Shown: positions 1 through 64,000 of the stretch, piece after piece
Layout of the letters: each line of letters begins with the position of its first letter
Position numbering within the stretch: position 1 is the first letter of the stretch
Made by a program: the position numbers and the translations under genes
The notes under the pieces: model-generated
Told to the model about the DNA's origin: nothing
Database searches by the model: none
Seen by the model: the letters and a program-made list of their open reading frames with translations, nothing else
Origin: a virus
Strand: one strand, 5' to 3'
Virus record (IMG/VR): IMGVR_UViG_3300028844_006574
Coordinates: 27,376-91,375 of that record
DNA: 64,000 nucleotides

Positions 1-104
1 TATATTATCAAATGTTTGTGAAAGAGCAAAATGAGAAAGAGAAAGCGGCTAGAGCTGCTCAACAAGCAGCTAGGAGCAATTCTAGAACCGTGGGTAGCAG
101 GTAA
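1..104 (+). CDS. C-terminal fragment of a protein cut by the window edge
   Basis: Reading frame 3 is open from the left edge to a TAA at 102-104. The visible tail is rich in Lys, Glu, Ala, Gln and Arg and ends in SRTVGSR, the look of a charged helical or disordered C-terminus. An internal ATG at 12 would give only 30 residues, so this is more likely the end of a longer gene starting before the window. Its place directly before the baseplate-hub candidate suggests a tail-assembly gene, but the product cannot be identified. Confidence 0.5.
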   Translation, partial: YYQMFVKEQNEKEKAARAAQQAARSNSRTVGSR

Positions 105-128
105 ACAGTGGCTAAACAACAACCGAGA

Positions 129-136
129 CATAAGTA
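129..136 (+). promoter_or_regulatory. Weak late-type promoter box before the gp26-like gene
   Basis: CATAAGTA lies 6 nt before the ATG at 143. It differs from the usual CATAAATA box of this genome at one position, so it is a doubtful member of the late class. Confidence 0.3.
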
Positions 137-142
137 TTTTAT

Positions 143-955
143 ATGAGCGAAGACCAGCAGTTTGATCAGTTGTTAGAAACGTTGAAGCAAAAAAATGCTA
201 CACGTACACTAAACATATGGATACCATCACTAAAGAAAGGAGTACCTTTCAAACATCTCACTCTTGAACAACAAAAAACATTGATCAAGAGCTCTGTAAG
301 AGAAAATTTACTCAAGTTAGATTTTAGCAGGAATATTTACAATATATTAAAAGATAATAATACAGACAACACTGTTAACATAGATAAACTTACTATTGTA
401 GATCTAATCAGCATAGGTTTAGCGTACCGGTCCGCTGATATAAGCAATGAATATGGTTTCTATGTGGGTGATGATTTTTTCCCGGTAGATTTAGACAAGA
501 TATGTGAACGTGCCAGAACAACCGATTATAAAAACATGTTCCAACCAGACACTATAATTGCTGATGGTTATCATGTAACGGTTCAAATACCCACTATCAA
601 AGTGGATAAACAGATGAACGATCATTTATTTAAAAAATACCAAGATGTACCAGATGACCCAGAGTTGTTAAGAGATGTACTGGCTGATGTGTATATACAT
701 GAAGCCGCAAAATATATAACTAATATTGATATAGTGGAACCCGGTGACAACCCGGATGTTGAACCGTTACAAATAGATTTGACAAACACCACAGCTGAGC
801 AACGGTTGGATGTAATAAACCAGATACCACTAACCGTGTTGAACCGTTTAGTAGATGTGTCTGATAAGGTACAAGAGATTGAATCTTTGCTACTAGATGT
901 AGATCTAAACGGGGAAACAGCCACTATACAACTAAACTCAGCCTTCTTCACATAA
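143..955 (+). CDS. Baseplate hub/assembly protein, gp26-like candidate
   Basis: The product has 270 aa. Its N-terminal part (about residues 22-60, from LNIWIPSLKKG onward) has the short beta-strand plus helix layout seen in phage proteins of the T4 gp26 / T4_baseplate family. These act in baseplate hub assembly before the tape measure is built in. Support from position is better than from sequence: it sits directly before the giant tape-measure candidate and the gp48/54-like gene, as hub genes do in T4-type tail clusters. No signal peptide or membrane segment is visible. T4 gp26 is about 208 aa, so this one is longer. It could instead be another hub chaperone (gp51- or gp28-like). No Shine-Dalgarno precedes the ATG. 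Confidence 0.45.
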   Translation: MSEDQQFDQLLETLKQKNATRTLNIWIPSLKKGVPFKHLTLEQQKTLIKSSVRENLLKLDFSRNIYNILKDNNTDNTVNIDKLTIVDLISIGLAYRSADISNEYGFYVGDDFFPVDLDKICERARTTDYKNMFQPDTIIADGYHVTVQIPTIKVDKQMNDHLFKKYQDVPDDPELLRDVLADVYIHEAAKYITNIDIVEPGDNPDVEPLQIDLTNTTAEQRLDVINQIPLTVLNRLVDVSDKVQEIESLLLDVDLNGETATIQLNSAFFT

Positions 956-966
956 TAGATTCTAGG

Positions 967-974
967 CATAAATA
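967..974 (+). promoter_or_regulatory. Late promoter box before the tape-measure candidate
   Basis: CATAAATA matches the T4 late consensus at 7 of 8 positions and ends 12 nt before the ATG at 987. Confidence 0.55.
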
Positions 975-986
975 TTAATAGAGTTT

Positions 987-3900
987 ATGCCAGAACAAGA
1001 AACACAGACAGAACCGGTATTACCAGATTTCTCCCTGCTCAGAAAACCCCTAGCTGATCTATCTACATCTATACAAGGATTAGCTTCTACAATTGAAGGT
1101 GTTAAAAAAGCATTGTCCGGAATCAAAAATATTGAACCTAGCAAGATCAAAGAAGGTATTGATAACAAAATAACTCAACAACCATCAAATATATCCGGTA
1201 ATGTACAACAAATCACTCCACCCTCTCAAAACAATACTTACATTAATGAATCAACATCTAATAATGTAAATACAACTAATGAACCATCTGCTCCCCCACC
1301 ACCTCAACCAATAGTTCCAGATGATGTTGTACAAGAAGTGATGTCCTCCGACCCGGTACAACCCGAGACGACGAACATTACTGAAAACAACAATCAAACA
1401 ACAAACAACAATACACAGACATATCAGTCTACAAACAACAACGCTCAAAATCCATGGACCACGTTGTATAAAAACAACGAGCAAACCACAAACAACAACG
1501 AGCAACCCGCAAACAACACCCCGAAAAAATCATTGATATCTAATATCTTGAGTGGTGTCAAGAATAGTTATGAAAACATACAATACCGCCGGGAGAACAT
1601 GGGAGAAACGTTTTTACAATCAACTCTACATGAAGCTAAAGACCGAGCTGTACAAGCAAAGGACGGTACGGTCTCCGGCTTTAAAAAAGCTAAAGATGTA
1701 ACTATTGAATCTAAAAATAGTTTCACACAAGGATTAAAAGCCGGTAATACCGGAGAAGGTGCCCCGAACGATTCGCTAGCTGCTAGAACTGGCCGAGAGC
1801 TAGGCGATGCGTGGAAAGAACAGAGAGACATGGACACACCGCTGTCACGTGCTGTTGATGCGTTCAAAGCCTTGAAGCAAGGAAACTTTAAAGATGCAAT
1901 AGGTAAAGCTGCTAGCTCTTTTGGAGGTTATGTAATGGCCAAAGAGAACCGAGAAGAGAATGAAAAGTATCAACGAGATTTTGGTGTTGAAGGTTATACC
2001 CCTGCTAAAACTCTCAAACTCAATGAAATGGCAGAGGATCAAGCCAAAGAGAGGCAGGAACTAGTCGACCAAATTCGCAAAGAAAAAAACAGTGTAATAA
2101 AAACACAGACAATTGAAGAACTCAAACAATTTGACAAAGAGTATGGTGAAAAAATGGGGGTTAGTTCTTCACAAGAACAAACAACAAACAACAATAACAC
2201 GCCAACCTCAGATGATAACAATTCAAAAATTTCAGAAAATATATCAACAGAGAATGTTGAACGAATCAAAGAAGCAACTGACCCTCAATTTCCAAAACCA
2301 AACAGCCCGCATGCCTCCGAGTATATTGAGACCGCTGGTGAGAACATAAACAAAGGAGTAGATCAATTAAAACAAAAAAGTGAACAATTTGCTGAAAATA
2401 TAAAATCTCTCCAACCTGTAGACAACAGTCAATCTAACATAGTTAACTTTCCAACACAACAAAACACACAACAAACTACAAACACAACAACACCAGCAGC
2501 ACCAGCTGCTAACAGCACAACCGCATCTGGTGAAAGTCAACGACAAGCTAAAGAATATGGTCCAGAAAAGGTTGAAATAGTCAACTTCAAAGAACTAGCC
2601 GAAGAGATTAGCGAGCTGATGGCCGGTAAGCTTGGAGACAAGATGAAAGGTGGGGTAATGTCTGGTGGTGGTTCTAGTGACGATGGTGACGATGGTGGTG
2701 GACTGCTAGACATGTTAGGGTTTGGGGCCAGTGCCGGTCTAGGAGGCGGCAGCGGTAAGGACAAAAACAAGAACAAGAACAAGACCAAGACCAAGGGACC
2801 TAAAGGTAAAAAACCTGGTCTGTTTAAACGAATCGGTTCAACAGTAGGTAAATTCATACCCAAAGGTAAAAATCTACTCAAAATTGGCGGAGTGGCTGCT
2901 GCAGCTGTAGGTACAAAACTTGGATATGACAAACTAACTCAGCCAGACACTCCAGATAAACCTAAAAAACCAGAAAAACCTGCTAAAACAACTTCAAAAC
3001 AGGTGAAACCAGCACCTAAACCAGGAAGTCCGGTTACAGATGCAGTAAAGACAACACCTAAACCAGACACACCAAAAACAACCACAAAAGCACCACCAAA
3101 ACCCAAGCCAAAACCAAAACCCAAGCCAAAACCAAAAGCTGGGTTCTTCAGTAGCATGTGGAGCAAGACTAAAAAACTCGCTAGTAAAATACCTGGAGCA
3201 GATACTGTCAAGAGTGTTGCCGGAGGAATTACTAGCGCAGTGAAGGACCCTATAGGGACTGCAAAAAAGGCTGTGAAGGGTGTTGTATCAACTGGTAAAA
3301 AAGCAATTTCTGCAGTCAAATCAGGAGTAGGAACCGCGGTAAAGTATGCAACCAATCCGAAACTAGCATTGAAAACATTGAAAGAAGCTGTAAAAACAAA
3401 TGCTAAAACAGCTGTTAAACAGATGATCAAAGTACCAATCATAAGTGCCCCGTTAGAGGCTCTTTTTGCTGGTTTTGAAATCAATGATATTTTAAGTAAT
3501 CAAGAGCTGTCACCAGCAGATAAAAAGAAGCAAACCGGTAGAGTTGTAGGTAACTCTATTGGTGGGTTGATGGGTGGTGCCTTAGCTGCGGTAGTACCAA
3601 CACTACTTACAGGTGGAGCAGCCGGTTTAGCTGCACCTATACTATACATGGGTGGAGATTATCTAGGTCGTATAGGTGCTGATGTGTTGATGAACAGTGT
3701 ACCTGATATTGAAGAAATATTAGGTGAGACAACTGGTAATGTATTTGGATTGGACTATGGAGACGAAGAGCAACCTACTACCGGTGAGCTAACTCCTGAA
3801 GACAAAAAAGAATTAGAAGGTCAAGTCAAGCCTGTTGATACCAAAGATGTACAAGCAGCACCAAAAGACAGTGAATCACCTGTCAAAGATGCAGTGAGTA

Positions 3901-6221
3901 GCATAACACCACCGGCAGTACCAGATAACAAAGTAACCGTTACACCAGAAGAAGTGGAATCTGCTGGTACAAACACACCAATCATGCAAGGTGTACCAGT
4001 TGCCGCCGGAGCTGCCGCGCTTGCTACCGCAGCCACTACTAAAAATACAAGCAAAACCTCTGGAGCTAAAATAACACCTGCTTCAGAATACAAAACCACC
4101 GGTAAAACACCAGTCAACAAACCTAAAACTGTAGCTGGTAAAGTAGCAGCCGCCGGTGCACTTGCTACTGGAGGAGTTTTAGCAGCATCTGCAATGTCGG
4201 ATGACACCCCACCAGCTAAAAAACTTCAAGCTGGTGCTCAAGCTACTGATACCGGAAAAACAACACCACCTCCACCAGCAGCACCTGCTAAAAAACTGCA
4301 AACCGGTGCCCAAGCTGCAGAAACCGGGGAAGTGACCGCAACTACAGCAACTACAGCTCCTTCACCAGCACCAATCCCTGCTAATGGTGTAACACCTGTA
4401 GCTAAAGACTTTACACACACAGGTAAACAAGCAATAGGGACTGACAGTTCTTCACCCGTACCAGCCAACCAATCTACTATAGGTCATAGCGAAGAAGGCC
4501 CAATGTATGTAAAACAGGTTCAAGATGATGATGGAGATGACCCAGATCACCCAGATGAAGAAGAAGAACAACCTGAAATTTCAGATATACAACCAGATAC
4601 TGGATCACAGGCGAAGGTACCTGGTATCATGTCCAAAGTGGCTGACTCTGCAGCTGCAGTTTACCCAGATTCCATGGTAGGTAGAGCTGTTGAAGGTGGA
4701 AAAACTCTACTAGGCAAAGCAAAACAAGCAAAAGACAAAGCCATGGCCACCGAAACTGGTCAAAAAGCCAAAGCAATCGGTACCAAAGCTTTAGATAAGA
4801 CCAAACAAGTAGGAGCAACTGCAATCGAAGGTGGTAAAACATTGGTAGGTAAAGCCATGGCTAGTGAAACTGGTCAAAAAGCCAAAGCAATCGGTGCAAA
4901 AGCATTAGACAAAGGAAAATATTTTGCCAGCCAAGCCGGTAGTATAGGTTCCGGATTGATAGACAAACTACCAGGTGCAGCAACATCTATGAAGTTGAAA
5001 GCTTCACAAGCCACAAAAGGTATCAAAGATAAAATTTCATCCCCCGGTCTAGGAAAACCAATCAAACCAGCCAAGCCTAAAAGTTTCTTGGGTAAACTCG
5101 CGAGTGGAGCAAAAAGTTTGGTCACAGAACACCCATTGGTTAAACTATTCCGGAAAAAGGAAGAGTCTCCTAGCGGTAAGTCAGTAAAACCAGCGGAATC
5201 ACAAGGCTTTTTGAGCAAAATAAAATCTGGTGTCAAAGGCATGTTCAACAAAACAAAAGAATCCGGAGGAAAATTCAAAGAAGGGATCAAAAAAGCAGAA
5301 CCGGGTGTAAAGGCAAAAGCTGCTCTTGAGAAGACCAAACAACTCGGCGCAACAGCAGTTCAAGGCGGGAAAACATTGTTAGGTAAAACAAAACAAAAAA
5401 TTACCGAAGCTTCGAACAGCGAAACTGGTCAAAAAGCCAAAGCGGTTGGTACCAAAGCGTTAGACAAAGGAAAGTACTTTGCTAGTCAAGCAGCCTCCAT
5501 GGGTATGAGTTTAGCTGGAAAAGCCAAACAAAAAGCCGCGGAAAAAATCCCGGGTATGTTGACATCTGGTAAAGCTGCAGCAGCTAAAGCTGCTGGTAGC
5601 GTTGCCGCCACTGCGCGGTCATTACCAGGTGTGATGAAGAGCAAGTCACAAGCTCTGAAACAAACAATTGACACTAAAGCTAAAGAACCGAATAGCTTGC
5701 TCGGTGGAGCAGCCAAGTTTGCCAAAGCCGCTGGTGAAAAGACTGTGAGTATTAGTAAAAAAGTCGGTGCAAAAGCTGTCGCGGGCGGAAAAAACTTGGT
5801 GGATAAAGCCAAACAATCTAAAGACAGGGTAGTATCTGCAACTACAGGGGAGAGCTCAGATGGGGATACACCTAAAAACAGACTCTCTGGTATGATGGGT
5901 GCAGCTAAGGATAAATCCAAAGACCTTTTAAAAAATGCAATACCAGTGTCTCAAAAGATGGGTTCAAAAGCACTGGCGGGTGCAGCGATAATGGGTCAAC
6001 GTTCCAAACAATTTATTGAAAAATTAGGCGAAAAGGAAATAGAAAAAGAAAAACAAGAGAAGGAACAAGCAGCTGGCGGTGGTACATCCATAATAAGCAA
6101 CAGTAGTAGCAGCAGCAATAGTACCACAATCAATCGATTCGATACAGATGTTGTGAGCAAATGGAGAAGCCAGTATGTTGATGACCAACACCGCCCGGGT
6201 CACTATTCGATGTACAGCTGA
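987..6221 (+). CDS. Giant tape-measure-type tail protein
   Basis: At 1744 aa this is the longest gene in the window. It lies between a gp26-like hub gene and a gp48/54-like gene, where T4 has gene 29 (tape measure). The N-terminal third is Asn/Gln/Thr-rich and looks disordered. A Gly/Asp-rich stretch and a Lys/Asn run follow near residues 560-605, and a repeated Lys-Pro run near 705-718. A Gly/Ala-rich hydrophobic segment of about 45 residues lies near 852-897. Residues about 1232-1610 carry diverged repeats built from GGKTLLGKAKQ-like and TGQKAKAIG-plus-KALDK units. Hydrophobic Gly/Ala stretches in a huge helical, Lys/Ala-rich protein fit a tape measure, which sets tail length and is passed into the cell. 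T4 gp29 is only about 590 aa. It could instead be a fusion of tape measure with another internal tail protein. The end reads SMYS, with no visible enzyme domain. Confidence 0.6.
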   Translation: MPEQETQTEPVLPDFSLLRKPLADLSTSIQGLASTIEGVKKALSGIKNIEPSKIKEGIDNKITQQPSNISGNVQQITPPSQNNTYINESTSNNVNTTNEPSAPPPPQPIVPDDVVQEVMSSDPVQPETTNITENNNQTTNNNTQTYQSTNNNAQNPWTTLYKNNEQTTNNNEQPANNTPKKSLISNILSGVKNSYENIQYRRENMGETFLQSTLHEAKDRAVQAKDGTVSGFKKAKDVTIESKNSFTQGLKAGNTGEGAPNDSLAARTGRELGDAWKEQRDMDTPLSRAVDAFKALKQGNFKDAIGKAASSFGGYVMAKENREENEKYQRDFGVEGYTPAKTLKLNEMAEDQAKERQELVDQIRKEKNSVIKTQTIEELKQFDKEYGEKMGVSSSQEQTTNNNNTPTSDDNNSKISENISTENVERIKEATDPQFPKPNSPHASEYIETAGENINKGVDQLKQKSEQFAENIKSLQPVDNSQSNIVNFPTQQNTQQTTNTTTPAAPAANSTTASGESQRQAKEYGPEKVEIVNFKELAEEISELMAGKLGDKMKGGVMSGGGSSDDGDDGGGLLDMLGFGASAGLGGGSGKDKNKNKNKTKTKGPKGKKPGLFKRIGSTVGKFIPKGKNLLKIGGVAAAAVGTKLGYDKLTQPDTPDKPKKPEKPAKTTSKQVKPAPKPGSPVTDAVKTTPKPDTPKTTTKAPPKPKPKPKPKPKPKAGFFSSMWSKTKKLASKIPGADTVKSVAGGITSAVKDPIGTAKKAVKGVVSTGKKAISAVKSGVGTAVKYATNPKLALKTLKEAVKTNAKTAVKQMIKVPIISAPLEALFAGFEINDILSNQELSPADKKKQTGRVVGNSIGGLMGGALAAVVPTLLTGGAAGLAAPILYMGGDYLGRIGADVLMNSVPDIEEILGETTGNVFGLDYGDEEQPTTGELTPEDKKELEGQVKPVDTKDVQAAPKDSESPVKDAVSSITPPAVPDNKVTVTPEEVESAGTNTPIMQGVPVAAGAAALATAATTKNTSKTSGAKITPASEYKTTGKTPVNKPKTVAGKVAAAGALATGGVLAASAMSDDTPPAKKLQAGAQATDTGKTTPPPPAAPAKKLQTGAQAAETGEVTATTATTAPSPAPIPANGVTPVAKDFTHTGKQAIGTDSSSPVPANQSTIGHSEEGPMYVKQVQDDDGDDPDHPDEEEEQPEISDIQPDTGSQAKVPGIMSKVADSAAAVYPDSMVGRAVEGGKTLLGKAKQAKDKAMATETGQKAKAIGTKALDKTKQVGATAIEGGKTLVGKAMASETGQKAKAIGAKALDKGKYFASQAGSIGSGLIDKLPGAATSMKLKASQATKGIKDKISSPGLGKPIKPAKPKSFLGKLASGAKSLVTEHPLVKLFRKKEESPSGKSVKPAESQGFLSKIKSGVKGMFNKTKESGGKFKEGIKKAEPGVKAKAALEKTKQLGATAVQGGKTLLGKTKQKITEASNSETGQKAKAVGTKALDKGKYFASQAASMGMSLAGKAKQKAAEKIPGMLTSGKAAAAKAAGSVAATARSLPGVMKSKSQALKQTIDTKAKEPNSLLGGAAKFAKAAGEKTVSISKKVGAKAVAGGKNLVDKAKQSKDRVVSATTGESSDGDTPKNRLSGMMGAAKDKSKDLLKNAIPVSQKMGSKALAGAAIMGQRSKQFIEKLGEKEIEKEKQEKEQAAGGGTSIISNSSSSSNSTTINRFDTDVVSKWRSQYVDDQHRPGHYSMYS
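4680..5815 (+). repeat. Degenerate internal repeats in the tape-measure gene
   Basis: The coding sequence repeats two kinds of unit. GGKTLLGKAKQ-like units occur near 4695, 4830, 5365 and 5790. ETGQKAKAIG-plus-KALDK units begin near 4752, 4865 and 5420. The copies near 4752 and 4865 are almost identical in DNA over about 30 nt, so they arose by fairly recent duplication. Confidence 0.7.
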
Positions 6222-6242
6222 TCTGGTAAACTAGTTTTGCTG

Positions 6243-6250
6243 ATTAAATA
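6243..6250 (+). promoter_or_regulatory. Late promoter box, 5 nt before the gp48/54-like gene
   Basis: ATTAAATA ends exactly 5 nt before the ATG at 6256. No Shine-Dalgarno is present. By T4 late-promoter geometry the transcript would start at the AUG. Confidence 0.55.
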
Positions 6251-6255
6251 ATTAC

Positions 6256-7413
6256 ATGCCAATACCGGAAAAAAGATTCATATGGTCGTTTGACAGTCAA
6301 GGTTCAAACGGTCAAGAAGCACCTCAACTGATGGGAACGTTCGGTACCGGTTCAAGCTTGTTCCAGTTTGGTGTTGAAGGTGTTGGTCGCGCTATTGAAC
6401 CTGATATAGCCAATTATACATATGTAAATATTAGCAAAGATTTTGATTGGACATTAAATGATGAACGAGAGGAGGTACCACGTATAATACTTAAGGAGAT
6501 GACACCTAGTTCAAGTTCGCTACTAACCAGATCTACATATTACCTGAGCCAGTTTGAAGATATTGACTTCGGTTTGATCAACAACGAACCTCTAGACTCA
6601 TACACCGGGTTGTATGTCACAGATGATACCGGATTTATATATGATATACCGCAACTCGGTGGTAGTTACATGATGACCGGTAGTAACTCTTATGGAGCCG
6701 ATAGCGGTGGTCTAGGTAAAACACTCAAAGGAATAGCCGGCGTAGCTGGGGATTTTGCACCTGGTAAACTAGGTAAAGGTATAAACGCTGCTGTAAAAGG
6801 TGGCGGAGCTGCCATTGGTTTAGCCGGGCTCGCTGGAGACCTTGCCGGTGGTGTCCGTGAAGCTTTTGGTGGTGGCGCTGGTTATTATACTGAACAACCT
6901 CAATTTTACCAACATGGTCAAGGAGCTCGCAATTACGATATCAAGTTTCCATTGTTTAACACTGGCGATTATGAAAGCATGATTAGAAATTTTCAAGTAG
7001 CGTACATGCTGGTGTACCAAAATTTACCCAACAGAAATAGTAAACAAACCATCCGTCCTCCATGCATGTATGAAATCACAGTACCCGGTATTTCGTACAC
7101 CCCATTTGCATATATGAGCAAAGTGAACGTTGATTTCATAGGCGCTAGACGTGAGATGACAATCGCGTTACCCTTTGATGACCCAGACAATTACCGGAAC
7201 ATAAGAGTCACCGTTCCGGAGGCATATGAAATAACATTAAGTGTACAAGAACTAGTTGCCCATACTAAAAACTTTATGTTTCATAACGTGAGTAGAAAAA
7301 TCAGCACCGGTGTCGCTAGTGTAGACCAAGGGTTATCTGAAGAAGTGGATTCTGACAATGTTCTAGTCGAAGGTGTGAGTGATTTTATAAGCTGGTTGAA
7401 CCCGTTTGATTAA
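6256..7413 (+). CDS. Baseplate/tail-tube junction protein, gp48/gp54-like
   Basis: The product has 385 aa; T4 gp48 has about 364 and gp54 about 320. In T4-type phages these proteins cap the baseplate hub and start tail-tube polymerisation. The Gly/Ala-rich middle (residues about 155-210) followed by a beta-rich C-terminal half with GARNYDIKFPLF and a PPCMYEITVPG stretch fits the layout of marine T4-like gp48 proteins: a flexible Gly/Ala stretch before a tube-like fold. It follows the tape measure and precedes gp53, which agrees with a tail-assembly role. gp48 and gp54 cannot be told apart by eye. Confidence 0.55.
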   Translation: MPIPEKRFIWSFDSQGSNGQEAPQLMGTFGTGSSLFQFGVEGVGRAIEPDIANYTYVNISKDFDWTLNDEREEVPRIILKEMTPSSSSLLTRSTYYLSQFEDIDFGLINNEPLDSYTGLYVTDDTGFIYDIPQLGGSYMMTGSNSYGADSGGLGKTLKGIAGVAGDFAPGKLGKGINAAVKGGGAAIGLAGLAGDLAGGVREAFGGGAGYYTEQPQFYQHGQGARNYDIKFPLFNTGDYESMIRNFQVAYMLVYQNLPNRNSKQTIRPPCMYEITVPGISYTPFAYMSKVNVDFIGARREMTIALPFDDPDNYRNIRVTVPEAYEITLSVQELVAHTKNFMFHNVSRKISTGVASVDQGLSEEVDSDNVLVEGVSDFISWLNPFD

Positions 7414-7418
7414 AAATT

Positions 7419-7802
7419 ATGGACACCTTAGGTTTATTTCAAAACGACATAGATGATCTGGAACAGCTAGGACCAGCCCGGTATGAGAACATATTCAAAA
7501 TGTATGCTAAAGGTGAAAAGTATATATACAACATACTGAGAAGAGTGGATATAGATTTGAATTCGGCAGACCCGTCAACTTTTGCCGAAGCCCCTCTAAA
7601 GATTGAATCACCATGGACAAATATAAGCTACTTTGTGTACGGTACGGTAGATTTATGGTGGTTGATATATATTTGTAATAAAGATATTTTTAAAGATCCT
7701 TTACAATTAGTACCAGGAGGTACAAAACTAAGAGTCATAAAAACAAGTAAACTTCAATCAATATTGAACGAGATTGCAAATGATCTCAAACCTAGGGTAT
7801 GA
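7419..7802 (+). CDS. 53: Baseplate wedge subunit gp53
   Basis: The product has 127 aa against about 196 for T4 gp53. The diagnostic part is FVYGTVDLWWLIYICNKD (about residues 69-86), which lines up with the T4 gp53 segment containing IYGNPQLYWVLLMCN. This LysM-like fold belongs to the outer baseplate wedge. The C-terminus (LRVIKTSKLQSILNEI) also resembles the family ending. The shorter length suggests that the insertions of T4 gp53 are missing. It sits 5 nt after the gp48/54-like gene and overlaps the next gene by 4 nt, so it is translated as part of a tail operon. Confidence 0.75.
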   Translation: MDTLGLFQNDIDDLEQLGPARYENIFKMYAKGEKYIYNILRRVDIDLNSADPSTFAEAPLKIESPWTNISYFVYGTVDLWWLIYICNKDIFKDPLQLVPGGTKLRVIKTSKLQSILNEIANDLKPRV

Positions 7803-9478
7803 TCAATATACCGTTATTCGGCTCTGATAAAGAGTTAAACACGTTTGTAGATGACTATTCGAAGAAAAATTCTATAACTATAGATAATAGAGATTTTTTC
7901 TTCGCTGTTGCTATAGACAATGGGAAAGAACGTAAACTTTTCACTAAAAGTGGTATAGAAGATCTAGTTATAGAAGATGATTTGTTTGAATGGTATACTA
8001 AAGGTTACATACGCCTGAGAAATGACGAAGATGATATGGAGCGTAGTTTAGGCCCGGATAAAATATTATCCATGCTCCGATTGTCTAAAACATACAAAAT
8101 GAGAGGTGACGGTAGAGACATAATTTCTGTTAATATAACACCGAACTTACAAACACTACGTACATGGATCGCCCGGGTTGCTGGTATAGAGCAAAAACCA
8201 GATGAAGACATATTCAAATATTCTAATGACTTTTCAGTATATGATGTGAAAACAGAATATGAAGGTCGTCAGCAATACAAAGTTTTATATTTCTGGGATT
8301 TGAGATATCAACTATTGTTAGAAAGAAATGTACATTATAGTACCGCTTTAGTCAAAAAAAAGCAAGAGAAACAATTTGAGAAGAAAATCCGAGTAGTAAA
8401 CAACAAAGACCGGGAAGTACTGACAGGGGAAGCGATACAAGAATTCATTAAACAGGCATTAGAAGACCAAAACCCGGAATTTGAAGATGAATTATGGGAC
8501 AAAGGAGGAGCAAAAATTTTCTACTCTAGCCCTGCACAATACAAAGGATTGAACGACCTAGACTATCTCATGACCTCTCATGTGAGTGATGATGAAGGTG
8601 ATAATGATTTCAGTATATTGAAATACGATACTTATTTGAAGAAATGGACATTAATGTCCATTTCTAAATACTTTAGTAAAGCATTAGATGGTGAGGAAGC
8701 CGGTGAGTATCAGTTTGACAAATTTCAAATTAGCCAACATGCTGGGCCACTAGGTTTTTTAGGTCCACTAGCATCGTTTCTAACATCAAACAAAGCACCT
8801 AATTTGAAACTAGGTGATTTGAACAGCAAAGTCAAATCAATAAAAGTACCCATACCTAAAATAGGTCAAACGCAACGAAAAAACATGATCCCAGGGGAAT
8901 CGATGGAACTAGAACCTGATAGCTGGAGATTTGAAGATTTTGCTGGTATAGACAATCAATCTTTACTCACGACATATGCTGTGCATAGTTATAACACAAA
9001 TACACACGAATTTAATATAGATGTTTTTGACAATGAAATAAGGACAGTGTCTGAAAAATTTCAAGAACAGTATTTAGATGGTAAATTTATAGGCGACCCG
9101 GACCCTGCACTCAACTTTCAATTGACCAAAGGAAAAAAAGAGCAAAAAGTGTTGAATAATCTGTTCACTCTGGATCAAGACGAAAAATCCCGGGCTATAA
9201 AAGGTCGGAACCAGTTATTTAAAAATTTAATTTTCCTGAACAATGCTGTGTCTTTAAATGTAAAAGGTGATACACATAGAAGAACCGGTAGATTTTTTAG
9301 TTTAGACCGGAAAGACCCGTATTTTCCGAACGAGTTTGACGATAAAATACTAGGGCAATATTTCATAGTGAATGTTAAACACATCATCAGTAAAGAAACG
9401 TATAGTAACGAGATGTTAGGAGTCAAACCATATCGGTACAAAGCACCAGCATTTGAAACAGACAAGGTACACGAGTAA
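7799..9478 (+). CDS. Baseplate central hub protein, gp27-like
   Basis: The product has 559 aa. The N-terminal half reads like a hub or tube-related fold (a beta-rich start, then SGIEDLVIEDDLFEWYTKG). The middle has the typical hub phrase DLDYLMTSHVSDDEGDNDF followed by KWTLMSIS, which in gp27-type proteins describes the second barrel. gp27 trimers connect tail tube, gp5 spike and wedges. T4 gp27 is 391 aa, so about 170 residues are extra, mostly in charged loops. It overlaps gp53 by 4 nt (ATGA) and the following gene by one base (TAATG), which indicates translational coupling. Confidence 0.6.
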   Translation: MINIPLFGSDKELNTFVDDYSKKNSITIDNRDFFFAVAIDNGKERKLFTKSGIEDLVIEDDLFEWYTKGYIRLRNDEDDMERSLGPDKILSMLRLSKTYKMRGDGRDIISVNITPNLQTLRTWIARVAGIEQKPDEDIFKYSNDFSVYDVKTEYEGRQQYKVLYFWDLRYQLLLERNVHYSTALVKKKQEKQFEKKIRVVNNKDREVLTGEAIQEFIKQALEDQNPEFEDELWDKGGAKIFYSSPAQYKGLNDLDYLMTSHVSDDEGDNDFSILKYDTYLKKWTLMSISKYFSKALDGEEAGEYQFDKFQISQHAGPLGFLGPLASFLTSNKAPNLKLGDLNSKVKSIKVPIPKIGQTQRKNMIPGESMELEPDSWRFEDFAGIDNQSLLTTYAVHSYNTNTHEFNIDVFDNEIRTVSEKFQEQYLDGKFIGDPDPALNFQLTKGKKEQKVLNNLFTLDQDEKSRAIKGRNQLFKNLIFLNNAVSLNVKGDTHRRTGRFFSLDRKDPYFPNEFDDKILGQYFIVNVKHIISKETYSNEMLGVKPYRYKAPAFETDKVHE

Positions 9479-10575
9479 TGGCTGAACAGACAATAGATCC
9501 GGAATTGACAGAAGTAAATCTTACAAACACCACAGATTTTCTCAAAGCATTCACTGATTATAACGAGCATGTGAACAAGTTCGCTAAAGAGATTGCAGTC
9601 GCTAATGTGTATCAACATACAGATGTCACCGTTGACCCGATCACAGACAAAGCTCAATTATTTTTTGAATTAGCTACAAACTCATTATCAATAAAGGACG
9701 ATATTAGAGGTAGTAAAGACAAAAAAGGAAAACCGCAATCTCCAGTGAAAGCATCTTCCACTGGGTTGAACAAAGACATTGATGGTTTTGATGATGAGTT
9801 TTTAGCATATTGGCTAGAAAAATACAGATTGTTGCACCCGGTGATACAACAAGAATGTGAAAAGTTGATAGGCGCTGGTGGTGGAGAGTATTTCAAAGAT
9901 GTTAGCGAGAGTATCGGGTGCTTGACTGAAACAGACTTTATCGATGACGACAGGGTATTACCATACTTTGATGTGAGTGTCAAACAATACGACCCTCCAA
10001 TGGTATACAACAGTAAATTACATAACAAATTGAGCACAAACACCCAGCTCATAAACTTAAAATTTAGTAAACTGGTCAATGCTAATAGCAGAATGAACCT
10101 CAAAAACATAATAAATGGACCAAACAGTCACAAGCTTGAAAAGGATAGCAGTCTAGATGCACACGGTAACAATCTTATAACTGATTTTGAACATAGAAAC
10201 AGGATGGGTAAAATTGTCACAGAACTAGTAACAACTTTACAAAAACAATACAAAGATTTGTGGAGATTTGTTGATTGGTTACAGACTAGAGAACCGGAAA
10301 GTTCATACAAGTTTAAAAAGGTTAAATTAGACGTAGAAGATATAAAAATAAACGTCGATATACTCAAAAACAAACTCTATAAAACCAAAAAGGAAATGAC
10401 CAACAACTGTGTATTGAGTGTAGATTGTGAAGATATACTCACCCGGACCAAACGAAAAACAAAAGAGAAAGCCGAAGATGCTGAAATCGCTGCTAAACGA
10501 TTGACTGCTGATAAAAAACAAGGTGTACTGGCTAGACTAGCCCTGGCCGCGAAAGAAGCGGTCGGATTGGCTTAA
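9478..10575 (+). CDS. Unknown tail-cluster protein with helical C-terminus
   Basis: The product has 365 aa and is not recognised. It is largely helical and charged. The last 120 residues (from about 245) contain long stretches rich in Lys and Glu consistent with coiled coil, ending in an Ala/Leu-rich tail. No signal peptide, membrane segment or catalytic motif is visible. The start overlaps the hub gene (TAATG) and the gene closes the tail operon, so a baseplate or hub-associated role is likely. It meets the opposite-strand terminase candidate tail to tail with a 4-nt overlap and no visible terminator. Confidence 0.6.
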   Translation: MAEQTIDPELTEVNLTNTTDFLKAFTDYNEHVNKFAKEIAVANVYQHTDVTVDPITDKAQLFFELATNSLSIKDDIRGSKDKKGKPQSPVKASSTGLNKDIDGFDDEFLAYWLEKYRLLHPVIQQECEKLIGAGGGEYFKDVSESIGCLTETDFIDDDRVLPYFDVSVKQYDPPMVYNSKLHNKLSTNTQLINLKFSKLVNANSRMNLKNIINGPNSHKLEKDSSLDAHGNNLITDFEHRNRMGKIVTELVTTLQKQYKDLWRFVDWLQTREPESSYKFKKVKLDVEDIKINVDILKNKLYKTKKEMTNNCVLSVDCEDILTRTKRKTKEKAEDAEIAAKRLTADKKQGVLARLALAAKEAVGLA

Positions 10576-11072
10576 TTATCCGTTTGTTCTACATCAGAAA
10601 CTTCAGCTTCTACAACTACACTATCCTCTAACATTTTTTTGAAAATCTCTTCTCTCGTACCCACAAGTTTCATCATGTTGTTATCAGTGTTGATCTCTTT
10701 CTTAGCTTCTATATCCATTTGTTTTATCCGGACCTGTGTATCTACACGTTGATTACTAGTATGTAGTTTGGTTAAGTTATCAATCGCAGTACTTGTAGCT
10801 TTCAATAACTCTGCAAAGCTACCTATATCTTCTGCATTAGGGGCAGCTGCAACATACTGTTTCATAATCTGTAAGACATCAACACTATCTTTAATAAGAA
10901 TACCCTGATTGTCTAAAATAAATTGTTCTAATTGATCTTTGTTGAGATTAACCTTTTCAGCCACTTCGACTAACTCACTAGTTTGGGCAGACCCACCCTG
11001 TAGTTGTTCGATTAAATCTTGAACATTGTCAAAAGGGTCTTGTTCTTGTGAATCAACCTCGGTCATAATCAT
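10572..11072 (-). CDS. Terminase small subunit candidate, gp16-like
   Basis: The product has 166 aa; T4 gp16 has 164. The acidic N-terminus, a central helical pair (DVLQIMKQYVAAAPNAEDIG, then AELLKATSTAIDNLTKLH) and a C-terminal helix with a GTREEIFKKML ending follow the layout of T4-type small terminases. These form ring oligomers that regulate packaging by gp17. The likely start is the third codon (ATG at 11064-11066, MTEVDSQ) or the first at 11072. It overlaps the end of the cupin gene by 20 nt and is probably co-transcribed with it from 11412-11419. It lies on the opposite strand to the tail genes. The assignment rests on layout, not on a catalytic motif. Confidence 0.5.
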   Translation of the reverse strand: MIMTEVDSQEQDPFDNVQDLIEQLQGGSAQTSELVEVAEKVNLNKDQLEQFILDNQGILIKDSVDVLQIMKQYVAAAPNAEDIGSFAELLKATSTAIDNLTKLHTSNQRVDTQVRIKQMDIEAKKEINTDNNMMKLVGTREEIFKKMLEDSVVVEAEVSDVEQTDN

Positions 11073-11406
11073 CCTGTACTCTCACAATATCATCTTCACC
11101 GAAATAAGTACCGGTCTGTACCTCGATCAATATCATCATTTCATCATCACCAGGATTGGCCATTCGATGCTTCGCACCTAGAGGTATCAATACAGTTTCT
11201 CCAGGTTTGTAATCCTCAGTCACATCATCCAATGTGATTCTAGCAACACCACTCACCACCGTCCACGCCTCTTGCCGTTTATGGTGATATTGATAACTCA
11301 AACGCTGCCCAGGCTTTACATATATACGCTTAACTTTACAATACTCGGCATCCAAAAGAATTTCGTAGTTACCCCAAGGTCTTACAGATTCATCATCAAC
11401 TTTCAT
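11053..11406 (-). CDS. Cupin, mannose-6-phosphate isomerase type II-like
   Basis: The product has 117 aa and matches the C-terminal cupin of bifunctional ManC/PMI type II enzymes from end to end: RPWGNYEIL near residue 9, KVKRIYVKPGQRLSYQYHH, a conserved EAWTVVSG, IPLGAKHRMANPG, and GEDDIVRVQDDYDR at the end. Metal-binding His and Glu residues (HH...E and the His of AKHR) are present. Such stand-alone cupins isomerise hexose 6-phosphates, typically fructose 6-phosphate to mannose 6-phosphate. No nucleotidyltransferase domain is attached. In this genome it could feed the sialate and glycosyltransferase genes. Confidence 0.85.
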   Translation of the reverse strand: MKVDDESVRPWGNYEILLDAEYCKVKRIYVKPGQRLSYQYHHKRQEAWTVVSGVARITLDDVTEDYKPGETVLIPLGAKHRMANPGDDEMMILIEVQTGTYFGEDDIVRVQDDYDRG

Positions 11407-11411
11407 GTTAT

Positions 11412-11419
11412 TATTTACA
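11412..11419 (-). promoter_or_regulatory. Late promoter box (minus strand) for the cupin/terminase pair
   Basis: Read on the minus strand the box is TGTAAATA, ending 5 nt before the cupin ATG. Confidence 0.5.
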
Positions 11420-11444
11420 CCCAGCCTTGAAATATCTCAACAAA

Positions 11445-11450
11445 TATAAT
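11445..11450 (+). promoter_or_regulatory. TATAAT box before the 49-aa ORF/dUTPase genes
   Basis: TATAAT ends 10 nt before the ATG at 11461 in an A/T-only stretch. It lacks the TAAATA core and may be a host-sigma (early or middle) promoter. It is oriented opposite to the cupin promoter only 26 nt away. Confidence 0.35.
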
Positions 11451-11460
11451 ATAATAAGGT

Positions 11461-11610
11461 ATGATCAACATAACAGTAAACGGGGTAGATTATAAATTAC
11501 CAATAGAAAAGTTGTCAATACTACTAACATGGTTGCAGAGCAACGGGGCAGTAAAGGTGCTAGAATCATCAAACCCAGATGCACAAGGACGTACTTTGAT
11601 AAATGAATAA
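11461..11610 (+). CDS. Small unknown protein, 49 aa
   Basis: The frame reads MINITVNGVDYKLPIEKLS and continues for 49 residues to TAA at 11608-11610, overlapping the dUTPase start by 8 nt. The beginning (a strand, NGV turn, strand, then helix) looks like a compact domain. A tight overlap with a real gene and a TATAAT box upstream support it as a gene. The function is unknown. Confidence 0.55.
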   Translation: MINITVNGVDYKLPIEKLSILLTWLQSNGAVKVLESSNPDAQGRTLINE

Positions 11611-12286
11611 CCCAGTATTAAAATTTAAAAAAACACATGATGCCGCGGTGCTCCCCAAGGCAAACAGCGATAAACCGTACTTCGGTGACACGGGATACGA
11701 TTTGACCGCTGTCGAAAGCGCTTGGATACCTCCTGGAACAAGTAGAGTTGTTGAGGTGGGGTTGACACTAGCAGATATCACACCAGGGTACTGGTTCAGG
11801 ATTGAACCTAGAAGCGGTCTCGGTTTCAAAAACAGTATTCAACCACATCTAGGTGTGATTGATAATGGTTACCGTGGTGACCTGGGCGTGAAGTTGTACA
11901 ATTTTCATGAAACTAAAGATTTACAGGTCAAAGCTGGTGATAAAATCGCTCAAATTGTTGTATATCCACTGATACAACCAGAATGTGAGTGGTCTGATCA
12001 AGTGACTGAAACAGATCGAGGTGACAAAGGATTCGGATCATCTGATAAAAATCTAGGATTACCACCATTGCGTGAAAGAATTCGAGATACTTCAAAACTA
12101 TCAACGGACATGCAAGATATAAAAGAAAAGGTGTTGAGAGTCAAATCAACCGATGATTGGTGGTCATATGCTGATACATACACTAAAGAAAAGTTGGACT
12201 CTGGTGAATATATACGTAATCCAATGAAAATGGATGAAGGAGACCCGGATTTTATTAAAAACCCGGATTATGAGCAAGAGAAGTAA
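11603..12286 (+). CDS. dut: dUTP diphosphatase (dUTPase) with C-terminal extension
   Basis: All five trimeric dUTPase motifs are visible: DTGYDLTA (1), PRSGLG (2), GVIDNGYRGDLGVKLYN (3), KAGDKIAQIVV (4) and RGDKGFGSS (5, near residue 140). The enzyme hydrolyses dUTP to dUMP and PPi, keeping uracil out of phage DNA and feeding dTMP synthesis. A normal chain stops just after motif 5, at about 150 aa. Here 227 aa are coded, so about 75 extra charged residues follow with no recognised domain. The gene overlaps the 49-aa ORF upstream and the small gene downstream, consistent with a replication/nucleotide operon that continues to gp44. Confidence 0.93.
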   Translation: MNNPVLKFKKTHDAAVLPKANSDKPYFGDTGYDLTAVESAWIPPGTSRVVEVGLTLADITPGYWFRIEPRSGLGFKNSIQPHLGVIDNGYRGDLGVKLYNFHETKDLQVKAGDKIAQIVVYPLIQPECEWSDQVTETDRGDKGFGSSDKNLGLPPLRERIRDTSKLSTDMQDIKEKVLRVKSTDDWWSYADTYTKEKLDSGEYIRNPMKMDEGDPDFIKNPDYEQEK

Positions 12287-12419
12287 AAAACCTACAATTA
12301 AAAAAATAAGAGGTGGGTGGATGTTTTACAACCATGATACGCTATTGATCAGTAATAGTAAATCGGATAAAGAGTATATGATATATAAAGTCAAAAAAAT
12401 AAAAAATGAACAAATTTGA
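12270..12419 (+). CDS. Small basic unknown protein, 49 aa
   Basis: The frame is open from 12234, but ATG 12270 (MSKRSKKPTIKK) is preferred: it overlaps dUTPase by only 17 nt. The product is very basic (many Lys and Arg) with a central GGWMFYNHDTLLISN strand pair. It overlaps the gp44 start by 14 nt. The function is unknown; a nucleic-acid-binding role is possible from charge alone. Confidence 0.5.
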   Translation: MSKRSKKPTIKKIRGGWMFYNHDTLLISNSKSDKEYMIYKVKKIKNEQI

Positions 12420-13335
12420 TAGCCTGTGGGTAGAGAAGTATCGCCCCGGTACTCTTGATGAAATGATCTTGACCGAATCAACAAGATCAGCATTTGATAA
12501 GTTCAAACAACAACAAGAGATACCCAACATACTGTTCATAGGCAACGCCGGTATCGGAAAAACAAGCCTGGCTAAAGTGATTGTTAAAGATATTCTTGAA
12601 GAAACACAATATTTGTACATCAACGCTAGTGATGAAAATGGAATTGACACGATCAGATTAGCAGTAACCAACTTCGCTAAAACCAGATCATTAGGTAGTT
12701 CATTGAAAGTGGTGATTCTAGACGAGGTTGACGGACTGACAATTGATGCTCAACGTGCTTTGCGTAACACAATGGAAGAATACAGTGGTAACACACGGTT
12801 CATACTCACCGCTAACTACAAACATCGGGTGATCCAACCATTACAGTCAAGGTCACAGTCATTTGACTTGACACCACCTATTAAAGGCTGTGTGAATCGT
12901 GTGGTACAGATACTCAAACAAGAGAATATCAAAGTTTCCGACGATCAGAAACAACTCATCTCGCAGTTGATAAAGACTTTCTATCCAGATCTCAGAAAAA
13001 CGATCAACGAACTACAAAAGTGCTGTATTAACGGTGAATTGAAGATCTCATCATACGAAAAACATGATGATTTCATCAAACAAATTTTTGAGACGTTGAA
13101 ACAAGACAGTTTACAAGTGAGAAAGCTTGTGATCCAGCATGAACAACTGTTCAACAACGATTATGCTAGTTTACTCAAGCAGATGTTCGATTATATAGTG
13201 GACACCCTACCATCCAACCCGAAAACTAAAAAATATTTGTTGGTTATATCGGAGCATCTGTATAGATCCGCGTTTGTGTTGGACCAAGAGATAAATTTTT
13301 ACAGCTGCTGCATATCTCTAGAGTCGATAGAATAA
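12406..13335 (+). CDS. 44: Sliding-clamp loader ATPase, gp44-like
   Basis: The product has 309 aa against 319 for T4 gp44. The N-terminus LWVEKYRPGTLDEMI is the RFC-box signature of clamp loaders. Walker A is GNAGIGKTS (residues 46-54), Walker B is VVILDEVD (about 104-111), and QSRSQSF takes the place of the SRC motif. With gp62 it loads the gp45 clamp. In T4 this clamp also activates late transcription with gp33 and gp55, which fits the late-type promoters seen here. The gp62 partner is not the next gene and must lie elsewhere. Confidence 0.93.
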   Translation: MNKFDSLWVEKYRPGTLDEMILTESTRSAFDKFKQQQEIPNILFIGNAGIGKTSLAKVIVKDILEETQYLYINASDENGIDTIRLAVTNFAKTRSLGSSLKVVILDEVDGLTIDAQRALRNTMEEYSGNTRFILTANYKHRVIQPLQSRSQSFDLTPPIKGCVNRVVQILKQENIKVSDDQKQLISQLIKTFYPDLRKTINELQKCCINGELKISSYEKHDDFIKQIFETLKQDSLQVRKLVIQHEQLFNNDYASLLKQMFDYIVDTLPSNPKTKKYLLVISEHLYRSAFVLDQEINFYSCCISLESIE

Positions 13336-13338
13336 ATA
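13331..13338 (+). promoter_or_regulatory. Late promoter box after gp44, 5 nt before a short uORF
   Basis: AATAAATA overlaps the gp44 stop codon and ends 5 nt before ATG 13344. That ATG opens only an 8-codon frame (MRVVIVSR, 13344-13370). Confidence 0.5.
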
Positions 13339-13407
13339 CTTACATGAGAGTAGTTATAGTAAGTAGATAACGATTTTATTGGATTGTATCTACATAAAGA
13401 TGGTGAC

Positions 13408-13530
13408 ATGCAACACATGCAACGAGAGTGGTACTGGATTATCGCGTTGTTTTTGTTTTTTTTAGAACGAGAAGCAGTGGTAGATATCATGGTGATGATA
13501 CTCACCATTGTGTTGAAAGCTCTAGATTAG
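13408..13530 (+). CDS. Small membrane protein, 40 aa
   Basis: The frame starts MQHMQREWYW (a second ATG at 13417 is possible) and contains two hydrophobic runs: IIALFLFFL, then after EREAVVD the run IMVMILTIVL. It has the charge pattern of a small inner-membrane peptide. It overlaps the end of the opposite-strand gene by 4 nt. It lies 70 nt downstream of a late box and an 8-codon frame. No family is recognised; it could be a small membrane modulator or a lysis accessory. Confidence 0.4.
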   Translation: MQHMQREWYWIIALFLFFLEREAVVDIMVMILTIVLKALD

Positions 13531-13781
13531 TCTTTCTTGAGCTGATCAGCAGTTTTTTTCAACCGTCTTCCGGTTTTATCATCTTTGTAGACTACTAGTC
13601 TACCGGGCATGTTTTCACCACCTTTACCATCATCAACTTTAGGTAGTTTTTCAATATCTTCAACATCACCCTCTGAACCTACATGTTCACAGTCAGGGTT
13701 TACATTTTTAACATGATCCCCTTTGTGAAGATCTCTTGCCATCACTTCAGAAACGTATTGTCTGAATGTGATTAGTTTCAT
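13527..13781 (-). CDS. Unknown phage protein, 84 aa, SH3/KOW-like
   Basis: It begins MKLITFRQYVSEVMARDL, a helical tag common in T4-like virion or core proteins. A GDHVKNVNPDCEHVGSEGDV segment follows, with alternating turns and strands ending RLVVYKDDKTGRRLKKTADQL. This resembles small phage SH3/KOW-like folds with an Asp/Cys/His-bearing first strand. It shares a transcript with the next gene, separated by no spacer. The function is unknown. Confidence 0.65.
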   Translation of the reverse strand: MKLITFRQYVSEVMARDLHKGDHVKNVNPDCEHVGSEGDVEDIEKLPKVDDGKGGENMPGRLVVYKDDKTGRRLKKTADQLKKD

Positions 13782-14381
13782 TTAACCTCTTGGCATGTAG
13801 TTTGTGGTGTAGTTACCACCACTCGCACCTGCTGTATTTTTTACCGGTAACGAGTGATCAGTATCCTTCAATTTACCTCTACCATCATCTGCCTTGAGTG
13901 TTTGATTCTCCGGACTGTCAGCAACTTCATCATCATTCAACGGCTTGACCGGTTCTGGCTTGATAGTGACGCGTTCAGGACCTCTCCAACTATCGGGTAT
14001 AGGAGCAGTTGCTCGATCACCGGTTGTTGCTAATACTTCGCACAAATTAGCCGGTAATTCAATTTTAGAATTAGGGCATTGGAACCCCGGAGCTAATTCT
14101 CTTGCGATAACAGCGCTAATGTTGTCATGGTCTCCGGTGACACCGTCAACAAACAAATTCAAATCACCATCATGTAACTCTTTAACAATTTGTTGTATCT
14201 CTGGAGGTTGACCCTTGAACCATTCACTTGATATAATCTTTTCTACAAACTTGACCCTATCACCTGGCTGCAAACCCCCGGTACGCTCTCTATTATGAGG
14301 TATTCTAAACTGTGTAGATTCATCAACTACCTCAAATCTCTTCATTTCTCTTTCAAACGATTCATTAAATTTGTTACTCAT
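13782..14381 (-). CDS. Unknown protein, 199 aa
   Basis: The N-terminus MSNKFNESFEREMKRFEV is helical. A GLQPGDRVKFV segment follows, resembling the SH3-like strand of its neighbour. The middle is mixed alpha/beta and the last 70 residues are Pro, Asp and Gly rich and probably disordered, ending NYMPRG. It is the first gene of a two-gene minus-strand unit under a late box, so it may be a virion component. No catalytic motif is recognised. Confidence 0.65.
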   Translation of the reverse strand: MSNKFNESFEREMKRFEVVDESTQFRIPHNRERTGGLQPGDRVKFVEKIISSEWFKGQPPEIQQIVKELHDGDLNLFVDGVTGDHDNISAVIARELAPGFQCPNSKIELPANLCEVLATTGDRATAPIPDSWRGPERVTIKPEPVKPLNDDEVADSPENQTLKADDGRGKLKDTDHSLPVKNTAGASGGNYTTNYMPRG

Positions 14382-14389
14382 GGTAGAAT

Positions 14390-14397
14390 TATTTATT
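14390..14397 (-). promoter_or_regulatory. Late promoter box (minus strand) for the 199-aa/84-aa genes
   Basis: Minus-strand AATAAATA ends 8 nt before the ATG at 14381. It lies 50 nt from the gp25 promoter on the other strand, making a divergent late promoter pair. Confidence 0.5.
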
Positions 14398-14447
14398 CCA
14401 ACACGCTAGATTTAAACCTATCAACTTGTTGTTAATCAAGTTTCTTA

Positions 14448-14455
14448 AATAAATA
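14448..14455 (+). promoter_or_regulatory. Late promoter box, 5 nt before gp25
   Basis: AATAAATA ends exactly 5 nt before the gp25 ATG. Confidence 0.6.
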
Positions 14456-14460
14456 ATCAT

Positions 14461-14961
14461 ATGGCCATAAAAATACGTTCACTGGAACCAAAAAAAGGAA
14501 CCGGTACTCTAACACAAGGAGACAGTACATACAGAGACTTGGCTCTGGATTTTTCTATGGAATCCATTGGATCGTCCAAAAAACTCTTTGCGAGCAATGT
14601 ACAGAAAGATTTAAACACTAATACCGATTTTACCGCTATTGACAATAGTATATCTAATATATTCAACACTGCACCTGGTCAAAAAATATTGAATCCTGCA
14701 TTCGGGGCCGATTTGAAACGGTACTTGTTCCAACCGGTTTCAGAACCAACAGCTAAAATATTAGGTGAGGTGATACTCAACGCATTACAATTGTACGAAC
14801 CAAGGGTCAAAGTTAAAAACATAGATATAAAAGCCTTCCCGGACGATAACATGTACAAGATTGACATTTATTGTGATATAAAATCTCTGGCTGATAAACA
14901 ATACAAATTCACCGGTTCACTATCACAACGGGGTATGGTGAGCACTTCGGTATCCTACTAA
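14461..14961 (+). CDS. 25: Baseplate wedge subunit gp25
   Basis: The product has 166 aa against 132 for T4 gp25. It has the GPW/gp25 fold signature: YRDLALDFSM at the start, VQKDLNTNTDFTAIDNSISN, NIFNTAPGQKILNPAFGADL, then RYLFQPVSEPTAK, corresponding to the conserved G-x-R-x-P-x-F/G-L-x-x-L region (residues about 62-98). gp25 forms the conserved core of the wedge with gp6 and gp7 and touches the sheath. It is followed 2 nt later by gp6, the same order as in many contractile systems. Confidence 0.93.
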   Translation: MAIKIRSLEPKKGTGTLTQGDSTYRDLALDFSMESIGSSKKLFASNVQKDLNTNTDFTAIDNSISNIFNTAPGQKILNPAFGADLKRYLFQPVSEPTAKILGEVILNALQLYEPRVKVKNIDIKAFPDDNMYKIDIYCDIKSLADKQYKFTGSLSQRGMVSTSVSY

Positions 14962-14963
14962 TA

Positions 14964-16901
14964 ATGAGCACATACAGAACAAACAACGACCAATTAGAAT
15001 TTTCGTTACCCAAGAGTGGGTATGCAGCATTTGACGCTGCTAGTCTCAAAAACTTAATTATAGAACGTCTCAACAGCAACGAGGTGTTCACTGATCAAAA
15101 CTATGAAGGTAGTAACATAAATGCTTTTATTGATATAATAAGCTATGCCTACCATGTACTGTTGTTTTATCTTAACGATACTAGTAATGAGGCCATGTTT
15201 TCAGAATCACAAATATATGAAAATATAAACCGTATTGTAAAAAGTATAGATTACAAACCTGTTGGTACCCAGTCACCAGTTTTAACAATAAATGTTGTAG
15301 CATCTGATCAGTTAATAGCTGGTACCTACACGATACCTAGGTATACATATATTGACGTCGGCGGCTTCAGGTACAGTTTTAATAGGGATATAACATTTGT
15401 TAAAACAACTAATGACGAACAGGATCTAATACAAATCTCCGGAAACACGTTATTATATCAAGGAAGTTACAAGGAGTATCCAACCTATACTGCCACTGGA
15501 GAACCTAACGAGACTATCACATTAGTACCCGGAGAAGGTGTAAATGTCGACCATTTCAATATCGATGTATATGTACAAGAAGGTGGTAACAACGGACAGT
15601 ATCATAAATATGACACTACAACATCATTGTTGTTCGAGAGACCCACCTCTAGGAAAGTAGAAATCCGATTGAATGAAAACAAACGCTATGAAATAAAGTT
15701 CGGTAACGGTGTAAACGGTAGACAAATACAATCTGGAGATCAAATATATATCTATTACTTATCAACAGACGGTATCGCTGGAGAAATCAGCGAAAATGAC
15801 GCATACCGGAAATCGATGAGTATGTATCAGTCTGTGCAGTTTGAAACACTGAAACAAAGTAATAACATAAAAGGAGATGGTGTTGTATACCTAGTCCAGT
15901 CTGAAGCTGACCAGGTGCTAGTCTCTAACCCGGAACCAAGTTCCAAATATTATGAAGGAGAAACAGTTGAAGATATACGTAAAAATTCTCCACAAACATT
16001 TTCATCACAATACAGACTGGTGAGCTTGACTGATTTTGAAAACTATATAAGAACAAATTTTAGTAACTTCATATCTGATGTCAAAGCTGTAAACAACGAT
16101 ACATATTTAGACACACATATAAAATACTATTATGACTTAGGTTTAAAATCACCTAGTTTAGAGAGTCGCGTGTTGTACAATCAAGTGCAGTTTAGCTCAA
16201 GCTGCAATTTCAACAATGTGTACATGTATTGTGTACCAAGACTGGAAAAAACTACTACTGTAACAAAGAGAAACAATTATTTAACATCCGCGCAAAAAGA
16301 AATCATGATTGATAGGATTTCACAAATAAAAACTGTTACATCCGAACCAATAATTATGGACCCTGTATATGTAGGTGTAACAGTAGGTCTCAAAGGACAG
16401 GACGAAGTAATTAATATAGAGAGTCTAAACAATACACAGATCCTAATAGTACAAGATGATAATAGTAGAGCAAACAGTAATGATATAATACAAAAAGTTA
16501 TAGCTATATTTAAAAATTATTTCACCGGGTCAGCCGCTAAAATAGGTATGGTCATAGATTTAACAACAATCAGTAACAGTATATTAACAATACAAGGGGT
16601 TTCAACGTTTTACACATACCGACCAGATTTGAGCAACACATATATAGAAGGTATGTCACTAGTAATACGTAACCCTGTATATGAAGCAGATATAAAACAG
16701 ACTACACAAAATTTTGCATTACCATTATTCAAGTTTCCATTTTTTGAGAATATAGATAGTCTCGGTAACAGTATTAGAGTAGCTAGAACAAGTGAGGTAA
16801 CTAATATATTAGCCTCCGGTGGTGGCGTAACGACTATTGTAGAACAGTCTAGTATTTCTACTTCCGGATCTGATACAACCACCGGCAATTCTAGTTATTA
16901 A
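14964..16901 (+). CDS. 6: Baseplate wedge subunit gp6
   Basis: The product has 645 aa; T4 gp6 has 660. The N-terminal region contains a LKNLIIERLNSNE helix, NINAFIDIISYAYH and LFYLNDTSNEAMFSES, the usual pattern of gp6/baseplate J proteins. The SQYRLVSLTDFENYIR stretch (about residue 345-362) is the classic J-protein signature. gp6 dimers build the inner ring of the baseplate and relay the contraction signal. Start and order (gp25-gp6-gp7-like) follow T4 and other contractile machines. Confidence 0.93.
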   Translation: MSTYRTNNDQLEFSLPKSGYAAFDAASLKNLIIERLNSNEVFTDQNYEGSNINAFIDIISYAYHVLLFYLNDTSNEAMFSESQIYENINRIVKSIDYKPVGTQSPVLTINVVASDQLIAGTYTIPRYTYIDVGGFRYSFNRDITFVKTTNDEQDLIQISGNTLLYQGSYKEYPTYTATGEPNETITLVPGEGVNVDHFNIDVYVQEGGNNGQYHKYDTTTSLLFERPTSRKVEIRLNENKRYEIKFGNGVNGRQIQSGDQIYIYYLSTDGIAGEISENDAYRKSMSMYQSVQFETLKQSNNIKGDGVVYLVQSEADQVLVSNPEPSSKYYEGETVEDIRKNSPQTFSSQYRLVSLTDFENYIRTNFSNFISDVKAVNNDTYLDTHIKYYYDLGLKSPSLESRVLYNQVQFSSSCNFNNVYMYCVPRLEKTTTVTKRNNYLTSAQKEIMIDRISQIKTVTSEPIIMDPVYVGVTVGLKGQDEVINIESLNNTQILIVQDDNSRANSNDIIQKVIAIFKNYFTGSAAKIGMVIDLTTISNSILTIQGVSTFYTYRPDLSNTYIEGMSLVIRNPVYEADIKQTTQNFALPLFKFPFFENIDSLGNSIRVARTSEVTNILASGGGVTTIVEQSSISTSGSDTTTGNSSY

Positions 16902-16903
16902 TA

Positions 16904-19900
16904 ATGAGTTCAACTACAGACTTACAATTTACTGTTTTAGCAGCAGAACAGATATATACAAACGAGTTAACCCCTGTTACTGCAGTCCCATGGCCTGATA
17001 GGTATACAAACACAACACTACCGTACGCTACAGTAAATTTTTCAGAAGAAAATATGATATGGGATTTTGGAGACGGTACTACTTATACAGGTGTATCTGC
17101 AGTGCATATATACAATTGGCCAGGTGAATATACAATTAAATTGACTATAATTGATGAGTTCGGAGAAACAGTTATATCCACATACGAAGAAACAATAATA
17201 GTAAAAGATTTTATATTAACACAGTTAGGTTTTCGAGAACTATTAGATGTTATCGACATCCCTTCCGGTAGATTGGTTAGCCCTATAACCGTGGATTTTG
17301 CTCTTAGTTGGCAAAATTACGCGCAGAAACCAAGAACCGCACCGCAATGTACTGACGGTAAACAACATCTTATGAACAAAGGTACCGAACCTGGTTACTG
17401 GATGTGTGGAGAATCTCATCCCGGTCATGAGACAGCTCAACAACCAGAGGTCACCGAGTTCCCAATTTACACTTTTAATCTATTTGCTAGTGGAGCGGAA
17501 GCACAGCCATTAGATGTCATAAAATACAACAACAATAAATATAGCCATTTAGAACTAGATTGGTCATTTCATAGCGCAACACCGTCATTATCGGCCCAAC
17601 CTGTTACAGAAATATTAGCCACTAGAACCGATTTCGTAACTGGTTCAAGTGGAGATGTAAACACATATGATTTGCTATATTATAAACCAGTAGATAGTAA
17701 CAAGTATATACAAACCAGTGCATCAGACCCACAGGGTGTTTTTGTAGGATTATCAGGTAACGTATCGTTTTTCTATAGAGATGACGTAACAAAGTGTGTC
17801 AATTCTCGTAATGAACCGGTGTTAATAACAGTTGAGCTTGATCAAAAAAAAATATATGATCAATTGAGTGTTGACAAGAGAAATTTGTCAATGTACAAAT
17901 ATACCAACACTAAACCGCTCATAATAAACAATATAAAACCACGTGTTAATGAAGCAATACAGCTAGGAGTAACCTCTATTGGGTTGTCAGAGTTTGAAAT
18001 AAGTAAAAACAAGTGGGACAGTTCAATTATAAATTTTACCATTACTATACAAGATGCGTTTAATTTTAATATACTCGATTCTAAAACACTAAGTGGTGAT
18101 AGCCCGTTATCTGGTTCAGATGTACAGTTAGAATTGTTGGATAGTACTACAATGAAACCTATCACTAGCAGGAATTACGTATTTGAACAAATCACATCAG
18201 AACTAGGCCATCTACGAGGTCAACTCAAATTCAAAGGTAATATAAACGATGTGTTGATTAAAGCAACAACAACATATGACCAAACGAGTGGGTACAAAAC
18301 TGATGCGATCGCTCCATGGCTGAACTCATACCGACCCGAATTCGTAGGAACCGGTACAATATCAAACCCAGAGATATCAGAACAAGGAGGTTTATACAGG
18401 TATTACTATACAGATGTTATACAGTATAATGGTGATCAATTGACTAACAACTTTACAAATATATTGACCGGGGCTTATTTAGACGTAGATACAAATGGTG
18501 TTATATCCGATGTCATTATAGTAAACCCCGGTGAAAATTTAACGCAACCGCCGCGTATAACTGTTGAAGATGTCACCGGTAATGGAGCAGAACTAGTACC
18601 ACGTTTTAATATTGATGGTGGTATTGTGTCTGATGTTATTGTTATACAAGGTGGTCGAGGATACTCATTGACACCTACATTATTCTTCACATTAGGGGAC
18701 GCAAACGCTACAGTACCCAACGCTACGGCAGTAGTAGATTATAATCATAGAGTGGAACTCATCGCGGTTCAGCCGGCGGAACCAGGTGTAATACAACCAA
18801 AAACATGGGGGTTAGAATATGGAGAACCTGGTAATGATGAAAAACCTCCCAGGATAGTAGAAGCAACAACAAGACAGGGACTCACTAGAAGCCGTGCGTT
18901 ATCAGCAATGACCACATTCCCCGGTACTCCACGTGATATAAAACTAGACAACAACGGGAGTATATATATTGCTACAGAAAACAAAATAGTACAAATAGAC
19001 CCTAACGACTTAGAGCTGACAAATATATATGATGACAACGGTGGTGGGGTTGGTAATTTTAACTATGTACCAAACCCATCTAAAAATTTAATATTAGAGG
19101 TAGACTTAGTGAATGTATATATAGCCAATGAAACATTAATAACTAAAATAAACAAAGTTAATAATAGCGAAGTAGGAAATACTCAAAATCAAATAACATA
19201 TGATATTCAACATATATTGTTACATTTTAATGATAAACTATACTGTTTGACTAATGAACCTGGTCTTGTCGTAGTTGATAAAACAACCATGATCGTACAA
19301 GATAGTATAACGCTACCGTCTGGTAGTTACAGTGACCTAACAACAACAGTAGATGGTAAAATATACACAGTCAAGGATGCTAGATATCTATTATGTGTAG
19401 ATGTTACAGACTTGTATGTAAGAGAGGTATACGATTTCGGTCCTACCGCCTCTATACAAACTATATGTGGGGATTCCAGAGGAACAATATGGTTACCTGA
19501 CAACACCTCACGTAAACTATGGGCGATAGATGTTGTTAATGTACAAACATACAATGTGAATAGCATCCCCGGTGTGTATGAATATGGTAGCTTGAACCAT
19601 AGTGTTTACCCTACACCAGGAGACGGTATAACCACTGGTCACGTTCTAAGAGCCAAAGGTGACTGGACCGGATTTCATTGGTTACAAAAATTTGGTATCA
19701 TAAGACCTGGAGATAGAACTTTAATAGGTTACAGTTCAGTCTTCAATATAAACAATAAATCTGGTACATATAACATAAGCAAAATAAATGAAGATCATGA
19801 TCAATCCGCTACAATAAAAAGTTACGCAACTCAACCATGGATGTCTGACCAGCACAATTTGTGGGATGAAGCGGTCAAAAGCGTAGTTGGTGATGGTGAT

Positions 19901-20716
19901 TCTGAACCAACCGGACTGGGCAAGCAAGTTTACGAGAGAATCGCTAATTTTACAAATAATAACACGGACATAGACGAATGTACAATAGACAATATACATA
20001 ACCATGCATTACTATATGATGTAGATATACAGTATTATAATTTAAACTACCCACCCACTCTCAAAAGATTGTTAGATTTATGTAGTATAAAACATAGCCG
20101 GTTATTCGGTACTGTAGATTACGCTACTGAAAACTACGATATGTATACAGATTACACCATCCCGGATACTCGTGAAAATCTAGGTCGGGAAATGGACATA
20201 CATACAGCAACCATAACACCGGGGCAGAAAATCGTTGCATATGAAAGGTTCTCTAAAATCTATACACCAATAACAGTTACAAAACCCACCTCTGGTAACC
20301 TAGATCAGTACAACAATTTAGTAGATGTTAATATTGACAACAACCTGTATAAAGAAGGTGAACCATTTCCACTATCTGCATATAATGTGTTCTGGCAATG
20401 GGACCTTGTAGCCCCGGTGACGGTCAAAGGAGTTAATATAACAGATTATTATGCATTCTATACATTTAACGAGTCAACTGAATTAAATTTCGTTGAAGGT
20501 GTTATTGATTGGGACAACCCGAAAACATTTTTAACACCTACTTTAAGTTCATTTGATACATGGCAACAAGACAAAGGTATTTTAGATAATATTTTAGAAC
20601 ATCAGCTCAGAGTCGGTCTAGACCTGTTCAGTGAGACAGTAACTGGGGATATAGATGATGATGGATTAAACAATTATTATGAAACAACCACCGGTTCCAC
20701 CGTTTCAGCAAATTAA
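16904..20716 (+). CDS. Large baseplate wedge protein, gp7-like, with PKD and propeller-like segments
   Basis: The product has 1270 aa against 1032 for T4 gp7, and is placed after gp6 as gene 7 is in T4. Residues about 40-100 form a PKD-type domain (IWDFGDGTTYTG, HIYNWPGEYTIKLTI). Near 670-900 there are repeated propeller-like blades (PRDIKLDNNGSIYIATEN and similar segments). The C-terminal region is Asp/Tyr-rich and ends after DIDDDGLNNYYETTTGS, which resembles a calcium-binding thrombospondin-type-3/dockerin loop. PKD and propeller insertions suggest added surface domains on the baseplate. The gp7 assignment is by position and size. Confidence 0.5.
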   Translation: MSSTTDLQFTVLAAEQIYTNELTPVTAVPWPDRYTNTTLPYATVNFSEENMIWDFGDGTTYTGVSAVHIYNWPGEYTIKLTIIDEFGETVISTYEETIIVKDFILTQLGFRELLDVIDIPSGRLVSPITVDFALSWQNYAQKPRTAPQCTDGKQHLMNKGTEPGYWMCGESHPGHETAQQPEVTEFPIYTFNLFASGAEAQPLDVIKYNNNKYSHLELDWSFHSATPSLSAQPVTEILATRTDFVTGSSGDVNTYDLLYYKPVDSNKYIQTSASDPQGVFVGLSGNVSFFYRDDVTKCVNSRNEPVLITVELDQKKIYDQLSVDKRNLSMYKYTNTKPLIINNIKPRVNEAIQLGVTSIGLSEFEISKNKWDSSIINFTITIQDAFNFNILDSKTLSGDSPLSGSDVQLELLDSTTMKPITSRNYVFEQITSELGHLRGQLKFKGNINDVLIKATTTYDQTSGYKTDAIAPWLNSYRPEFVGTGTISNPEISEQGGLYRYYYTDVIQYNGDQLTNNFTNILTGAYLDVDTNGVISDVIIVNPGENLTQPPRITVEDVTGNGAELVPRFNIDGGIVSDVIVIQGGRGYSLTPTLFFTLGDANATVPNATAVVDYNHRVELIAVQPAEPGVIQPKTWGLEYGEPGNDEKPPRIVEATTRQGLTRSRALSAMTTFPGTPRDIKLDNNGSIYIATENKIVQIDPNDLELTNIYDDNGGGVGNFNYVPNPSKNLILEVDLVNVYIANETLITKINKVNNSEVGNTQNQITYDIQHILLHFNDKLYCLTNEPGLVVVDKTTMIVQDSITLPSGSYSDLTTTVDGKIYTVKDARYLLCVDVTDLYVREVYDFGPTASIQTICGDSRGTIWLPDNTSRKLWAIDVVNVQTYNVNSIPGVYEYGSLNHSVYPTPGDGITTGHVLRAKGDWTGFHWLQKFGIIRPGDRTLIGYSSVFNINNKSGTYNISKINEDHDQSATIKSYATQPWMSDQHNLWDEAVKSVVGDGDSEPTGLGKQVYERIANFTNNNTDIDECTIDNIHNHALLYDVDIQYYNLNYPPTLKRLLDLCSIKHSRLFGTVDYATENYDMYTDYTIPDTRENLGREMDIHTATITPGQKIVAYERFSKIYTPITVTKPTSGNLDQYNNLVDVNIDNNLYKEGEPFPLSAYNVFWQWDLVAPVTVKGVNITDYYAFYTFNESTELNFVEGVIDWDNPKTFLTPTLSSFDTWQQDKGILDNILEHQLRVGLDLFSETVTGDIDDDGLNNYYETTTGSTVSAN

Positions 20717-20739
20717 TAATTGAACCTCAATTATTAACC

Positions 20740-20747
20740 TATAAATA
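20740..20747 (+). promoter_or_regulatory. Consensus late promoter box before a glycosyltransferase
   Basis: A perfect TATAAATA ends 4 nt before the ATG at 20752. Confidence 0.7.
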
Positions 20748-20751
20748 TAAA

Positions 20752-21510
20752 ATGCACAGTGTTACTGTAGTAGTACCTATATTTAAACCGTGTAGTTTCC
20801 GGTCGCGTAATATAACCTTTTTGTTAAATGAGCTAAATAAACTACAAGTAAAAGTAATTGTTGTAGAACAAACACTAAACGATATTGCAAATAACAGGTT
20901 TGAAAAACTACCTAATGTAAACCAAGTCAATTTTGAAAAAAATACAAAACATTTTCACAAAACATATATATGTAATAAAATTATTGAACATATTGAAACA
21001 GAATATGTATGGTTTATCGACAGCGATTTTTACATGGATTTCAATACGATTCTTATAAATCGAGAATTTTCAAAGTTTGATTTCTTCAAACCGTTTGATA
21101 CATGTAAAGACTTAAACGAATTTCAGACTCAACAGCTGGTTACAACTAAACATATAAATGAAAACATGCTCAGAACAAATATGTCATCAGACCGGTTTAT
21201 TAAATATTTTGGCGCGTTGAGTTACATATGTAAAGTGGATAGTTTTAAAACCTCCGGGCAGTTGGATGAAAAATATATAGGCTGGGGTTATGAAGATTTG
21301 GATTTATTTTTAAATATATACAAGCAAAACTATAGTATAGGTGTAGCTCACGGTGTAAATGCTGTACACATGTGGCACCCTCCTGTGACAAATAAAGCTA
21401 AACATATGTTGATAAATAAAAAATATTTTGAAAATAAAGGTTACACTATTGACAGAGTTAAACAAGCTCACCGGGAATTGTTTGAAAGTAAAACCGTAAT
21501 TGACTATTAA
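20752..21510 (+). CDS. GT-A glycosyltransferase
   Basis: The product has 252 aa with family-2-like features. A Rossmann-type start TVVVPIFK (residues 5-12), a DSD metal-binding motif in WFIDSDFYMD (residues 90-92) and a C-terminal GWGYEDLDLFLNIYK (177-191) are visible. In GT2/GT7-type enzymes GWGxED supplies catalytic and acceptor-binding acids. No membrane segment is present, so it is cytoplasmic. It has its own perfect late promoter and lies between two baseplate/tail genes, so it is made with the virion proteins. Glycosylation of a tail protein is one possible role; acceptor and sugar cannot be read from the sequence. Confidence 0.8.
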   Translation: MHSVTVVVPIFKPCSFRSRNITFLLNELNKLQVKVIVVEQTLNDIANNRFEKLPNVNQVNFEKNTKHFHKTYICNKIIEHIETEYVWFIDSDFYMDFNTILINREFSKFDFFKPFDTCKDLNEFQTQQLVTTKHINENMLRTNMSSDRFIKYFGALSYICKVDSFKTSGQLDEKYIGWGYEDLDLFLNIYKQNYSIGVAHGVNAVHMWHPPVTNKAKHMLINKKYFENKGYTIDRVKQAHRELFESKTVIDY

Positions 21511-21513
21511 ATA
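21506..21513 (+). promoter_or_regulatory. Late promoter box before the 1243-aa tail protein
   Basis: ATTAAATA overlaps the glycosyltransferase stop and ends 9 nt before the ATG at 21523. Confidence 0.45.
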
Positions 21514-21522
21514 CTAATATAC

Positions 21523-24500
21523 ATGTCAATCAACAGCACCAGATACTATTCGAGTGATGATACAACACTATCTGCTACAACCACTAAACCACTAACATAT
21601 GTTGAATGGTTACAGTATGAAACATCATTTGATAGGGCATCCGCATTTGAGCAGTACACAAGGTATCTATCTGAATGGTACAATAAGAGAGATGTAAACA
21701 ACCAAGTCACAGATGTACAGTATATAAGAAATATATACACTGAGTTATTGAAACAAATTTCCATAGAGTTTACCACACCTGATGAAAAGCGTTTTTTATC
21801 TAATATAGATTTTGAAAATAAAAACGACTTGGATGTTGCTTTACCTTTTTTCGCTAGAAAGTTAAAGCAAATCGCGATATATTATTCAAATCAAAGAGAA
21901 GAAATTAAATTTTCCGGTGTCAAAGCCAATTTGAAAGGTAGTGATTATGGAATCAATCAAGTTGTTTATAAACAAGTGGCCGAGATCATAAAATATGACC
22001 CTGACATTCAATCTCAATTGGCTGATATGGGACTATCACAGCAAGACGTACTAACGAATTTGAGAGTTGAAGTACAAGAATTGTATGACACGGAACAAAA
22101 CTATTATAATATACCATATGAATCTGATGCGAGTAGTTACACCGGTACCGGTTCAAATAGATATAATTACTTCAACATGTCGTTAATTCCTCAAAGAGAG
22201 AGAATGTTTTTATCTGATACATTTACCGAGACTGTGAAGGAATTGATAGAACAAGTACCGGTAATCATGTTTTCGGGTATCGAAAGCGTAACCCAATCAG
22301 ACTCGAAGGAAATGAGAGATATAGAGAATAGATCATATGCCATATCTGATATTATAACCGGAACGGAATTAGATAGATTAAATGATAAACAATTTTCAAA
22401 TTATTTGTCAACGGGTCAGTTAAATATAGAATATGAACAACTCGCTTTTAAAAAATACTGCGGTACCGACTATTATTATTTGAGCACCGGTGATACACTG
22501 TCCCAAGTAGTATCTTCCAAATTATTTGCGGCTGATAACCCACATAAAGAAATATTAAATAAATTTTACCCAACTATATTAACCACAAACGGTGAAGGGT
22601 TGTATAAGCAAGAATATATTGGAGGTTATTTTAACTCAAACAATGTGGGTATTTTAACATACACTACTTTAGATTTTGAGTATAAATTCAAACCAACTGA
22701 AACAAACAAAACATACTTTTTTCCAGACCCATCCACTGGCTCAACCGGGTTCTTTGGAGCTGATAGACCGTTTGAAACAGTAGTAGAGTATTATGAAAAT
22801 GTGAATTGGCAAAAAAACGCAATAACAACACATTATAATTTTGGTTTACAAAAACAGTACAAAAACCTCATCAGATTTACCCCGTATCAATCAAAATCTG
22901 ACACGTATATGACACAAACCGGTGTCAATAGAAGTACAGATGAATTTGACTTTTGGGAACAAAAAAGTGACAATGTCTGGAAAAACCCGGACATATACCC
23001 ACTTGGAGAAAATTACACACAACCAATAGACACACGATACGGTCAGTTGCTAGGAGGAGACAAGGTATTATATAAATGGAAATCTGATATATATGGTAAT
23101 GAATATACTTTAATTAAAACAAAGGTTGAACCAGTTGAACAACCACCTATCAACAAAAATTCAACTCTATATCAGACCGAGTTAAAAACCATACCGGAAG
23201 AGCACTTAAAACCCGCTAGTAGACATAAAAATAATATAGTACCCAAGCACCACAAAAAGAAAACTCTGACAGAACAACAATCGATCGCCGGTGAATTGTA
23301 TATTAGGAACAATACATATACCGGTATATTAACCTTAAATTCACCTCTGGTAAAACCTTTATACGAAAAATATACCGTACAGGGTAAGGTAACATATAGA
23401 GACTCGGAAATAACATTAACCGATATATCTTCAGAAATAACTAACGAGTTGCTAGATATTGATGTGATTTATGATACGATAGTCTTTGAAACTCGTAATT
23501 ACTTAGTATTTGAAAGAATATCCTACGATTATGATACCGGGAAAATAAGCACCGGTCATAATAATTTTTCGTTTTTGAAAAAAGACTATCATCAGAACCG
23601 GTATGAAAAAACAAGTAATTGGTGGTATGACAAATCTCAACAAAGTCTAATGGTGGTAAAAACTACCGTCCACCCGGAACTATCTGCAACTACAGACAAG
23701 ATGATTTACCCGGAAATATATGACTACAACATGAATTCCGGTGTTTTGAGACGTACGTACCCGGATCAAGACTTAACAGATGATCAGATTATATATGAAA
23801 CATCTGTATATTCTCTGTCAAGTATAAATAAATTCAATATAATAGACATAGATCGAGTAAAATCACCTAGAATAACATACAACAAAGATTCGGAAAGATA
23901 TACAATGACTCAACTAGGTTATGATATCGCGGATAATATATTTCTATTAAAAAACGACTTTTTAATGTATGATAACACGGTACAGGCAGTCAAACCAAGT
24001 ATCTACAAAAACAATTATATAATATATACACTGAACCCGGCTAATGATAGCATACAGAGAACATTTATGTATGAAACAAACCCTAGTCTGACATATCTAT
24101 CAATGAGTGAGTTTACATACATGCACGACGATGTTAGAAACTTGTTGTTCATGGGATGTCTGGAGAACCGAACTACTGAAAACCCAGACCCTCAACCCAA
24201 TAGCAGTTGTGTGTTTATACACGGTACAGAACCACAAAACATGCAAACAAACAGAGACATGGTGATGTGTTTTGACTTCATGACATGTGGGTTTATAGAC
24301 GGTGACACGACTGCAAAACCAAACGGGTTGAGTGTAGTGTTTTTCCAAGCACGTGTTAAGGATTTAAATTTAAAAAATGCTGCAGCTTCAGAACCGGAAT
24401 ATGAACTACTCGATGATGGTGGGTTAGGGCCTGCATTTACATATTTAGATGATGTAACCCGTGGTACAAACACTCAAAGTGCTTTATCCGGTTTAGACAC

Positions 24501-25254
24501 TGGACATGCATGTGTAGCTTTAGACGTTGTTGGTAATGTAGGTGGTAATACAAAAACACCAAACAACATAACCGTATTCGCGCAGTACGATACAGTGAAT
24601 AGATTTGAAGAAACAACGAATGTTGATTCAAGCAAGTATAACTTTTGGTCAGACATATCAGAATATACCGACTACACAGATTTACCATTTGTCAGGTGTA
24701 AAGTAGTGTTGACCGATTTAGGTAAGAGAATTAAAGTATATTTGAAACATCCTCATGAACCAGAGTTTGAATTGGTATCAGATGTGTCACTGCTCCCGGC
24801 TGCAGATGCTAGTAAAGTTTTTTACAACGACAAAATATACAAATGTTTAACAGACCATACATCATCAGTAACTATCAATATAGAGGATGACACACGAGTA
24901 AGCTACAACGGTACAATATACAGATGCACAAGAGACCACACAGCTTCTGTAACAGAAACACCTGATAGTACCCCATTTTATTGGAAAGCAGACAAGCAAT
25001 GGCCATATACATTAAATGCAACCCCATGGACCTCCGGGACAAATTATAAATCTAGTAACTGGATCATGATCCAAAGTTACGCACCTGCTCCCGGGGATTA
25101 TGAAACATGGGATTCCGGAGGTAACACCTATTACAAGGAGTATCAAGCACCTGATCGATTGAAAATGGCATTAGCAAGTAATACATCAGAAGCTAACACT
25201 GGATTGACTGTGATCCGGAACATAACGGTAACAGGAGCAGGTAACAACACATGA
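21523..25254 (+). CDS. Large virion protein with lectin-like and carbohydrate-binding-like C-terminus
   Basis: The product has 1243 aa. The N-terminal 200 residues (WLQYETSFDRASAFEQYT, then FFARKLKQIAIYYSNQRE) resemble a structural N-terminus seen in large marine T4-like phages. Residues about 885-1090 look like an L-type lectin beta-sandwich: CFDFMTCGFIDGD, LSVVFFQARV, then CVALDVVGNVGG and ITVFAQYD, in the order found in legume-lectin-like domains. Residues about 1100-1150 contain two copies of a Y-N-x-x-I-Y-[KR]-C plus DHT unit (NDKIYKCLTDHT, NGTIYRCTRDHT), which resemble chitin-binding CBM5/12 repeats. This is a strong candidate receptor-binding or adhesion protein on the tail. It overlaps the next gene by 4 nt. 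Confidence 0.65.
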   Translation: MSINSTRYYSSDDTTLSATTTKPLTYVEWLQYETSFDRASAFEQYTRYLSEWYNKRDVNNQVTDVQYIRNIYTELLKQISIEFTTPDEKRFLSNIDFENKNDLDVALPFFARKLKQIAIYYSNQREEIKFSGVKANLKGSDYGINQVVYKQVAEIIKYDPDIQSQLADMGLSQQDVLTNLRVEVQELYDTEQNYYNIPYESDASSYTGTGSNRYNYFNMSLIPQRERMFLSDTFTETVKELIEQVPVIMFSGIESVTQSDSKEMRDIENRSYAISDIITGTELDRLNDKQFSNYLSTGQLNIEYEQLAFKKYCGTDYYYLSTGDTLSQVVSSKLFAADNPHKEILNKFYPTILTTNGEGLYKQEYIGGYFNSNNVGILTYTTLDFEYKFKPTETNKTYFFPDPSTGSTGFFGADRPFETVVEYYENVNWQKNAITTHYNFGLQKQYKNLIRFTPYQSKSDTYMTQTGVNRSTDEFDFWEQKSDNVWKNPDIYPLGENYTQPIDTRYGQLLGGDKVLYKWKSDIYGNEYTLIKTKVEPVEQPPINKNSTLYQTELKTIPEEHLKPASRHKNNIVPKHHKKKTLTEQQSIAGELYIRNNTYTGILTLNSPLVKPLYEKYTVQGKVTYRDSEITLTDISSEITNELLDIDVIYDTIVFETRNYLVFERISYDYDTGKISTGHNNFSFLKKDYHQNRYEKTSNWWYDKSQQSLMVVKTTVHPELSATTDKMIYPEIYDYNMNSGVLRRTYPDQDLTDDQIIYETSVYSLSSINKFNIIDIDRVKSPRITYNKDSERYTMTQLGYDIADNIFLLKNDFLMYDNTVQAVKPSIYKNNYIIYTLNPANDSIQRTFMYETNPSLTYLSMSEFTYMHDDVRNLLFMGCLENRTTENPDPQPNSSCVFIHGTEPQNMQTNRDMVMCFDFMTCGFIDGDTTAKPNGLSVVFFQARVKDLNLKNAAASEPEYELLDDGGLGPAFTYLDDVTRGTNTQSALSGLDTGHACVALDVVGNVGGNTKTPNNITVFAQYDTVNRFEETTNVDSSKYNFWSDISEYTDYTDLPFVRCKVVLTDLGKRIKVYLKHPHEPEFELVSDVSLLPAADASKVFYNDKIYKCLTDHTSSVTINIEDDTRVSYNGTIYRCTRDHTASVTETPDSTPFYWKADKQWPYTLNATPWTSGTNYKSSNWIMIQSYAPAPGDYETWDSGGNTYYKEYQAPDRLKMALASNTSEANTGLTVIRNITVTGAGNNT

Positions 25255-27734
25255 AGACACCTTTCAACATACCTAAAATAGAGTTTGATATCACACATGA
25301 AAATCAAACATCCACTGGTGAAACTATCACACAGACATACGAACAAATCGTACTCAAAGGACCTCATGAAATACAGTTCAACATAAAATCCCAACCTGAG
25401 CTGATCAAGGTGGTATACAATCTTGACTACACTCAACAGTGTGGTACTACAACACAACCAGCGAGTAGTGAAGTACGATATGAACCCGAATTTACTACTG
25501 GTAGTAACAATTTGTTAACAGATCCCGCTGATTCAATAATCACTGGTCGGTTCTTTCCAGATAAATACCAGTACGAAACAACTGTATTCCCAGGCTTAAC
25601 AACTATAGATAAAGACCTTAACAAAGTCGTGCATCAGGTGAGTGTACGAGTTGCACAACCATCCGTACATGATTATGTCAATGATTTAGACATTGTGGAT
25701 GTAAGAACATTTACAAATCTGTCCGGTAAACGAGGCAAGGCATTGCTATTACTAGAGGACCAAACAAACAATTTTATAGTCCCTATGACATTGTTTGGAG
25801 AGAGACAATACACCAGTACAATTGAGCTAGGAGACGCACTGTTTGGGCAGATAGTATTCAATATATGTGTATCTAGAGCACCGTACGATAATGTCAAACC
25901 TGACGGTACTGAAGTGGTAACAACTAGTGAGTCATTTTTAGCAGAAACAGTTTTTTACGGTCAGACCAGGTTTGGTACATATGAAGCTGAAGGTTTCCCC
26001 GCAGCTGTTCGTGACCAATTCACAATAAACAACACAGGTAGTTATCCGCTCCGGGTTTTATCTGTTACTAACCCTAACACACCCTTTTATATGGATGGTA
26101 TTCAACTAGAAGGTGTATACTCCCCGGTAGACAGTGGATGTTTAAATTCAAAATCTATTTATGTTTATTTCTCCCCACCTGACTTGATTGATTCAGCGCA
26201 ATCACAAGGCCAAAATTTTTCTGTAACATATCAGGATAGCATCATCATTGAAAATGACAGTGTGAACAACCCCGAGATCAAAATAGATTTAACAGGTACC
26301 GCCAAATCCGGGTACTTGGTTGTAGATGGACCCGGTTTCACTAGTGATGACCCGGTTGAGTTTGACCCAACATTAGTTGGTGAAAAAACATTACAACCAA
26401 TCACAATAAGCAACAACGGTAGCTGCCCGGTCAAGATATTCGATATTGAATATGATGACGATGCGGAAATCACTCCAGATGGAGTGTCATACCCATTTGT
26501 TTTGTTACCTCAAGAATCTAGAACAATAAATGCGGCTTTCAGACCAACTGAAGCGCGTTACTTAGAAGATATAGCAGACGAAATCGCATACCCGGTACCA
26601 TATGAAGCTGTGATACCTAAAACCGTCAACTGGACCATACGTAGCAACGCGTTCAATGACATAACTGTACCAGCCGCTTTGACCGGTCATGCATTCACTA
26701 CTACAACTACCACAACTACTACTACAACAACTACTACAACAACTACTACAACCACCACAACTACAACTACAACTACAACTCAAAGTACCACAACCACAAC
26801 CACAACCACAACCACAACTACAACATGTCCTGTTGAACCGGAAGTGGTGTTTTTGAAGTGGCAAGTGAATCCAGTGTATGTTGTGGAAGGAAAAACAACA
26901 AGCATCAGAATAATTAGGGACAGTCGTAGTACATACAAAGGAGCTCTGCTTGTGGATTACCATCCAGAGGGTGTTACTGACAGTGCACAACCCGGAGAAG
27001 ATTATGATGAATCTGTGAACACTAGTGTGGCGTTCTTCCCTGAAAATGCCATGTCGACCGACATCATAATCGGTACATTGGCTGGTGGTGGTATCACGAT
27101 AGACGGTGTAGAGTTACAGATTTCAGGTTTGGAAACAGCTGAATATTTCAACATGATGTTGACCAACATCAGAGCCACTCCACCAGAGGGTACCGAGGAT
27201 GTGTTCCCGTACAGATGTGTACCTGGATATTTCGTAACCGATTCAGAACCAGAAGGTATACCGTCTGCAAGTGAACCAGTACCATACGTACCCAAGCCTG
27301 TGTTGATTCTAGACAAACCTGGTGATGCCAGCGTGTCGTTCAAAGGGAGTTGTACATTGGAAGACGTGACCGCGTTGTTGAGATGTGTGGATGATGATGT
27401 TACACTGGAACTATTAGAAGTGGATGCGCCAGGAGACGGTGCAACATTGTTGGAAGTGTTCAACAAATACACGGGTCAGCTGATCACCACAGTACCGGTG
27501 GCCAACTTACAAAACGGACCGGTGTATATAGATGTAAAGGAACACCAAGATGAATTTGGTTATGTACAAATACTGTATGAAGCATGCGGTTGCTGTATAG
27601 AGAAGGTGTATTCATGCACTTGTTCAATAATAGATGTTGAAGGAGAGTTGGTATGTTGTAACATCGCAGGTGTTGATGGAGAGCTTGTATGTTGTGAGAT
27701 AACACAGGTAGAAGGAGAACTTAGTTGCGGTTAA
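25251..27734 (+). CDS. Tail adhesion-type protein with ASH, Thr-tract and Calx-beta-like segments
   Basis: The product has 827 aa. Residues about 255-450 hold two Ig-like units of the ASH/HYDIN type (FTINNTGSYPLRVLSV, then PITISNNGSCPVKIFDI). Residues 483-525 are almost pure threonine. After it comes a Calx-beta-like unit (VVEGKTTSIRIIRDSR, then EDYDES and VAFFPENAMSTDIIIG). The C-terminus carries three GEL[VS]C[CG]-type units and many Cys residues, suggesting disulfides or metal binding. The layout, folded domains joined by a Thr linker, is that of a surface fibre or adhesin. It starts inside the stop of the previous gene (ATGA), so the two are probably made together. Confidence 0.6.
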   Translation: MKTPFNIPKIEFDITHENQTSTGETITQTYEQIVLKGPHEIQFNIKSQPELIKVVYNLDYTQQCGTTTQPASSEVRYEPEFTTGSNNLLTDPADSIITGRFFPDKYQYETTVFPGLTTIDKDLNKVVHQVSVRVAQPSVHDYVNDLDIVDVRTFTNLSGKRGKALLLLEDQTNNFIVPMTLFGERQYTSTIELGDALFGQIVFNICVSRAPYDNVKPDGTEVVTTSESFLAETVFYGQTRFGTYEAEGFPAAVRDQFTINNTGSYPLRVLSVTNPNTPFYMDGIQLEGVYSPVDSGCLNSKSIYVYFSPPDLIDSAQSQGQNFSVTYQDSIIIENDSVNNPEIKIDLTGTAKSGYLVVDGPGFTSDDPVEFDPTLVGEKTLQPITISNNGSCPVKIFDIEYDDDAEITPDGVSYPFVLLPQESRTINAAFRPTEARYLEDIADEIAYPVPYEAVIPKTVNWTIRSNAFNDITVPAALTGHAFTTTTTTTTTTTTTTTTTTTTTTTTTTTTQSTTTTTTTTTTTTTCPVEPEVVFLKWQVNPVYVVEGKTTSIRIIRDSRSTYKGALLVDYHPEGVTDSAQPGEDYDESVNTSVAFFPENAMSTDIIIGTLAGGGITIDGVELQISGLETAEYFNMMLTNIRATPPEGTEDVFPYRCVPGYFVTDSEPEGIPSASEPVPYVPKPVLILDKPGDASVSFKGSCTLEDVTALLRCVDDDVTLELLEVDAPGDGATLLEVFNKYTGQLITTVPVANLQNGPVYIDVKEHQDEFGYVQILYEACGCCIEKVYSCTCSIIDVEGELVCCNIAGVDGELVCCEITQVEGELSCG
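26697..26825 (+). repeat. Threonine-codon microsatellite
   Basis: Forty-three consecutive codons of ACA/ACT/ACC, interrupted once by Gln-Ser, encode residues 483-525 of the tail protein. Runs of identical six- and nine-base units make it prone to slippage in whole-codon steps. Confidence 0.95.
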
Positions 27735-27767
27735 TCAATATGAACCGCTTTAAAACTGAAATTTGTG

Positions 27768-27775
27768 AATAAATA
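27768..27775 (+). promoter_or_regulatory. Late promoter box before the 248-aa gene
   Basis: AATAAATA ends 14 nt before the ATG at 27790, leaving a short leader with no clear Shine-Dalgarno. Confidence 0.5.
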
Positions 27776-27789
27776 ATCACTAGAGTGCT

Positions 27790-28536
27790 ATGTCCTGCGA
27801 AAACTGTAACATTATAATCCGAAACGTTATCGGAACCCCGGCTTCGTATAAAATCCGGTGGACAAAACTAAATTCTTTAAACGAGGTTGTATATATTAAC
27901 AATGGACCAATCACAGCTAATGATATAAGAGAGACAAATCTGGAGATCTTCGCCGGCGGGCCCGGGCATCCGGATTACGGTCAGTATTGGGATGGTAACA
28001 ACATAAACATCAGATTTGAAAACTTTTTTAACCCAGATTGTTACCTTGATGTAACATACAGCTGTGAACCAGCGACAACTACCACATTACCATCAGTTGA
28101 TTGTTGTGACGGCATGGATTACGCGATAAAAACAACAGGCTCCGGAGCCGATCAATCACCATTGGCTGGGTTATCAACAACAGGTTTTGCTCAGGGCACA
28201 TATCAATATACGCAGACAGGTACATTTACATACACAGTTGATATACAAGGTACAGGTAAGTTATGCTACGGTGGAATAAATCAGACGGCAACCCCTCGAG
28301 GCTCCGGGCTTGGTTGGTCATGTGTATTGGTCAATGGTACTGGTCAAGAAGTAGAAGCTGATGGAACAACTTTAGTACAAGGCTTTGCCGGTCCGGTTGG
28401 TAGAATAACAATGATTAGGCCATGGTCAGATAATGTAAACGGTAACTATGTAACATACGTATCTCCAAGCGGTATATGTTTTAGAGGGCAACTCGACGAA
28501 AATGGACCATTTTTCGTAGAATTGAGAGAAGTGTAA
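27790..28536 (+). CDS. Unknown Cys-containing virion-type protein
   Basis: The product has 248 aa. A Cys-rich start (MSCENCNIIIRN) leads into a beta-rich domain of about 95 residues, then a short Thr linker (residues about 97-102), then a second Gly-rich beta domain (from about 105). The two-domain, Thr-linker layout and Cys pairs resemble the preceding adhesin. It is probably another tail or fibre component. It overlaps the next gene by one base (TAATG). No family is recognised. Confidence 0.55.
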   Translation: MSCENCNIIIRNVIGTPASYKIRWTKLNSLNEVVYINNGPITANDIRETNLEIFAGGPGHPDYGQYWDGNNINIRFENFFNPDCYLDVTYSCEPATTTTLPSVDCCDGMDYAIKTTGSGADQSPLAGLSTTGFAQGTYQYTQTGTFTYTVDIQGTGKLCYGGINQTATPRGSGLGWSCVLVNGTGQEVEADGTTLVQGFAGPVGRITMIRPWSDNVNGNYVTYVSPSGICFRGQLDENGPFFVELREV

Positions 28537-29093
28537 TGAGATTGTTACAATTACAAGACGAGGTGCAATATTACGTAGGGTGGTACGGAGTGTGTAAAGA
28601 AGACGGTACCCCGGATGCTAGTGATAGTGACGCGCCCTGTCAAAATATAGATTTAAATACAGGTAGATACGCAGACGGTACTTTATTACAATGGGACAAT
28701 GGGAAGGGAAACTTCCGCGACCAGTTACAGTTTGTACAACAAGTTCGGGATGATGGTAAAGACTTTGGGTTGTATGATATGAAAGTTCTAGATGAGATCC
28801 GACAATTTTTTATGTTTAGATACGGTCTCAGCACTAGTGATGCAGCACAAGCTGTTGACCAAGCCATCCGGGAGGAGCTGAACACTCCTCCACCAACCGG
28901 GCCTTTAACAAATATTGTAAATTTTGCTGACCTTGTGTGCGGTAAAGCATATACTATTGTAGTTAAACCTGGTACTGGCGGAACTGGTGTTGGTTCTGTT
29001 ACATGTCAAATAGACATACCGGAGTTTAGATACATGTATGTAGGTACAGCTGATTCCGGATTAAGATTAACTAACGAGTGTTGTTACAGTTAA
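28536..29093 (+). CDS. Unknown virion-type protein, 185 aa
   Basis: The N-terminal 110 residues are mixed, with a helical QLQFVQQVRDDGKDFGLYD segment. A Pro-rich hinge (TPPPTGP) then leads to a short beta domain ending in Cys-Cys-Tyr-Ser. The Cys-rich end resembles the two genes before it, with which it is translationally coupled. A tail-fibre or fibre-attachment role is inferred from context only. Confidence 0.55.
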   Translation: MRLLQLQDEVQYYVGWYGVCKEDGTPDASDSDAPCQNIDLNTGRYADGTLLQWDNGKGNFRDQLQFVQQVRDDGKDFGLYDMKVLDEIRQFFMFRYGLSTSDAAQAVDQAIREELNTPPPTGPLTNIVNFADLVCGKAYTIVVKPGTGGTGVGSVTCQIDIPEFRYMYVGTADSGLRLTNECCYS

Positions 29094-29135
29094 TATAACA
29101 TTGCATATTAAGTAAAATAACCATATATATAGTAT

Positions 29136-30251
29136 ATGAAGTTAACAATAGGCATGTCATGTTATGACGATTATGATGGTGTGTGGTTCACCATTCAGAG
29201 CATACTAATGTATCACTCTGAGTGTGTAGACGATATAAATTTTGTTGTTATTGATGGCAACCCGGAAAGCTCTCACGGTAAAGCTTGTGAGCAACTGATC
29301 AGCAAACTGAAAAACAAACACGGTAACAACGGATTGTATGTGAAAAATGTTTCTTGGCCTGGTACAGCCAGTAGAGACTACATATTCCAGTATGCAAAGA
29401 CACCATATGTGTTAGTTGTTGACAGTCATGTACAGATTGTACCAGGTGCGATCAAAAAATTAATAAAATATTATGATAAACAACCAGATTGTAAAAATTT
29501 GATACACGGACCATTGCTAGATGGCGCCGGTAACACATTTGCTACTGAGATGTCACCAGAATGGGATTACAACATGTATGGTAAATGGTTGGTAAACCCT
29601 GACCGGTTGAAATTAAACAAAGAGTACGAGATTGAAATCATGGGCCTAGGCTTATTCAGTTGTGTCAAGTCTAACTGGTTAGGATTCAACAAAAAGTTCA
29701 GAGGTTTTGGTGGGGAAGAAGGGTACATACACAAAAAATATAGAAAAGCCGGTCACAAATCTGTAGCGTTACCCTGGCTCAAATGGAATCATCGTTTCAC
29801 CAGACCTAGAGGAGTACCTTACCAAAACGAATACATTGACCGGGTGAAAAACTATTTAATCGGCTGGAACGAGCTTGGTGAAGACACCACAGAAATAATA
29901 GACTACTACAGCACCAGCAACACACAGCCTGGCCAGGAGCGAGAGGCTATAAACGAATCAGATCTGCTGGTGCTACAAGATAAACTGTCACAAACCAAAT
30001 TAAACTCTGTAGCACCTGACGCTCTAGCAGAAGAACATCGTCAGTTACGTGCTCGAGTGATTGAGTTGGAGATGAAATTGATGGAACTAGCTTTCTCACC
30101 AGAGTCTAACAAAGTAAAAGAGATGAGTCTGTCGGAATACACACAACAAACCGAACGATCAACAAATGTATTAGAAAAACCACCAACTGACCCGGTAAAG
30201 GCGATAGAGGATTCATTCAAACAAAAATTAATCCAAGAACCACAGGGTTAA
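29136..30251 (+). CDS. Glycosyltransferase, GT27/GT2-like with DSH motif
   Basis: The product has 371 aa. The N-terminal domain starts LTIGMSCYDDYDG. The metal site is DSH (VVDSHVQI, residues 96-98) rather than the usual DxD, and GFGGEEGYIHKKYRKAGH lies at 190-207. DxH plus a GGEN/GGEE loop is the signature of polypeptide GalNAc-transferase-type (GT27) enzymes and relatives. The last 120 residues are a charged helical tail (AEEHRQLRARVIELEMKLM) likely to form a coiled coil that could tether the enzyme to a partner. It lies between tail-protein genes. The acceptor is unknown; a virion protein is an inference. Confidence 0.75.
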   Translation: MKLTIGMSCYDDYDGVWFTIQSILMYHSECVDDINFVVIDGNPESSHGKACEQLISKLKNKHGNNGLYVKNVSWPGTASRDYIFQYAKTPYVLVVDSHVQIVPGAIKKLIKYYDKQPDCKNLIHGPLLDGAGNTFATEMSPEWDYNMYGKWLVNPDRLKLNKEYEIEIMGLGLFSCVKSNWLGFNKKFRGFGGEEGYIHKKYRKAGHKSVALPWLKWNHRFTRPRGVPYQNEYIDRVKNYLIGWNELGEDTTEIIDYYSTSNTQPGQEREAINESDLLVLQDKLSQTKLNSVAPDALAEEHRQLRARVIELEMKLMELAFSPESNKVKEMSLSEYTQQTERSTNVLEKPPTDPVKAIEDSFKQKLIQEPQG

Positions 30252-30278
30252 AAACAATCCCCTATAAAAGAAAAATTG

Positions 30279-30286
30279 TATAAATA
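30279..30286 (+). promoter_or_regulatory. Consensus late promoter box before the 780-aa gene
   Basis: A perfect TATAAATA ends 6 nt before the ATG at 30293. Confidence 0.7.
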
Positions 30287-30292
30287 TATACA

Positions 30293-32635
30293 ATGGCTCA
30301 GCAAAGATACATATACCCACCTTCAACAATAGAAGGTGTTGAAGCAATATATGCCAACCCGGAAATTGGTGATGGGTTCACAACAACATCTCAGCTGATT
30401 GCTAATTATGACATATTGCTCGACCGTACAGTGATAGACAAGCTAGATTTACCTAAGAAGTGGGATGTTTTACATTTGAACCCCAACGAACTAGCAACAA
30501 GTGCCAGTATATTCAACATAATTAACGGTTTTAACGAAAATTTCGCTTATTTAAACTCAAGAGCTATACTAATATCCAACATATTACCAGGAAACTACAT
30601 GGGATTTTACACCCATAATGGTGATTCCCCTGGTGCCCCAGTGTTCAAATCATCAGACACACCTGTACCTTTGACCGGGTACAATCTTGGTGGTACCATA
30701 CAAATATCCACTAATGCTCCTTCAATTTCTGGAACAATGAAAGGAGAACATTTGAATAGTTTGATCACCGGTACTTGGGTGAGAGATAACACATCTGTGG
30801 CTACAGAATATGCCGACTCAGGCCGCGAAAATTTTCACCTAGGCTTCCTAGGAAGCCAGCAAGCAATAACTGTAGTGAAAATGTCAAACACCCCTATTAA
30901 TCAGTCTGCTCCTAAGTTCACCCCGGATGGAGAAATCTCTGGTTCTCAAGGCTGGGTCGTATTAGACAACTACAAATCTGCAGAACCATTCCCATCAGCA
31001 AACAACACCTTAATATTTAACAATATACAAAAAATTAAATCTAGTGATAGTAAGAAATTGTATGTTTTTGATAGAGGGTTACCGCGACTAGGTGTCTCTA
31101 ATGTGTCTAGTAGTAGTCAACGATCTGTGATATATCGATACGATGTATCCGGTTACTTAGCCTCTGATTCTCAAAACAGTATTAAGAATAACAAGTTAGT
31201 GCTTGAAAACATGCTCGGGGATGTTAACAACGCGACAAACACATCGGATATAATCAACCCTGTCGCATTCACTACAACTCCAGATGATCAATTGATTGTG
31301 TATGATGAACACGACTACACATTTAAAATATACGATAAAAACAACAACTTTTTATTTAAAAGAGCAAAACGGAACATCGTCTTCCGCGGAGCAACTGGAA
31401 CCACCAAGAAATACACGGGTGTTTCTGACATACATTATGATAAATTTACTGATCAGATATATGTATTAACCCCCGGAGGTTTTTTGACGATATTAGACAA
31501 TGACTATAAAACCGTTGCTACTCTCATGATAAGCAAGGACACATCAAATCAGGGAACATCATTGACTCAATCAGATATGGATTTGAGATACTACAAGGTT
31601 GGGCAACCTGGTGACACCACGAAAGAAACATTCATATCTATAGAGTTTAGTCTCAATGAACCAAACATATATTACATACTGACTAACCGTCGGGTGATCA
31701 AACGTTTCAAATCTAGAGATTTTGACATTGGAGTGTTCAGCTTGTTAGACCATAACATTGGTGTTTCTGCATCCGATCTCGAAGAACATAATATTGCATG
31801 TCGTGCCGCATTGAAATTTATGAGTGTTTCACAAGAAGTGGAAGTTGTCACACGTCAATTTCAAAACGACGAAGGAGAGTTAGTATATATTATTGACAAG
31901 GACCGGTCCTATACGTATGATCAAATATATTTATATACTGATTTTGTTGATGTAGCCAACGATGGTACTACAATAGCCACGGACGAAGACTTAGGGGAAA
32001 AATATATATTATCTTTCAAGGAAAAGGTAAACACTCGATCGAATCTAAGTGATCAAAACTACTCTATATATGAATTGAGTAACACAACATCATTATCATT
32101 TAAAGAGTATAATAGCGATTTTGTATACAACAAATTGATGGTGAAGCTTGTCAGTAACCATTTACAATTCATAGAAAAAATAAACTATAGATTAGCCGCG
32201 GACTACACCCCGCGTGGTCAATTGTTTTTCGCTGGGAGAAACTACCTAGATCAACAAGATTACAACAGTCTGATAATCACAGACACAGCGCAACGAAACA
32301 TGTATGTAGGTATAAATGAATACTTTTCTTCCGCAGTGCTGAACAGGTGTTTTCAACAACTTTACACCATACAAAAAGACATCATGAAAATGTTAGAGAC
32401 TAAACACTTGACAACATGGCCTCTTCCCAGTCTAGATGTACCTATTGAACCATATTTTCATACATATGGGACTGAATATAATGACATAGACGGAAAACCG
32501 TACACAGGGTTTTATTATGTCCGGGAACAGCCAACCGGTGACATATATGTACAAGGCCGTAATGAAGCAGATGGTACAACATTATTAGATGGAAGCCCTA
32601 CAACAGACAGGTACTTGAATACAATTGTAACTTGA
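30293..32635 (+). CDS. Large structural protein with beta-propeller-like segment
   Basis: The product has 780 aa. The N-terminus (RYIYPPSTIEGVEAIYANPE) and the middle (residues about 320-420, with AFTTTPDDQLIVYDEHD, YTGVSDIHYDKFTDQIYVLT) read like propeller blades similar to those in the gp7-like protein. The C-terminal 200 residues are mixed and end in a GRNEADGTTLLDGSPTTDR turn. Under a perfect late promoter and between tail and head genes, it is very likely a virion protein. A gp8- or neck-associated role is possible but not shown. Confidence 0.6.
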   Translation: MAQQRYIYPPSTIEGVEAIYANPEIGDGFTTTSQLIANYDILLDRTVIDKLDLPKKWDVLHLNPNELATSASIFNIINGFNENFAYLNSRAILISNILPGNYMGFYTHNGDSPGAPVFKSSDTPVPLTGYNLGGTIQISTNAPSISGTMKGEHLNSLITGTWVRDNTSVATEYADSGRENFHLGFLGSQQAITVVKMSNTPINQSAPKFTPDGEISGSQGWVVLDNYKSAEPFPSANNTLIFNNIQKIKSSDSKKLYVFDRGLPRLGVSNVSSSSQRSVIYRYDVSGYLASDSQNSIKNNKLVLENMLGDVNNATNTSDIINPVAFTTTPDDQLIVYDEHDYTFKIYDKNNNFLFKRAKRNIVFRGATGTTKKYTGVSDIHYDKFTDQIYVLTPGGFLTILDNDYKTVATLMISKDTSNQGTSLTQSDMDLRYYKVGQPGDTTKETFISIEFSLNEPNIYYILTNRRVIKRFKSRDFDIGVFSLLDHNIGVSASDLEEHNIACRAALKFMSVSQEVEVVTRQFQNDEGELVYIIDKDRSYTYDQIYLYTDFVDVANDGTTIATDEDLGEKYILSFKEKVNTRSNLSDQNYSIYELSNTTSLSFKEYNSDFVYNKLMVKLVSNHLQFIEKINYRLAADYTPRGQLFFAGRNYLDQQDYNSLIITDTAQRNMYVGINEYFSSAVLNRCFQQLYTIQKDIMKMLETKHLTTWPLPSLDVPIEPYFHTYGTEYNDIDGKPYTGFYYVREQPTGDIYVQGRNEADGTTLLDGSPTTDRYLNTIVT

Positions 32636-32652
32636 TAACAACAACCTTTTAA

Positions 32653-32660
32653 CATAAATA
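32653..32660 (+). promoter_or_regulatory. Late promoter box before portal gene 20
   Basis: CATAAATA ends 6 nt before the portal ATG. Confidence 0.6.
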
Positions 32661-32666
32661 TACACA

Positions 32667-34445
32667 ATGGCAACAGGTAACGACAGCACTTTCGGACGAC
32701 AACTGATGTCGTATGTTCAATCCAAACTACCATATACTTCAAATAATAATACTATTGAAAATGTGGATGAACTCAACCCTAAATACAAACACTTTTTCAA
32801 GACAGGTACCAGAAGAACTGAACTTATCCAAAAACATGCTATTAGTACTGTCAAAGCTGGAGAGGATGTACCCATGGGTGGTTTCAACATCGACAAAAAA
32901 TACCTGGATTACATGTATGCCAATATTGATGTCGATAAGGGTAAAAGAATACGAGACTACAGGACCATGGGGGCTTATGCCGAAGTCGCTGACGCTCTAG
33001 ACGAGATATGTGATGAATGTGTAGTAGAAGATGACAACGGTCAGATAATCAAAATCGAATATGATGATGCTAGGGATCTAAGCTCCAATGAAAAAGACTC
33101 TATCAATCACGAATTTGACAAGTTTATAGAGCAGTTCGAATTGGAAGAAAAAGGCTGGGAGCATTTCAGAAACATATTAGTGGATGGTGAGATATTTTTT
33201 GAACATGTTATACATGAGGATTATAAAGATGCTGGTATATTAGGTATAATGAATGTTCCGACTGAGCTAATGGACCCGGTGTATGATAACATCCAAAATA
33301 CAATAGTCAAAGGATTCATTCTTAAAAAGCCAGTGTTGAACCCTCAAACCGGTGGTTTAGACAAGTACGAGTTCATACCCTTGGATAAAAACCAAATGAC
33401 TTATATCAACAGCGGTATCTGGAACCAAGACAAATCATTAAGACTACCATTTGTAGAAAATTGTCGTAGAGCTTACAGGCAATTGTTGTTGATGGAAGAC
33501 GCTATCATTATATATAGATTAGTAAGAGCCCCTGAACGGTTAGTATTCAATGTAGATGTTGGAAACATGCCCCCACCCAAGGCTGAAGCTTATTTACGTA
33601 AACTGATTCAAAACTATTGGTCTAGGAAAACACATGATGCGTCAAGCTCAGGTGATGGTAACACACAAACCTTCAACCCACAGTCGATGCTTGATAGTTT
33701 TTGGTTTGCTAAACGACAAGGTAGTGAAGGTACGCAGGTTAGTAACTTAGAAGGCGGTGCCAATCTAGGGGAACTAGATGACTTGCTATACTTCATGAAA
33801 AAATTGTACAAGTCACTCAAAGTGCCGGTGAATCGCTTGAACCCAGAATCCACTGTAGAAGACCCGAGTCAAGTGCTGCGAGAAGAACTCAAATTTGCTA
33901 GATTTGTCATCCGATTACAACAAAATTTTGCCTCTGGGTTGAAAGACGGTTTCATAACCCATTTGAGAATGAGAGGTACCTGGAGCGATTTGGATTTGAA
34001 AGAGAAAGACTTCAGGTTCGTGTTCAACCCGCCTAGAAACTATCACGAACTACGTCAACAGCAGATATTTGAATTACAGTACAACAACTTCAGTCAAATG
34101 ACTCAAAACGAAGGTGTTAGTAACATATTTGCACAGAAAAAATACCTCAAATGGAGCGACAGTGAAGTGAAAGCCAATAGAGAATTTTTACGGAAAGATA
34201 AGGAAATTGCATGGGAGTTAGCTCAGATTGAAAGCGGAGGCCCTAACTGGAGAGAACAATTAGAAGCACAAGCAGCAGACCCTGCAGCTGGTGGTGACGC
34301 CCCGGGAGCAGCTCCAATGGACACCGGTGGAGGTTTAGGTGCACCCCCACCAGCATTCGGTGGCCCGGCGGAAACTGGTATGGAACCAGCAGCAGATGCA
34401 CCAGTAGACATCGCTCCACCTGAGGACACCCCGCCTGCGGCATAA
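32667..34445 (+). CDS. 20: Portal vertex protein gp20
   Basis: The product has 592 aa; T4 gp20 has 524. The region RIRDYRTMGAYAEVADALDEICDE (a 24-residue helix near 93-116) is the portal signature of T4-type phages. Other family phrases follow: DGEIFFEHVI, GFILKKPVLNPQ, RAYRQLLLMEDAIIIYRLVRAPERL and KSLKVPVNRLNPE. gp20 forms the dodecameric DNA channel, starts head assembly and docks the terminase and neck. The extra length is mainly a Pro/Ala/Gly-rich disordered C-terminus (from about residue 535). The next gene's late promoter overlaps its stop codon. Confidence 0.95.
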   Translation: MATGNDSTFGRQLMSYVQSKLPYTSNNNTIENVDELNPKYKHFFKTGTRRTELIQKHAISTVKAGEDVPMGGFNIDKKYLDYMYANIDVDKGKRIRDYRTMGAYAEVADALDEICDECVVEDDNGQIIKIEYDDARDLSSNEKDSINHEFDKFIEQFELEEKGWEHFRNILVDGEIFFEHVIHEDYKDAGILGIMNVPTELMDPVYDNIQNTIVKGFILKKPVLNPQTGGLDKYEFIPLDKNQMTYINSGIWNQDKSLRLPFVENCRRAYRQLLLMEDAIIIYRLVRAPERLVFNVDVGNMPPPKAEAYLRKLIQNYWSRKTHDASSSGDGNTQTFNPQSMLDSFWFAKRQGSEGTQVSNLEGGANLGELDDLLYFMKKLYKSLKVPVNRLNPESTVEDPSQVLREELKFARFVIRLQQNFASGLKDGFITHLRMRGTWSDLDLKEKDFRFVFNPPRNYHELRQQQIFELQYNNFSQMTQNEGVSNIFAQKKYLKWSDSEVKANREFLRKDKEIAWELAQIESGGPNWREQLEAQAADPAAGGDAPGAAPMDTGGGLGAPPPAFGGPAETGMEPAADAPVDIAPPEDTPPAA

Positions 34446-34448
34446 ATA
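34441..34448 (+). promoter_or_regulatory. Late promoter box overlapping the gp20 stop, 5 nt before gp13
   Basis: CATAAATA contains the gp20 stop codon TAA and ends 5 nt before the ATG at 34454. Confidence 0.6.
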
Positions 34449-34453
34449 ACTAT

Positions 34454-36439
34454 ATGGCAGGAACTCTAGACTCATCATCATTCAACACATCATCTACATC
34501 ATCAAACTATCAAACCGGTGCCGGTAGCGCGGCTTTAACAGGTGAAGATGTAAAACCACTTAGTTCATTTTATAGCACCGCTCTAAGCCCCAGGTGTGAT
34601 AGTTACGAGACATTAGCCACTCGTATAGCATATGCTATGGGTTATCCCATGACCAATGTCGAAGTGCACCCTAACGCAATTTTTGACAATATTAGTATAG
34701 CTTGTGAATTCTTCGCAAAATATGCCGGGTATACAGAAGAGTATTTGGTGTTCAATAGTGATTTGTATGAACCTGGCAAAGGAGTCCGGATGGATAAACT
34801 GTTCACAATAACACCGGACATGAGACAGTGTTATGATACAACCAAGCGTAAATTGGCTACGACTTGCCCTCCGGAAGACCCAGTTACAGAAACAGAAACA
34901 GTAACAGGTTATAAAGTCACGTGTACTGCGGTGGTCACCTCGACTGATGGACCCGCGCTGTCTAGTACAGAGATAATATGTACAGAAAATCCGGTAAACA
35001 CAACACCTACAAACACAGACCCTTACGCTGGAAATTTGGCAAGTATAATAGCTGCATCTTTTACCAATACAAACACTGGGTCTACTACATCAGACAACCA
35101 AATACAGGATACATCCACTACACAAGAATATGATTATGTCGGTGACTGGTCCGCTATATTGACAGCAGATATGATGAGACAGTCGTTGAGACAACGTATA
35201 GCTGACCTGATCGCGCAACAAGAACCGGTATGCGAAACATTGACCACGGTTGTAACAGGTATGGACAACAGAATCGTTACAGGTACAACAACACTCACAT
35301 CTTCTCAACCAGTTTATACAGGTGGTAGTTTAGCACCAATATTAACAGAATCTACAAAATACAGCTTTACATCATCAACAACCGGTACAACAGGTGTATC
35401 TGCAACCAGTACATACACCGGTCCGTTCACGGCAGAAGACGGTAATGTATATTCATTAGACCCTTATGATGTATACCCACCAGGACCAACACAGTTTCAG
35501 ACAATAACATCTACTACCATAACTTCAGATGTATTGCAAGTACCATATGAATCGATCGAGTCGACAACAACATGCACACCTGTAACATCGTTGACAGATG
35601 AACAATTACAAGCACTAACAGGAACTACAACTACTCCCCCTCCCCCGGTTGTAGACCTACCCACGATTGATTCAGACACAACCACCACGACAAAAACAAC
35701 CACTGGTACTGTTACACTCGAAGGAGAGGATGGTACTGAAGTGACATGTATAACGTCGGTTAAAATTGAACCAACAACAGAAACAGGTACTCAAACAGTA
35801 TGTGTAACGAGTAACACAACAGAACAGGTACCAACCACCGCAGCAGAAGAAGAGGTATCTGAATGTTTGTACAACAAAATGTACGATTATGATGTAAATG
35901 ATTATAGAAAAGTGATCGACATCTGGAGCTTCAATCAAGGTACACACACAGGTGTCAATACCTTATTCACTTTAGAGCAATCATTAGCACAACAAACATA
36001 TTTCAGTTACTCCATGGGAAATTATGGTTTTGACTTGGTTAGTTGGTACGCTGTAAAAGAGTGGTTAGAACTACGCGAAAAATTGCTAGTTACTAAACCA
36101 TCTATACATTGGGATTTCCGAACACAGTACATGCGGTTGATACCTGAACCTCGTAACAAATATTACGGAGTGATAGCGTGTTATGTAGAGTTACCTGTCA
36201 AAGACCTGGTCAAAGAGTTATGGGTGTACAAATACGCATTAGCTTTGACGAAATTACAAGTGGGTCGTACCAGAAGCAAATTTTCTAACGTACCACTCAT
36301 TGGTGGTGGTACCGTCAATAGTAATGGTGACGCTTTGCTGAGCGAAGGTAAAGAAGAAAAGGACGAACTAGAAAAACAAATGTACGAAGGAGCCCCCGGT
36401 CTTGGAGACGCTGCACCCCCAATGTTCTTTGTTGGATAA
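34454..36439 (+). CDS. Neck protein gp13-like with a large Thr-rich insertion
   Basis: The product has 661 aa, twice T4 gp13 (309). The last 130 residues match the gp13 ending: VELPVKDLVKELWVYKYALA, then LTKLQVGRTRSKFS, GGTVNSNGDALLSEGKEEKD and a final PPMFFVG, the same order as the gp13 end (..ARSKF, GDAL, FVIG). The N-terminal 110 residues (ETLATRIAYAMGYPM, AIFDNISIACEFFAKYAG) correspond to the gp13 helical start. Between them, residues about 140-465 are dominated by Thr, Ser, Val and Gly, a long low-complexity insert. gp13 joins portal and gp14/gp15 at the head-tail junction. The insert may form an external decoration or whisker-like element. Confidence 0.7.
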   Translation: MAGTLDSSSFNTSSTSSNYQTGAGSAALTGEDVKPLSSFYSTALSPRCDSYETLATRIAYAMGYPMTNVEVHPNAIFDNISIACEFFAKYAGYTEEYLVFNSDLYEPGKGVRMDKLFTITPDMRQCYDTTKRKLATTCPPEDPVTETETVTGYKVTCTAVVTSTDGPALSSTEIICTENPVNTTPTNTDPYAGNLASIIAASFTNTNTGSTTSDNQIQDTSTTQEYDYVGDWSAILTADMMRQSLRQRIADLIAQQEPVCETLTTVVTGMDNRIVTGTTTLTSSQPVYTGGSLAPILTESTKYSFTSSTTGTTGVSATSTYTGPFTAEDGNVYSLDPYDVYPPGPTQFQTITSTTITSDVLQVPYESIESTTTCTPVTSLTDEQLQALTGTTTTPPPPVVDLPTIDSDTTTTTKTTTGTVTLEGEDGTEVTCITSVKIEPTTETGTQTVCVTSNTTEQVPTTAAEEEVSECLYNKMYDYDVNDYRKVIDIWSFNQGTHTGVNTLFTLEQSLAQQTYFSYSMGNYGFDLVSWYAVKEWLELREKLLVTKPSIHWDFRTQYMRLIPEPRNKYYGVIACYVELPVKDLVKELWVYKYALALTKLQVGRTRSKFSNVPLIGGGTVNSNGDALLSEGKEEKDELEKQMYEGAPGLGDAAPPMFFVG

Positions 36440-36897
36440 TGTTTCATAGAGACGAGAGGTTCAAACAAGGTATATACAAGCCTTTGAACAACAAGTATAA
36501 AGGTAAACGTTACCCTAAATACCGTAGCAGTTGGGAGTTGAAGTTCTTTCGGTGGTGTGATTCGAACCCTCATGTTGTCGAATGGAACAGTGAGAATGTT
36601 GTGATACCATATGCTATAGGTAAAAACGGTAAACTCAGAAGATATATAGTGGATAATACATTGACCATGAAACAGAACGGTCAGTTACGTAAATACTTAG
36701 TAGAAATAAAACCGTATGCTCAAACACAACCACCAAAACCACATGGTAATAAAAAGAAGAGTACAATAATATACGAACAATACACATACGCTAAAAATGT
36801 TAGCAAATGGACTGCAGCTAAAACTTGGTGTAAAAAACACGGTTATGACTTCTTGATAGTTACTGAACGTGAATTGTTTAACAAACGAGCTAAATAA
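36439..36897 (+). CDS. 4: Head completion protein gp4 (nuclease-like)
   Basis: The product has 152 aa; T4 gp4 has 150. The family signature YRSSWELKFFRWCDSNPHVV (residues 30-49) followed by EWNSENVVIPY is clear, as is the start GIYKPLNNKYKGKRYPKY. gp4 is needed for heads to accept tails and has a restriction-endonuclease-like fold. It overlaps the gp13 stop by one base (TAATG). Together the two form a head-completion pair. Confidence 0.9.
   Translation: MFHRDERFKQGIYKPLNNKYKGKRYPKYRSSWELKFFRWCDSNPHVVEWNSENVVIPYAIGKNGKLRRYIVDNTLTMKQNGQLRKYLVEIKPYAQTQPPKPHGNKKKSTIIYEQYTYAKNVSKWTAAKTWCKKHGYDFLIVTERELFNKRAK
36889..36896 (+). promoter_or_regulatory. Late promoter box overlapping the gp4 end, 5 nt before the lipoprotein gene
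   Basis: GCTAAATA ends 5 nt before ATG 36902 and fixes that codon as the likely start. Confidence 0.5.
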
Positions 36898-36901
36898 CAA
36901 T

Positions 36902-37231
36902 ATGAAGTATATATTATTAACAGTTATAGTTTTAACATTCGCTTCGTGTTCTGTAACAAAATTAGTTAAGAAAATAAAAACTCCAGAGATTGACAACTCA
37001 CAAGTTCAAGTGATAGTACCATTAACACCAGAAAAACCGCAAATACATCAACTAACACCACTGGTACAAAACAAACCACCGTTCAAACCATTACAATACG
37101 GTCAAACAAACACAGTATCTGTTATGCTAGGCGCAGTTGTGCTAGTACTATGTTTTTTCCCATTAGTTTTGATGTATATAGGTTTGTTAATAGAGTATAT
37201 TAGAAGTATCATATCAAAATTATTCAACTAG
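36902..37231 (+). CDS. Small lipoprotein with C-terminal membrane segment, spanin candidate
   Basis: The product has 109 aa. The start at 36902 gives a classic lipoprotein signal (MKYILLTVIVLTFASC, lipobox FASC). A Pro/Gln-rich periplasmic-type stretch follows, and near residues 76-101 a strong hydrophobic segment (VMLGAVVLVLCFF onward). A lipoprotein next to a holin-like gene suggests a spanin-like envelope-disruption role, but the C-terminal membrane segment is unusual for an outer-membrane spanin. The alternative upstream start at 36869 would destroy the signal peptide and is rejected. Confidence 0.6.
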   Translation: MKYILLTVIVLTFASCSVTKLVKKIKTPEIDNSQVQVIVPLTPEKPQIHQLTPLVQNKPPFKPLQYGQTNTVSVMLGAVVLVLCFFPLVLMYIGLLIEYIRSIISKLFN

Positions 37232-37239
37232 ACTAAATA
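37232..37239 (+). promoter_or_regulatory. Late promoter box, 5 nt before the holin-like gene
   Basis: ACTAAATA ends 5 nt before ATG 37245. Confidence 0.55.
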
Positions 37240-37244
37240 ATTAC

Positions 37245-37679
37245 ATGTTCGGTAGTGTTTTAAACACGATTTTGGGAGCTGGTATCAAACTCGGCGCTAA
37301 TCTGATAAATGCATGGATAGAACAGCGCATGGTTGATCGACAGTTGATGGCCGCCAGAGACGACAAGATCATGCAAATGATCGCGGATAGTCAAAAAGAA
37401 ACCAGGAGCGATCCATTTGTGAAGACCACCAGGCGCATGTTGTTCATGGCATTGACCGCTACATATTGTTATTTGATGATATTTTATGCATTGAACCCAG
37501 ACATATCATACACTGTTATAAAACCAGCAGAATCAAGTGGAGGTATCTTGAGCTGGTTTTTAGGAGAAACAAAATGGGTCACATTTGAACTTACCGGTGG
37601 GCTTATGCTAGCTAGTTTTGTAGATTTAATGTTCATGGTGATAGGTTTCTACGCAATTCCCAGTAGTAAAAGACAGTAG
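37245..37679 (+). CDS. Holin-like membrane protein
   Basis: The product has 144 aa. It has an amphipathic N-terminus (FGSVLNTILGAGIKLGANL), a charged middle helix, and two clear membrane segments: LFMALTATYCYLMIFYAL (residues about 66-83) and LASFVDLMFMVIGFYAI near 122-138. This matches the layout of the '3TM' holin family, which includes gene-transfer-agent holins. It would form the membrane hole that times lysis. It follows the lipoprotein gene, together a possible lysis pair inside the head module. No endolysin is recognised in the window. Confidence 0.6.
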   Translation: MFGSVLNTILGAGIKLGANLINAWIEQRMVDRQLMAARDDKIMQMIADSQKETRSDPFVKTTRRMLFMALTATYCYLMIFYALNPDISYTVIKPAESSGGILSWFLGETKWVTFELTGGLMLASFVDLMFMVIGFYAIPSSKRQ

Positions 37680-37695
37680 TTTTCTTAACCCGTGG

Positions 37696-37703
37696 CATAA
37701 ATA
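37696..37703 (+). promoter_or_regulatory. Late promoter box before gp21
   Basis: CATAAATA ends 8 nt before ATG 37712. Confidence 0.6.
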
Positions 37704-37711
37704 CTATTACC

Positions 37712-38383
37712 ATGGCATTTAAACTATTAGTAGAAAAACCGGATCTTCATGAATTTGAATACATCTTAGAGGAGAAGAACGACAAATCTGAACCTAAATT
37801 GTTTGTGAGTGGTCCTTACATGCAGTTTGGTGAAAAGAACCGAAACGGTAGAATATACGAAGGTGATGAGATGTGTAAAGAAGTGGCTCGTTACACAGAA
37901 GAGATGATCAACCAAAAAAGAGCACTTGGTGAACTCAATCACCCCACAAGTGCAGAGGTGAATCCAGAAAAGGCTTGTCACATGGTAACAGAGCTAAAAC
38001 AAAATGGTAACGTGTTTTATGGTAAATCACAAGTGTTGAGCACGCCTGTAGGTAACATCATGAAAAGTCTGATCATGGACGGTGTGAAACTTGGCATGAG
38101 CAGCAGAGCATTAGGTCAATTGGAAGAGAAAGACGATGCCAACTATGTCAAAGAGATGAGATTAGTGGCTGTTGATTGTGTGGCTGACCCTAGTTTCCCA
38201 AAAGCGTTTGTTAACGGTATATTGGAAAGCAAACAATATGTACTATCACAAGACGGAAGTTTCAGTGAAACATACGACAATTTCGAATCCGGTATAAAAA
38301 ATTTACCTAGAAAAGACCTAGATGTTTACTTAAAAGAACAAATATGTTCATTTCTAAACAAAATTAACCGTGTGTTAGACTAA
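37712..38383 (+). CDS. 21: Prohead core protease gp21
   Basis: The product has 223 aa; T4 gp21 has 212. GELNHPTSAEVNP holds the catalytic His (H77) and LGMSSRALG the catalytic Ser region (S130/S131), as in the T4 prohead/herpes-assemblin-like serine protease clan. VDCVADPSFPKAFVNG is the conserved C-terminal segment. It cleaves scaffold gp22 and capsid gp23 during head maturation. The order gp21-small core protein-gp22-gp23 matches T4-type head operons. Confidence 0.95.
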   Translation: MAFKLLVEKPDLHEFEYILEEKNDKSEPKLFVSGPYMQFGEKNRNGRIYEGDEMCKEVARYTEEMINQKRALGELNHPTSAEVNPEKACHMVTELKQNGNVFYGKSQVLSTPVGNIMKSLIMDGVKLGMSSRALGQLEEKDDANYVKEMRLVAVDCVADPSFPKAFVNGILESKQYVLSQDGSFSETYDNFESGIKNLPRKDLDVYLKEQICSFLNKINRVLD

Positions 38384-38386
38384 ATA
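38379..38386 (+). promoter_or_regulatory. Late promoter box overlapping the gp21 stop
   Basis: ACTAAATA lies across the gp21 stop codon, 15 nt before ATG 38402, and can drive the core/scaffold genes. Confidence 0.45.
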
Positions 38387-38401
38387 ATTAGTAGTGCTAA
38401 A

Positions 38402-38557
38402 ATGAAAAATACAAATTCTGAAAGAAAACCTATATTAAACTTCATTAAACAACTGAATGAACGTGATTTTTCCAAGGCTAACAACAGTCTGAAAAAGGTT
38501 TTACATAGCAAAATCAAACAACGTATTGCTTTAGTCGCTAAAAAACCACTTTTTTAA
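38402..38557 (+). CDS. Small basic core-type protein, 51 aa
   Basis: The frame begins MKNTNSERKPILNFIKQ and ends KIKQRIALVAKKPLF, stopping at 38555-38557, 2 nt before gp22. It is basic and helical. In T4 and its relatives small prohead-core proteins (gp67/gp68 type) lie next to gp21/gp22, and several end in a short basic helix followed by L/F. A scaffold-core role is therefore inferred from position and ending, not from a recognised domain. Confidence 0.6.
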   Translation: MKNTNSERKPILNFIKQLNERDFSKANNSLKKVLHSKIKQRIALVAKKPLF

Positions 38558-38559
38558 TC

Positions 38560-39486
38560 ATGAGTTCTGAAAATAAAAAATTCCAAGAAATGTTGAAAGA
38601 GGTCACCAAGGATATTCTCAGCGAAGAGAGCCTGGGACATATACAAGAAGCTTTTGACGCAGCCGTACAAGAGCGTGTAGACCTCCACGTCGAAAAAGCC
38701 CTAGTAGAGCAAGATGATACATATGCATCCAAACTCGAACGTTTGTTAGAAGCGATTGATGGTGATCATTGTGTCAAATTAGAGAAATTAGTTGAAGCTA
38801 TAGACACCAACCATGCTCAAAAACTTACACACATTGTCAAGAAGTATCAGACAGCGTTGAACGAAGAAGCTGGTACTCTCAAGGAAAGTCTAGTAGACAA
38901 CATCAGCAACTATTTAGAATTGTATGTAGAGAAAGCTTTGCCTCTCGAACATATAACTGAAGCGGTCAACAACAAACGCGCCACTCAAGTTTTAGAAGAA
39001 CTACGTGAAGTTCTCGCAGTTGATGAAATGCTTGCCAAGAAAAAGGTCGCCGGTGCAATAAAAGACGGTAAGCGTCGTATTGACGAAAGCACCGCACTTG
39101 TACAAAAAACCGCATCTGAAGCTAAATCGTTAAAAGAGAACCTCGACCGCGCGCAAGCAGAACTCATTTTAGAGCGCAAGAGCCATGGTCTCCCGGAACG
39201 TAAGAAAGAATACGTCAAACGAGTGCTCAATGGAAAAAGCGCTGAGTTCATCGCAGAAAATTTTGATTATACAGTAAAATTGTTTGAAAAAGAAGACGAC
39301 CAAGCACGTTTGAAATTACGTGACCAGGCCCGGGAACAACGAGTTACTCAACAAAAGAATGTTGATATCGTTGTAGAGAAAAGAGAACAGCCTAAACAAG
39401 TTGTAACCGAGAGTGCTAGCAACCTGGATGAGACAAGTTCTGATCCAATGTTCAACACTTACATGGGGGAACTTGGTAAATATTAA
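38560..39486 (+). CDS. 22: Prohead scaffold core protein gp22
   Basis: The product has 308 aa (T4 gp22 has 269), almost wholly alpha-helical and Glu/Lys-rich. The phrases SLGHIQEAFDAAVQERVDLHV, split over residues about 24-44, and LVDNISNYLELYVEKALP are typical of gp22 scaffolds, as is the HGLPERKKEYVKRVLNGKSAEF region. The C-terminus (DPMFNTYMGELGKY) matches the family ending (D-P-x-x-x-x-Y). It forms the internal core on which gp23 assembles and is degraded by gp21. Arg codons are mostly CGT/CGC, unlike tail genes. Confidence 0.9.
   Translation: MSSENKKFQEMLKEVTKDILSEESLGHIQEAFDAAVQERVDLHVEKALVEQDDTYASKLERLLEAIDGDHCVKLEKLVEAIDTNHAQKLTHIVKKYQTALNEEAGTLKESLVDNISNYLELYVEKALPLEHITEAVNNKRATQVLEELREVLAVDEMLAKKKVAGAIKDGKRRIDESTALVQKTASEAKSLKENLDRAQAELILERKSHGLPERKKEYVKRVLNGKSAEFIAENFDYTVKLFEKEDDQARLKLRDQAREQRVTQQKNVDIVVEKREQPKQVVTESASNLDETSSDPMFNTYMGELGKY
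39475..39482 (+). promoter_or_regulatory. Late-type box overlapping the gp22 end, upstream of gp23
   Basis: GGTAAATA ends 9 nt before an 8-codon frame (39492-39518, MYEVAIPE) and 59 nt before gp23. It could give gp23 its own leader transcript. Confidence 0.4.
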
Positions 39487-39525
39487 TTTTTATGTATGAG
39501 GTAGCGATACCTGAGTAACAAGGTC

Positions 39526-39531
39526 AAGGAG
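39526..39531 (+). promoter_or_regulatory. Shine-Dalgarno before gp23
   Basis: AAGGAG ends 10 nt before the gp23 ATG. It is the clearest ribosome-binding site in the window; nearly all other genes lack one. Confidence 0.7.
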
Positions 39532-39541
39532 AAAACACAAT

Positions 39542-41062
39542 ATGTCAAAAATAATTAAACCAACTCAAGCTTATATCGATGAAAGTCGTGCTAAGGTTTT
39601 GCTTGAAAAATGGGGTCCTGTATTGGATTACAATTCAGCAAACGTTGCACCTATCGAAGATGATCACACACGTCTCAACACAGCCATGCTTTTGGAAAAC
39701 CAAGAGTCTTGGTGTGTAAATGAAGCAAATGTGAGTGCTGGTGGCGGAGTATTCGGTGGAACCTCTCAAGGCAATGGTCAACAAGGCGGGGCGTTCCCCG
39801 GTGGAAGTGATCACTATGCTGGTGGAGATGCCCGTTTACCCAAAATCCTCATTCCGATGATTCGTCGTACATTCCCAGAGTTGTTGACTAACGAATTAGT
39901 AGGTGTTCAGCCCATGAGCGGTCCTGTTGGACTCGCTTTTGCTTTGCGCTACAAATACGGACAAGACTTCTTAGGTGAGACCAACGGTAATGGTAAGGAT
40001 GGTATTCTTACTCAAGCTGCTGGAGCAATCTCCCCTTATACAGATGCTCATAGTTCCGTTAACACTGCTGGTGCCCTTCCTGGTAACGCTGTAGATGGCG
40101 AGCTCGGTTATCAATATCTTGATACCCGTTTTACTGGTAAATCTCAAGCTGCATTTTCTGGAGCGGTCGCTGCGACCACTTCTGGTGCATTTGGATTAAC
40201 CGGAGCTGGTACAGTCGGCTTTAGCCAGATTGGTGCTGATAGTGGTGTTGCTGCTCTTCTAGGTGACTTCGAATTGGGATCCAAGATTCCAACGATCGAG
40301 GTTAGCTTTGAAAAGACAGCAGTAGAAGCTGGTACACGTAGACTTGCTGCCAACTGGAGTGTGGAACTGGAACAAGACTTGAAGAACATGAACGGTATCG
40401 ACGTTGATACTGAACTCACCAACGCGATGAGTTATGAGCTTCAAGCCGAGATCGATCGTGAAATGATCGTTCGTATGATCCAAACCGCAATTCAGGGTGG
40501 ATTAGGTACAGGATACAGTGCATGGTTTGCTGAATCAGCTGATGGTCGTTGGATGGCAGAACGTAATCGTGACCTTTACGCAAAACTCATTGTTGAAGCA
40601 AATCGTATCGCAATACGCAACCGTCGTGGTGCAGCAAACTTTATTGTTGCTAGCCCCGCTGTTTGCGCTATCCTCGAGATGCTTCCAGAGTTTACATGGA
40701 TGCCTGTCAATGGTTCCGTCAACACACAACCTGTTGGCGTTGCTAAAGTAGGTAACCTCGGCGGAAGGTTTAACGTTTATCGTGACACTCGCACCGAAGC
40801 ACAACGTGAGCAAGGCTTACGTGAGCAGGTCGAGTATGCCCTGTTGGGTTACAAAGGTCCTGAGTTTTACGACACAGGTATCATATACTGCCCATACATT
40901 CCCGTAATGGTACAACGTACCATCGGGCCCAATGATTTCAGTCCTCGTGTTGGATTGCTTACCCGTTATGGTGTCGTAGACAACATTTTCGGTGCTGAGC
41001 TCTACTACCACTTGGTGTTAGTTGGCGGTCTCAAGGGCGGTTTGTCCTCGAGTCATCTGTAG
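39542..41062 (+). CDS. 23: Major capsid protein gp23
   Basis: The product has 506 aa; T4 gp23 has 521. Family features are plain: LPKILIPMIRRTFPELLTNE (near residue 98), VGVQPMSGPVGLAFALRYKY, RRLAANWSVELEQDLKNMNG, RGAANFIVASPAVCAILEM and the C-terminal PRVGLLTRYGVVDN. It assembles the hexameric shell after gp21 removes its N-terminal part. Gene expression signals differ from the neighbours: a good Shine-Dalgarno, a leader, mostly CGT arginine codons and a strong terminator downstream, as expected for the most abundant virion protein. Confidence 0.97.
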   Translation: MSKIIKPTQAYIDESRAKVLLEKWGPVLDYNSANVAPIEDDHTRLNTAMLLENQESWCVNEANVSAGGGVFGGTSQGNGQQGGAFPGGSDHYAGGDARLPKILIPMIRRTFPELLTNELVGVQPMSGPVGLAFALRYKYGQDFLGETNGNGKDGILTQAAGAISPYTDAHSSVNTAGALPGNAVDGELGYQYLDTRFTGKSQAAFSGAVAATTSGAFGLTGAGTVGFSQIGADSGVAALLGDFELGSKIPTIEVSFEKTAVEAGTRRLAANWSVELEQDLKNMNGIDVDTELTNAMSYELQAEIDREMIVRMIQTAIQGGLGTGYSAWFAESADGRWMAERNRDLYAKLIVEANRIAIRNRRGAANFIVASPAVCAILEMLPEFTWMPVNGSVNTQPVGVAKVGNLGGRFNVYRDTRTEAQREQGLREQVEYALLGYKGPEFYDTGIIYCPYIPVMVQRTIGPNDFSPRVGLLTRYGVVDNIFGAELYYHLVLVGGLKGGLSSSHL

Positions 41063-41085
41063 TAGTAAGCTAAAGGTAACAACCT

Positions 41086-41112
41086 AGAGCGTTGAAATGA
41101 TATACACGCTCT
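41086..41112. other. Stem-loop downstream of gp23
   Basis: AGAGCGT (41086-41092) and ACGCTCT (41106-41112) form a 7-bp stem with a 13-nt loop. No T-run follows, so it is not a normal terminator by itself. It may protect or process the gp23 mRNA end. Confidence 0.4.
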
Positions 41113-41121
41113 GAATAATTT

Positions 41122-41152
41122 AGCACCAGTCTTAACCGACTGGTGCTTTTTT
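41122..41152 (+). terminator. Strong intrinsic terminator after gp23
   Basis: A perfect 10-bp stem, AGCACCAGTC with GACTGGTGCT, with a 6-nt loop is followed by TTTTTT. The stem overlaps the end of the opposite-strand Clp gene, whose stop codon lies in the loop. Confidence 0.9.
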
Positions 41153-43570
41153 ATGTTCAATTTTAACAGAGTCTTGATCAACCAGAGCTGAAATTTCGAC
41201 CGGTCGTCCATGTTCCAACAAGAATTTAGCTAGTGGTGTTTGCACTTTAGATTGAATAATTCTTCTCAATGGCCGGGCTCCATATTTTTTATCAAACCCT
41301 TGCTCCAGTAAAAGGTTCTTGACTTGAGTGGATATGCTCAATTTAACTTGCTGTAGTTCCATCCGGTCGGTAAACTTTTTCAATTCGTTATTCAATATAC
41401 GTTTACACGTCTCCTGATTGAGACTGTTGAACATGACTATCTCATCCAATCTATTGATAAACTCAGGTCTCAAGTGGCTCTGTAGCTGCTTTTTAATGTT
41501 GTCCAGGTTTTGTTCATCAGTACTACCGAACCCTACAACATGATTATGCTGCATGCGATCGGCTCCGATATTGGTGGTTAACAATATCACACAATTTCTA
41601 AAATTGATACTCACTCCCCGGCTATCTGTCAATTGACCTTCATCTAAAAGTTGTAATAGTAACTGCATCACATCCGGATGTGCCTTTTCAATCTCATCAA
41701 ACAGTACAACACTGTATGGTTCTTGTCTGACACTTTCAGTCAATTGCCCACCTTCACCGTAACCTACATAACCAGGAGGACTGCCAATCAACTTGCTCAC
41801 GGAATGTGCTTCCATTAACTCACTCATATCCACCCGGATCATGTTAGTTTCATCACCATAAACAAATTTAGCAAGTTGTTTAGCTAGATAAGTTTTACCA
41901 ACACCTGTTGGACCCATCAACAAAAATGACCCCACCGGTCTCTCCGGGTCTGATACATCCATTCTGCTCCGAATGATACTGTCTGAAATCACTTCAACTG
42001 CTTGGTCTTGACCTAGAATATATTTTTTAAGATTACGTTCTAGACCTACCAATTTTTTAGACTCACTCCTCTTCAAATGCTCCAACGGAACACCACACCA
42101 GCTGCTGACTGTTGATCGAATATGCTGCTCTGTTATTTCCAAAGTCTTTTGTTTATTCAAACTTGACTTGACCGCCTTGGTTCGTTGAGACTTGAACTTT
42201 TTCTCAGCACCTCGAAATGTAGCTGCCGCTATAAAATCATCATTTGTCAAATGTTCCAGCGCCAGATCTGCACAGTCTTGTATTTTACCTTCTAGTTTGA
42301 CAACTCTAGAAGGTACTGTACCGTGCTTGAGCCTCAATCGGGCCGCGCATTCATCTAATACATCAATCGCTTTGTCTGGAAAGAATCTGTCTGTTATGTA
42401 CCTACCACTTAAATCAACCGCTAGTTGTACAGCTTCTTCTGTATATATGACGTTATGAAACTCCTCGTATTTGTGTTTCAAACCAGTTAATATATCGAAA
42501 GTCATTTCATAATCCGGTTCATCCACTACAATTTTTTGAAACCTACGCTCCAATGCTCCGTCAGATTCTATAAATTCACGATACTCATCAAATGTTGTAG
42601 TACCAATACAGCACAAACCACCTCTGCTCAATGCTGGTTTCAATATGTTGGCCGCGTCCATTGCTCCATCTGCATTACCAGCACCAACCAACATATGAAT
42701 CTCATCAATAAACACAACCGTATCTTTCAATTGCATCAAATCATCCATCACCTGTTTCATACGTTCTTCGAACTGACCACGATATTTGGTCCCCGCGACC
42801 ATCAGAGACAAATCCAAATTATAAATTTGCTTGTTTTTGAGTTGTAATGGAGCTGTACCCGCTGCAATCATGTTGCACAAACCTTCAACAACGGCTGTTT
42901 TACCCACACCCGGTTCCCCTACAAGTACTGGATTATTCTTTTGTCTTCTGCACAACACTTGCATCACTCGTTCAATCTCCTGCTCTCTCCCAACAACAGG
43001 ATCCAATAATCCTTCGTTGGATTGCAATGTCATGTTTACCGCAAATTGTTCTAGGGCTTCCCCTGGTTTCATCATCTGTTCGTTCCCACCTGTAGAAGCT
43101 CCTTGTTCTTGTTCTGATATGTCTTGTTGAGGGTTCAAATATTCTCTAAATGCTTGAGCTAACCCCGGTAGATCCACTCCGTTATCGTACATGAACGAAA
43201 ACGCTTGACACTCCGTATGACACACAATACCCAACATCAAGTGCTCGGTACCAATGAACGAGTGATTCATCTTGGCACTAACGTTTTTAGCCAGTCTGAG
43301 CACACGTTCTACCTCATCGCTCATGGGTATTTTAATATCTGTATCCTTAGCCCTAATCACTTGATTATCAAGATGGTAATGTAAGCGATCAGTTAATGTT
43401 TTTATATTGACACCCTGCATGACCAGTAGTTCATGTGCCAAGCTATCTTCTGTACATATTGTGGCCATCAACACGTGTAAAGTGGTGATTTGACCGTGAT
43501 CGTACTTACCAGCATACAGCTGCGTTTTCGCTAGCAAATCATTCGCTCGTGGTGAAAAGTTGTACATCAT
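41132..43570 (-). CDS. ClpC/ClpA-type AAA+ unfoldase
   Basis: The product has 812 aa. A Clp-N domain (residues about 4-145, FSPRANDLLAKTQLYA) is followed by two AAA+ modules with Walker A GEPGVGKTAVVEG (about 218) and GPTGVGKTYLAKQL (about 545). A short ClpC-type middle region lies near 410-495 and leads into a VSSWCGVPLEHL segment. After the second module's TTNIGADRM comes HNHVVGFGSTDE (residues about 676-680 hold VGFG), where ClpC has its [IVL]G[FL] ClpP-binding loop. It would unfold proteins and could feed them to host ClpP, or act alone in remodelling. No phage ClpP is seen here. It is the only gene in its transcript. Confidence 0.88.
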   Translation of the reverse strand: MMYNFSPRANDLLAKTQLYAGKYDHGQITTLHVLMATICTEDSLAHELLVMQGVNIKTLTDRLHYHLDNQVIRAKDTDIKIPMSDEVERVLRLAKNVSAKMNHSFIGTEHLMLGIVCHTECQAFSFMYDNGVDLPGLAQAFREYLNPQQDISEQEQGASTGGNEQMMKPGEALEQFAVNMTLQSNEGLLDPVVGREQEIERVMQVLCRRQKNNPVLVGEPGVGKTAVVEGLCNMIAAGTAPLQLKNKQIYNLDLSLMVAGTKYRGQFEERMKQVMDDLMQLKDTVVFIDEIHMLVGAGNADGAMDAANILKPALSRGGLCCIGTTTFDEYREFIESDGALERRFQKIVVDEPDYEMTFDILTGLKHKYEEFHNVIYTEEAVQLAVDLSGRYITDRFFPDKAIDVLDECAARLRLKHGTVPSRVVKLEGKIQDCADLALEHLTNDDFIAAATFRGAEKKFKSQRTKAVKSSLNKQKTLEITEQHIRSTVSSWCGVPLEHLKRSESKKLVGLERNLKKYILGQDQAVEVISDSIIRSRMDVSDPERPVGSFLLMGPTGVGKTYLAKQLAKFVYGDETNMIRVDMSELMEAHSVSKLIGSPPGYVGYGEGGQLTESVRQEPYSVVLFDEIEKAHPDVMQLLLQLLDEGQLTDSRGVSINFRNCVILLTTNIGADRMQHNHVVGFGSTDEQNLDNIKKQLQSHLRPEFINRLDEIVMFNSLNQETCKRILNNELKKFTDRMELQQVKLSISTQVKNLLLEQGFDKKYGARPLRRIIQSKVQTPLAKFLLEHGRPVEISALVDQDSVKIEHKKAPVG

Positions 43571-43591
43571 ATCTACAATTATGTATGAAAG

Positions 43592-43599
43592 TATTTATT
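43592..43599 (-). promoter_or_regulatory. Late promoter box (minus strand) for the Clp gene
   Basis: Minus-strand AATAAATA ends 21 nt before the Clp ATG. A second minus-strand copy (43620-43627) lies further upstream. Confidence 0.45.
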
Positions 43600-43630
43600 T
43601 TTCAAGCTTGATATGGCACTATTTATTATC

Positions 43631-43636
43631 TATAAT
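43631..43636 (+). promoter_or_regulatory. TATAAT box before the DpdA-like gene
   Basis: TATAAT ends 2 nt before ATG 43639 and 8 nt before ATG 43645. The spacing favours the second ATG as the true start. Confidence 0.4.
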
Positions 43637-43638
43637 AT

Positions 43639-44445
43639 ATGAATATGAAGATTGAAGTTTCCCATGAGAGTCCGTTGAGCTTATTAGAGCAGTCATTACA
43701 GTACAATGATTATTGTTATGCACTGGTACATTTGTTTGAACAATACCCAGAATATTTTAACTTTTTCAAGACAGCCAAGGATATACACGACAAATGTGTG
43801 TACCTGGACAACAGCATATTTGAACTAGGGAAAAGTTTTGACGGTGCAGAATACACCAAATGGATAGAGAAGCTGGAACCTAGTGTGTACATTGTACCAG
43901 ACACTCTTGAGGAGAGCAAAGACACGATCAAACAATTTTACACCTTCACTGGAGAGTACCAGGATCTTCCTGGTATCAAGATGGGTGTGGTACAAGGTAA
44001 GACGTATGACGATCTAGTCAGATGTTACAGTTTCATGGCTGAGTATGCAGATGTGGTAGCCATAAGTTTTGATTATTCATATTACCTATCTACTGGTATT
44101 GGTAATACCAAACTGGAACGCTACATGAACGGTCGTCGTAAATTCATCCAAGATCTGATAAATGAGAACAGATGGAACTGGAGCAAACCCGTACACTTGT
44201 TAGGGTGTAGCCTGGCACGAGAATTCAGTTACTACGTGGACAACAACATACACAACATAAGAAGCTGTGACACATCTAACCCGGTTGTAGCTGCCATGTT
44301 CAATTTGAAGTACAATGATGATTTCGGACTTAACGAGAAACCTAGTCAGAAACTAGCTGATATGTTAGAAGCTAATCTAGATGACAATCAGCAAGAGATA
44401 CTTGAATACAATTTGAAAATGTTCAAGAAGATACTGCGAAGATAA
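43639..44445 (+). CDS. dpdA: DpdA-like DNA guanine transglycosylase (TGT family)
   Basis: The product has 268 aa (266 from the second ATG, residue numbers below). It reads as a phage member of the tRNA-guanine transglycosylase superfamily: VYLDNSIFELG with Asp55, YIVPDTLEES, MGVVQGKTYDD (VVQG at 115-118, the TGT VQG loop), VVAISFD, HLLGCSLAREF (184-194, like the TGT H-L-x-G strand) and IRSCDTSNPVVA with Asp209 in the place of a catalytic aspartate. DpdA enzymes exchange guanine in DNA for a 7-deazaguanine such as preQ0 or preQ1. QueF and a formyltransferase nearby support a DNA-base role over tRNA queuosine. A short tRNA-TGT paralogue remains an alternative. Confidence 0.8.
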   Translation: MNMKIEVSHESPLSLLEQSLQYNDYCYALVHLFEQYPEYFNFFKTAKDIHDKCVYLDNSIFELGKSFDGAEYTKWIEKLEPSVYIVPDTLEESKDTIKQFYTFTGEYQDLPGIKMGVVQGKTYDDLVRCYSFMAEYADVVAISFDYSYYLSTGIGNTKLERYMNGRRKFIQDLINENRWNWSKPVHLLGCSLAREFSYYVDNNIHNIRSCDTSNPVVAAMFNLKYNDDFGLNEKPSQKLADMLEANLDDNQQEILEYNLKMFKKILRR

Positions 44446-44448
44446 ATA
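44441..44448 (+). promoter_or_regulatory. Late promoter box overlapping the dpdA stop, 5 nt before the formyltransferase
   Basis: GATAAATA contains the dpdA stop TAA and ends 5 nt before ATG 44454. The formyltransferase can therefore be made late, independently of dpdA. Confidence 0.55.
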
Positions 44449-44453
44449 ATTAA

Positions 44454-44990
44454 ATGATAGATGGTAGAGAATGGATCGCGTTGTTCAGTCACACTGGTTC
44501 AGAGATAGCAAACATTACTAATAAGCTCGGGTTCGGTCCCGACCGGGTGATAACAAACAAAATGGGTGTGGTGCACCGAGACTTGAATCATTGCACAAGA
44601 ACACGATCCAAACCAGACGTGCAAGACTATCAACTATTATTTGCTGATAAAGAACCGATCATAACCTTGCACGGCTGGATGAGAATCATTCCTGGTTCTA
44701 TATGTAAAGAGTATGATATATACAACCTGCACCCTGGTCTTATAACACAATACCCTGAGCTCAAAGGCAAAGATCCTCAAGAACGTGTATTCACCGCGTT
44801 GAACATACCACAATATGTCGGGTGTGTGATACATAGAGCGACTGATGAATTAGATTCCGGAGAGGTTATCATGTCACGTAGAGTGTTGAACACCTACCCT
44901 AACGTTCAAATATTATCTCATGCTTTACACGACATGGCTGGTGACATGTGGGTTGACTTTTTCGAGAGAAAATTATACAATAACGAATGA
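44454..44990 (+). CDS. Formyltransferase (PurN/Fmt fold)
   Basis: The product has 178 aa, about the size of PurN. The catalytic triad of formyltransferases is present: Asn91 and His93 in NLHPGLI, and Asp131 in CVIHRATDELDSGEVI (PurN Asn106, His108, Asp144). The N-terminal strand (IALFSHTGSEIANI) and LHGWMRIIP also fit. Such enzymes move a formyl group from 10-formyl-tetrahydrofolate to an amine. Sitting 8 nt after dpdA and near queF, it is best read as acting on preQ1 or preQ1-DNA, giving a 7-(formylamino)methyl group. A sugar-amine substrate for glycan synthesis is the main alternative. It overlaps the next gene by 4 nt. Confidence 0.85.
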   Translation: MIDGREWIALFSHTGSEIANITNKLGFGPDRVITNKMGVVHRDLNHCTRTRSKPDVQDYQLLFADKEPIITLHGWMRIIPGSICKEYDIYNLHPGLITQYPELKGKDPQERVFTALNIPQYVGCVIHRATDELDSGEVIMSRRVLNTYPNVQILSHALHDMAGDMWVDFFERKLYNNE

Positions 44991-45256
44991 ACAATTGGGG
45001 ATTGAGACCAGTGAAAACACCTGACGGGTTGTACATCCGAGAGGTATATTACAACAACGACGGGACTATATGTGATATAGAGATGCAGATAAAGCATGAA
45101 TATGACCCGGATCCACAGACAGTGATAAACCGACTCAAACCGTATTACCGGTACATTGAACAGATGAAACAATACGACCCGGATATTGTTAGATATGACC
45201 CTGACACAGACACCTTAAAAGATTGGATACCTGATGCTTCCATGGAAAAATCTTAA
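44987..45256 (+). CDS. Unknown protein, 89 aa
   Basis: The start overlaps the formyltransferase stop (ATGA). The sequence is acidic and Tyr/Asp-rich, with NRLKPYYRYIEQMKQYDPD in the middle and repeated D-P-D motifs near the end. No domain is recognised. Coupling to the modification genes is the only hint of role. Confidence 0.6.
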   Translation: MNNWGLRPVKTPDGLYIREVYYNNDGTICDIEMQIKHEYDPDPQTVINRLKPYYRYIEQMKQYDPDIVRYDPDTDTLKDWIPDASMEKS

Positions 45257-45437
45257 TTTCAAAGGCCGTATACTCGCTGTATGTGTTTTTATTAACATGT
45301 ATGTCTCTATTGTATATGTAACAACTGGTAGTTATGTAGCTATATTACCGGCATGCATGGCAATGTTATGCGGTATATCTACATACAACCCTAAATACCA
45401 GCAGCTTGACGCAACAGATTTGGAGAATAACAGGTGA
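45234..45437 (+). CDS. Small membrane protein, 67 aa
   Basis: Two hydrophobic segments are visible: ILAVCVFINMYVSIVYV (about residues 13-29) and SYVAILPACMAMLCGI (about 33-48). A short polar tail follows. It overlaps the genes on both sides (23 and 4 nt). It resembles no family that I recognise. Confidence 0.5.
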   Translation: MLPWKNLNFKGRILAVCVFINMYVSIVYVTTGSYVAILPACMAMLCGISTYNPKYQQLDATDLENNR

Positions 45438-46300
45438 ATATCAATTTAGAATTTGACATAGTAATTTGTGTAGGTCCGAAGGATTCGGAGAATATCCACG
45501 CGCAAATAGAATATACTAAAAATAACATTGTAGGTTACAGAAACATTTATTTGGTCACTCCGATTGAAAATTTGAGAATTGATAATTGTACTACAGTAAA
45601 TGAAAATAGTTTCCCATTCGGATTGGCTGACTGTCAAAATAGATACATACTGTCAGAAAAAGACAAAGAAAGAGGAGAAGAAAGCCGCGCTGGTTGGTAC
45701 TTACAACAATTACTAAAACTATACGCCGGTATTTGCATTCCAAATATTCTCGATAGATGGTTAGTAATTGATGCAGACACATATTTTTTAAAACCAACTA
45801 CCTTTATAGAAAATGCCAAGTGCTTGTATAACACAGGTTACCGATCCACATCCGCGATATGTGGTTTCCAATACCATAGACCATACTTCGCGCATATGGG
45901 AAAGCTTGGAATAGGGTTGAAACGGTATGATAAAAATATATCTGGAATATGCCATCATATGATGTTTGAAACAAAATATGTCAAAGAGATATTGACCCGT
46001 GTAGAGAATATTTTTAATGAAAATTTCTATACTGTTTTTCTAAATAATATAGACAGTAAGCAATTATCCGGTGCATCTGAATATGAAATTTATTTTAACT
46101 ATATGTTGATAAACCATCCAGATAAAATAAAAATTAGAAACCTACAATGGAGTAACATAGGTATAAGAGACTGGGATTACCTCTCACTCGACAAGCCCAC
46201 TACCATACCACCTGAATGGGCTGATCTTACACTCAAGAGTGAAATAAACTACGATTATGTTTCTTGGCATCGCTGGGGACGCCGTAAAAAACTCGACTGA
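45434..46300 (+). CDS. Glycosyltransferase-like protein, DUF6492-type
   Basis: The product has 288 aa and starts with GTG at 45434, overlapping the previous stop. It has a nucleotide-sugar-type start (EFDIVICVGPKD), IYLVTPIENLRI, ESRAGWYLQQLLKLYAG and WLVIDADTYFLKP, with DAD at about residues 116-118 as the metal site. This combination is that of the DUF6492 family of putative glycosyltransferases, found in capsule and O-antigen clusters. No membrane segment is seen. Its acceptor is unknown. The gene is more A/T-rich than the neighbours but still carries the CCGG sites typical of this genome. Confidence 0.7.
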   Translation: MNINLEFDIVICVGPKDSENIHAQIEYTKNNIVGYRNIYLVTPIENLRIDNCTTVNENSFPFGLADCQNRYILSEKDKERGEESRAGWYLQQLLKLYAGICIPNILDRWLVIDADTYFLKPTTFIENAKCLYNTGYRSTSAICGFQYHRPYFAHMGKLGIGLKRYDKNISGICHHMMFETKYVKEILTRVENIFNENFYTVFLNNIDSKQLSGASEYEIYFNYMLINHPDKIKIRNLQWSNIGIRDWDYLSLDKPTTIPPEWADLTLKSEINYDYVSWHRWGRRKKLD

Positions 46301-46307
46301 AGTTAAT

Positions 46308-46661
46308 ATGAGTAACAATAGAAAATTTGAGACCGGCGCGCAGCGTGACACCGGTGATGGTAAACTAAGAATGTCTCTTGTACCGCAGCAAGAGCTTAAA
46401 CGTGTCATGAAGCGATATCTAGACGGGGCCGAAAAATATGGTGAGAACAACTGGATGAAAGGCATGCCCCTTAGCGTGTATTTTGACAGCGCTCATCGAC
46501 ATCTGGAGGCATGGTGGTGTGGTGAGGATTCCGAAGACCATGCTGCAGCGGTTGTGTGGAACATGTTATGTGCCATGTACACCGAGACAAGAGCTCATGA
46601 GTTAGACGCTTTTCCTAAGGAAAAACAACTAGATGATAGAATAAAATACCCGAAAGATTAG
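46308..46661 (+). CDS. dATP/dGTP diphosphohydrolase-type protein
   Basis: The preferred start is ATG 46308 (MSNNRKFETGAQRDTG), giving 117 aa; the longer frame from 46257 would overlap the glycosyltransferase. The signature order GAQRDTGDGKLRMSLVP, YLDGAEKYGENNWMKGMP, DSAHRHLEAWWCGEDSEDH and AAVVWNMLC fits the family annotated as dATP/dGTP diphosphohydrolase (formerly DUF5664). This family is of the MazG kind, cutting dNTPs to dNMP and PPi. Relatives feed modified-base synthesis in other phages. The position between DpdA and QueF suggests nucleotide-pool remodelling, possibly of dGTP. Confidence 0.8.
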   Translation: MSNNRKFETGAQRDTGDGKLRMSLVPQQELKRVMKRYLDGAEKYGENNWMKGMPLSVYFDSAHRHLEAWWCGEDSEDHAAAVVWNMLCAMYTETRAHELDAFPKEKQLDDRIKYPKD

Positions 46662-46684
46662 TGGATAATATTTTAAGAATAATA

Positions 46685-46690
46685 TATAAT
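46685..46690 (+). promoter_or_regulatory. TATAAT box before the P-loop kinase/QueF genes
   Basis: TATAAT ends 8 nt before ATG 46699 in a very A/T-rich gap. Confidence 0.4.
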
Positions 46691-46698
46691 ATGTTGAT

Positions 46699-47256
46699 AT
46701 GTTAATAAGTTTCACAGGAGCTCAAAGTACAGGTAAAAGTACATTGTTGCGGCGCATGCTTCAACATGAAAAATTGAGAAAATGTACGTTTATCAAAGAA
46801 GTTACACGCAAAGTCGCCTCACAAGGTATCAAGATCAATGATGAAGGTGACAACATGACTCAACTGTTCATATTGAGCGAGCATTTACATAATCACCATT
46901 TGCCCGGTTGTGTAGTTTTGGATCGTTGTATTATAGATGGTTATATATACACCAAGTGGTTGCATGAACAGGATAAGGTGGAAGGATGGGTGCTGAAATA
47001 TGCTTGGGATTTACACAACGTGTTAGTTGACAAACTAGACGTTATATTCTACACGGAACCAGACGATATCAAATTGGAAGACGATGGCGAGCGTAGCACG
47101 TGTGAGAGTTTTAGAAACGATATATTGAGAATGTATGAAGACTATTTGACCTGGAACCCGAAAGTGAGAAAAAAACTGGTGAGGTTATCCGGTACTGTTG
47201 AAGAACGGTTTAAAACAATACAAACGACTTTTGAAAATTATGACAAAATTAGATAA
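46699..47256 (+). CDS. P-loop NTPase/kinase, NadR-like AAA_28 type
   Basis: The product has 185 aa. Walker A is GAQSTGKST (residues 7-15). A typical EVTRKVASQGIKIND switch region, CVVLDRCIIDGYIY as Walker B plus lid start, and DVIFYTEPDDIKLEDDGERS follow. This is the pattern of the NadR-type/AAA_28 kinases (nicotinamide-ribose or thymidylate-like kinases). The substrate cannot be told. Direct coupling to queF (17-nt overlap) suggests a nucleotide or cofactor role, for example NAD(P)H supply, but this is inference. Confidence 0.8.
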   Translation: MLISFTGAQSTGKSTLLRRMLQHEKLRKCTFIKEVTRKVASQGIKINDEGDNMTQLFILSEHLHNHHLPGCVVLDRCIIDGYIYTKWLHEQDKVEGWVLKYAWDLHNVLVDKLDVIFYTEPDDIKLEDDGERSTCESFRNDILRMYEDYLTWNPKVRKKLVRLSGTVEERFKTIQTTFENYDKIR

Positions 47257-48166
47257 TTCCCGTATCAGCAAGGTGTTAGGCCAGGTTGTTGATTATCCTG
47301 ATCAATACGACCCGTCAATCCTGGTCAAAGAACCCCGGAGCAACAACAGACAACATTTGGATTTACATGACGACAATTTACCGTTCGTAGGCTTTGACAC
47401 TTGGAACGCATATGAAGTGAGTACATTGACAAGCAAAGGCATGCCCGTTACAGGTGTGTTGAAAATCGTGTATCCCTGTGATAGTAAATTTATTGTGGAG
47501 AGCAAGAGTATCAAGTTGTACCTCAACTCATTCAACATGTTTAAAAACGGAGACACCCGGGAACAAGCTGTTTCGGACATGGTGTTAACCGTGACCAAGG
47601 ATTTGAGTGAACTGTTAGAGACCGATGTCAAAGCAAAGTTTTTGAATGATCATAACCGGGAAGACCCAAAACCGGTGTTTGGTGAGATGTATCACTGGAC
47701 GAGCCTCGAACATGATCTAGTTGACAAGGAGACTGTAGACAACATGCAATTGAATGTATATGAAGAGACTCCCGAGCTGCTCAAAATTGAAGGTATTGGA
47801 AACAACAAGCACCCTCATGTACAGGTGTTCAAATGCGGTTTACTCAAGAGCAACTGCCGGGTGACCAATCAACCGGACTGGGGTGATGTGTTTGTATATA
47901 TCATGGGTAAAAACCATGTTAACCCGGCGAGTATGTTAGAGTATATTATTTCATTCAGAAATGAGAATCACTTTCATGAAGAAATTTGTGAGACGGTATA
48001 CAAAAGATTGTATGAGTTGTTGAACCCGGATGAAATATGTGTGACGTGCTTGTATGCCCGAAGAGGTGGTATTGACATCAACCCCACAAGAGCTAATTTA
48101 CCGCATCTGTTACCGGAAAACTTGATAGACCCTGGTGTAGAACACTGTAAAACTCAAAAACAGTAG
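47240..48166 (+). CDS. queF: NADPH-dependent preQ0 reductase QueF, two-domain type
   Basis: The ATG at 47240 gives 308 aa, close to E. coli QueF (282), which the N-terminus follows: VDYPDQYDPSIL and DDNLPFVGFDTWNAYEVSTL. The QueF signature ESKSIKLYLNSFN is at residues 87-99. The catalytic region LLKSNCRVTNQPDWGD places Cys206 (thioimide nucleophile) and Asp213. FHEEICE (His246/Glu247) and YARRGGIDINPTR complete the active site. QueF reduces 7-cyano-7-deazaguanine (preQ0) to preQ1 with two NADPH. preQ0-making genes (FolE, QueD/E/C) are not in the window, so preQ0 must come from elsewhere in the phage or from the host. Confidence 0.95.
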   Translation: MTKLDNSRISKVLGQVVDYPDQYDPSILVKEPRSNNRQHLDLHDDNLPFVGFDTWNAYEVSTLTSKGMPVTGVLKIVYPCDSKFIVESKSIKLYLNSFNMFKNGDTREQAVSDMVLTVTKDLSELLETDVKAKFLNDHNREDPKPVFGEMYHWTSLEHDLVDKETVDNMQLNVYEETPELLKIEGIGNNKHPHVQVFKCGLLKSNCRVTNQPDWGDVFVYIMGKNHVNPASMLEYIISFRNENHFHEEICETVYKRLYELLNPDEICVTCLYARRGGIDINPTRANLPHLLPENLIDPGVEHCKTQKQ

Positions 48167-48185
48167 AGGATTTCCGTTACTCGAC

Positions 48186-48193
48186 TATAAATA
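48186..48193 (+). promoter_or_regulatory. Consensus late promoter box, 5 nt before the 207-aa gene
   Basis: A perfect TATAAATA ends exactly 5 nt before ATG 48199. Confidence 0.7.
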
Positions 48194-48198
48194 ATAGT

Positions 48199-48822
48199 AT
48201 GAGTAACGAGTCCAACATTTTACGAGCTGGTCCAGCCAACCCTACACATTATAACAAACAGCGTCAACGCCATCGTTTGATGGAGCAAGAGGTTGACATG
48301 AACGACACCGCGTTCCGACAAGAACAAATGCTCAAAAAAGAGAAGATTGGTGACGCCACTGCTATGGTAATAATGAAAGCTGAGGAACAAGCAGACGCTG
48401 GACAACCTATGACCAAAAAAGAGTTAGCTAATGCTTGTATAGCTGCTCTATCACAAGCCAATTTTGAGATGGCTGATGACCAAGGTAAAATGGTACCTCG
48501 AGGTGGTGATGGAAGCGCATTCAGCCTCCCAGAGTATGGTTATTACATGGATTTAATAGAGATGGCCACCGAAGGTGTACCCATAGCATCCACCGGTGGT
48601 CGTGTCACAACAAATGGTGTTAAACCCATGACCGCAGAAAGATTCCGCAACATTTTCGAACAAGCTCTCCGGAAATTGAGAGGTACAATTGCTGACAACC
48701 CAGAGCTTAGTGAAGTGCTTCCTCAGTATCTGAAAGAAAATAAAACCAAACAAACACTCGGGTTCAATAAATTCAACACACTAGAAGTACTAAACGAATA
48801 TATCAGTAGCCATAACGGTTGA
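48199..48822 (+). CDS. Unknown late protein, 207 aa
   Basis: The N-terminal 60 residues are helical and charged (HYNKQRQRHRLMEQEVDM). A mixed domain follows, with PMTKKELANACIAAL, a Gly-rich middle (GGDGSAFSLPEYGYYM) and a C-terminal helical part rich in Leu, Asn and Lys. A perfect late promoter suggests a virion or late-stage protein. No family is recognised. Confidence 0.65.
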   Translation: MSNESNILRAGPANPTHYNKQRQRHRLMEQEVDMNDTAFRQEQMLKKEKIGDATAMVIMKAEEQADAGQPMTKKELANACIAALSQANFEMADDQGKMVPRGGDGSAFSLPEYGYYMDLIEMATEGVPIASTGGRVTTNGVKPMTAERFRNIFEQALRKLRGTIADNPELSEVLPQYLKENKTKQTLGFNKFNTLEVLNEYISSHNG

Positions 48823-48843
48823 TTGACATTATAATTGGTCATA

Positions 48844-48849
48844 TATAAT
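48844..48849 (+). promoter_or_regulatory. TATAAT box before the small 74-aa gene
   Basis: TATAAT ends 3 nt before ATG 48853. A TTGACA lies 14 nt upstream of it, shorter than the usual 17-nt sigma-70 spacing. Confidence 0.3.
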
Positions 48850-48852
48850 ATT

Positions 48853-49077
48853 ATGACCGATTACATAAATGGTACCAAGTTCGTTGTTACAGTAAAGAAC
48901 AAATGGACTAACAGTGAGCGTAGAGTTATAGTGAGCAAATACAATGATGTTCAACTAGCTCATAAGTATGCATACTACCAGCATACTTCGAACCTTGAAG
49001 ATATTGTTAGTATCGTGAACCCTAGAAAACAAACAGTATTCACACTCCGCGGAGGTTTTCGAAGACCCGGTAAATGA
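48853..49077 (+). CDS. Small unknown protein, 74 aa
   Basis: ATG 48853 (MTDYINGTKFVVTVKNKW) is preferred over 48835, which lies within the promoter region. It is basic, with a TKFVVTVKNKWTNSERRVIV strand pair and a helical HKYAYYQHTSNLEDIVSI segment, ending GGFRRPGK. It overlaps the next gene by 4 nt. The function is unknown. Confidence 0.55.
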   Translation: MTDYINGTKFVVTVKNKWTNSERRVIVSKYNDVQLAHKYAYYQHTSNLEDIVSIVNPRKQTVFTLRGGFRRPGK

Positions 49078-50123
49078 GCGCTACAGGGTATGTAGTGTTT
49101 TGTGAAGATAAATACTACTTGTTATGGCAACTAGAGTTGTTAATCGAATCTATAACAAACCGTGCTGGTGTACATGAAAAAGACATAGTAGTATTATATG
49201 CAGACCCTAGCTATCACCACAGGAGTGTAGAGTGGGGACAATCACCATACTTGAAAAGTTTGATGAAACATCACCATGATGTAAAATTTTATCCTGTACA
49301 AAACTGGGGCCGGCGAAACTGGTATTTTCGTTTTGAAGATAATAAAACTTGGCACCCTAAACAGTACCCGGGTATAAACAAATGGCTGAGTTTATGTGAA
49401 GCAGCCAACGCCGGTTGGTTAGATGATTTTACTGAAGTTGTACTTTTAGAACAAGATTTGTGGTTCAGCGGCAATTTTCCAAAATTAGGTCATGGAAATT
49501 GTGTTACAGCCAATTGGTTGTGTGACAGATACAACGCGTTTGAGGTGAATGACAAAACAGATGATATGAACACCCCTGGATTCGACTTGGATGATATCAT
49601 GAAGCTGTGCAAAGTACCATCGTCTCATCGGAAAAGATGGACCTCCGGAGCCATTGTGTTCAAATTTGTCACCAAGCAACTAGTACAAGCCAAGTTTTTA
49701 AATGCACTGGTCAATTACAACCAATTGCTGATGACACTAGGTGAACTAGCACTACCACAGGGCGCTCGTCATGAAACAGACATGGTCGCTCCATCTTTGG
49801 CCATGGCCCACTGTGGTATGCATTGTAGAACGGTTGAGGATTTACAATGGAAATCAGACGTTTGGACCTGGCACCAAAAACCACCAGACAATGTAGTTGT
49901 TCATTACGGTTGGGACTTCGCTGCATACCCACATTTGAACTCAACGTTTAGTAAATTTAAATATACTAACAAAGGTCCATGGACAGACAAAGAGGTTTTG
50001 ATGGCAGAATATAATGACCTTGCATTTGATTGGATTAAATCATTATACAACGATATATTCAAAATAGGTGAAAAAAACATACAAAGGGTCTGCGATAGAC
50101 AGGTTTATCTCCCAGTTATATGA
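49074..50123 (+). CDS. Putative glycosyltransferase, GT-A-like
   Basis: The product has 349 aa. YVVFCEDKYYLLWQLELLIES and DIVVLYADPSYHH form a nucleotide-sugar-like N-terminus. EVVLLEQDLWFSG supplies an ExD-type metal site (about residue 122-131) in place of DxD. Further on, TSGAIVFKF and a HETDMVAPSLAMAHCGM segment fit an acceptor/product loop, and HYGWDFAAYPHLNS is near the end. It is not assigned to a CAZy family by eye. It starts inside the previous stop and its own stop overlaps the following gene. Confidence 0.6.
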   Translation: MSATGYVVFCEDKYYLLWQLELLIESITNRAGVHEKDIVVLYADPSYHHRSVEWGQSPYLKSLMKHHHDVKFYPVQNWGRRNWYFRFEDNKTWHPKQYPGINKWLSLCEAANAGWLDDFTEVVLLEQDLWFSGNFPKLGHGNCVTANWLCDRYNAFEVNDKTDDMNTPGFDLDDIMKLCKVPSSHRKRWTSGAIVFKFVTKQLVQAKFLNALVNYNQLLMTLGELALPQGARHETDMVAPSLAMAHCGMHCRTVEDLQWKSDVWTWHQKPPDNVVVHYGWDFAAYPHLNSTFSKFKYTNKGPWTDKEVLMAEYNDLAFDWIKSLYNDIFKIGEKNIQRVCDRQVYLPVI

Positions 50124-50515
50124 TATTAAAAAATATATTAACAAAGGTTGATATACAACAATGTATATCCGAGCTAACAATACTACATCGTCAGCATTAT
50201 TATGAGCCTGGTTACATTGTGTCTAGTAAAATCATTAGCGAAAAATATAACAATGTATTTGGTAAACTTTTGGATTATAAACACACGACACAGAAACACA
50301 CTATAGACTTTCAATTATCAAATGAAACATACCAATTGTACATACAAAACAAATTGTTGAGAGACTGGTTTGTTGAAAAATCGCAACCATATTCTATAAT
50401 GTATTATATGGATATCAATTACCCTAAAAAATTAACTCCGATGGCAGTATTACTTGAAGTAATATTTGAATTGACTTATCATTCTTTCCCAGAAACTGTT
50501 GAAAACCCTGTTTAA
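50120..50515 (+). CDS. Unknown A/T-rich protein, 131 aa
   Basis: Mostly helical, Tyr/Lys/Ile-rich, with the phrases CISELTILHRQHYYEPG and LQNKLLRDWF-like segments near the middle. No motif is recognised. It is coupled to the glycosyltransferase (ATGA) and could be its partner. Confidence 0.55.
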   Translation: MILKNILTKVDIQQCISELTILHRQHYYEPGYIVSSKIISEKYNNVFGKLLDYKHTTQKHTIDFQLSNETYQLYIQNKLLRDWFVEKSQPYSIMYYMDINYPKKLTPMAVLLEVIFELTYHSFPETVENPV

Positions 50516-50519
50516 CCCT

Positions 50520-50525
50520 TATAAT
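50520..50525 (+). promoter_or_regulatory. TATAAT box before the prkA operon
   Basis: TATAAT ends 9 nt before the prkA ATG. Confidence 0.4.
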
Positions 50526-50534
50526 TAATAATAT

Positions 50535-52589
50535 ATGAAGCGCACAAAGACCTTATCCGAATTACTCAAAAAATCATCAAATGAAAAATTTAATGACCTG
50601 CACTGGTCCGGTTCCTTTGAAGAGTATCTGAACCTTGTAGAGGATCAACCTAAAATTACTCGTAACTCATACCAGCGTATGTACGATATGATCACATCGT
50701 ACGGTACTGAAGAATTTACATATTGTAAACAAAGCGTCACCAAATATAAATTTTTCTCTCAGTGCACGGATAGTATCGGTATTTATGGTTTAGAAGAGCC
50801 GTTAATGGAATTGGTAGATGTGTTAAGATCTGCTGCATATCATTACGGACCAGAACGTAGAATAATTTTGTTACATGGTCCAGTAGGTAGTAGTAAATCA
50901 ACAATTGTGACCATCCTCAAAAAAGGTTTGGAGAGATATAGTCATTCCGACCCATTGTATTCATTCACTTGGCTAGTAAAAGACGAAAAGGGTAATGATA
51001 TTGAGGTGCCATGTCCAATGAACGAGGAACCCCTCAAACTGTTACCAGGTGATGCCCGTTCAAATATTCTAGAACGAATTAACAAAAAGCTAGGCAAATC
51101 AAACTACCGTATCAAATTGGATGGTAATCTGTCCCCTGTTTCAGAATATTATCAGCAAAAACTACTAGAACAATACAATGGAGATTATGAAAAGATGCTG
51201 GCTCATGTAAGAGTTAGAAGAGTACTACTCTCAGAAAAGAACCGAGTAGGTATAGGAACATTTCAACCAAAGGACGAGAAAAGCCAGGACGCGACTGAAT
51301 TAACCGGTGATATAAACTATAGAAAACTAGCACTGTATGGTAGCGAAAGTGACCCCCGTGCATTTGATTTTGATGGTGAATTTCTAGTGTCTAATCGAGG
51401 TATGATAGAGTTTCAAGAAATACTGAAGTTACAGACTGAGTTCTTGTATGACTTATTAGGTGCTACACAAGAACATCGGGTCAAGCCCAAACGATTCAAT
51501 CAAGTACCTATTGATGAAGTGATAATAGGTCATACTAACAACGCTGAATTTGACAAGCTTAAAAACAACAAATTCATGGAAGCATTGAGAGACCGCACAA
51601 TCAAGATTGATGTACCATATCTACTCAAAATCGAGGATGAGAAAAAGGTTTATGATCATTTTTATAATACAACAACTGTACATAAACACATAGCACCCCA
51701 CACAACATATTTAGCAGCTTTGTTTGCAGTGGTATCTCGGTTGGAAAAGCCAGTGAAAAATGACATGACAGTTATTCAAAAAGCAAAATTGTACAACGGT
51801 GTAGGTGTCCATGGATTTACGGAAGAGCATGTCAAGGAGATGCTAGAAGAAACACCAAATGAAGGACTAACATCTGGGATAAGTGCGCGCTTCATCCAGA
51901 ATCAGTTTAGTAACGCGATTGTTAATCCGCGAATGGGAAAAAAGAGCATCAATCCCTTCATGCTCTTCTCTGAAATTAGAGAAGGACTAAAAAATTACTC
52001 TGGATTTGCTAGTGAAGACTCACGTTCTTTGGCATTAGAACGTCTAGAACTTGTAGAAAAAGAATACGACCGTATAGTGAAACGAGAAGTGCAACAAGCT
52101 TTGAGCAGCAGCGAAGAAGCAATCCGGACATTGTGTGCAAATTATATTGACAGTATAGTATCATATATAAACGAAGAGAAAGTGATCAATCCAATCACTG
52201 GTAAAGATGAACCACCAAATGAAAAGCTCATGAGATCGATCGAAGAGAAGATCAACGTATCAACTAACATGAAAGACGATTTTCGTAGAGAGATAATGAA
52301 CTACATGGGATCTCTAGCAGCCAAAGGAAAAACTTTCAGCTATGATAGTAACGAGCAATTGCACAAAGCATTAGAAAAGAAACTATTTGAAGACATTAAA
52401 GACAGTATCAAGTTATCCGCCCTGGCACAAGACACAGCCACTGTAGTGGATAAAGAGCTTGTGGAAAAAATAAATGCGCTTAAACAAAGATTAATCAAAG
52501 ATTTCGGTTACGATGAAGACAGCGCCCATGATGTACTTGTATATGTCGGTAGTATTTTCGCCAGAGGTGACGACGTAGGAGCCAAATAA
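50535..52589 (+). CDS. prkA: PrkA-type AAA+ serine protein kinase (YeaG)
   Basis: The product has 684 aa; bacterial PrkA/YeaG is about 640. Walker A HGPVGSSKST is at residues 114-123, and IGIYGLEEPLMELVD, RVLLSEKNRVGIGTFQPKDE, LTGDINYRKLALYG, NRGMIEFQEILK and TSGISARFIQNQ are all PrkA hallmarks. The C-terminal kinase-like part (about 560-684) is helical. In bacteria PrkA acts with YeaH and YcgB (SpoVR) in starvation, stress and sporulation responses. Here it opens the same three-gene order (spacing 1 nt, then a 4-nt overlap). Active-site residues for ATP binding look intact, so it is likely functional. Confidence 0.95.
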   Translation: MKRTKTLSELLKKSSNEKFNDLHWSGSFEEYLNLVEDQPKITRNSYQRMYDMITSYGTEEFTYCKQSVTKYKFFSQCTDSIGIYGLEEPLMELVDVLRSAAYHYGPERRIILLHGPVGSSKSTIVTILKKGLERYSHSDPLYSFTWLVKDEKGNDIEVPCPMNEEPLKLLPGDARSNILERINKKLGKSNYRIKLDGNLSPVSEYYQQKLLEQYNGDYEKMLAHVRVRRVLLSEKNRVGIGTFQPKDEKSQDATELTGDINYRKLALYGSESDPRAFDFDGEFLVSNRGMIEFQEILKLQTEFLYDLLGATQEHRVKPKRFNQVPIDEVIIGHTNNAEFDKLKNNKFMEALRDRTIKIDVPYLLKIEDEKKVYDHFYNTTTVHKHIAPHTTYLAALFAVVSRLEKPVKNDMTVIQKAKLYNGVGVHGFTEEHVKEMLEETPNEGLTSGISARFIQNQFSNAIVNPRMGKKSINPFMLFSEIREGLKNYSGFASEDSRSLALERLELVEKEYDRIVKREVQQALSSSEEAIRTLCANYIDSIVSYINEEKVINPITGKDEPPNEKLMRSIEEKINVSTNMKDDFRREIMNYMGSLAAKGKTFSYDSNEQLHKALEKKLFEDIKDSIKLSALAQDTATVVDKELVEKINALKQRLIKDFGYDEDSAHDVLVYVGSIFARGDDVGAK

Positions 52590-52590
52590 C

Positions 52591-53733
52591 ATGCCCGGTC
52601 GCCGCATACGCGAGGATCATCGCGAGTATCGTGATTTGATCAAAGACAAGGTCAAAAACCGGGTCAAAGATCACATCAAAACCGGTAAAAAGGTCAAGCG
52701 CCATGGAAAAGACTTTGTGGTAGTTGACATACCGGTCATTGATTTACCATCGTTCAGACATGGTCGTAACAAAGGAGGTGGTATTGGAAACGGTCCTGGT
52801 GATGTAGGTGATGAAGTGGGTGATGGTCCTCCAAAACCCGGTAAAGGTAAAGCCGGTGATCAAGAAGCTGAACACACGATGGGAGTCGGGGTCAATGTAG
52901 ATGATTATATTGACATACTAGGTGAAGAGCTGGAGCTACCTAATTTAACTCCTAGACCTAAGGGAGATATTGTCAACCAAAAGGTAAAGTATAGTGGATT
53001 GAGCAGGGTGGGTAACAACTGCTTATTACATAAAAAGAAAACGTTGAGAAACGCTATGAAACGTGTCATATCCACGGGACAATTTGATCCGAACGACATA
53101 TCTAATGTAGTACCTATAAATCAAGACAAAGTGTATAAAACATGGAAGATCGTTGACTCTCCTGATATAAACGCAGTAGTGTTTTTCCTACAAGACATCA
53201 GCTGGAGTATGGATGGTGAGAAACGAGACCTAGTCAGAGAGTTATGCTGGTATCTAGAACAATGGATTCGTAAATTTTACAAGCAAGTGGATTTGAAACA
53301 TATAGTACATGATGTAGTTGCTCAAGAAGTAGACCAAGAGAAATTCTATGCATACGAGGCTGGTGGTGGTACAAAAATAAGCTCCGCTTTTGAATTGACA
53401 TCAAATATTATAGACAGTTCTTACCCTCTAGAAGACTGGAACATGTATGTATTTTACTTTTCAGACGGTGAGAATTTCACTTCAGATACCAAAAGGTGTA
53501 TACAGTTACTAGAAGAGTTACAGATGAAATGTAATTTGATAGGCGTAGGTGAAGTAAAAGGAACTACCGACTGGTCTGATTTTGCCCTCTCTGTTGAAAA
53601 TGAAATTGAAGGTAGAGTATTAGATGAAGGTGTAGTGACAACAGCTTCTATAGACTCACATGATGACGTGTTAAGAGCCATACAAGATTTTCTTGCACCA
53701 TGTGAGCAGAAAAAGCCGTACACTGTAACATGA
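52591..53733 (+). CDS. yeaH: YeaH/YhbH-type VWA protein (DUF444)
   Basis: The product has 380 aa; E. coli YeaH has 427. The start (RRIREDHREYRDLIKDKVKN) is basic, as in the family. A Gly/Pro-rich linker (about 55-95) is followed by YIDILGEELELPNLTP. The VWA domain starts VVFFLQDISWSMDG, whose DxSxS MIDAS motif is DISWS near residues 201-205, and ends VFYFSDGENF. YeaH is the partner of PrkA in a conserved operon, function not well defined. The overlap with spoVR (ATGA) keeps all three proteins coupled. Confidence 0.95.
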   Translation: MPGRRIREDHREYRDLIKDKVKNRVKDHIKTGKKVKRHGKDFVVVDIPVIDLPSFRHGRNKGGGIGNGPGDVGDEVGDGPPKPGKGKAGDQEAEHTMGVGVNVDDYIDILGEELELPNLTPRPKGDIVNQKVKYSGLSRVGNNCLLHKKKTLRNAMKRVISTGQFDPNDISNVVPINQDKVYKTWKIVDSPDINAVVFFLQDISWSMDGEKRDLVRELCWYLEQWIRKFYKQVDLKHIVHDVVAQEVDQEKFYAYEAGGGTKISSAFELTSNIIDSSYPLEDWNMYVFYFSDGENFTSDTKRCIQLLEELQMKCNLIGVGEVKGTTDWSDFALSVENEIEGRVLDEGVVTTASIDSHDDVLRAIQDFLAPCEQKKPYTVT

Positions 53734-55355
53734 AGCAAGCCACGAGCAATTTATTAGAGCAAGGAGTGTCTCCTGAATTGGCGGAGCATATACCAGATGT
53801 GATCCGTGTGTGTAAAGACCAGGGCCTGGACCCTTACGAACTGGTTATTGAGGAATATAATGCGGATGAAATTGCTGAACTCGGAGCATACGGTGGCTTC
53901 CCGGTGAGATACCCACATTTCAGTTTTGGTCAGCAATATGAAACATTACACCATCAGTATCATAGTGGGATGGGTAAGATTTACGAAATGGTTGTAAACA
54001 ACGACCCGACGTACATGTACTTGCAACGAAATAATCCGCTGGTTGATAATCTAACGGTTGTGGCTCATGCACTAGCTCATTCAGATTTTTTCAAAAACAA
54101 TATATACTTTGGAAACACCAACAGAAACATGATGAACGTGATGGCCAACCATGGACAGAAAATAAGACAATACATGGAAGCTTATGGACATAACAGAGTT
54201 TCAAAATTTTTAGATGCATGTTTATCAATTGATGATCTAGTCGACCCAAACGTTGTATGGGACGATAGCAGATATAACAAACCCAAGAAGATAGAATTCG
54301 ACAAACCAGTAGAACAATTTTCACCAAAGCGAATTGAAACAAAGAGTTACATGGATCATTTCGTCAACACACAAAAGTTTTTGGACCGGCAGAGGAGTAA
54401 ACACAAACGCGATGCTTGGAAGCATCTCAAAAAATACCCACTCCAACCGGAGAAAGACATTTTGTTGTTCATACTCAAGCACGTACGATTAGAACAGTGG
54501 CAACAAAACATATTGTCCATGGTACGTGACGAGAGTGTTTACTTCCGCCCACAAATGCTGACAAAAGTGTTGAACGAAGGCTGGGCCAGTTACTGGGACA
54601 GTTTCATCATGACACAGTGCGGATACGCTCAAGATGCTGGTATATTTGATTACGCACGTCACCACGCAGGGGTGTTAGGAGGTAAGTATGCCATGAGCAA
54701 CCCATACCGATTGGGTAATTATCTGCTACGTGATGTGGAAGATAGATGGAACAAGGGTCAATTCGGTCGTGAGTGGGAAAATTGCGAGGACACACACCAA
54801 AAGGCCAATTGGGATACCAAAGCCATGCTCGGTAGGGAGAAAATATTTCAGATCAGAGAAGACTATGGAGATATTAACTTTATCAACGAGTTTTTCACAC
54901 AAGAATTTTGTGACAAACATGAGTATTTCGAATACACGCTGGATCCAGAGACCAACAAGTATGTGATAGCCAACAGAGACTATCAATCGATCAAGCAACA
55001 ATTGATCAAACGATATGTTAATGGAGGCCGACCGGTCATAAACTTGACATCGTTCAGCAAAGACGGTATCGAGTTGCTACACAAATACGATGGTATGGAA
55101 CTGGATGCTAAATATGTTGAAAAAACACTCAAAATGATGTATAACATAGTGAACATGCCAATACAATTGAAAACAAAAGTGACACAGCAAGAGAAAACCG
55201 AGACATATGGACATGTGTTCGCGGTTCGATCCGCGCAACAAGAAAAAAAGTCTTTGGAAAACAGAGTGTACAAATATGATGGTGACCAGTTCAAGCACTG
55301 GGAAAATTACAAACATAAAGATTTTAAAATATCAGAAGAAGATCTACCGTTTTAA
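53730..55355 (+). CDS. spoVR: SpoVR/YcgB family protein
   Basis: The product has 541 aa; E. coli YcgB is about 510. Signatures: LGAYGGFPVRYPHFSFGQQYE (residues about 50-70), PLVDNLTVVAHALAHSDFF with paired His, FGNTNRNMM and MMANHGQ-like segments, LRLEQWQQNIL-type ARLEPWQQ motif (here VRLEQWQQNILSMVRDES) and NEGWASYWDSFIMTQC. In Bacillus SpoVR is needed for spore cortex. In enterobacteria YcgB belongs to the PrkA/YeaH stress unit. The last 80 residues hold a less conserved basic tail. Confidence 0.95.
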   Translation: MKQATSNLLEQGVSPELAEHIPDVIRVCKDQGLDPYELVIEEYNADEIAELGAYGGFPVRYPHFSFGQQYETLHHQYHSGMGKIYEMVVNNDPTYMYLQRNNPLVDNLTVVAHALAHSDFFKNNIYFGNTNRNMMNVMANHGQKIRQYMEAYGHNRVSKFLDACLSIDDLVDPNVVWDDSRYNKPKKIEFDKPVEQFSPKRIETKSYMDHFVNTQKFLDRQRSKHKRDAWKHLKKYPLQPEKDILLFILKHVRLEQWQQNILSMVRDESVYFRPQMLTKVLNEGWASYWDSFIMTQCGYAQDAGIFDYARHHAGVLGGKYAMSNPYRLGNYLLRDVEDRWNKGQFGREWENCEDTHQKANWDTKAMLGREKIFQIREDYGDINFINEFFTQEFCDKHEYFEYTLDPETNKYVIANRDYQSIKQQLIKRYVNGGRPVINLTSFSKDGIELLHKYDGMELDAKYVEKTLKMMYNIVNMPIQLKTKVTQQEKTETYGHVFAVRSAQQEKKSLENRVYKYDGDQFKHWENYKHKDFKISEEDLPF

Positions 55356-56810
55356 ATGATCATTAATTATTTAAAAGTTTACACTCCCCCGTCACCCAAA
55401 GTTAGATATGGAATCAATCAAGACGGAGGTTATGTTGGAGTTAAAACATCAACTGATATTTTATTATCAGGTGGGATTGGTACAGATATTTCATTTGAGT
55501 TAGATTTTGTTAAAATGAACGATGTGAATGCGGTTTGCGCGGATTCTATATTTTATAATGGTAATGCTCGATTTATTGATTTGGAAGATTTTGTAAACAA
55601 CAGTCAATTTAAAAATGATCCTTATATTTCAAAATTGCAATTCGTAAACAAATTCGTTGGTAAAGACGAAAACGATAAATCCACAAATTATCATAATTTT
55701 TTAAAACAATTCAGTGACATTACATTGAAACTTGACATTGAAGGTGGGGAATTTGATTACATTAATTCATTATCTAATAAACAATTAAATAAAATAAACC
55801 AAATTTTTCTTGAAGTGCATTGGTTAGATAAATTAAATGATTTTTCTTTTTTTGAAAAATTAAATCAGAATCATATATTGATTCATGCACACGGCAATAA
55901 CAACGGTCGTGTGTTCAGAGTTGGCAAATCGAGAATACCAAAGGTACTAGAAGTCACTTATTTACATAAAAAGTTTTTTAGTGGTGAATACAAGTTAAAT
56001 AGTGAACCACTGCCGTCCTCAATAGACTTTCCAAATCGTATCAAAAGAGCCGATTTGAGTTTAAATTTTCCACCATTTGTTAATTTTAAAAAAATGAAAA
56101 TACCAAAAATAATACATCAGACATGGGTCTTTAAGAACGATGATTACATAAAAGGTTTGCGAGATAAATGGTTAGGTTACAATCCAGAATATGAATATTT
56201 TATATATAACAATAAAGACAATTTAAAATTCATCAAAGAAAATTTTAATGAAAGAATTTATAACTGCTACTCTAGAATATTGAACGGATCAGCTAAGGCC
56301 GATTTTTTCAGATATGCAGTTTTATATATCAAAGGTGGTGTATATTTAGATATAGATTTTTTACCCAAAGCTAGCCTCTCAGATTGTATAGAAGAAAATG
56401 ATGAACTTATCATAACTCATGACGACCAAGTTCGCCGTAGACATGCAAATCCAAACGGTGTCTTTAACGCCTTTATTTGTGCAAAACCCAAGCATGAATT
56501 ATTATTAATTCTAATTAATCAAATTTGTGAGTATATAGAGAATGGTGAACATAATAATGTTCGACATGCAATACATTCACTTACAGGTTCGAAGCTTTTT
56601 TCTGAAAAATTTAGAAATTATTTCAAAACGCAGAATATCAAAGAATGTAAAACTGATTCCTACAAAATAGTAACACACCATGCGTTTACACCTACACCCC
56701 ATAATAACACAATCACTTGTGGGGATAAAATTTTATTTACATCCCAAAATAGCATACCAAATAGAAGTTTGATCCCACATTATAACTCAAATTTTGAGTT
56801 ATATAGATGA
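55356..56810 (+). CDS. FkbM-like methyltransferase fused to an OCH1-type glycosyltransferase
   Basis: The product has 484 aa. The N-terminal half (about 1-235) is FkbM-like: YGINQDGGYVGV, then LKLDIEGGEFDYINSL and QIFLEVHWLD, a SAM-methyltransferase pattern. The C-terminal half (from about residue 247) starts KIPKIIHQTWVFKNDD, then GSAKADFFRYAVLYIKGG and VYLDIDFLPKAS with a DxD metal site, the signature of Gly_transf_sug/OCH1-type transferases. The fusion would methylate and transfer sugar in one chain. Base use is unlike the neighbours: much more A/T, no late box, and no CCGG site over 1455 nt, so it looks recently acquired. Confidence 0.85.
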   Translation: MIINYLKVYTPPSPKVRYGINQDGGYVGVKTSTDILLSGGIGTDISFELDFVKMNDVNAVCADSIFYNGNARFIDLEDFVNNSQFKNDPYISKLQFVNKFVGKDENDKSTNYHNFLKQFSDITLKLDIEGGEFDYINSLSNKQLNKINQIFLEVHWLDKLNDFSFFEKLNQNHILIHAHGNNNGRVFRVGKSRIPKVLEVTYLHKKFFSGEYKLNSEPLPSSIDFPNRIKRADLSLNFPPFVNFKKMKIPKIIHQTWVFKNDDYIKGLRDKWLGYNPEYEYFIYNNKDNLKFIKENFNERIYNCYSRILNGSAKADFFRYAVLYIKGGVYLDIDFLPKASLSDCIEENDELIITHDDQVRRRHANPNGVFNAFICAKPKHELLLILINQICEYIENGEHNNVRHAIHSLTGSKLFSEKFRNYFKTQNIKECKTDSYKIVTHHAFTPTPHNNTITCGDKILFTSQNSIPNRSLIPHYNSNFELYR

Positions 56811-56850
56811 AGAACCATATCAATTTGAAGAGGTTTTAAATTAAAATATT

Positions 56851-57693
56851 ATGAAAACAAAAACATTTATCATAGGAGAGATAGGCATCAATCACAACGG
56901 GGATCTTGACATAGCCAAGAAGCTTATAGACATCGCAGCTTGTGCTGGATTTGATGCAGTCAAGTTTCAGAAACGAGACCCGGATACATGTGTACCTGAG
57001 AAACAAAAACAAGTACTGCGGCAAACCCCTTGGGGCCAGATACCGTACATTGATTACAAGAAGCGTATCGAGTTCACCGGTGATCAATATGATGAGATCG
57101 ATGTATATTGCTTCGAGAAAGGCATCAGTTGGAGCGCTAGTCCTTGGGACATGAACAGCGCCAGGTTTTTAAATCGTTACAACCTCACATGGGTCAAAAT
57201 AGCCAGCGCCAGCATCACGGATCTGAAACTCGTGAGCTATTGCGCCAAAACATTTGACAAGTTGATAATAAGCACCGGCATGAGCACCATGGAACAGGTG
57301 ACCAAAGCTGTCGATACTGCCAAGAAACATTTACCTCAGGAAAACATAACACTGCTACATTGCAACAGCAGCTACCCAGCACCAATTGATGAATTGAACT
57401 TGAACGTGATAACCAAACTCAAACAACTGTACCCTCGAATGGATGTTGGTTACAGTGGCCATGAATACGGTTTGTTAGCATCCATGGCAACAGTAGCACT
57501 GGGTGCCACCTGTGTAGAACGACACATCACACTGGACAAAAGCATGTGGGGTAGTGATCAAGCATGTTCGTTAGAACCACATGCCATGTTCAAGCTGGTC
57601 AGAGGCATCCGCGAACTGGAGCTGGCTCTAGGTTCAGATGAAAAATGCATGACACCGTCTGAACTGGCAAAGGCTGAGACATTGCGTAAATAA
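56851..57693 (+). CDS. neuB: Sialic acid synthase NeuB-type, without SAF domain
   Basis: The product has 280 aa, whereas bacterial NeuB is about 345. The catalytic barrel is complete: GEIGINHNGD (9-18), AVKFQKR (36-42), SASPWD, KIASASITD, IISTGMSTMEQV, LLHCNSSYPAP, DVGYSGHEYG with His204 and CVERHITLDKSMWGSDQ with His225, matching metal-binding His of NeuB. It condenses PEP with ManNAc or a related hexosamine. The C-terminal antifreeze-like (SAF) domain that helps bind substrate is absent; the chain stops after the barrel. The exact product (Neu5Ac, KDN, legionaminate or pseudaminate, or a 9-phosphate form) cannot be told. Confidence 0.93.
   Translation: MKTKTFIIGEIGINHNGDLDIAKKLIDIAACAGFDAVKFQKRDPDTCVPEKQKQVLRQTPWGQIPYIDYKKRIEFTGDQYDEIDVYCFEKGISWSASPWDMNSARFLNRYNLTWVKIASASITDLKLVSYCAKTFDKLIISTGMSTMEQVTKAVDTAKKHLPQENITLLHCNSSYPAPIDELNLNVITKLKQLYPRMDVGYSGHEYGLLASMATVALGATCVERHITLDKSMWGSDQACSLEPHAMFKLVRGIRELELALGSDEKCMTPSELAKAETLRK
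57685..57692 (+). promoter_or_regulatory. Late-type box overlapping the neuB stop, 5 nt before the 70-aa gene
   Basis: CGTAAATA includes most of the neuB stop codon and ends 5 nt before ATG 57698. Confidence 0.4.
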
Positions 57694-57697
57694 ATGT

Positions 57698-57910
57698 ATG
57701 GACGTGGATCGATTAGAGGTTCGAAAAATTATCGCACAGGAAGTGAAACCTAACGAAAGTTTGATCGTGTGGTCTGACATGTACATGAAATATATAAAAA
57801 AAACATTTGAAGAGCAAACAACGGTGTATGAGGTAGACCCCCAACTAGCCAAAGATCGACTGATCACATACATAACCGAGCGTATGCAAAATGAGCTCAG
57901 AACCGATTAA
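57698..57910 (+). CDS. Unknown protein, 70 aa
   Basis: A short acidic/basic helical protein (MDVDRLEVRKIIAQEV and a C-terminal AKDRLITYITERMQNEL helix). It overlaps the phosphatase start by 20 nt inside the sialate cluster. No family is recognised. Confidence 0.55.
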   Translation: MDVDRLEVRKIIAQEVKPNESLIVWSDMYMKYIKKTFEEQTTVYEVDPQLAKDRLITYITERMQNELRTD

Positions 57911-58253
57911 AAAGACCATTTGTTTCGATTTTGACGGTACCATATGTGACACCGACGAGACTCAACCTGTGCCAGGACGTTATTATAACAGCACACCCAA
58001 AGCCCGTATTGTGGACATAGTGAAACGATTTTACAACAAAGGATACACGGTGGTAATAGACACCGCTCGTGGGAGTTCTGCCACTGGTTTGACTAAATAT
58101 TACAAGCGATGGAAATTGAAAAAACTCACGCAAACGCAACTCAAACGCTGGGGAGTACCCTACCACAAACTTCGTGTCGGGACGAAGATTGCTGCTGACC
58201 TGTACATAGACGACAAAAGTTTACCTGTTAGTATTTTTGAAAAGGAAAACTGA
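57891..58253 (+). CDS. HAD-family phosphatase of sugar-nucleotide clusters
   Basis: The product has 120 aa. HAD motif 1 is CFDFDGTICDTDE (DxDGT), motif 2 includes VVIDTARG (Thr/Ser-Ala-Arg), a Lys region lies in KLTQTQLKRWGVPYHKL, and motif 4 is AADLYIDDKS (DD). This matches the small HAD phosphatases found beside capsule sugar-nucleotide genes. Between NeuB and a CMP-sialate synthetase it could remove a 9-phosphate from a sialate-9-P intermediate, a route known from some Bacteroidota and animals. The size rules out a NeuA-fused phosphatase domain. Confidence 0.85.
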   Translation: MSSEPIKKTICFDFDGTICDTDETQPVPGRYYNSTPKARIVDIVKRFYNKGYTVVIDTARGSSATGLTKYYKRWKLKKLTQTQLKRWGVPYHKLRVGTKIAADLYIDDKSLPVSIFEKEN

Positions 58254-58257
58254 GATC

Positions 58258-58911
58258 ATGTCACGACCCACAATCGTAATACCAGCACGTGCTGGTAGCA
58301 AGGGATGGCCCCGGAAAAATTTGAAACTGTTTGACCATACAGCTCAAATCATTCCGGATGAACATCGTAAATCTGTGATAGTGACAACTGACGACCCTGG
58401 TGTAGCTGGTATGGTAGAGACATACGGTTTCAAAGTACATGAACGTGACCCAACACTAGCACAAGATGACAGTGATATCAGAAGTGTGTTGAAGGATGTT
58501 GTGAAGCAGCGCAAAGTGGGTACCACACAGACAGTCATCATGTTGTATCTGACATACCCGCAGAGAACATGGGATGATGTGACCGGCATGTACAACAATT
58601 TTGTATCAACCAAAGCTCGGAGCATGCTATGTGGTCAACCGGTCAGAACTCACCCTTGTTTGACAATGTTTGCTGACAAAGACATGGCTGGTAGACAAGT
58701 GATACCACACGAGTATTACCAACGACAACAATACCCGGATTGCTTTGAACTGTCACATTACATGTGCATGTTCCGCGCGGGAGAGTTGAACAAATTGAAC
58801 AAAAACATGTACAATGAACAAACAAAATACTATCAAATAGACAGAGTAGTTGACGTTGACAGTGAACAAGACTATAAAAATTATATAGAAACATATGAAC
58901 ATAAAGATTAA
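58258..58911 (+). CDS. neuA: CMP-sialate synthetase-type cytidylyltransferase
   Basis: ATG 58258 is the start (the frame extends to a TTG at 58237). It gives 217 aa. The nucleotide-binding start TIVIPARAGSKGWPRKN matches the acylneuraminate cytidylyltransferase motif (A-R-x-G-S-K-x-x-x-x-K-N). It continues with VIVTTDDPGVAG, ERDPTLAQDDSDIRSVLKD and LYLTYPQRTWDDV, and ends with QIDRVVDVDSEQDYKN, the usual closing motif. It would activate the NeuB product as a CMP-sugar for a transferase. No sialyltransferase is recognised in the window. Confidence 0.88.
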   Translation: MSRPTIVIPARAGSKGWPRKNLKLFDHTAQIIPDEHRKSVIVTTDDPGVAGMVETYGFKVHERDPTLAQDDSDIRSVLKDVVKQRKVGTTQTVIMLYLTYPQRTWDDVTGMYNNFVSTKARSMLCGQPVRTHPCLTMFADKDMAGRQVIPHEYYQRQQYPDCFELSHYMCMFRAGELNKLNKNMYNEQTKYYQIDRVVDVDSEQDYKNYIETYEHKD

Positions 58912-59107
58912 GGTTGATGAATCAAGTCCATCAAGTGTCAAAGCTACAATGTATGCTGCTGACACCAATTCTAATGTAGGTACACTGTGGATGACTCGAG
59001 AGGAGTTCACACAGTTCGTAGACACACTCACATTCGGTGTTTCAGATGGTGAAACATTGGATGTAGTGGATGATCACGATGTATCAGAGCGTTATGATGA
59101 GGATTGA
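58895..59107 (+). CDS. Unknown acidic protein, 70 aa
   Basis: It starts MNIKIKVDESSPSSVKATMY and looks like a small beta-plus-helix domain with an acidic tail. It overlaps neuA by 17 nt and the next gene by a base or two. The function is unknown. Confidence 0.55.
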   Translation: MNIKIKVDESSPSSVKATMYAADTNSNVGTLWMTREEFTQFVDTLTFGVSDGETLDVVDDHDVSERYDED

Positions 59108-59421
59108 TGGATAATCATTTCGAAGTAATTCTTGACAGGATCAAACAACTGACAGAACAATCTGGTGTGACTGTTTGGTTCGAGATACCGGACACAGCAG
59201 GTAAAATACCAGTGTTGGTGTTGATAAATGAACATAACAAGATTGGTATGATAACAGTTGATTATTCTGCTAAACTACCGGAGTTGAAATCATACAAGCT
59301 GACCAAACCTATATATGATCAGTTGATCGACACCGGTTTTGAATTGAAGTGTTTGGAAAAATTCAACAAAAAAACATTTGATACAGCTAAGCTTATCAAA
59401 TGGGTTGTTGCTACTAGTTAA
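59107..59421 (+). CDS. Unknown protein, 104 aa
   Basis: ATG 59107 (MDNHFEVILDRIKQLT) is preferred over a TTG one codon earlier. It is a mixed alpha/beta fold with a VTVWFEIPDTAGKIPVLVLI strand region and a Lys-rich C-terminal helix. The start overlaps the previous stop (TGATG). No motif is recognised. Confidence 0.6.
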   Translation: MDNHFEVILDRIKQLTEQSGVTVWFEIPDTAGKIPVLVLINEHNKIGMITVDYSAKLPELKSYKLTKPIYDQLIDTGFELKCLEKFNKKTFDTAKLIKWVVATS

Positions 59422-59422
59422 G

Positions 59423-59659
59423 CTACTCGAATTCAGTATGTAAGAACGTGCTGGTTATTGTGTCACATGGATGTACACTTGCCCGGAACAGTTCAACATA
59501 TCCTAACTGCTTGAGTCTACGAACTAACGGAGCGTAAAAGTCATGCTGAGTATTTGTAAGAATACTTTTGTTAAATGTGTCAGTTACAACATATCTACAA
59601 AACTCTTCACAAACCGCTACAGCTCTTGATTCAAGCATTTGCGTGTTGTCTTCGTCCAT
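59423..59659 (-). CDS. Unknown minus-strand protein, 78 aa
   Basis: A helical protein (NTQMLESRAVAVCEEFCRYV) with a C-terminal strand/helix region containing three Cys/His residues of no clear pattern. The ATG sits exactly 5 nt after a minus-strand late box, which supports the reading. It converges on the preceding plus-strand gene with a one-base gap. Confidence 0.6.
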   Translation of the reverse strand: MDEDNTQMLESRAVAVCEEFCRYVVTDTFNKSILTNTQHDFYAPLVRRLKQLGYVELFRASVHPCDTITSTFLHTEFE

Positions 59660-59664
59660 ACAAT

Positions 59665-59672
59665 TATTTATT
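59665..59672 (-). promoter_or_regulatory. Late promoter box (minus strand), 5 nt before the 78-aa gene
   Basis: Minus-strand AATAAATA ends 5 nt before the ATG at 59659. Confidence 0.6.
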
Positions 59673-59696
59673 CTGTTGAGTTTTATCTTCCCGGTA

Positions 59697-59704
59697 AATA
59701 AATA
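59697..59704 (+). promoter_or_regulatory. Late promoter box before the 177-aa gene
   Basis: AATAAATA ends 6 nt before ATG 59711. It is divergent from the minus-strand box 25 nt away. Confidence 0.55.
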
Positions 59705-59710
59705 ACTTTG

Positions 59711-60244
59711 ATGAGTGAAACATTTGAAGAAGTTATATTATCAGTAGCAAACATAAGACAAGGTAACTTGTTGATACCTGCTAAGTTAGCGGCTGATAAA
59801 CCGGACACCGGTGTCAAAATACTCAAAAAGAGTGCTTATTATGTTATCAAAGATTGTGCCAGTATAACATGTCAATACGTACCGTTTCTAGCATATGCTA
59901 GCATTGACAAGCCATTGGAATCACTGAAGGGGTTCCCAACCAAAGAAACCATCGTAGACTTCGTAAAAAGATCCAAAACAGAACACCATACAAACCAGTT
60001 ACTCACACTAGTGTTTGCTGATATAAGCAAGGTGAGCCCACCTAAAGTGACAATCAATGTGGATAAAGGACCCGAGTTCAATTTCAACAATGAAGATGGT
60101 CCATACGGTGATTATAATTACGATGGTTATCTAGACAAAGACGATTACATCATACATGATCCAGAGGTGGTGATCGAAAAAATTGACATGACCGATGAGA
60201 ACTTAGTTGTTAATAAATTGGTAGAAGTGTTTGATGCTAAGTGA
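59711..60244 (+). CDS. Unknown protein, 177 aa
   Basis: ATG 59711 (MSETFEEVILSV) is chosen because it lies 6 nt after a late box. The frame also offers a TTG one codon earlier. The N-terminal 110 residues are mixed alpha/beta and the C-terminus is strongly acidic, with Asp/Tyr-rich DGPYGDYNYDGYLDKDDYI. That part resembles a Ca-binding or disordered acidic tail. No domain is recognised. Confidence 0.6.
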   Translation: MSETFEEVILSVANIRQGNLLIPAKLAADKPDTGVKILKKSAYYVIKDCASITCQYVPFLAYASIDKPLESLKGFPTKETIVDFVKRSKTEHHTNQLLTLVFADISKVSPPKVTINVDKGPEFNFNNEDGPYGDYNYDGYLDKDDYIIHDPEVVIEKIDMTDENLVVNKLVEVFDAK

Positions 60245-60250
60245 CTTTTG

Positions 60251-60258
60251 AATAAATA
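60251..60258 (+). promoter_or_regulatory. Late promoter box, 5 nt before the Hc1-like histone gene
   Basis: AATAAATA ends 5 nt before ATG 60264. Confidence 0.6.
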
Positions 60259-60263
60259 AACAT

Positions 60264-60443
60264 ATGAGTGATACACATGATAACATTGTTGAAGCAATTG
60301 ATGCATATTTAGAAGAGAACGCCAAATTCGAGGAGAAGGGTAACAAAGCCGCTGGTACACGTGCTCGCAAAGCTTTGATGGATCTCAAAAAACTCGCTAC
60401 AGAACGTAGAAAAGAGATCCAAGAACAAAAGAACGCGGAGTAA
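60264..60443 (+). CDS. Histone H1-like (Hc1-type) DNA-binding protein
   Basis: The frame codes 59 aa. GNKAAGTRARKALMDLKKLA (residues 26-45) followed by TERRKEIQEQKN is the signature of the short Hc1-like histones common in Bacteroidota and in some marine T4-like phages. The protein is basic and fully helical, and would bind or compact DNA. Its late promoter suggests use during packaging or takeover of the host nucleoid. It is one of the better hints about the host group. Confidence 0.8.
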   Translation: MSDTHDNIVEAIDAYLEENAKFEEKGNKAAGTRARKALMDLKKLATERRKEIQEQKNAE

Positions 60444-60448
60444 CCTCA

Positions 60449-60871
60449 ATGGACACGGACGCTCATCGTCTCGTGATGTTGTACGAGAGCATGAAAAACA
60501 AGCGACGTGTCAGCAAAGTGGTGATCATCAACAATGACAAAATTTTGTTGATGCAAAAAAATGGTAGTCTCAAATGGGAACTTCCTGGTGGGCACGTGCT
60601 ACCAAAAGAGGACATGATCAAAGGCGCGTGTAGAGAGGTTCGAGAAGAAACCGGTATCAAACTAGATCCGGAGTTTCTAGAAAAACTTGACTCTTCCAAG
60701 AGCAGTGGTTATAAATGTAAATGGTACCGATATGATTTACCTGTCAAACAAAAAATAAAAATGAGTGACGAGCACGTGAATTACAAATGGGTAGCAAAAA
60801 ACAAACTCGATGATTACGAATTATCAGATAGTACCAATCACTTGGCTATAGTTAGTTCGTACGGTGGATGA
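60449..60871 (+). CDS. Nudix hydrolase
   Basis: The product has 140 aa. The complete Nudix box G-x5-E-x7-REUxEExGU is present: Gly48, Glu54, Arg62-Glu63, Glu66-Glu67 and Gly69-Ile70 (GGHVLPKEDMIKGACRE, then VREETGI). The leading VVIINNDKILLMQKNGSLKW is typical. It hydrolyses a nucleoside-diphosphate derivative; the substrate is not predictable. It follows the histone gene by 5 nt and overlaps the next gene by 4. Confidence 0.9.
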   Translation: MDTDAHRLVMLYESMKNKRRVSKVVIINNDKILLMQKNGSLKWELPGGHVLPKEDMIKGACREVREETGIKLDPEFLEKLDSSKSSGYKCKWYRYDLPVKQKIKMSDEHVNYKWVAKNKLDDYELSDSTNHLAIVSSYGG

Positions 60872-61086
60872 AACACCCACAAGTCGGGGACTTGGTCAAG
60901 ATCAAGTTCGCGGGCATGACCCGTGTGGGACAAGTCACAGAGATATCCGGAAGTGGTTTGGACAAAAAATGGGTTGTATTAGCTCAAGGAGTTTATTATC
61001 CTTGCCTGGTGCTTGACAATTCTTCAGCACATCATATAATAGAACATGTAAAGGATGATATCGATACTACCGGAACACGCACCTGA
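60868..61086 (+). CDS. Small unknown protein, SH3/KOW-like, 72 aa
   Basis: HPQVGDLVKIKFAGMTRVGQ and KKWVVLAQGVYYPCLV give a short beta-barrel-like pattern of KOW/SH3 type. The C-terminus is less ordered. It overlaps both neighbours (4 and 32 nt). The function is unknown. Confidence 0.55.
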   Translation: MKHPQVGDLVKIKFAGMTRVGQVTEISGSGLDKKWVVLAQGVYYPCLVLDNSSAHHIIEHVKDDIDTTGTRT

Positions 61087-61375
61087 ACCGAGGAAATCAA
61101 AAACGCTCAAGCTGATTGTGGCTGATGATGTGATTGGTGAGTTTTTAGAAGAAGAAGCTACATTGGCACTGAATGCATACGCGGAGGATTTCTGTACTGA
61201 TATAGCTCAGCTCGCTTTGATGGGTCCATTGAAAGGCAAAATAGATGCCGGTTCAGTTGAAATAGCGTTGAATTTCATGGTGGTGACATATGATGATGAA
61301 CAGACCGAACATGACAGATACACCGAGATGTTTCGTAAATTGGTAAAGCAAAAATTTTACTGGAACATTTTGTGA
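61055..61375 (+). CDS. Unknown helical protein, 106 aa
   Basis: The product is largely helical (DVIGEFLEEEATLALNAYAE, then IAQLALMGPLKG and VEIALNFMVV). No motif is recognised. The 32-nt overlap with the preceding gene is large for this genome; an internal start is possible, but no ATG occurs before residue 69 other than the first. Confidence 0.55.
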   Translation: MISILPEHAPEPRKSKTLKLIVADDVIGEFLEEEATLALNAYAEDFCTDIAQLALMGPLKGKIDAGSVEIALNFMVVTYDDEQTEHDRYTEMFRKLVKQKFYWNIL

Positions 61376-61381
61376 TCATAA

Positions 61382-61387
61382 TATAAT
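61382..61387 (+). promoter_or_regulatory. TATAAT box before the YHS-domain gene
   Basis: TATAAT ends 8 nt before ATG 61396. Confidence 0.4.
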
Positions 61388-61395
61388 ATATACAT

Positions 61396-61830
61396 ATGAA
61401 AAGTTTACTTATATACATGTTACTAGTACCATTCGCGTACGGTGTTTCCACAACCTGTCCGATCATGAAAGATGATGAAATTGACCCAGAAGAAGTATCA
61501 ACTGTGTTGGATCAAACAATCGAGTTTTGTTGTGGTAGCTGTGTCAAAGCATTTGATGCCAATGTTGCATATTACATCAAAGCCATTCCGGAACTAGCTG
61601 CTAAATTCACTGATGCTCAAAAGAAACAACTCAAAGTGTGCTGTGTGAAACTTTTGGAACAGAGATATTGTCCTGTGTATCCAGACCGAATAATCAACCC
61701 CAACAGTCCCACAGTTGAATACATGGGTAAAACAATCTATTTGTGGAGCAGCAGCGCGGTGCGTAGGTGGAACAAAACACCTGATATTTACTTTCAAGAA
61801 GCTGTAGATCGTGGCCATCTGGTTAAGTAG
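61396..61830 (+). CDS. Secreted YHS-like metal-binding protein
   Basis: The product has 144 aa. A signal peptide (MKSLLIYMLLVPFAYGVS) is followed by CPIMKDDEID (Cys21) and TIEFCCGSCVKAFDAN (Cys45, Cys46, Cys49), the Cys pattern of YHS-type metal-binding domains. A second partial unit, CPVYPDRIINPN plus IYLWSSSAVRRWNKTPD, follows near residues 95-130 without its Cys pair. YHS units occur in metal handling proteins of the periplasm. Secretion from a phage gene suggests an effect on the host envelope or metal supply. It overlaps the next, lipoprotein, gene by 20 nt. Confidence 0.7.
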   Translation: MKSLLIYMLLVPFAYGVSTTCPIMKDDEIDPEEVSTVLDQTIEFCCGSCVKAFDANVAYYIKAIPELAAKFTDAQKKQLKVCCVKLLEQRYCPVYPDRIINPNSPTVEYMGKTIYLWSSSAVRRWNKTPDIYFQEAVDRGHLVK

Positions 61831-62212
61831 TTTTGTTGTTTTGTTGTCATGCTGCTCTTGCATGCACCAACAAACAAAACTGACACCTGAACATACAAGA
61901 TATACACGAACACCTGAGTATCAGCAGCAGATACAACAGCTGATATCTAGAGACGCTGAAAACAAGCGATGGGCTCGTTTGATGTTGCAAGAGATAGATG
62001 TAGCCATCCAAAATGATGATTATCAATCGTATGTGTTTTTTGTACGAGAATATGAAAACATACCAAAAGAGATTGTACCGGAGCATTTGAGAAACGAGCC
62101 AGGTTACGCGCAACCAATAACAGAACTTGAGCATTATTTCCGTATTGAGATTTTTTTACCAGCGTATGTGAATCCAAACCCGTACCGACCCATTCCTGTG
62201 TATGCTGAATAA
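61811..62212 (+). CDS. Putative lipoprotein, 133 aa
   Basis: The start is GTG 61811 (AIWLSSFVVLLSCCSC), giving a lipoprotein-like signal with several Cys around residue 14-17 (lipobox LLSC). The rest is a polar helical domain with Tyr/Gln/Glu-rich stretches and a Pro-rich end (NPYRPIPVYAE). It overlaps the YHS gene by 20 nt, so the two are probably co-exported partners. No family is recognised. Confidence 0.55.
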   Translation: MAIWLSSFVVLLSCCSCMHQQTKLTPEHTRYTRTPEYQQQIQQLISRDAENKRWARLMLQEIDVAIQNDDYQSYVFFVREYENIPKEIVPEHLRNEPGYAQPITELEHYFRIEIFLPAYVNPNPYRPIPVYAE

Positions 62213-62215
62213 ATA
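62208..62215 (+). promoter_or_regulatory. Late promoter box, 5 nt before a GTG start
   Basis: AATAAATA contains the lipoprotein stop codon and ends exactly 5 nt before GTG 62221. An out-of-frame ATG at 62219 breaks the spacing rule, which supports GTG as the real start. Confidence 0.6.
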
Positions 62216-62220
62216 AAAAT

Positions 62221-63790
62221 GTGGAACCATTCAGCAAATATTATTATATTGTAACAGAACTCAAGGATACTAAACGTAACCAAGAGGACATGGTACGTGC
62301 CTATGGGTTAGACAAGTATGGTGGTTCACCAGAACAGGCCAAAGCACGAGCGGCAGAACTGATAAACTTATGGAACAAGTATGAGCCGTTGATTGGCACT
62401 GACCCGGAACAATACGGTTTTCCTAGAAACATCCGCGGGTTGAATCCTAAAGACATCTTCGCATGGAGCCGCGCGAGTAAATCCACCGGTACAGATGAAC
62501 TGGAAGCACTTCAGAATTTAGAATCCATGTTGGCCAATCTGAAAAAGGTACAGTCTCAGCGTGATCAGACCAAAAAAGAACAAGACGATTACGAGACTGT
62601 TTACAAATCAGACATGGTCACCGCGTACATACCTCGTAGTGTTGGAGCTAGTTGCAAGCTAGGAGCTGGTACCAAGTGGTGCACAGCAGCCACCAAGAGT
62701 CAAAACATGTTCAATCAATACACGGTGGATTCCGGGGTCACGTTGTATTACATTTTCACATTACATTTTCACCAAACATGATGGCAAGTACGCAGTGGCG
62801 GTTCACCCAGGTGATGCCGCTGAGATGGAATTTTTTGATGAAGAGGACAACATGATGAACCGTGAGGATCTGGACAAAATATTGAGAGATCATGGTGTGG
62901 AACAGGGTATAGCGGCTTTCATCAAATTTCCGGAACCAGAAGCCCGGTTGTGGGAGATGTGCAAACGTTACGAGGCGGGTAGTGACAACCAAAAGCAACA
63001 AATCATTTACCAGCATTATCAGAAATTGTATGACGAGATATTCAATCTGTCGTTACAGTTGGCGATGAGTCGTAAAGATGTGTATCGGCAGATGAGAGAA
63101 GAAAACGACATACCAGACAGAGCCATGCTATCTTGGAAAGGCTGGAGCTGGCACATGGACGGTTCCGGAGGTTCGGATACTGACACTGTCAGTCCAAACG
63201 CCATCATGTTCTTTTTTGAAAAAAATCTAAACCCACCAGGCACCATGCCTGATACCAACAAACAATTTCAAACAATGTTTATGGACACGTTGATGGAGTA
63301 CCACGACATGTTGCTCCGGTTGGGTACCAAAAACTCACCTCAGGAGATACATCTTGATGGCTCCGAATCGCAGAAGAAAAAGGTTGAATCATGGACCGAG
63401 ATTTCAAACACATTGGAATTGATCGCAGGTGAGAGCAAACAGGATCAATTGATCACGTATATTAAAAATCACATGAACGGGCAATGGCCGGAGCTTGGGG
63501 ACATTGTGATGGAGATGATACTGGATCGACCAGACACATCCATCAACCAGATCCAAATTGTCAGTCTGTTCAGAGTGGTGATGAGATTGAAAGGCGGGCG
63601 CTGGTCGGAGTTTGAACAGGAGATGAAACGGTACATCGAGGAGCAATCAAAACAAGGCTGGACCGATCAAACAGCCAATGTGTTGCGTTGGAGCAACATG
63701 TACAATAGTTTAGCTGCTGGTGTGATTGGGTCTCCAGATCTTATCAAGTATTTACCTACATATCAAGACGTTATAGGTAACAAGTCTTAG
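62221..63790 (+). pseudogene. Conserved phage gene split by a 13-bp tandem duplication
   Basis: Two frames (62221-62781 and about 62770-63790) form one protein. A 13-nt unit is present twice at 62747-62772. Removing one copy restores GVTLYYIFTKHDGKYAVAVH and one frame of 518 aa. The first part ends in an out-of-frame TGA at 62779. The protein has a GAGTKWCTAATKSQNMFNQY segment (about residues 156-175), seen in conserved phage proteins of unknown function. The second half is helical, with many Trp, Glu and Lys. It starts with GTG. Either the gene is inactive in this genome, is read by frameshift, or the duplication is an assembly artefact. The C-terminal frame could also be expressed from an internal start (62795). 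Confidence 0.8.
62747..62772 (+). repeat. 13-bp perfect tandem duplication causing a frameshift
   Basis: ATTACATTTTCAC occurs twice head to tail (62747-62759, 62760-62772). The flanking bases do not extend the match. It shifts the frame by +13. Confidence 0.95.
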
Positions 63791-63810
63791 AACTGTTATA
63801 TTATACAGTT
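63791..63810. other. Short inverted repeat between convergent genes
   Basis: AACTGT and ACAGTT (6 bp) flank an 8-nt A/T loop. It lies at the end of the split gene and includes the stop of the minus-strand gene. It could be a weak bidirectional terminator, but there is no T-run. Confidence 0.3.
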
Positions 63811-64000
63811 ACCATAATATTTAACTAAGAGTGAAATAAGATGAGAAAACTCCCCGCGACTCTGAGTAAAATATATACTCTTACACATTGTAACAAAATC
63901 TAAATCAATATCTTGGTTGTTGATCTGTAAATTAACCCCGATACCACTCTCATTAAATATATCTATAACTCTTTTTAAATATTCATCAGACTTAGCGTGG
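63796..64000 (-). CDS. C-terminal part of a minus-strand gene cut by the window edge
   Basis: On the minus strand a frame is open from the right edge to TAA (complement of 63796-63798), giving at least 67 residues with an ordinary amino-acid mix: DEYLKRVIDIFNESGIGVNL, then DIDLDFVTMCKSIYFTQSRG and EFSHLISLLVKYYGN. The segment resembles the end of some carbohydrate-biosynthesis or glycosyltransferase-like proteins in which a Phe-x-x-Ser turn precedes a C-terminal helix, but this is a weak impression. Its coding look (no stops, amphipathic helix) is good. The stop lies 5 nt beyond the converging split gene. Confidence 0.55.
   Translation of the reverse strand, partial: HAKSDEYLKRVIDIFNESGIGVNLQINNQDIDLDFVTMCKSIYFTQSRGEFSHLISLLVKYYGNCII

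Follow-up and report, generated by a model that had tools for sequence, protein, structure and literature searches.

A DpdA3-type gene cassette with a nucleotide kinase partner probably directs formylated 7-deazaguanine modification of phage DNA

Described deazaguanine systems and the layout of the locus

Enzymes of the TGT fold insert deazaguanine into phage DNA in the DpdA1 (CAjan, 9g) and DpdA2 (KVP40/nt-1) systems, where replacement is partial in the phages measured (PMC6884629), and DpdA relatives occur in phages with deazaguanine in their DNA (PMC8713573, PMC6884629). In phage CAjan, DpdA is required for insertion and the modification protects the DNA (PMC6884629). Firehammervirus DNA is cited in PMC6884629 as carrying a deazaguanine, dADG. 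The Campylobacter firehammerviruses (CP220, CP21) encode a homolog of the DpdA3 protein described here (42-44% identity) adjoining the same kinase, and FolE, QueD and QueC are present in their genome. However, an HD-hydrolase/AAA_33 fusion lies upstream of their dpdA, and neither QueF nor a formyltransferase lies beside it, in keeping with dADG as the base. An N-formyl-preQ1 base class has reportedly been described as well, by Cui et al. in 2023, in phages whose DpdN formyltransferase is paired with DpdA and QueF as it is here; the kinase and hydrolase partners are said not to be discussed in that work.

The window analyzed here is a 64,000-nt stretch of a phage known only from metagenomes (IMG/VR record IMGVR_UViG_3300028844_006574). 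Between 43639 and 48166 it carries, all on the + strand, dpdA, a formyltransferase, a dATP/dGTP diphosphohydrolase, a P-loop kinase and queF (Table 1). These genes had been proposed in a sequence-only reading as a candidate DNA-hypermodification cluster, and the open reading frames and Pfam matches bore out each of them in that order, including the VVQG, HLLGC and CDTSNP motifs of the TGT-like protein, the 8-nt spacing to the formyltransferase, the hydrolase family and the completeness of QueF. The fixed partnership of the kinase and the formyltransferase, and a QueC gene outside the window, are additions to that reading. The distinct viral contigs that share this cassette order number well over 100, far beyond chance. 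Flavobacterium phage immuto (vB_FspM_immuto_2-6A, NC_055915) likewise has the order dpdA, formyltransferase, kinase, queF, with identities to the window of 46%, 42%, 32% and 45%, respectively. It differs in having a MazG-type hydrolase upstream of dpdA, whereas the window has a PF18909 protein between formyltransferase and kinase, and in having FolE, QueD and QueE adjacent and upstream, whereas these lie elsewhere in the lineage of the window's phage. The segment between formyltransferase and hydrolase is probably an insert outside the core cassette; its DUF6492 gene was found only in a near-identical sister (L008/L091) and was absent from an 86% relative (L009).

Table 1 Features of the cassette region in the window
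Feature	Coordinates	Strand	Size	Evidence
Host-type sigma-70-like promoter, TTGATA-N17-TATAAT	43608..43636	+		sequence
dpdA (DpdA3-type), TGT-fold guanine transglycosylase	43645..44445 (ORF opens 43639)	+	266 aa	phrog_19058 4e-54, fold, motifs
Formyltransferase (DpdN-like), predicted to formylate the preQ1 aminomethyl group	44454..44990	+	178 aa	PF00551 2e-10
Lineage-specific insert: small ORFs (44987-45256, 45234-45437) and DUF6492 protein (45434-46300)	44987..46300	+		
dATP/dGTP diphosphohydrolase-like protein	46308..46661 (probable start; ORF opens 46257)	+	117 aa	PF18909 5e-22
dNK/TMPK-like P-loop nucleoside or nucleotide kinase	46699..47256	+	185 aa	PF13521 9e-15
QueF, NADPH-dependent preQ0 nitrile reductase (to preQ1)	47240..48166	+	308 aa	PF14819 2e-32, PF14489 2e-23

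The transglycosylase, its promoter and its nucleotide-enzyme partners

A structural search with the AlphaFold (AF2) model of DpdA3 (pLDDT 94.6) returned TGTs as the top 33 PDB matches (best 2pot, E 1.8e-7), followed by bacterial DpdA (7ui4, E 4.5e-5); nt-1 DpdA2 was among the viral matches, and the predicted fold is a TGT-like TIM barrel. D55, D86, Q117-G118, HLLGC and D209 were invariant in all 41 homologs, the TGT nucleophile being assigned from motif order and not from superposition. DpdA3 thus belongs, as a short protein, to the TGT/DpdA fold, and it lacks the conserved zinc cysteines of tRNA TGTs. Grouping with tRNA TGTs, which would have spoken against a role in DNA, was not observed: besides the missing cysteines, neither a Pfam TGT match nor QueA was found in the window's contig, a 222-kb sister contig, immuto or CP220, while 14 of 14 control genomes matched the TGT model. 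The predicted link of DpdA3 to DpdA1 and DpdA2 rests on the modelled fold; hhalign of the DpdA3 profile against single DpdA1 and DpdA2 sequences gave no alignment, such single-sequence profiles being too thin. Net charge (-11 for DpdA3) is uninformative on DNA binding, because a DpdA2 is equally acidic (-16).

The start of dpdA is more likely at 43645 than at 43639, as homologs begin there and a promoter lies just ahead of it, with its -10 box reaching to 43636. With only 8 nt between this box and the ATG, the mRNA is predicted to be leaderless. A promoter with at most one mismatch occurred within 75 nt upstream at 36 of 68 non-redundant dpdA loci, compared with 0.5% of dinucleotide shuffles, and the distance from the -10 box to the ATG was 6 nt at 40 of these 68 loci. 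In a second, partly overlapping set it occurred at 37 of 80 loci, and for capsid genes, taken as a comparison, at 0 of 55 even with two mismatches allowed. The dpdA promoter is conserved, host-type and predicted to be leaderless, and it is presumably early. A late T4 promoter, TATAAATA, preceded dpdA at only 3 of 89 loci, and the window held five matches to it against six expected.

The kinase was a near-universal partner, being present at 67 of 69 dpdA loci and, in the reverse direction, at 56 of 56. It was retained in the CP220 and L053 types, where QueF is absent, which indicates that it tracks DpdA3 and not QueF; a role as a NadR-like supplier of NADPH for QueF is unlikely for the same reason. 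No homolog of it was found in the DpdA1/DpdA2 phages CAjan, 9g and KVP40/nt-1. Among 33 kinase homologs, Pfam assigned AAA_28 to all and dNK to three, and none matched a thymidylate kinase model despite the PHROG name thymidylate kinase. The AF2 model (pLDDT 90.3) best matched Mycoplasma deoxyadenosine kinase (2jat, E 5.6e-7, TM 0.72/0.71); the predicted fold is nearest to deoxynucleoside kinases and NadR, with TMPK further down, and is not that of a guanylate kinase. Phmmer searches of the kinase and hydrolase against the PDB gave nothing useful. The kinase superfamily also extends beyond the cassette: in Streptomyces Karimac-type phages a remote relative (~25%) occurs within an examined stretch of 24 kb that carries no annotated deazaguanine genes.

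The hydrolase lay between formyltransferase and kinase at all 67 loci that had all three, redundant loci included. The cassette hydrolases belong to different families (PF18909, MazG/PRA-PH, and HD in CP220), and dNTP pyrophosphohydrolases adjoined 48 of 100 formyl-type cassettes versus 3 of 58 others (Fisher p 5e-9, kinship ignored). In Cellulophaga phage phiST, a remote DpdA3-like protein found by fold is encoded beside another type of kinase (AAA_18) and a MazG protein.

QueF, preQ0 synthesis and the likely formylated base

QueF consists of tandem T-folds, with the ESKS motif, Cys206 and Asp213 noted at the outset all invariant in 20 homologs; to our knowledge, ESKS is absent from QueF-like amidinotransferases. 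TIGR03138 was still the best fit, at 245.6 bits (E 7e-73) versus an equivalog cut-off of 293.45. We propose from these signatures that the protein works like QueF and belongs to a phage branch of that family. A search for FolE, QueD, QueE and QueC, as the sequence-only reading had suggested, located QueC on the window's own contig, outside the window, and all four genes on the 222-kb sister contig (G001), while FolE, QueD and QueE were not on the 91-kb fragment itself. The sister's QueE was missed by a radical-SAM Pfam search and recovered from reading of the ORFs and PHROGs (phrog_2076, 5e-42). Directly 3' of QueC lies a stand-alone class II glutamine amidotransferase, so archaeosine (dG+) may be an additional product.

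The profile of the formyltransferase matched PurN structures (E 4e-15), and its N91-H93-D134 catalytic triad was invariant in 15 homologs. dpdA was present at all 54 loci found with the formyltransferase, and QueF in 94 of 100 distinct formyltransferase cassettes, a pattern that fits QueF being the source of the amine to be formylated. This membership in the cassette makes N-formyl-preQ1 the likeliest base, and the product is probably this base rather than bare preQ1.

Routes to the modified base

The locus is best explained as a DpdA3-type 7-deazaguanine DNA-hypermodification cassette, which in our judgment quite likely yields formylated deazaguanine DNA. The phage FolE, QueD, QueE and QueC would make preQ0, which QueF would reduce to preQ1 with NADPH, and DpdA3 would put the deazaguanine base in place of guanine. 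The formyltransferase, probably drawing on 10-formyl-tetrahydrofolate, would formylate the aminomethyl nitrogen of the free base, the nucleotide or the DNA, giving 2'-deoxy-7-(formylamino)methyl-7-deazaguanosine. On the nucleotide side, the kinase and, in cassettes that have one, the dNTP pyrophosphohydrolase would either supply a modified dNTP or recycle the guanine set free, and the resulting DNA would withstand host restriction enzymes. The original proposal that some guanines are replaced by preQ1 or a derivative is thus supported by the fold, the catalytic motifs, the relatives in deazaguanine phages, the QueF signature and the preQ0 pathway. 'Some' may even be all, since the firehammerviruses, the nearest characterized relatives, reportedly replace all dG according to Crippen et al. 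in 2019.

The kinase partner, the hydrolase association and the dpdA promoter make replacement at the nucleotide level a live alternative to exchange in finished DNA. In T4 (HMC), SPO1 (HMU) and Z-genome phages the base is replaced at this level, and they too encode a nucleotide kinase and a hydrolase of dNTPs with a base-altering enzyme, although in the window that enzyme is a transglycosylase, with a putative action on free nucleotides. The same product would then arise before replication: pyrophosphohydrolase would convert dGTP to dGMP, DpdA3 would swap the base on the nucleotide, and the kinase with host Ndk would produce a modified dNTP for the polymerase. Such a route is possible but tentative. 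It is favored by the kinase's persistence even without QueF and its fold nearest to deoxynucleoside kinases, by the recruitment of hydrolases from several families, by the pairing in phiST, by the small size of DpdA3 and its lack of a zinc site, and by the host-type, presumably early promoter. On the other hand, most of the distinct cassettes had no hydrolase in the flank examined, and the TGT and DpdA enzymes known to us all act on polynucleotides. Phosphates of dADG reportedly went undetected in the infected cells studied by Crippen et al. (in 2019), and Cui et al. (in 2023) are said to argue that insertion is post-replicative. That DpdA3 exchanges the base on free deoxynucleotides and not in DNA, making (formyl-)preQ1 deoxynucleoside triphosphate together with the kinase and pyrophosphohydrolase, is doubtful in our view. 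If true, it would be the first TGT-family enzyme known to us to act on mononucleotides, and the phage would replicate without dGTP-derived guanine, which would explain complete G replacement. Kinase and hydrolase might also, less probably than not, only recycle guanine freed by post-replicative exchange in DNA, together with a phosphoribosyltransferase and ribonucleotide reductase in some clusters. A phosphoribosyltransferase is indeed present in the immuto cluster and, in the L054/L070 type, adjoins ribonucleotide reductase, but it was found at 10 of 96 loci against a near-universal kinase, the kinase fold is not the one expected of a guanylate kinase, and a dNTP hydrolase would be no help in salvage.

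Two further readings concern the product itself. The end product could be bare dPreQ1 or dG+, with the formyltransferase serving as an auxiliary PurN gene of purine synthesis; it is labelled phosphoribosylglycinamide formyltransferase in immuto and in PHROGs, and the amidotransferase beside QueC would fit dG+. Its TIGR00639 (PurN) score of 37.4 bits versus the equivalog cut-off of 150.1, its occurrence exclusively with dpdA and mostly with QueF, and the omission of its N-terminal 26 residues from the best PurN structure match speak against this; a plain PurN role was rejected on the score and the co-occurrence, and the reading as a whole is improbable. Feeding or altering queuosine in host tRNA instead of DNA would suit preQ1, the normal substrate of bacterial TGT. 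It is nevertheless highly improbable, and was discarded, given the unmatched TGT and QueA models in the four genomes, the missing zinc site and the relatives in phages with deazaguanine in their DNA (PMC8713573, PMC6884629).

A swap of guanine for a deazaguanine in DNA is a known kind of anti-restriction disguise; what is surprising in the DpdA3 cassette is that a kinase for nucleotides accompanies it, in many cases along with an enzyme that destroys nucleotides. This association bears on the way in which every guanine is replaced in some phages, a question that three small enzymes would suffice to test. It is also a reason to rename phage proteins that are recorded as 'phosphoribosylglycinamide formyltransferase', 'thymidylate kinase' or 'hypothetical'. 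Formylated deazaguanine may occur commonly in the DNA of phage populations, and could mislead standard restriction, CRISPR or sequencing chemistry. Among 158 distinct DpdA3 proteins, 148 were accompanied by the kinase, 143 by QueF and 100 by the formyltransferase. The cassette is widespread in IMG/VR, with more than 500 contig stretches among the matches listed, many of which adjoin T4-like capsid genes.

Layout of the cassette and its transglycosylase

The window comprises bases 27376-91375 of a 91,375-base IMG/VR virus fragment that carries a T4-like capsid gene, Gp23 (PF07068, 8e-90). A plus-strand cassette opens with the genes of a TGT-like transglycosylase (DpdA3, gene dpdA) and a formyltransferase. 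Two small ORFs and a gene for a DUF6492 protein come next, then those for a dATP/dGTP diphosphohydrolase-like protein, a P-loop kinase and, last, QueF. The cassette has a ClpA-like gene on one side and a series of uncharacterised genes on the other. This is a real DpdA3-type deazaguanine cassette, one more example of a known system, and it is probably functional. Every motif and coordinate checked in the sequence-only reading of the cluster was correct; dpdA was present, its start being probably 43645 rather than 43639.

Coordinates of features in the window and, where marked, on the whole 91,375-base contig
Feature	Position	Strand	Remark
ClpA-like AAA+ unfoldase	41132-43570	-	phage-encoded, adjoins cassette
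Host-type promoter of dpdA	43608-43636
dpdA	43645-44445	+	TGT-fold transglycosylase
DUF6492 protein	45434-46300	+	glycosyltransferase-like by eye
Uncharacterised protein	49074-50123		glycosyltransferase-like by eye
QueC	contig 3472-4182		outside window; TIGR00364 above cut-off
QueC and amidotransferase pair	contig 3472-4865		class II glutamine amidotransferase, stand-alone
Third glycosyltransferase-like gene	contig 4868-5569		downstream of the pair

Homologues of the unfoldase adjoin the cassette in several other loci, and the DUF6492 protein has a counterpart only in the 99% sister of this phage.

No Pfam family matched DpdA3 above cut-off, and its PHROGs entry is of unknown function. Its relatives in annotated phages were a protein named DpdA in Flavobacterium phage immuto (46% identity), hypothetical proteins of Campylobacter firehammerviruses (42-44%) and, remotely, a Chryseobacterium phage protein (26%). 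The structure model (pLDDT 94.6, from a 41-sequence alignment) bore out the proposed DpdA-like identity, as PDB hits 1-33 were all tRNA-guanine transglycosylases (best E 1.8e-7, TM 0.66/0.52) and hit 34 was a bacterial DpdA, 7ui4. Matching viral models included an unannotated protein of Cellulophaga phage phiST (TM 0.86/0.88) and DpdA2 of Vibrio phage nt-1. Asp55, Asp86, Gln117-Gly118, the HLLGC motif and Asp209 were invariant; only two cysteine columns were highly conserved, so DpdA3 lacks the zinc site of tRNA TGTs.

Deazaguanine had been reported in Campylobacter phages, in which no DpdA was recognised at that time (Hutinet et al., PMC6884629). The firehammervirus homologue of DpdA3 would fill this gap. 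The DpdA3 subfamily was reportedly named by Cui et al. in 2023, after Hutinet et al. A search of ~85,000 bacterial and archaeal genomes pointed to no cellular home for DpdA3. Only four loci were found there (L212, from a Rhodobacteraceae bin, L213, L214 and L215), all on metagenome-assembled contigs and probably phage contamination.

Partner genes and the predicted product

QueF contained both halves with invariant ESKS, Cys and Asp residues, confirming the complete enzyme described earlier; this signature marks the nitrile reductase branch, not the amidinotransferase branch. The suggested check for FolE, QueD, QueE and QueC was borne out in part: QueC lies on the same contig, and none of the other three was present on the 91,375-base fragment. 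A 222-kb sister contig (DpdA 86%, QueF 74% and QueC 71% identical) encodes all four, with FolE, QueD and QueE ~18-24 kb upstream of QueC. Since the fragment's QueC is 3.5 kb from its left end, its own FolE, QueD and QueE would lie beyond that end. The amidotransferase directly following QueC recurs in several deazaguanine phages (also L003, L004, L099, L116 and L212); it may provide QueC with ammonia, or the two may constitute a split Gat-QueC (dG+).

Among the 69 dpdA loci followed by 3.5 kb or more of sequence, the partners were the kinase (67), QueF (63) and the formyltransferase (23); over 158 distinct DpdA3 proteins they numbered 148, 143 and 100, respectively. Searches anchored on the kinase recovered dpdA and QueF in 56/56 loci with flank, and those anchored on the formyltransferase recovered dpdA in 54/54 and all four genes in 52. 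Partner sequence distances were correlated as well (rho 0.53 for DpdA-kinase and 0.70 for DpdA-QueF; permuted maximum 0.10). A stray purine (PurN) gene would be another reading of the formyltransferase, which retains the N-H-D triad. However, it fell below the PurN cut-off, and the co-occurrence, including QueF in 94 of the 100 formyltransferase loci of the 158-protein set, places it with QueF and DpdA and rejects that reading. On the simplest view of its role, it N-formylates the aminomethyl group that QueF generates. The earlier proposal that preQ1 or a derivative replaces some guanines is thereby narrowed to N-formyl-preQ1 DNA, the most likely predicted product.

Kinases and hydrolases beside DpdA3

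The kinase belonged to AAA_28 in 33/33 homologues, and its model (pLDDT 90.3) was nearest to deoxyadenosine kinase, NadR, deoxynucleoside kinases and thymidylate kinases. Among annotated phages, only Campylobacter phages and immuto encoded it at >=30% identity. A role as NADPH supplier is unlikely, because the kinase is kept beside DpdA3 in loci lacking QueF (CP220, a Campylobacter firehammervirus, and the L053 type). In kinase-less cassettes (L102:7552-7914, L103, L104 and L105), a DUF3310 protein sits between the formyltransferase and QueF, where the kinase is otherwise found, and could be its functional substitute.

A hydrolase was nearby in 48/100 formyltransferase-bearing cassettes versus 3/58 others (p 5e-9, computed without kinship correction). 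PF18909 proteins are encoded after the formyltransferase and before the kinase. In immuto-like loci, the gene immediately ahead of dpdA encodes a MazG/PRA-PH protein, and CP220 has an HD/AAA_33 fusion, likewise upstream of dpdA. In phiST (L293:45600-49705), the unannotated, remote DpdA3-like gene forms a cluster with the genes for FolE, QueE and QueD, one for a MazG protein and one for an AAA_18 kinase unrelated to the cassette kinase. That the hydrolases and kinases differ while the transglycosylase stays the same suggests that such partners were recruited repeatedly. Phages with full nucleotide-level replacement (T4, SPO1 and Z-genome phages) encode a hydrolase and a kinase, the pair seen here beside DpdA3. 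Across these cassettes, a nucleotide kinase is a near-obligate partner and a dNTP hydrolase a frequent one.

Promoter and predicted timing of expression

A near-consensus sigma-70-type promoter (TTGAtA-N16-18-TATAAT) was located upstream of dpdA in 36/68 non-redundant loci versus 0.5% of shuffles, with mostly 6-8 nt between the end of the -10 box and the dpdA start codon. A second, partly overlapping locus set gave the same result, and the capsid genes of these loci had no such promoter within even two mismatches. The promoter and its spacing suggest that the cassette, though among structural genes, is probably transcribed by host polymerase in its unmodified form, giving a leaderless mRNA; it would then be expressed early. 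The match rate was also raised upstream of QueF (32/59), within the kinase gene.
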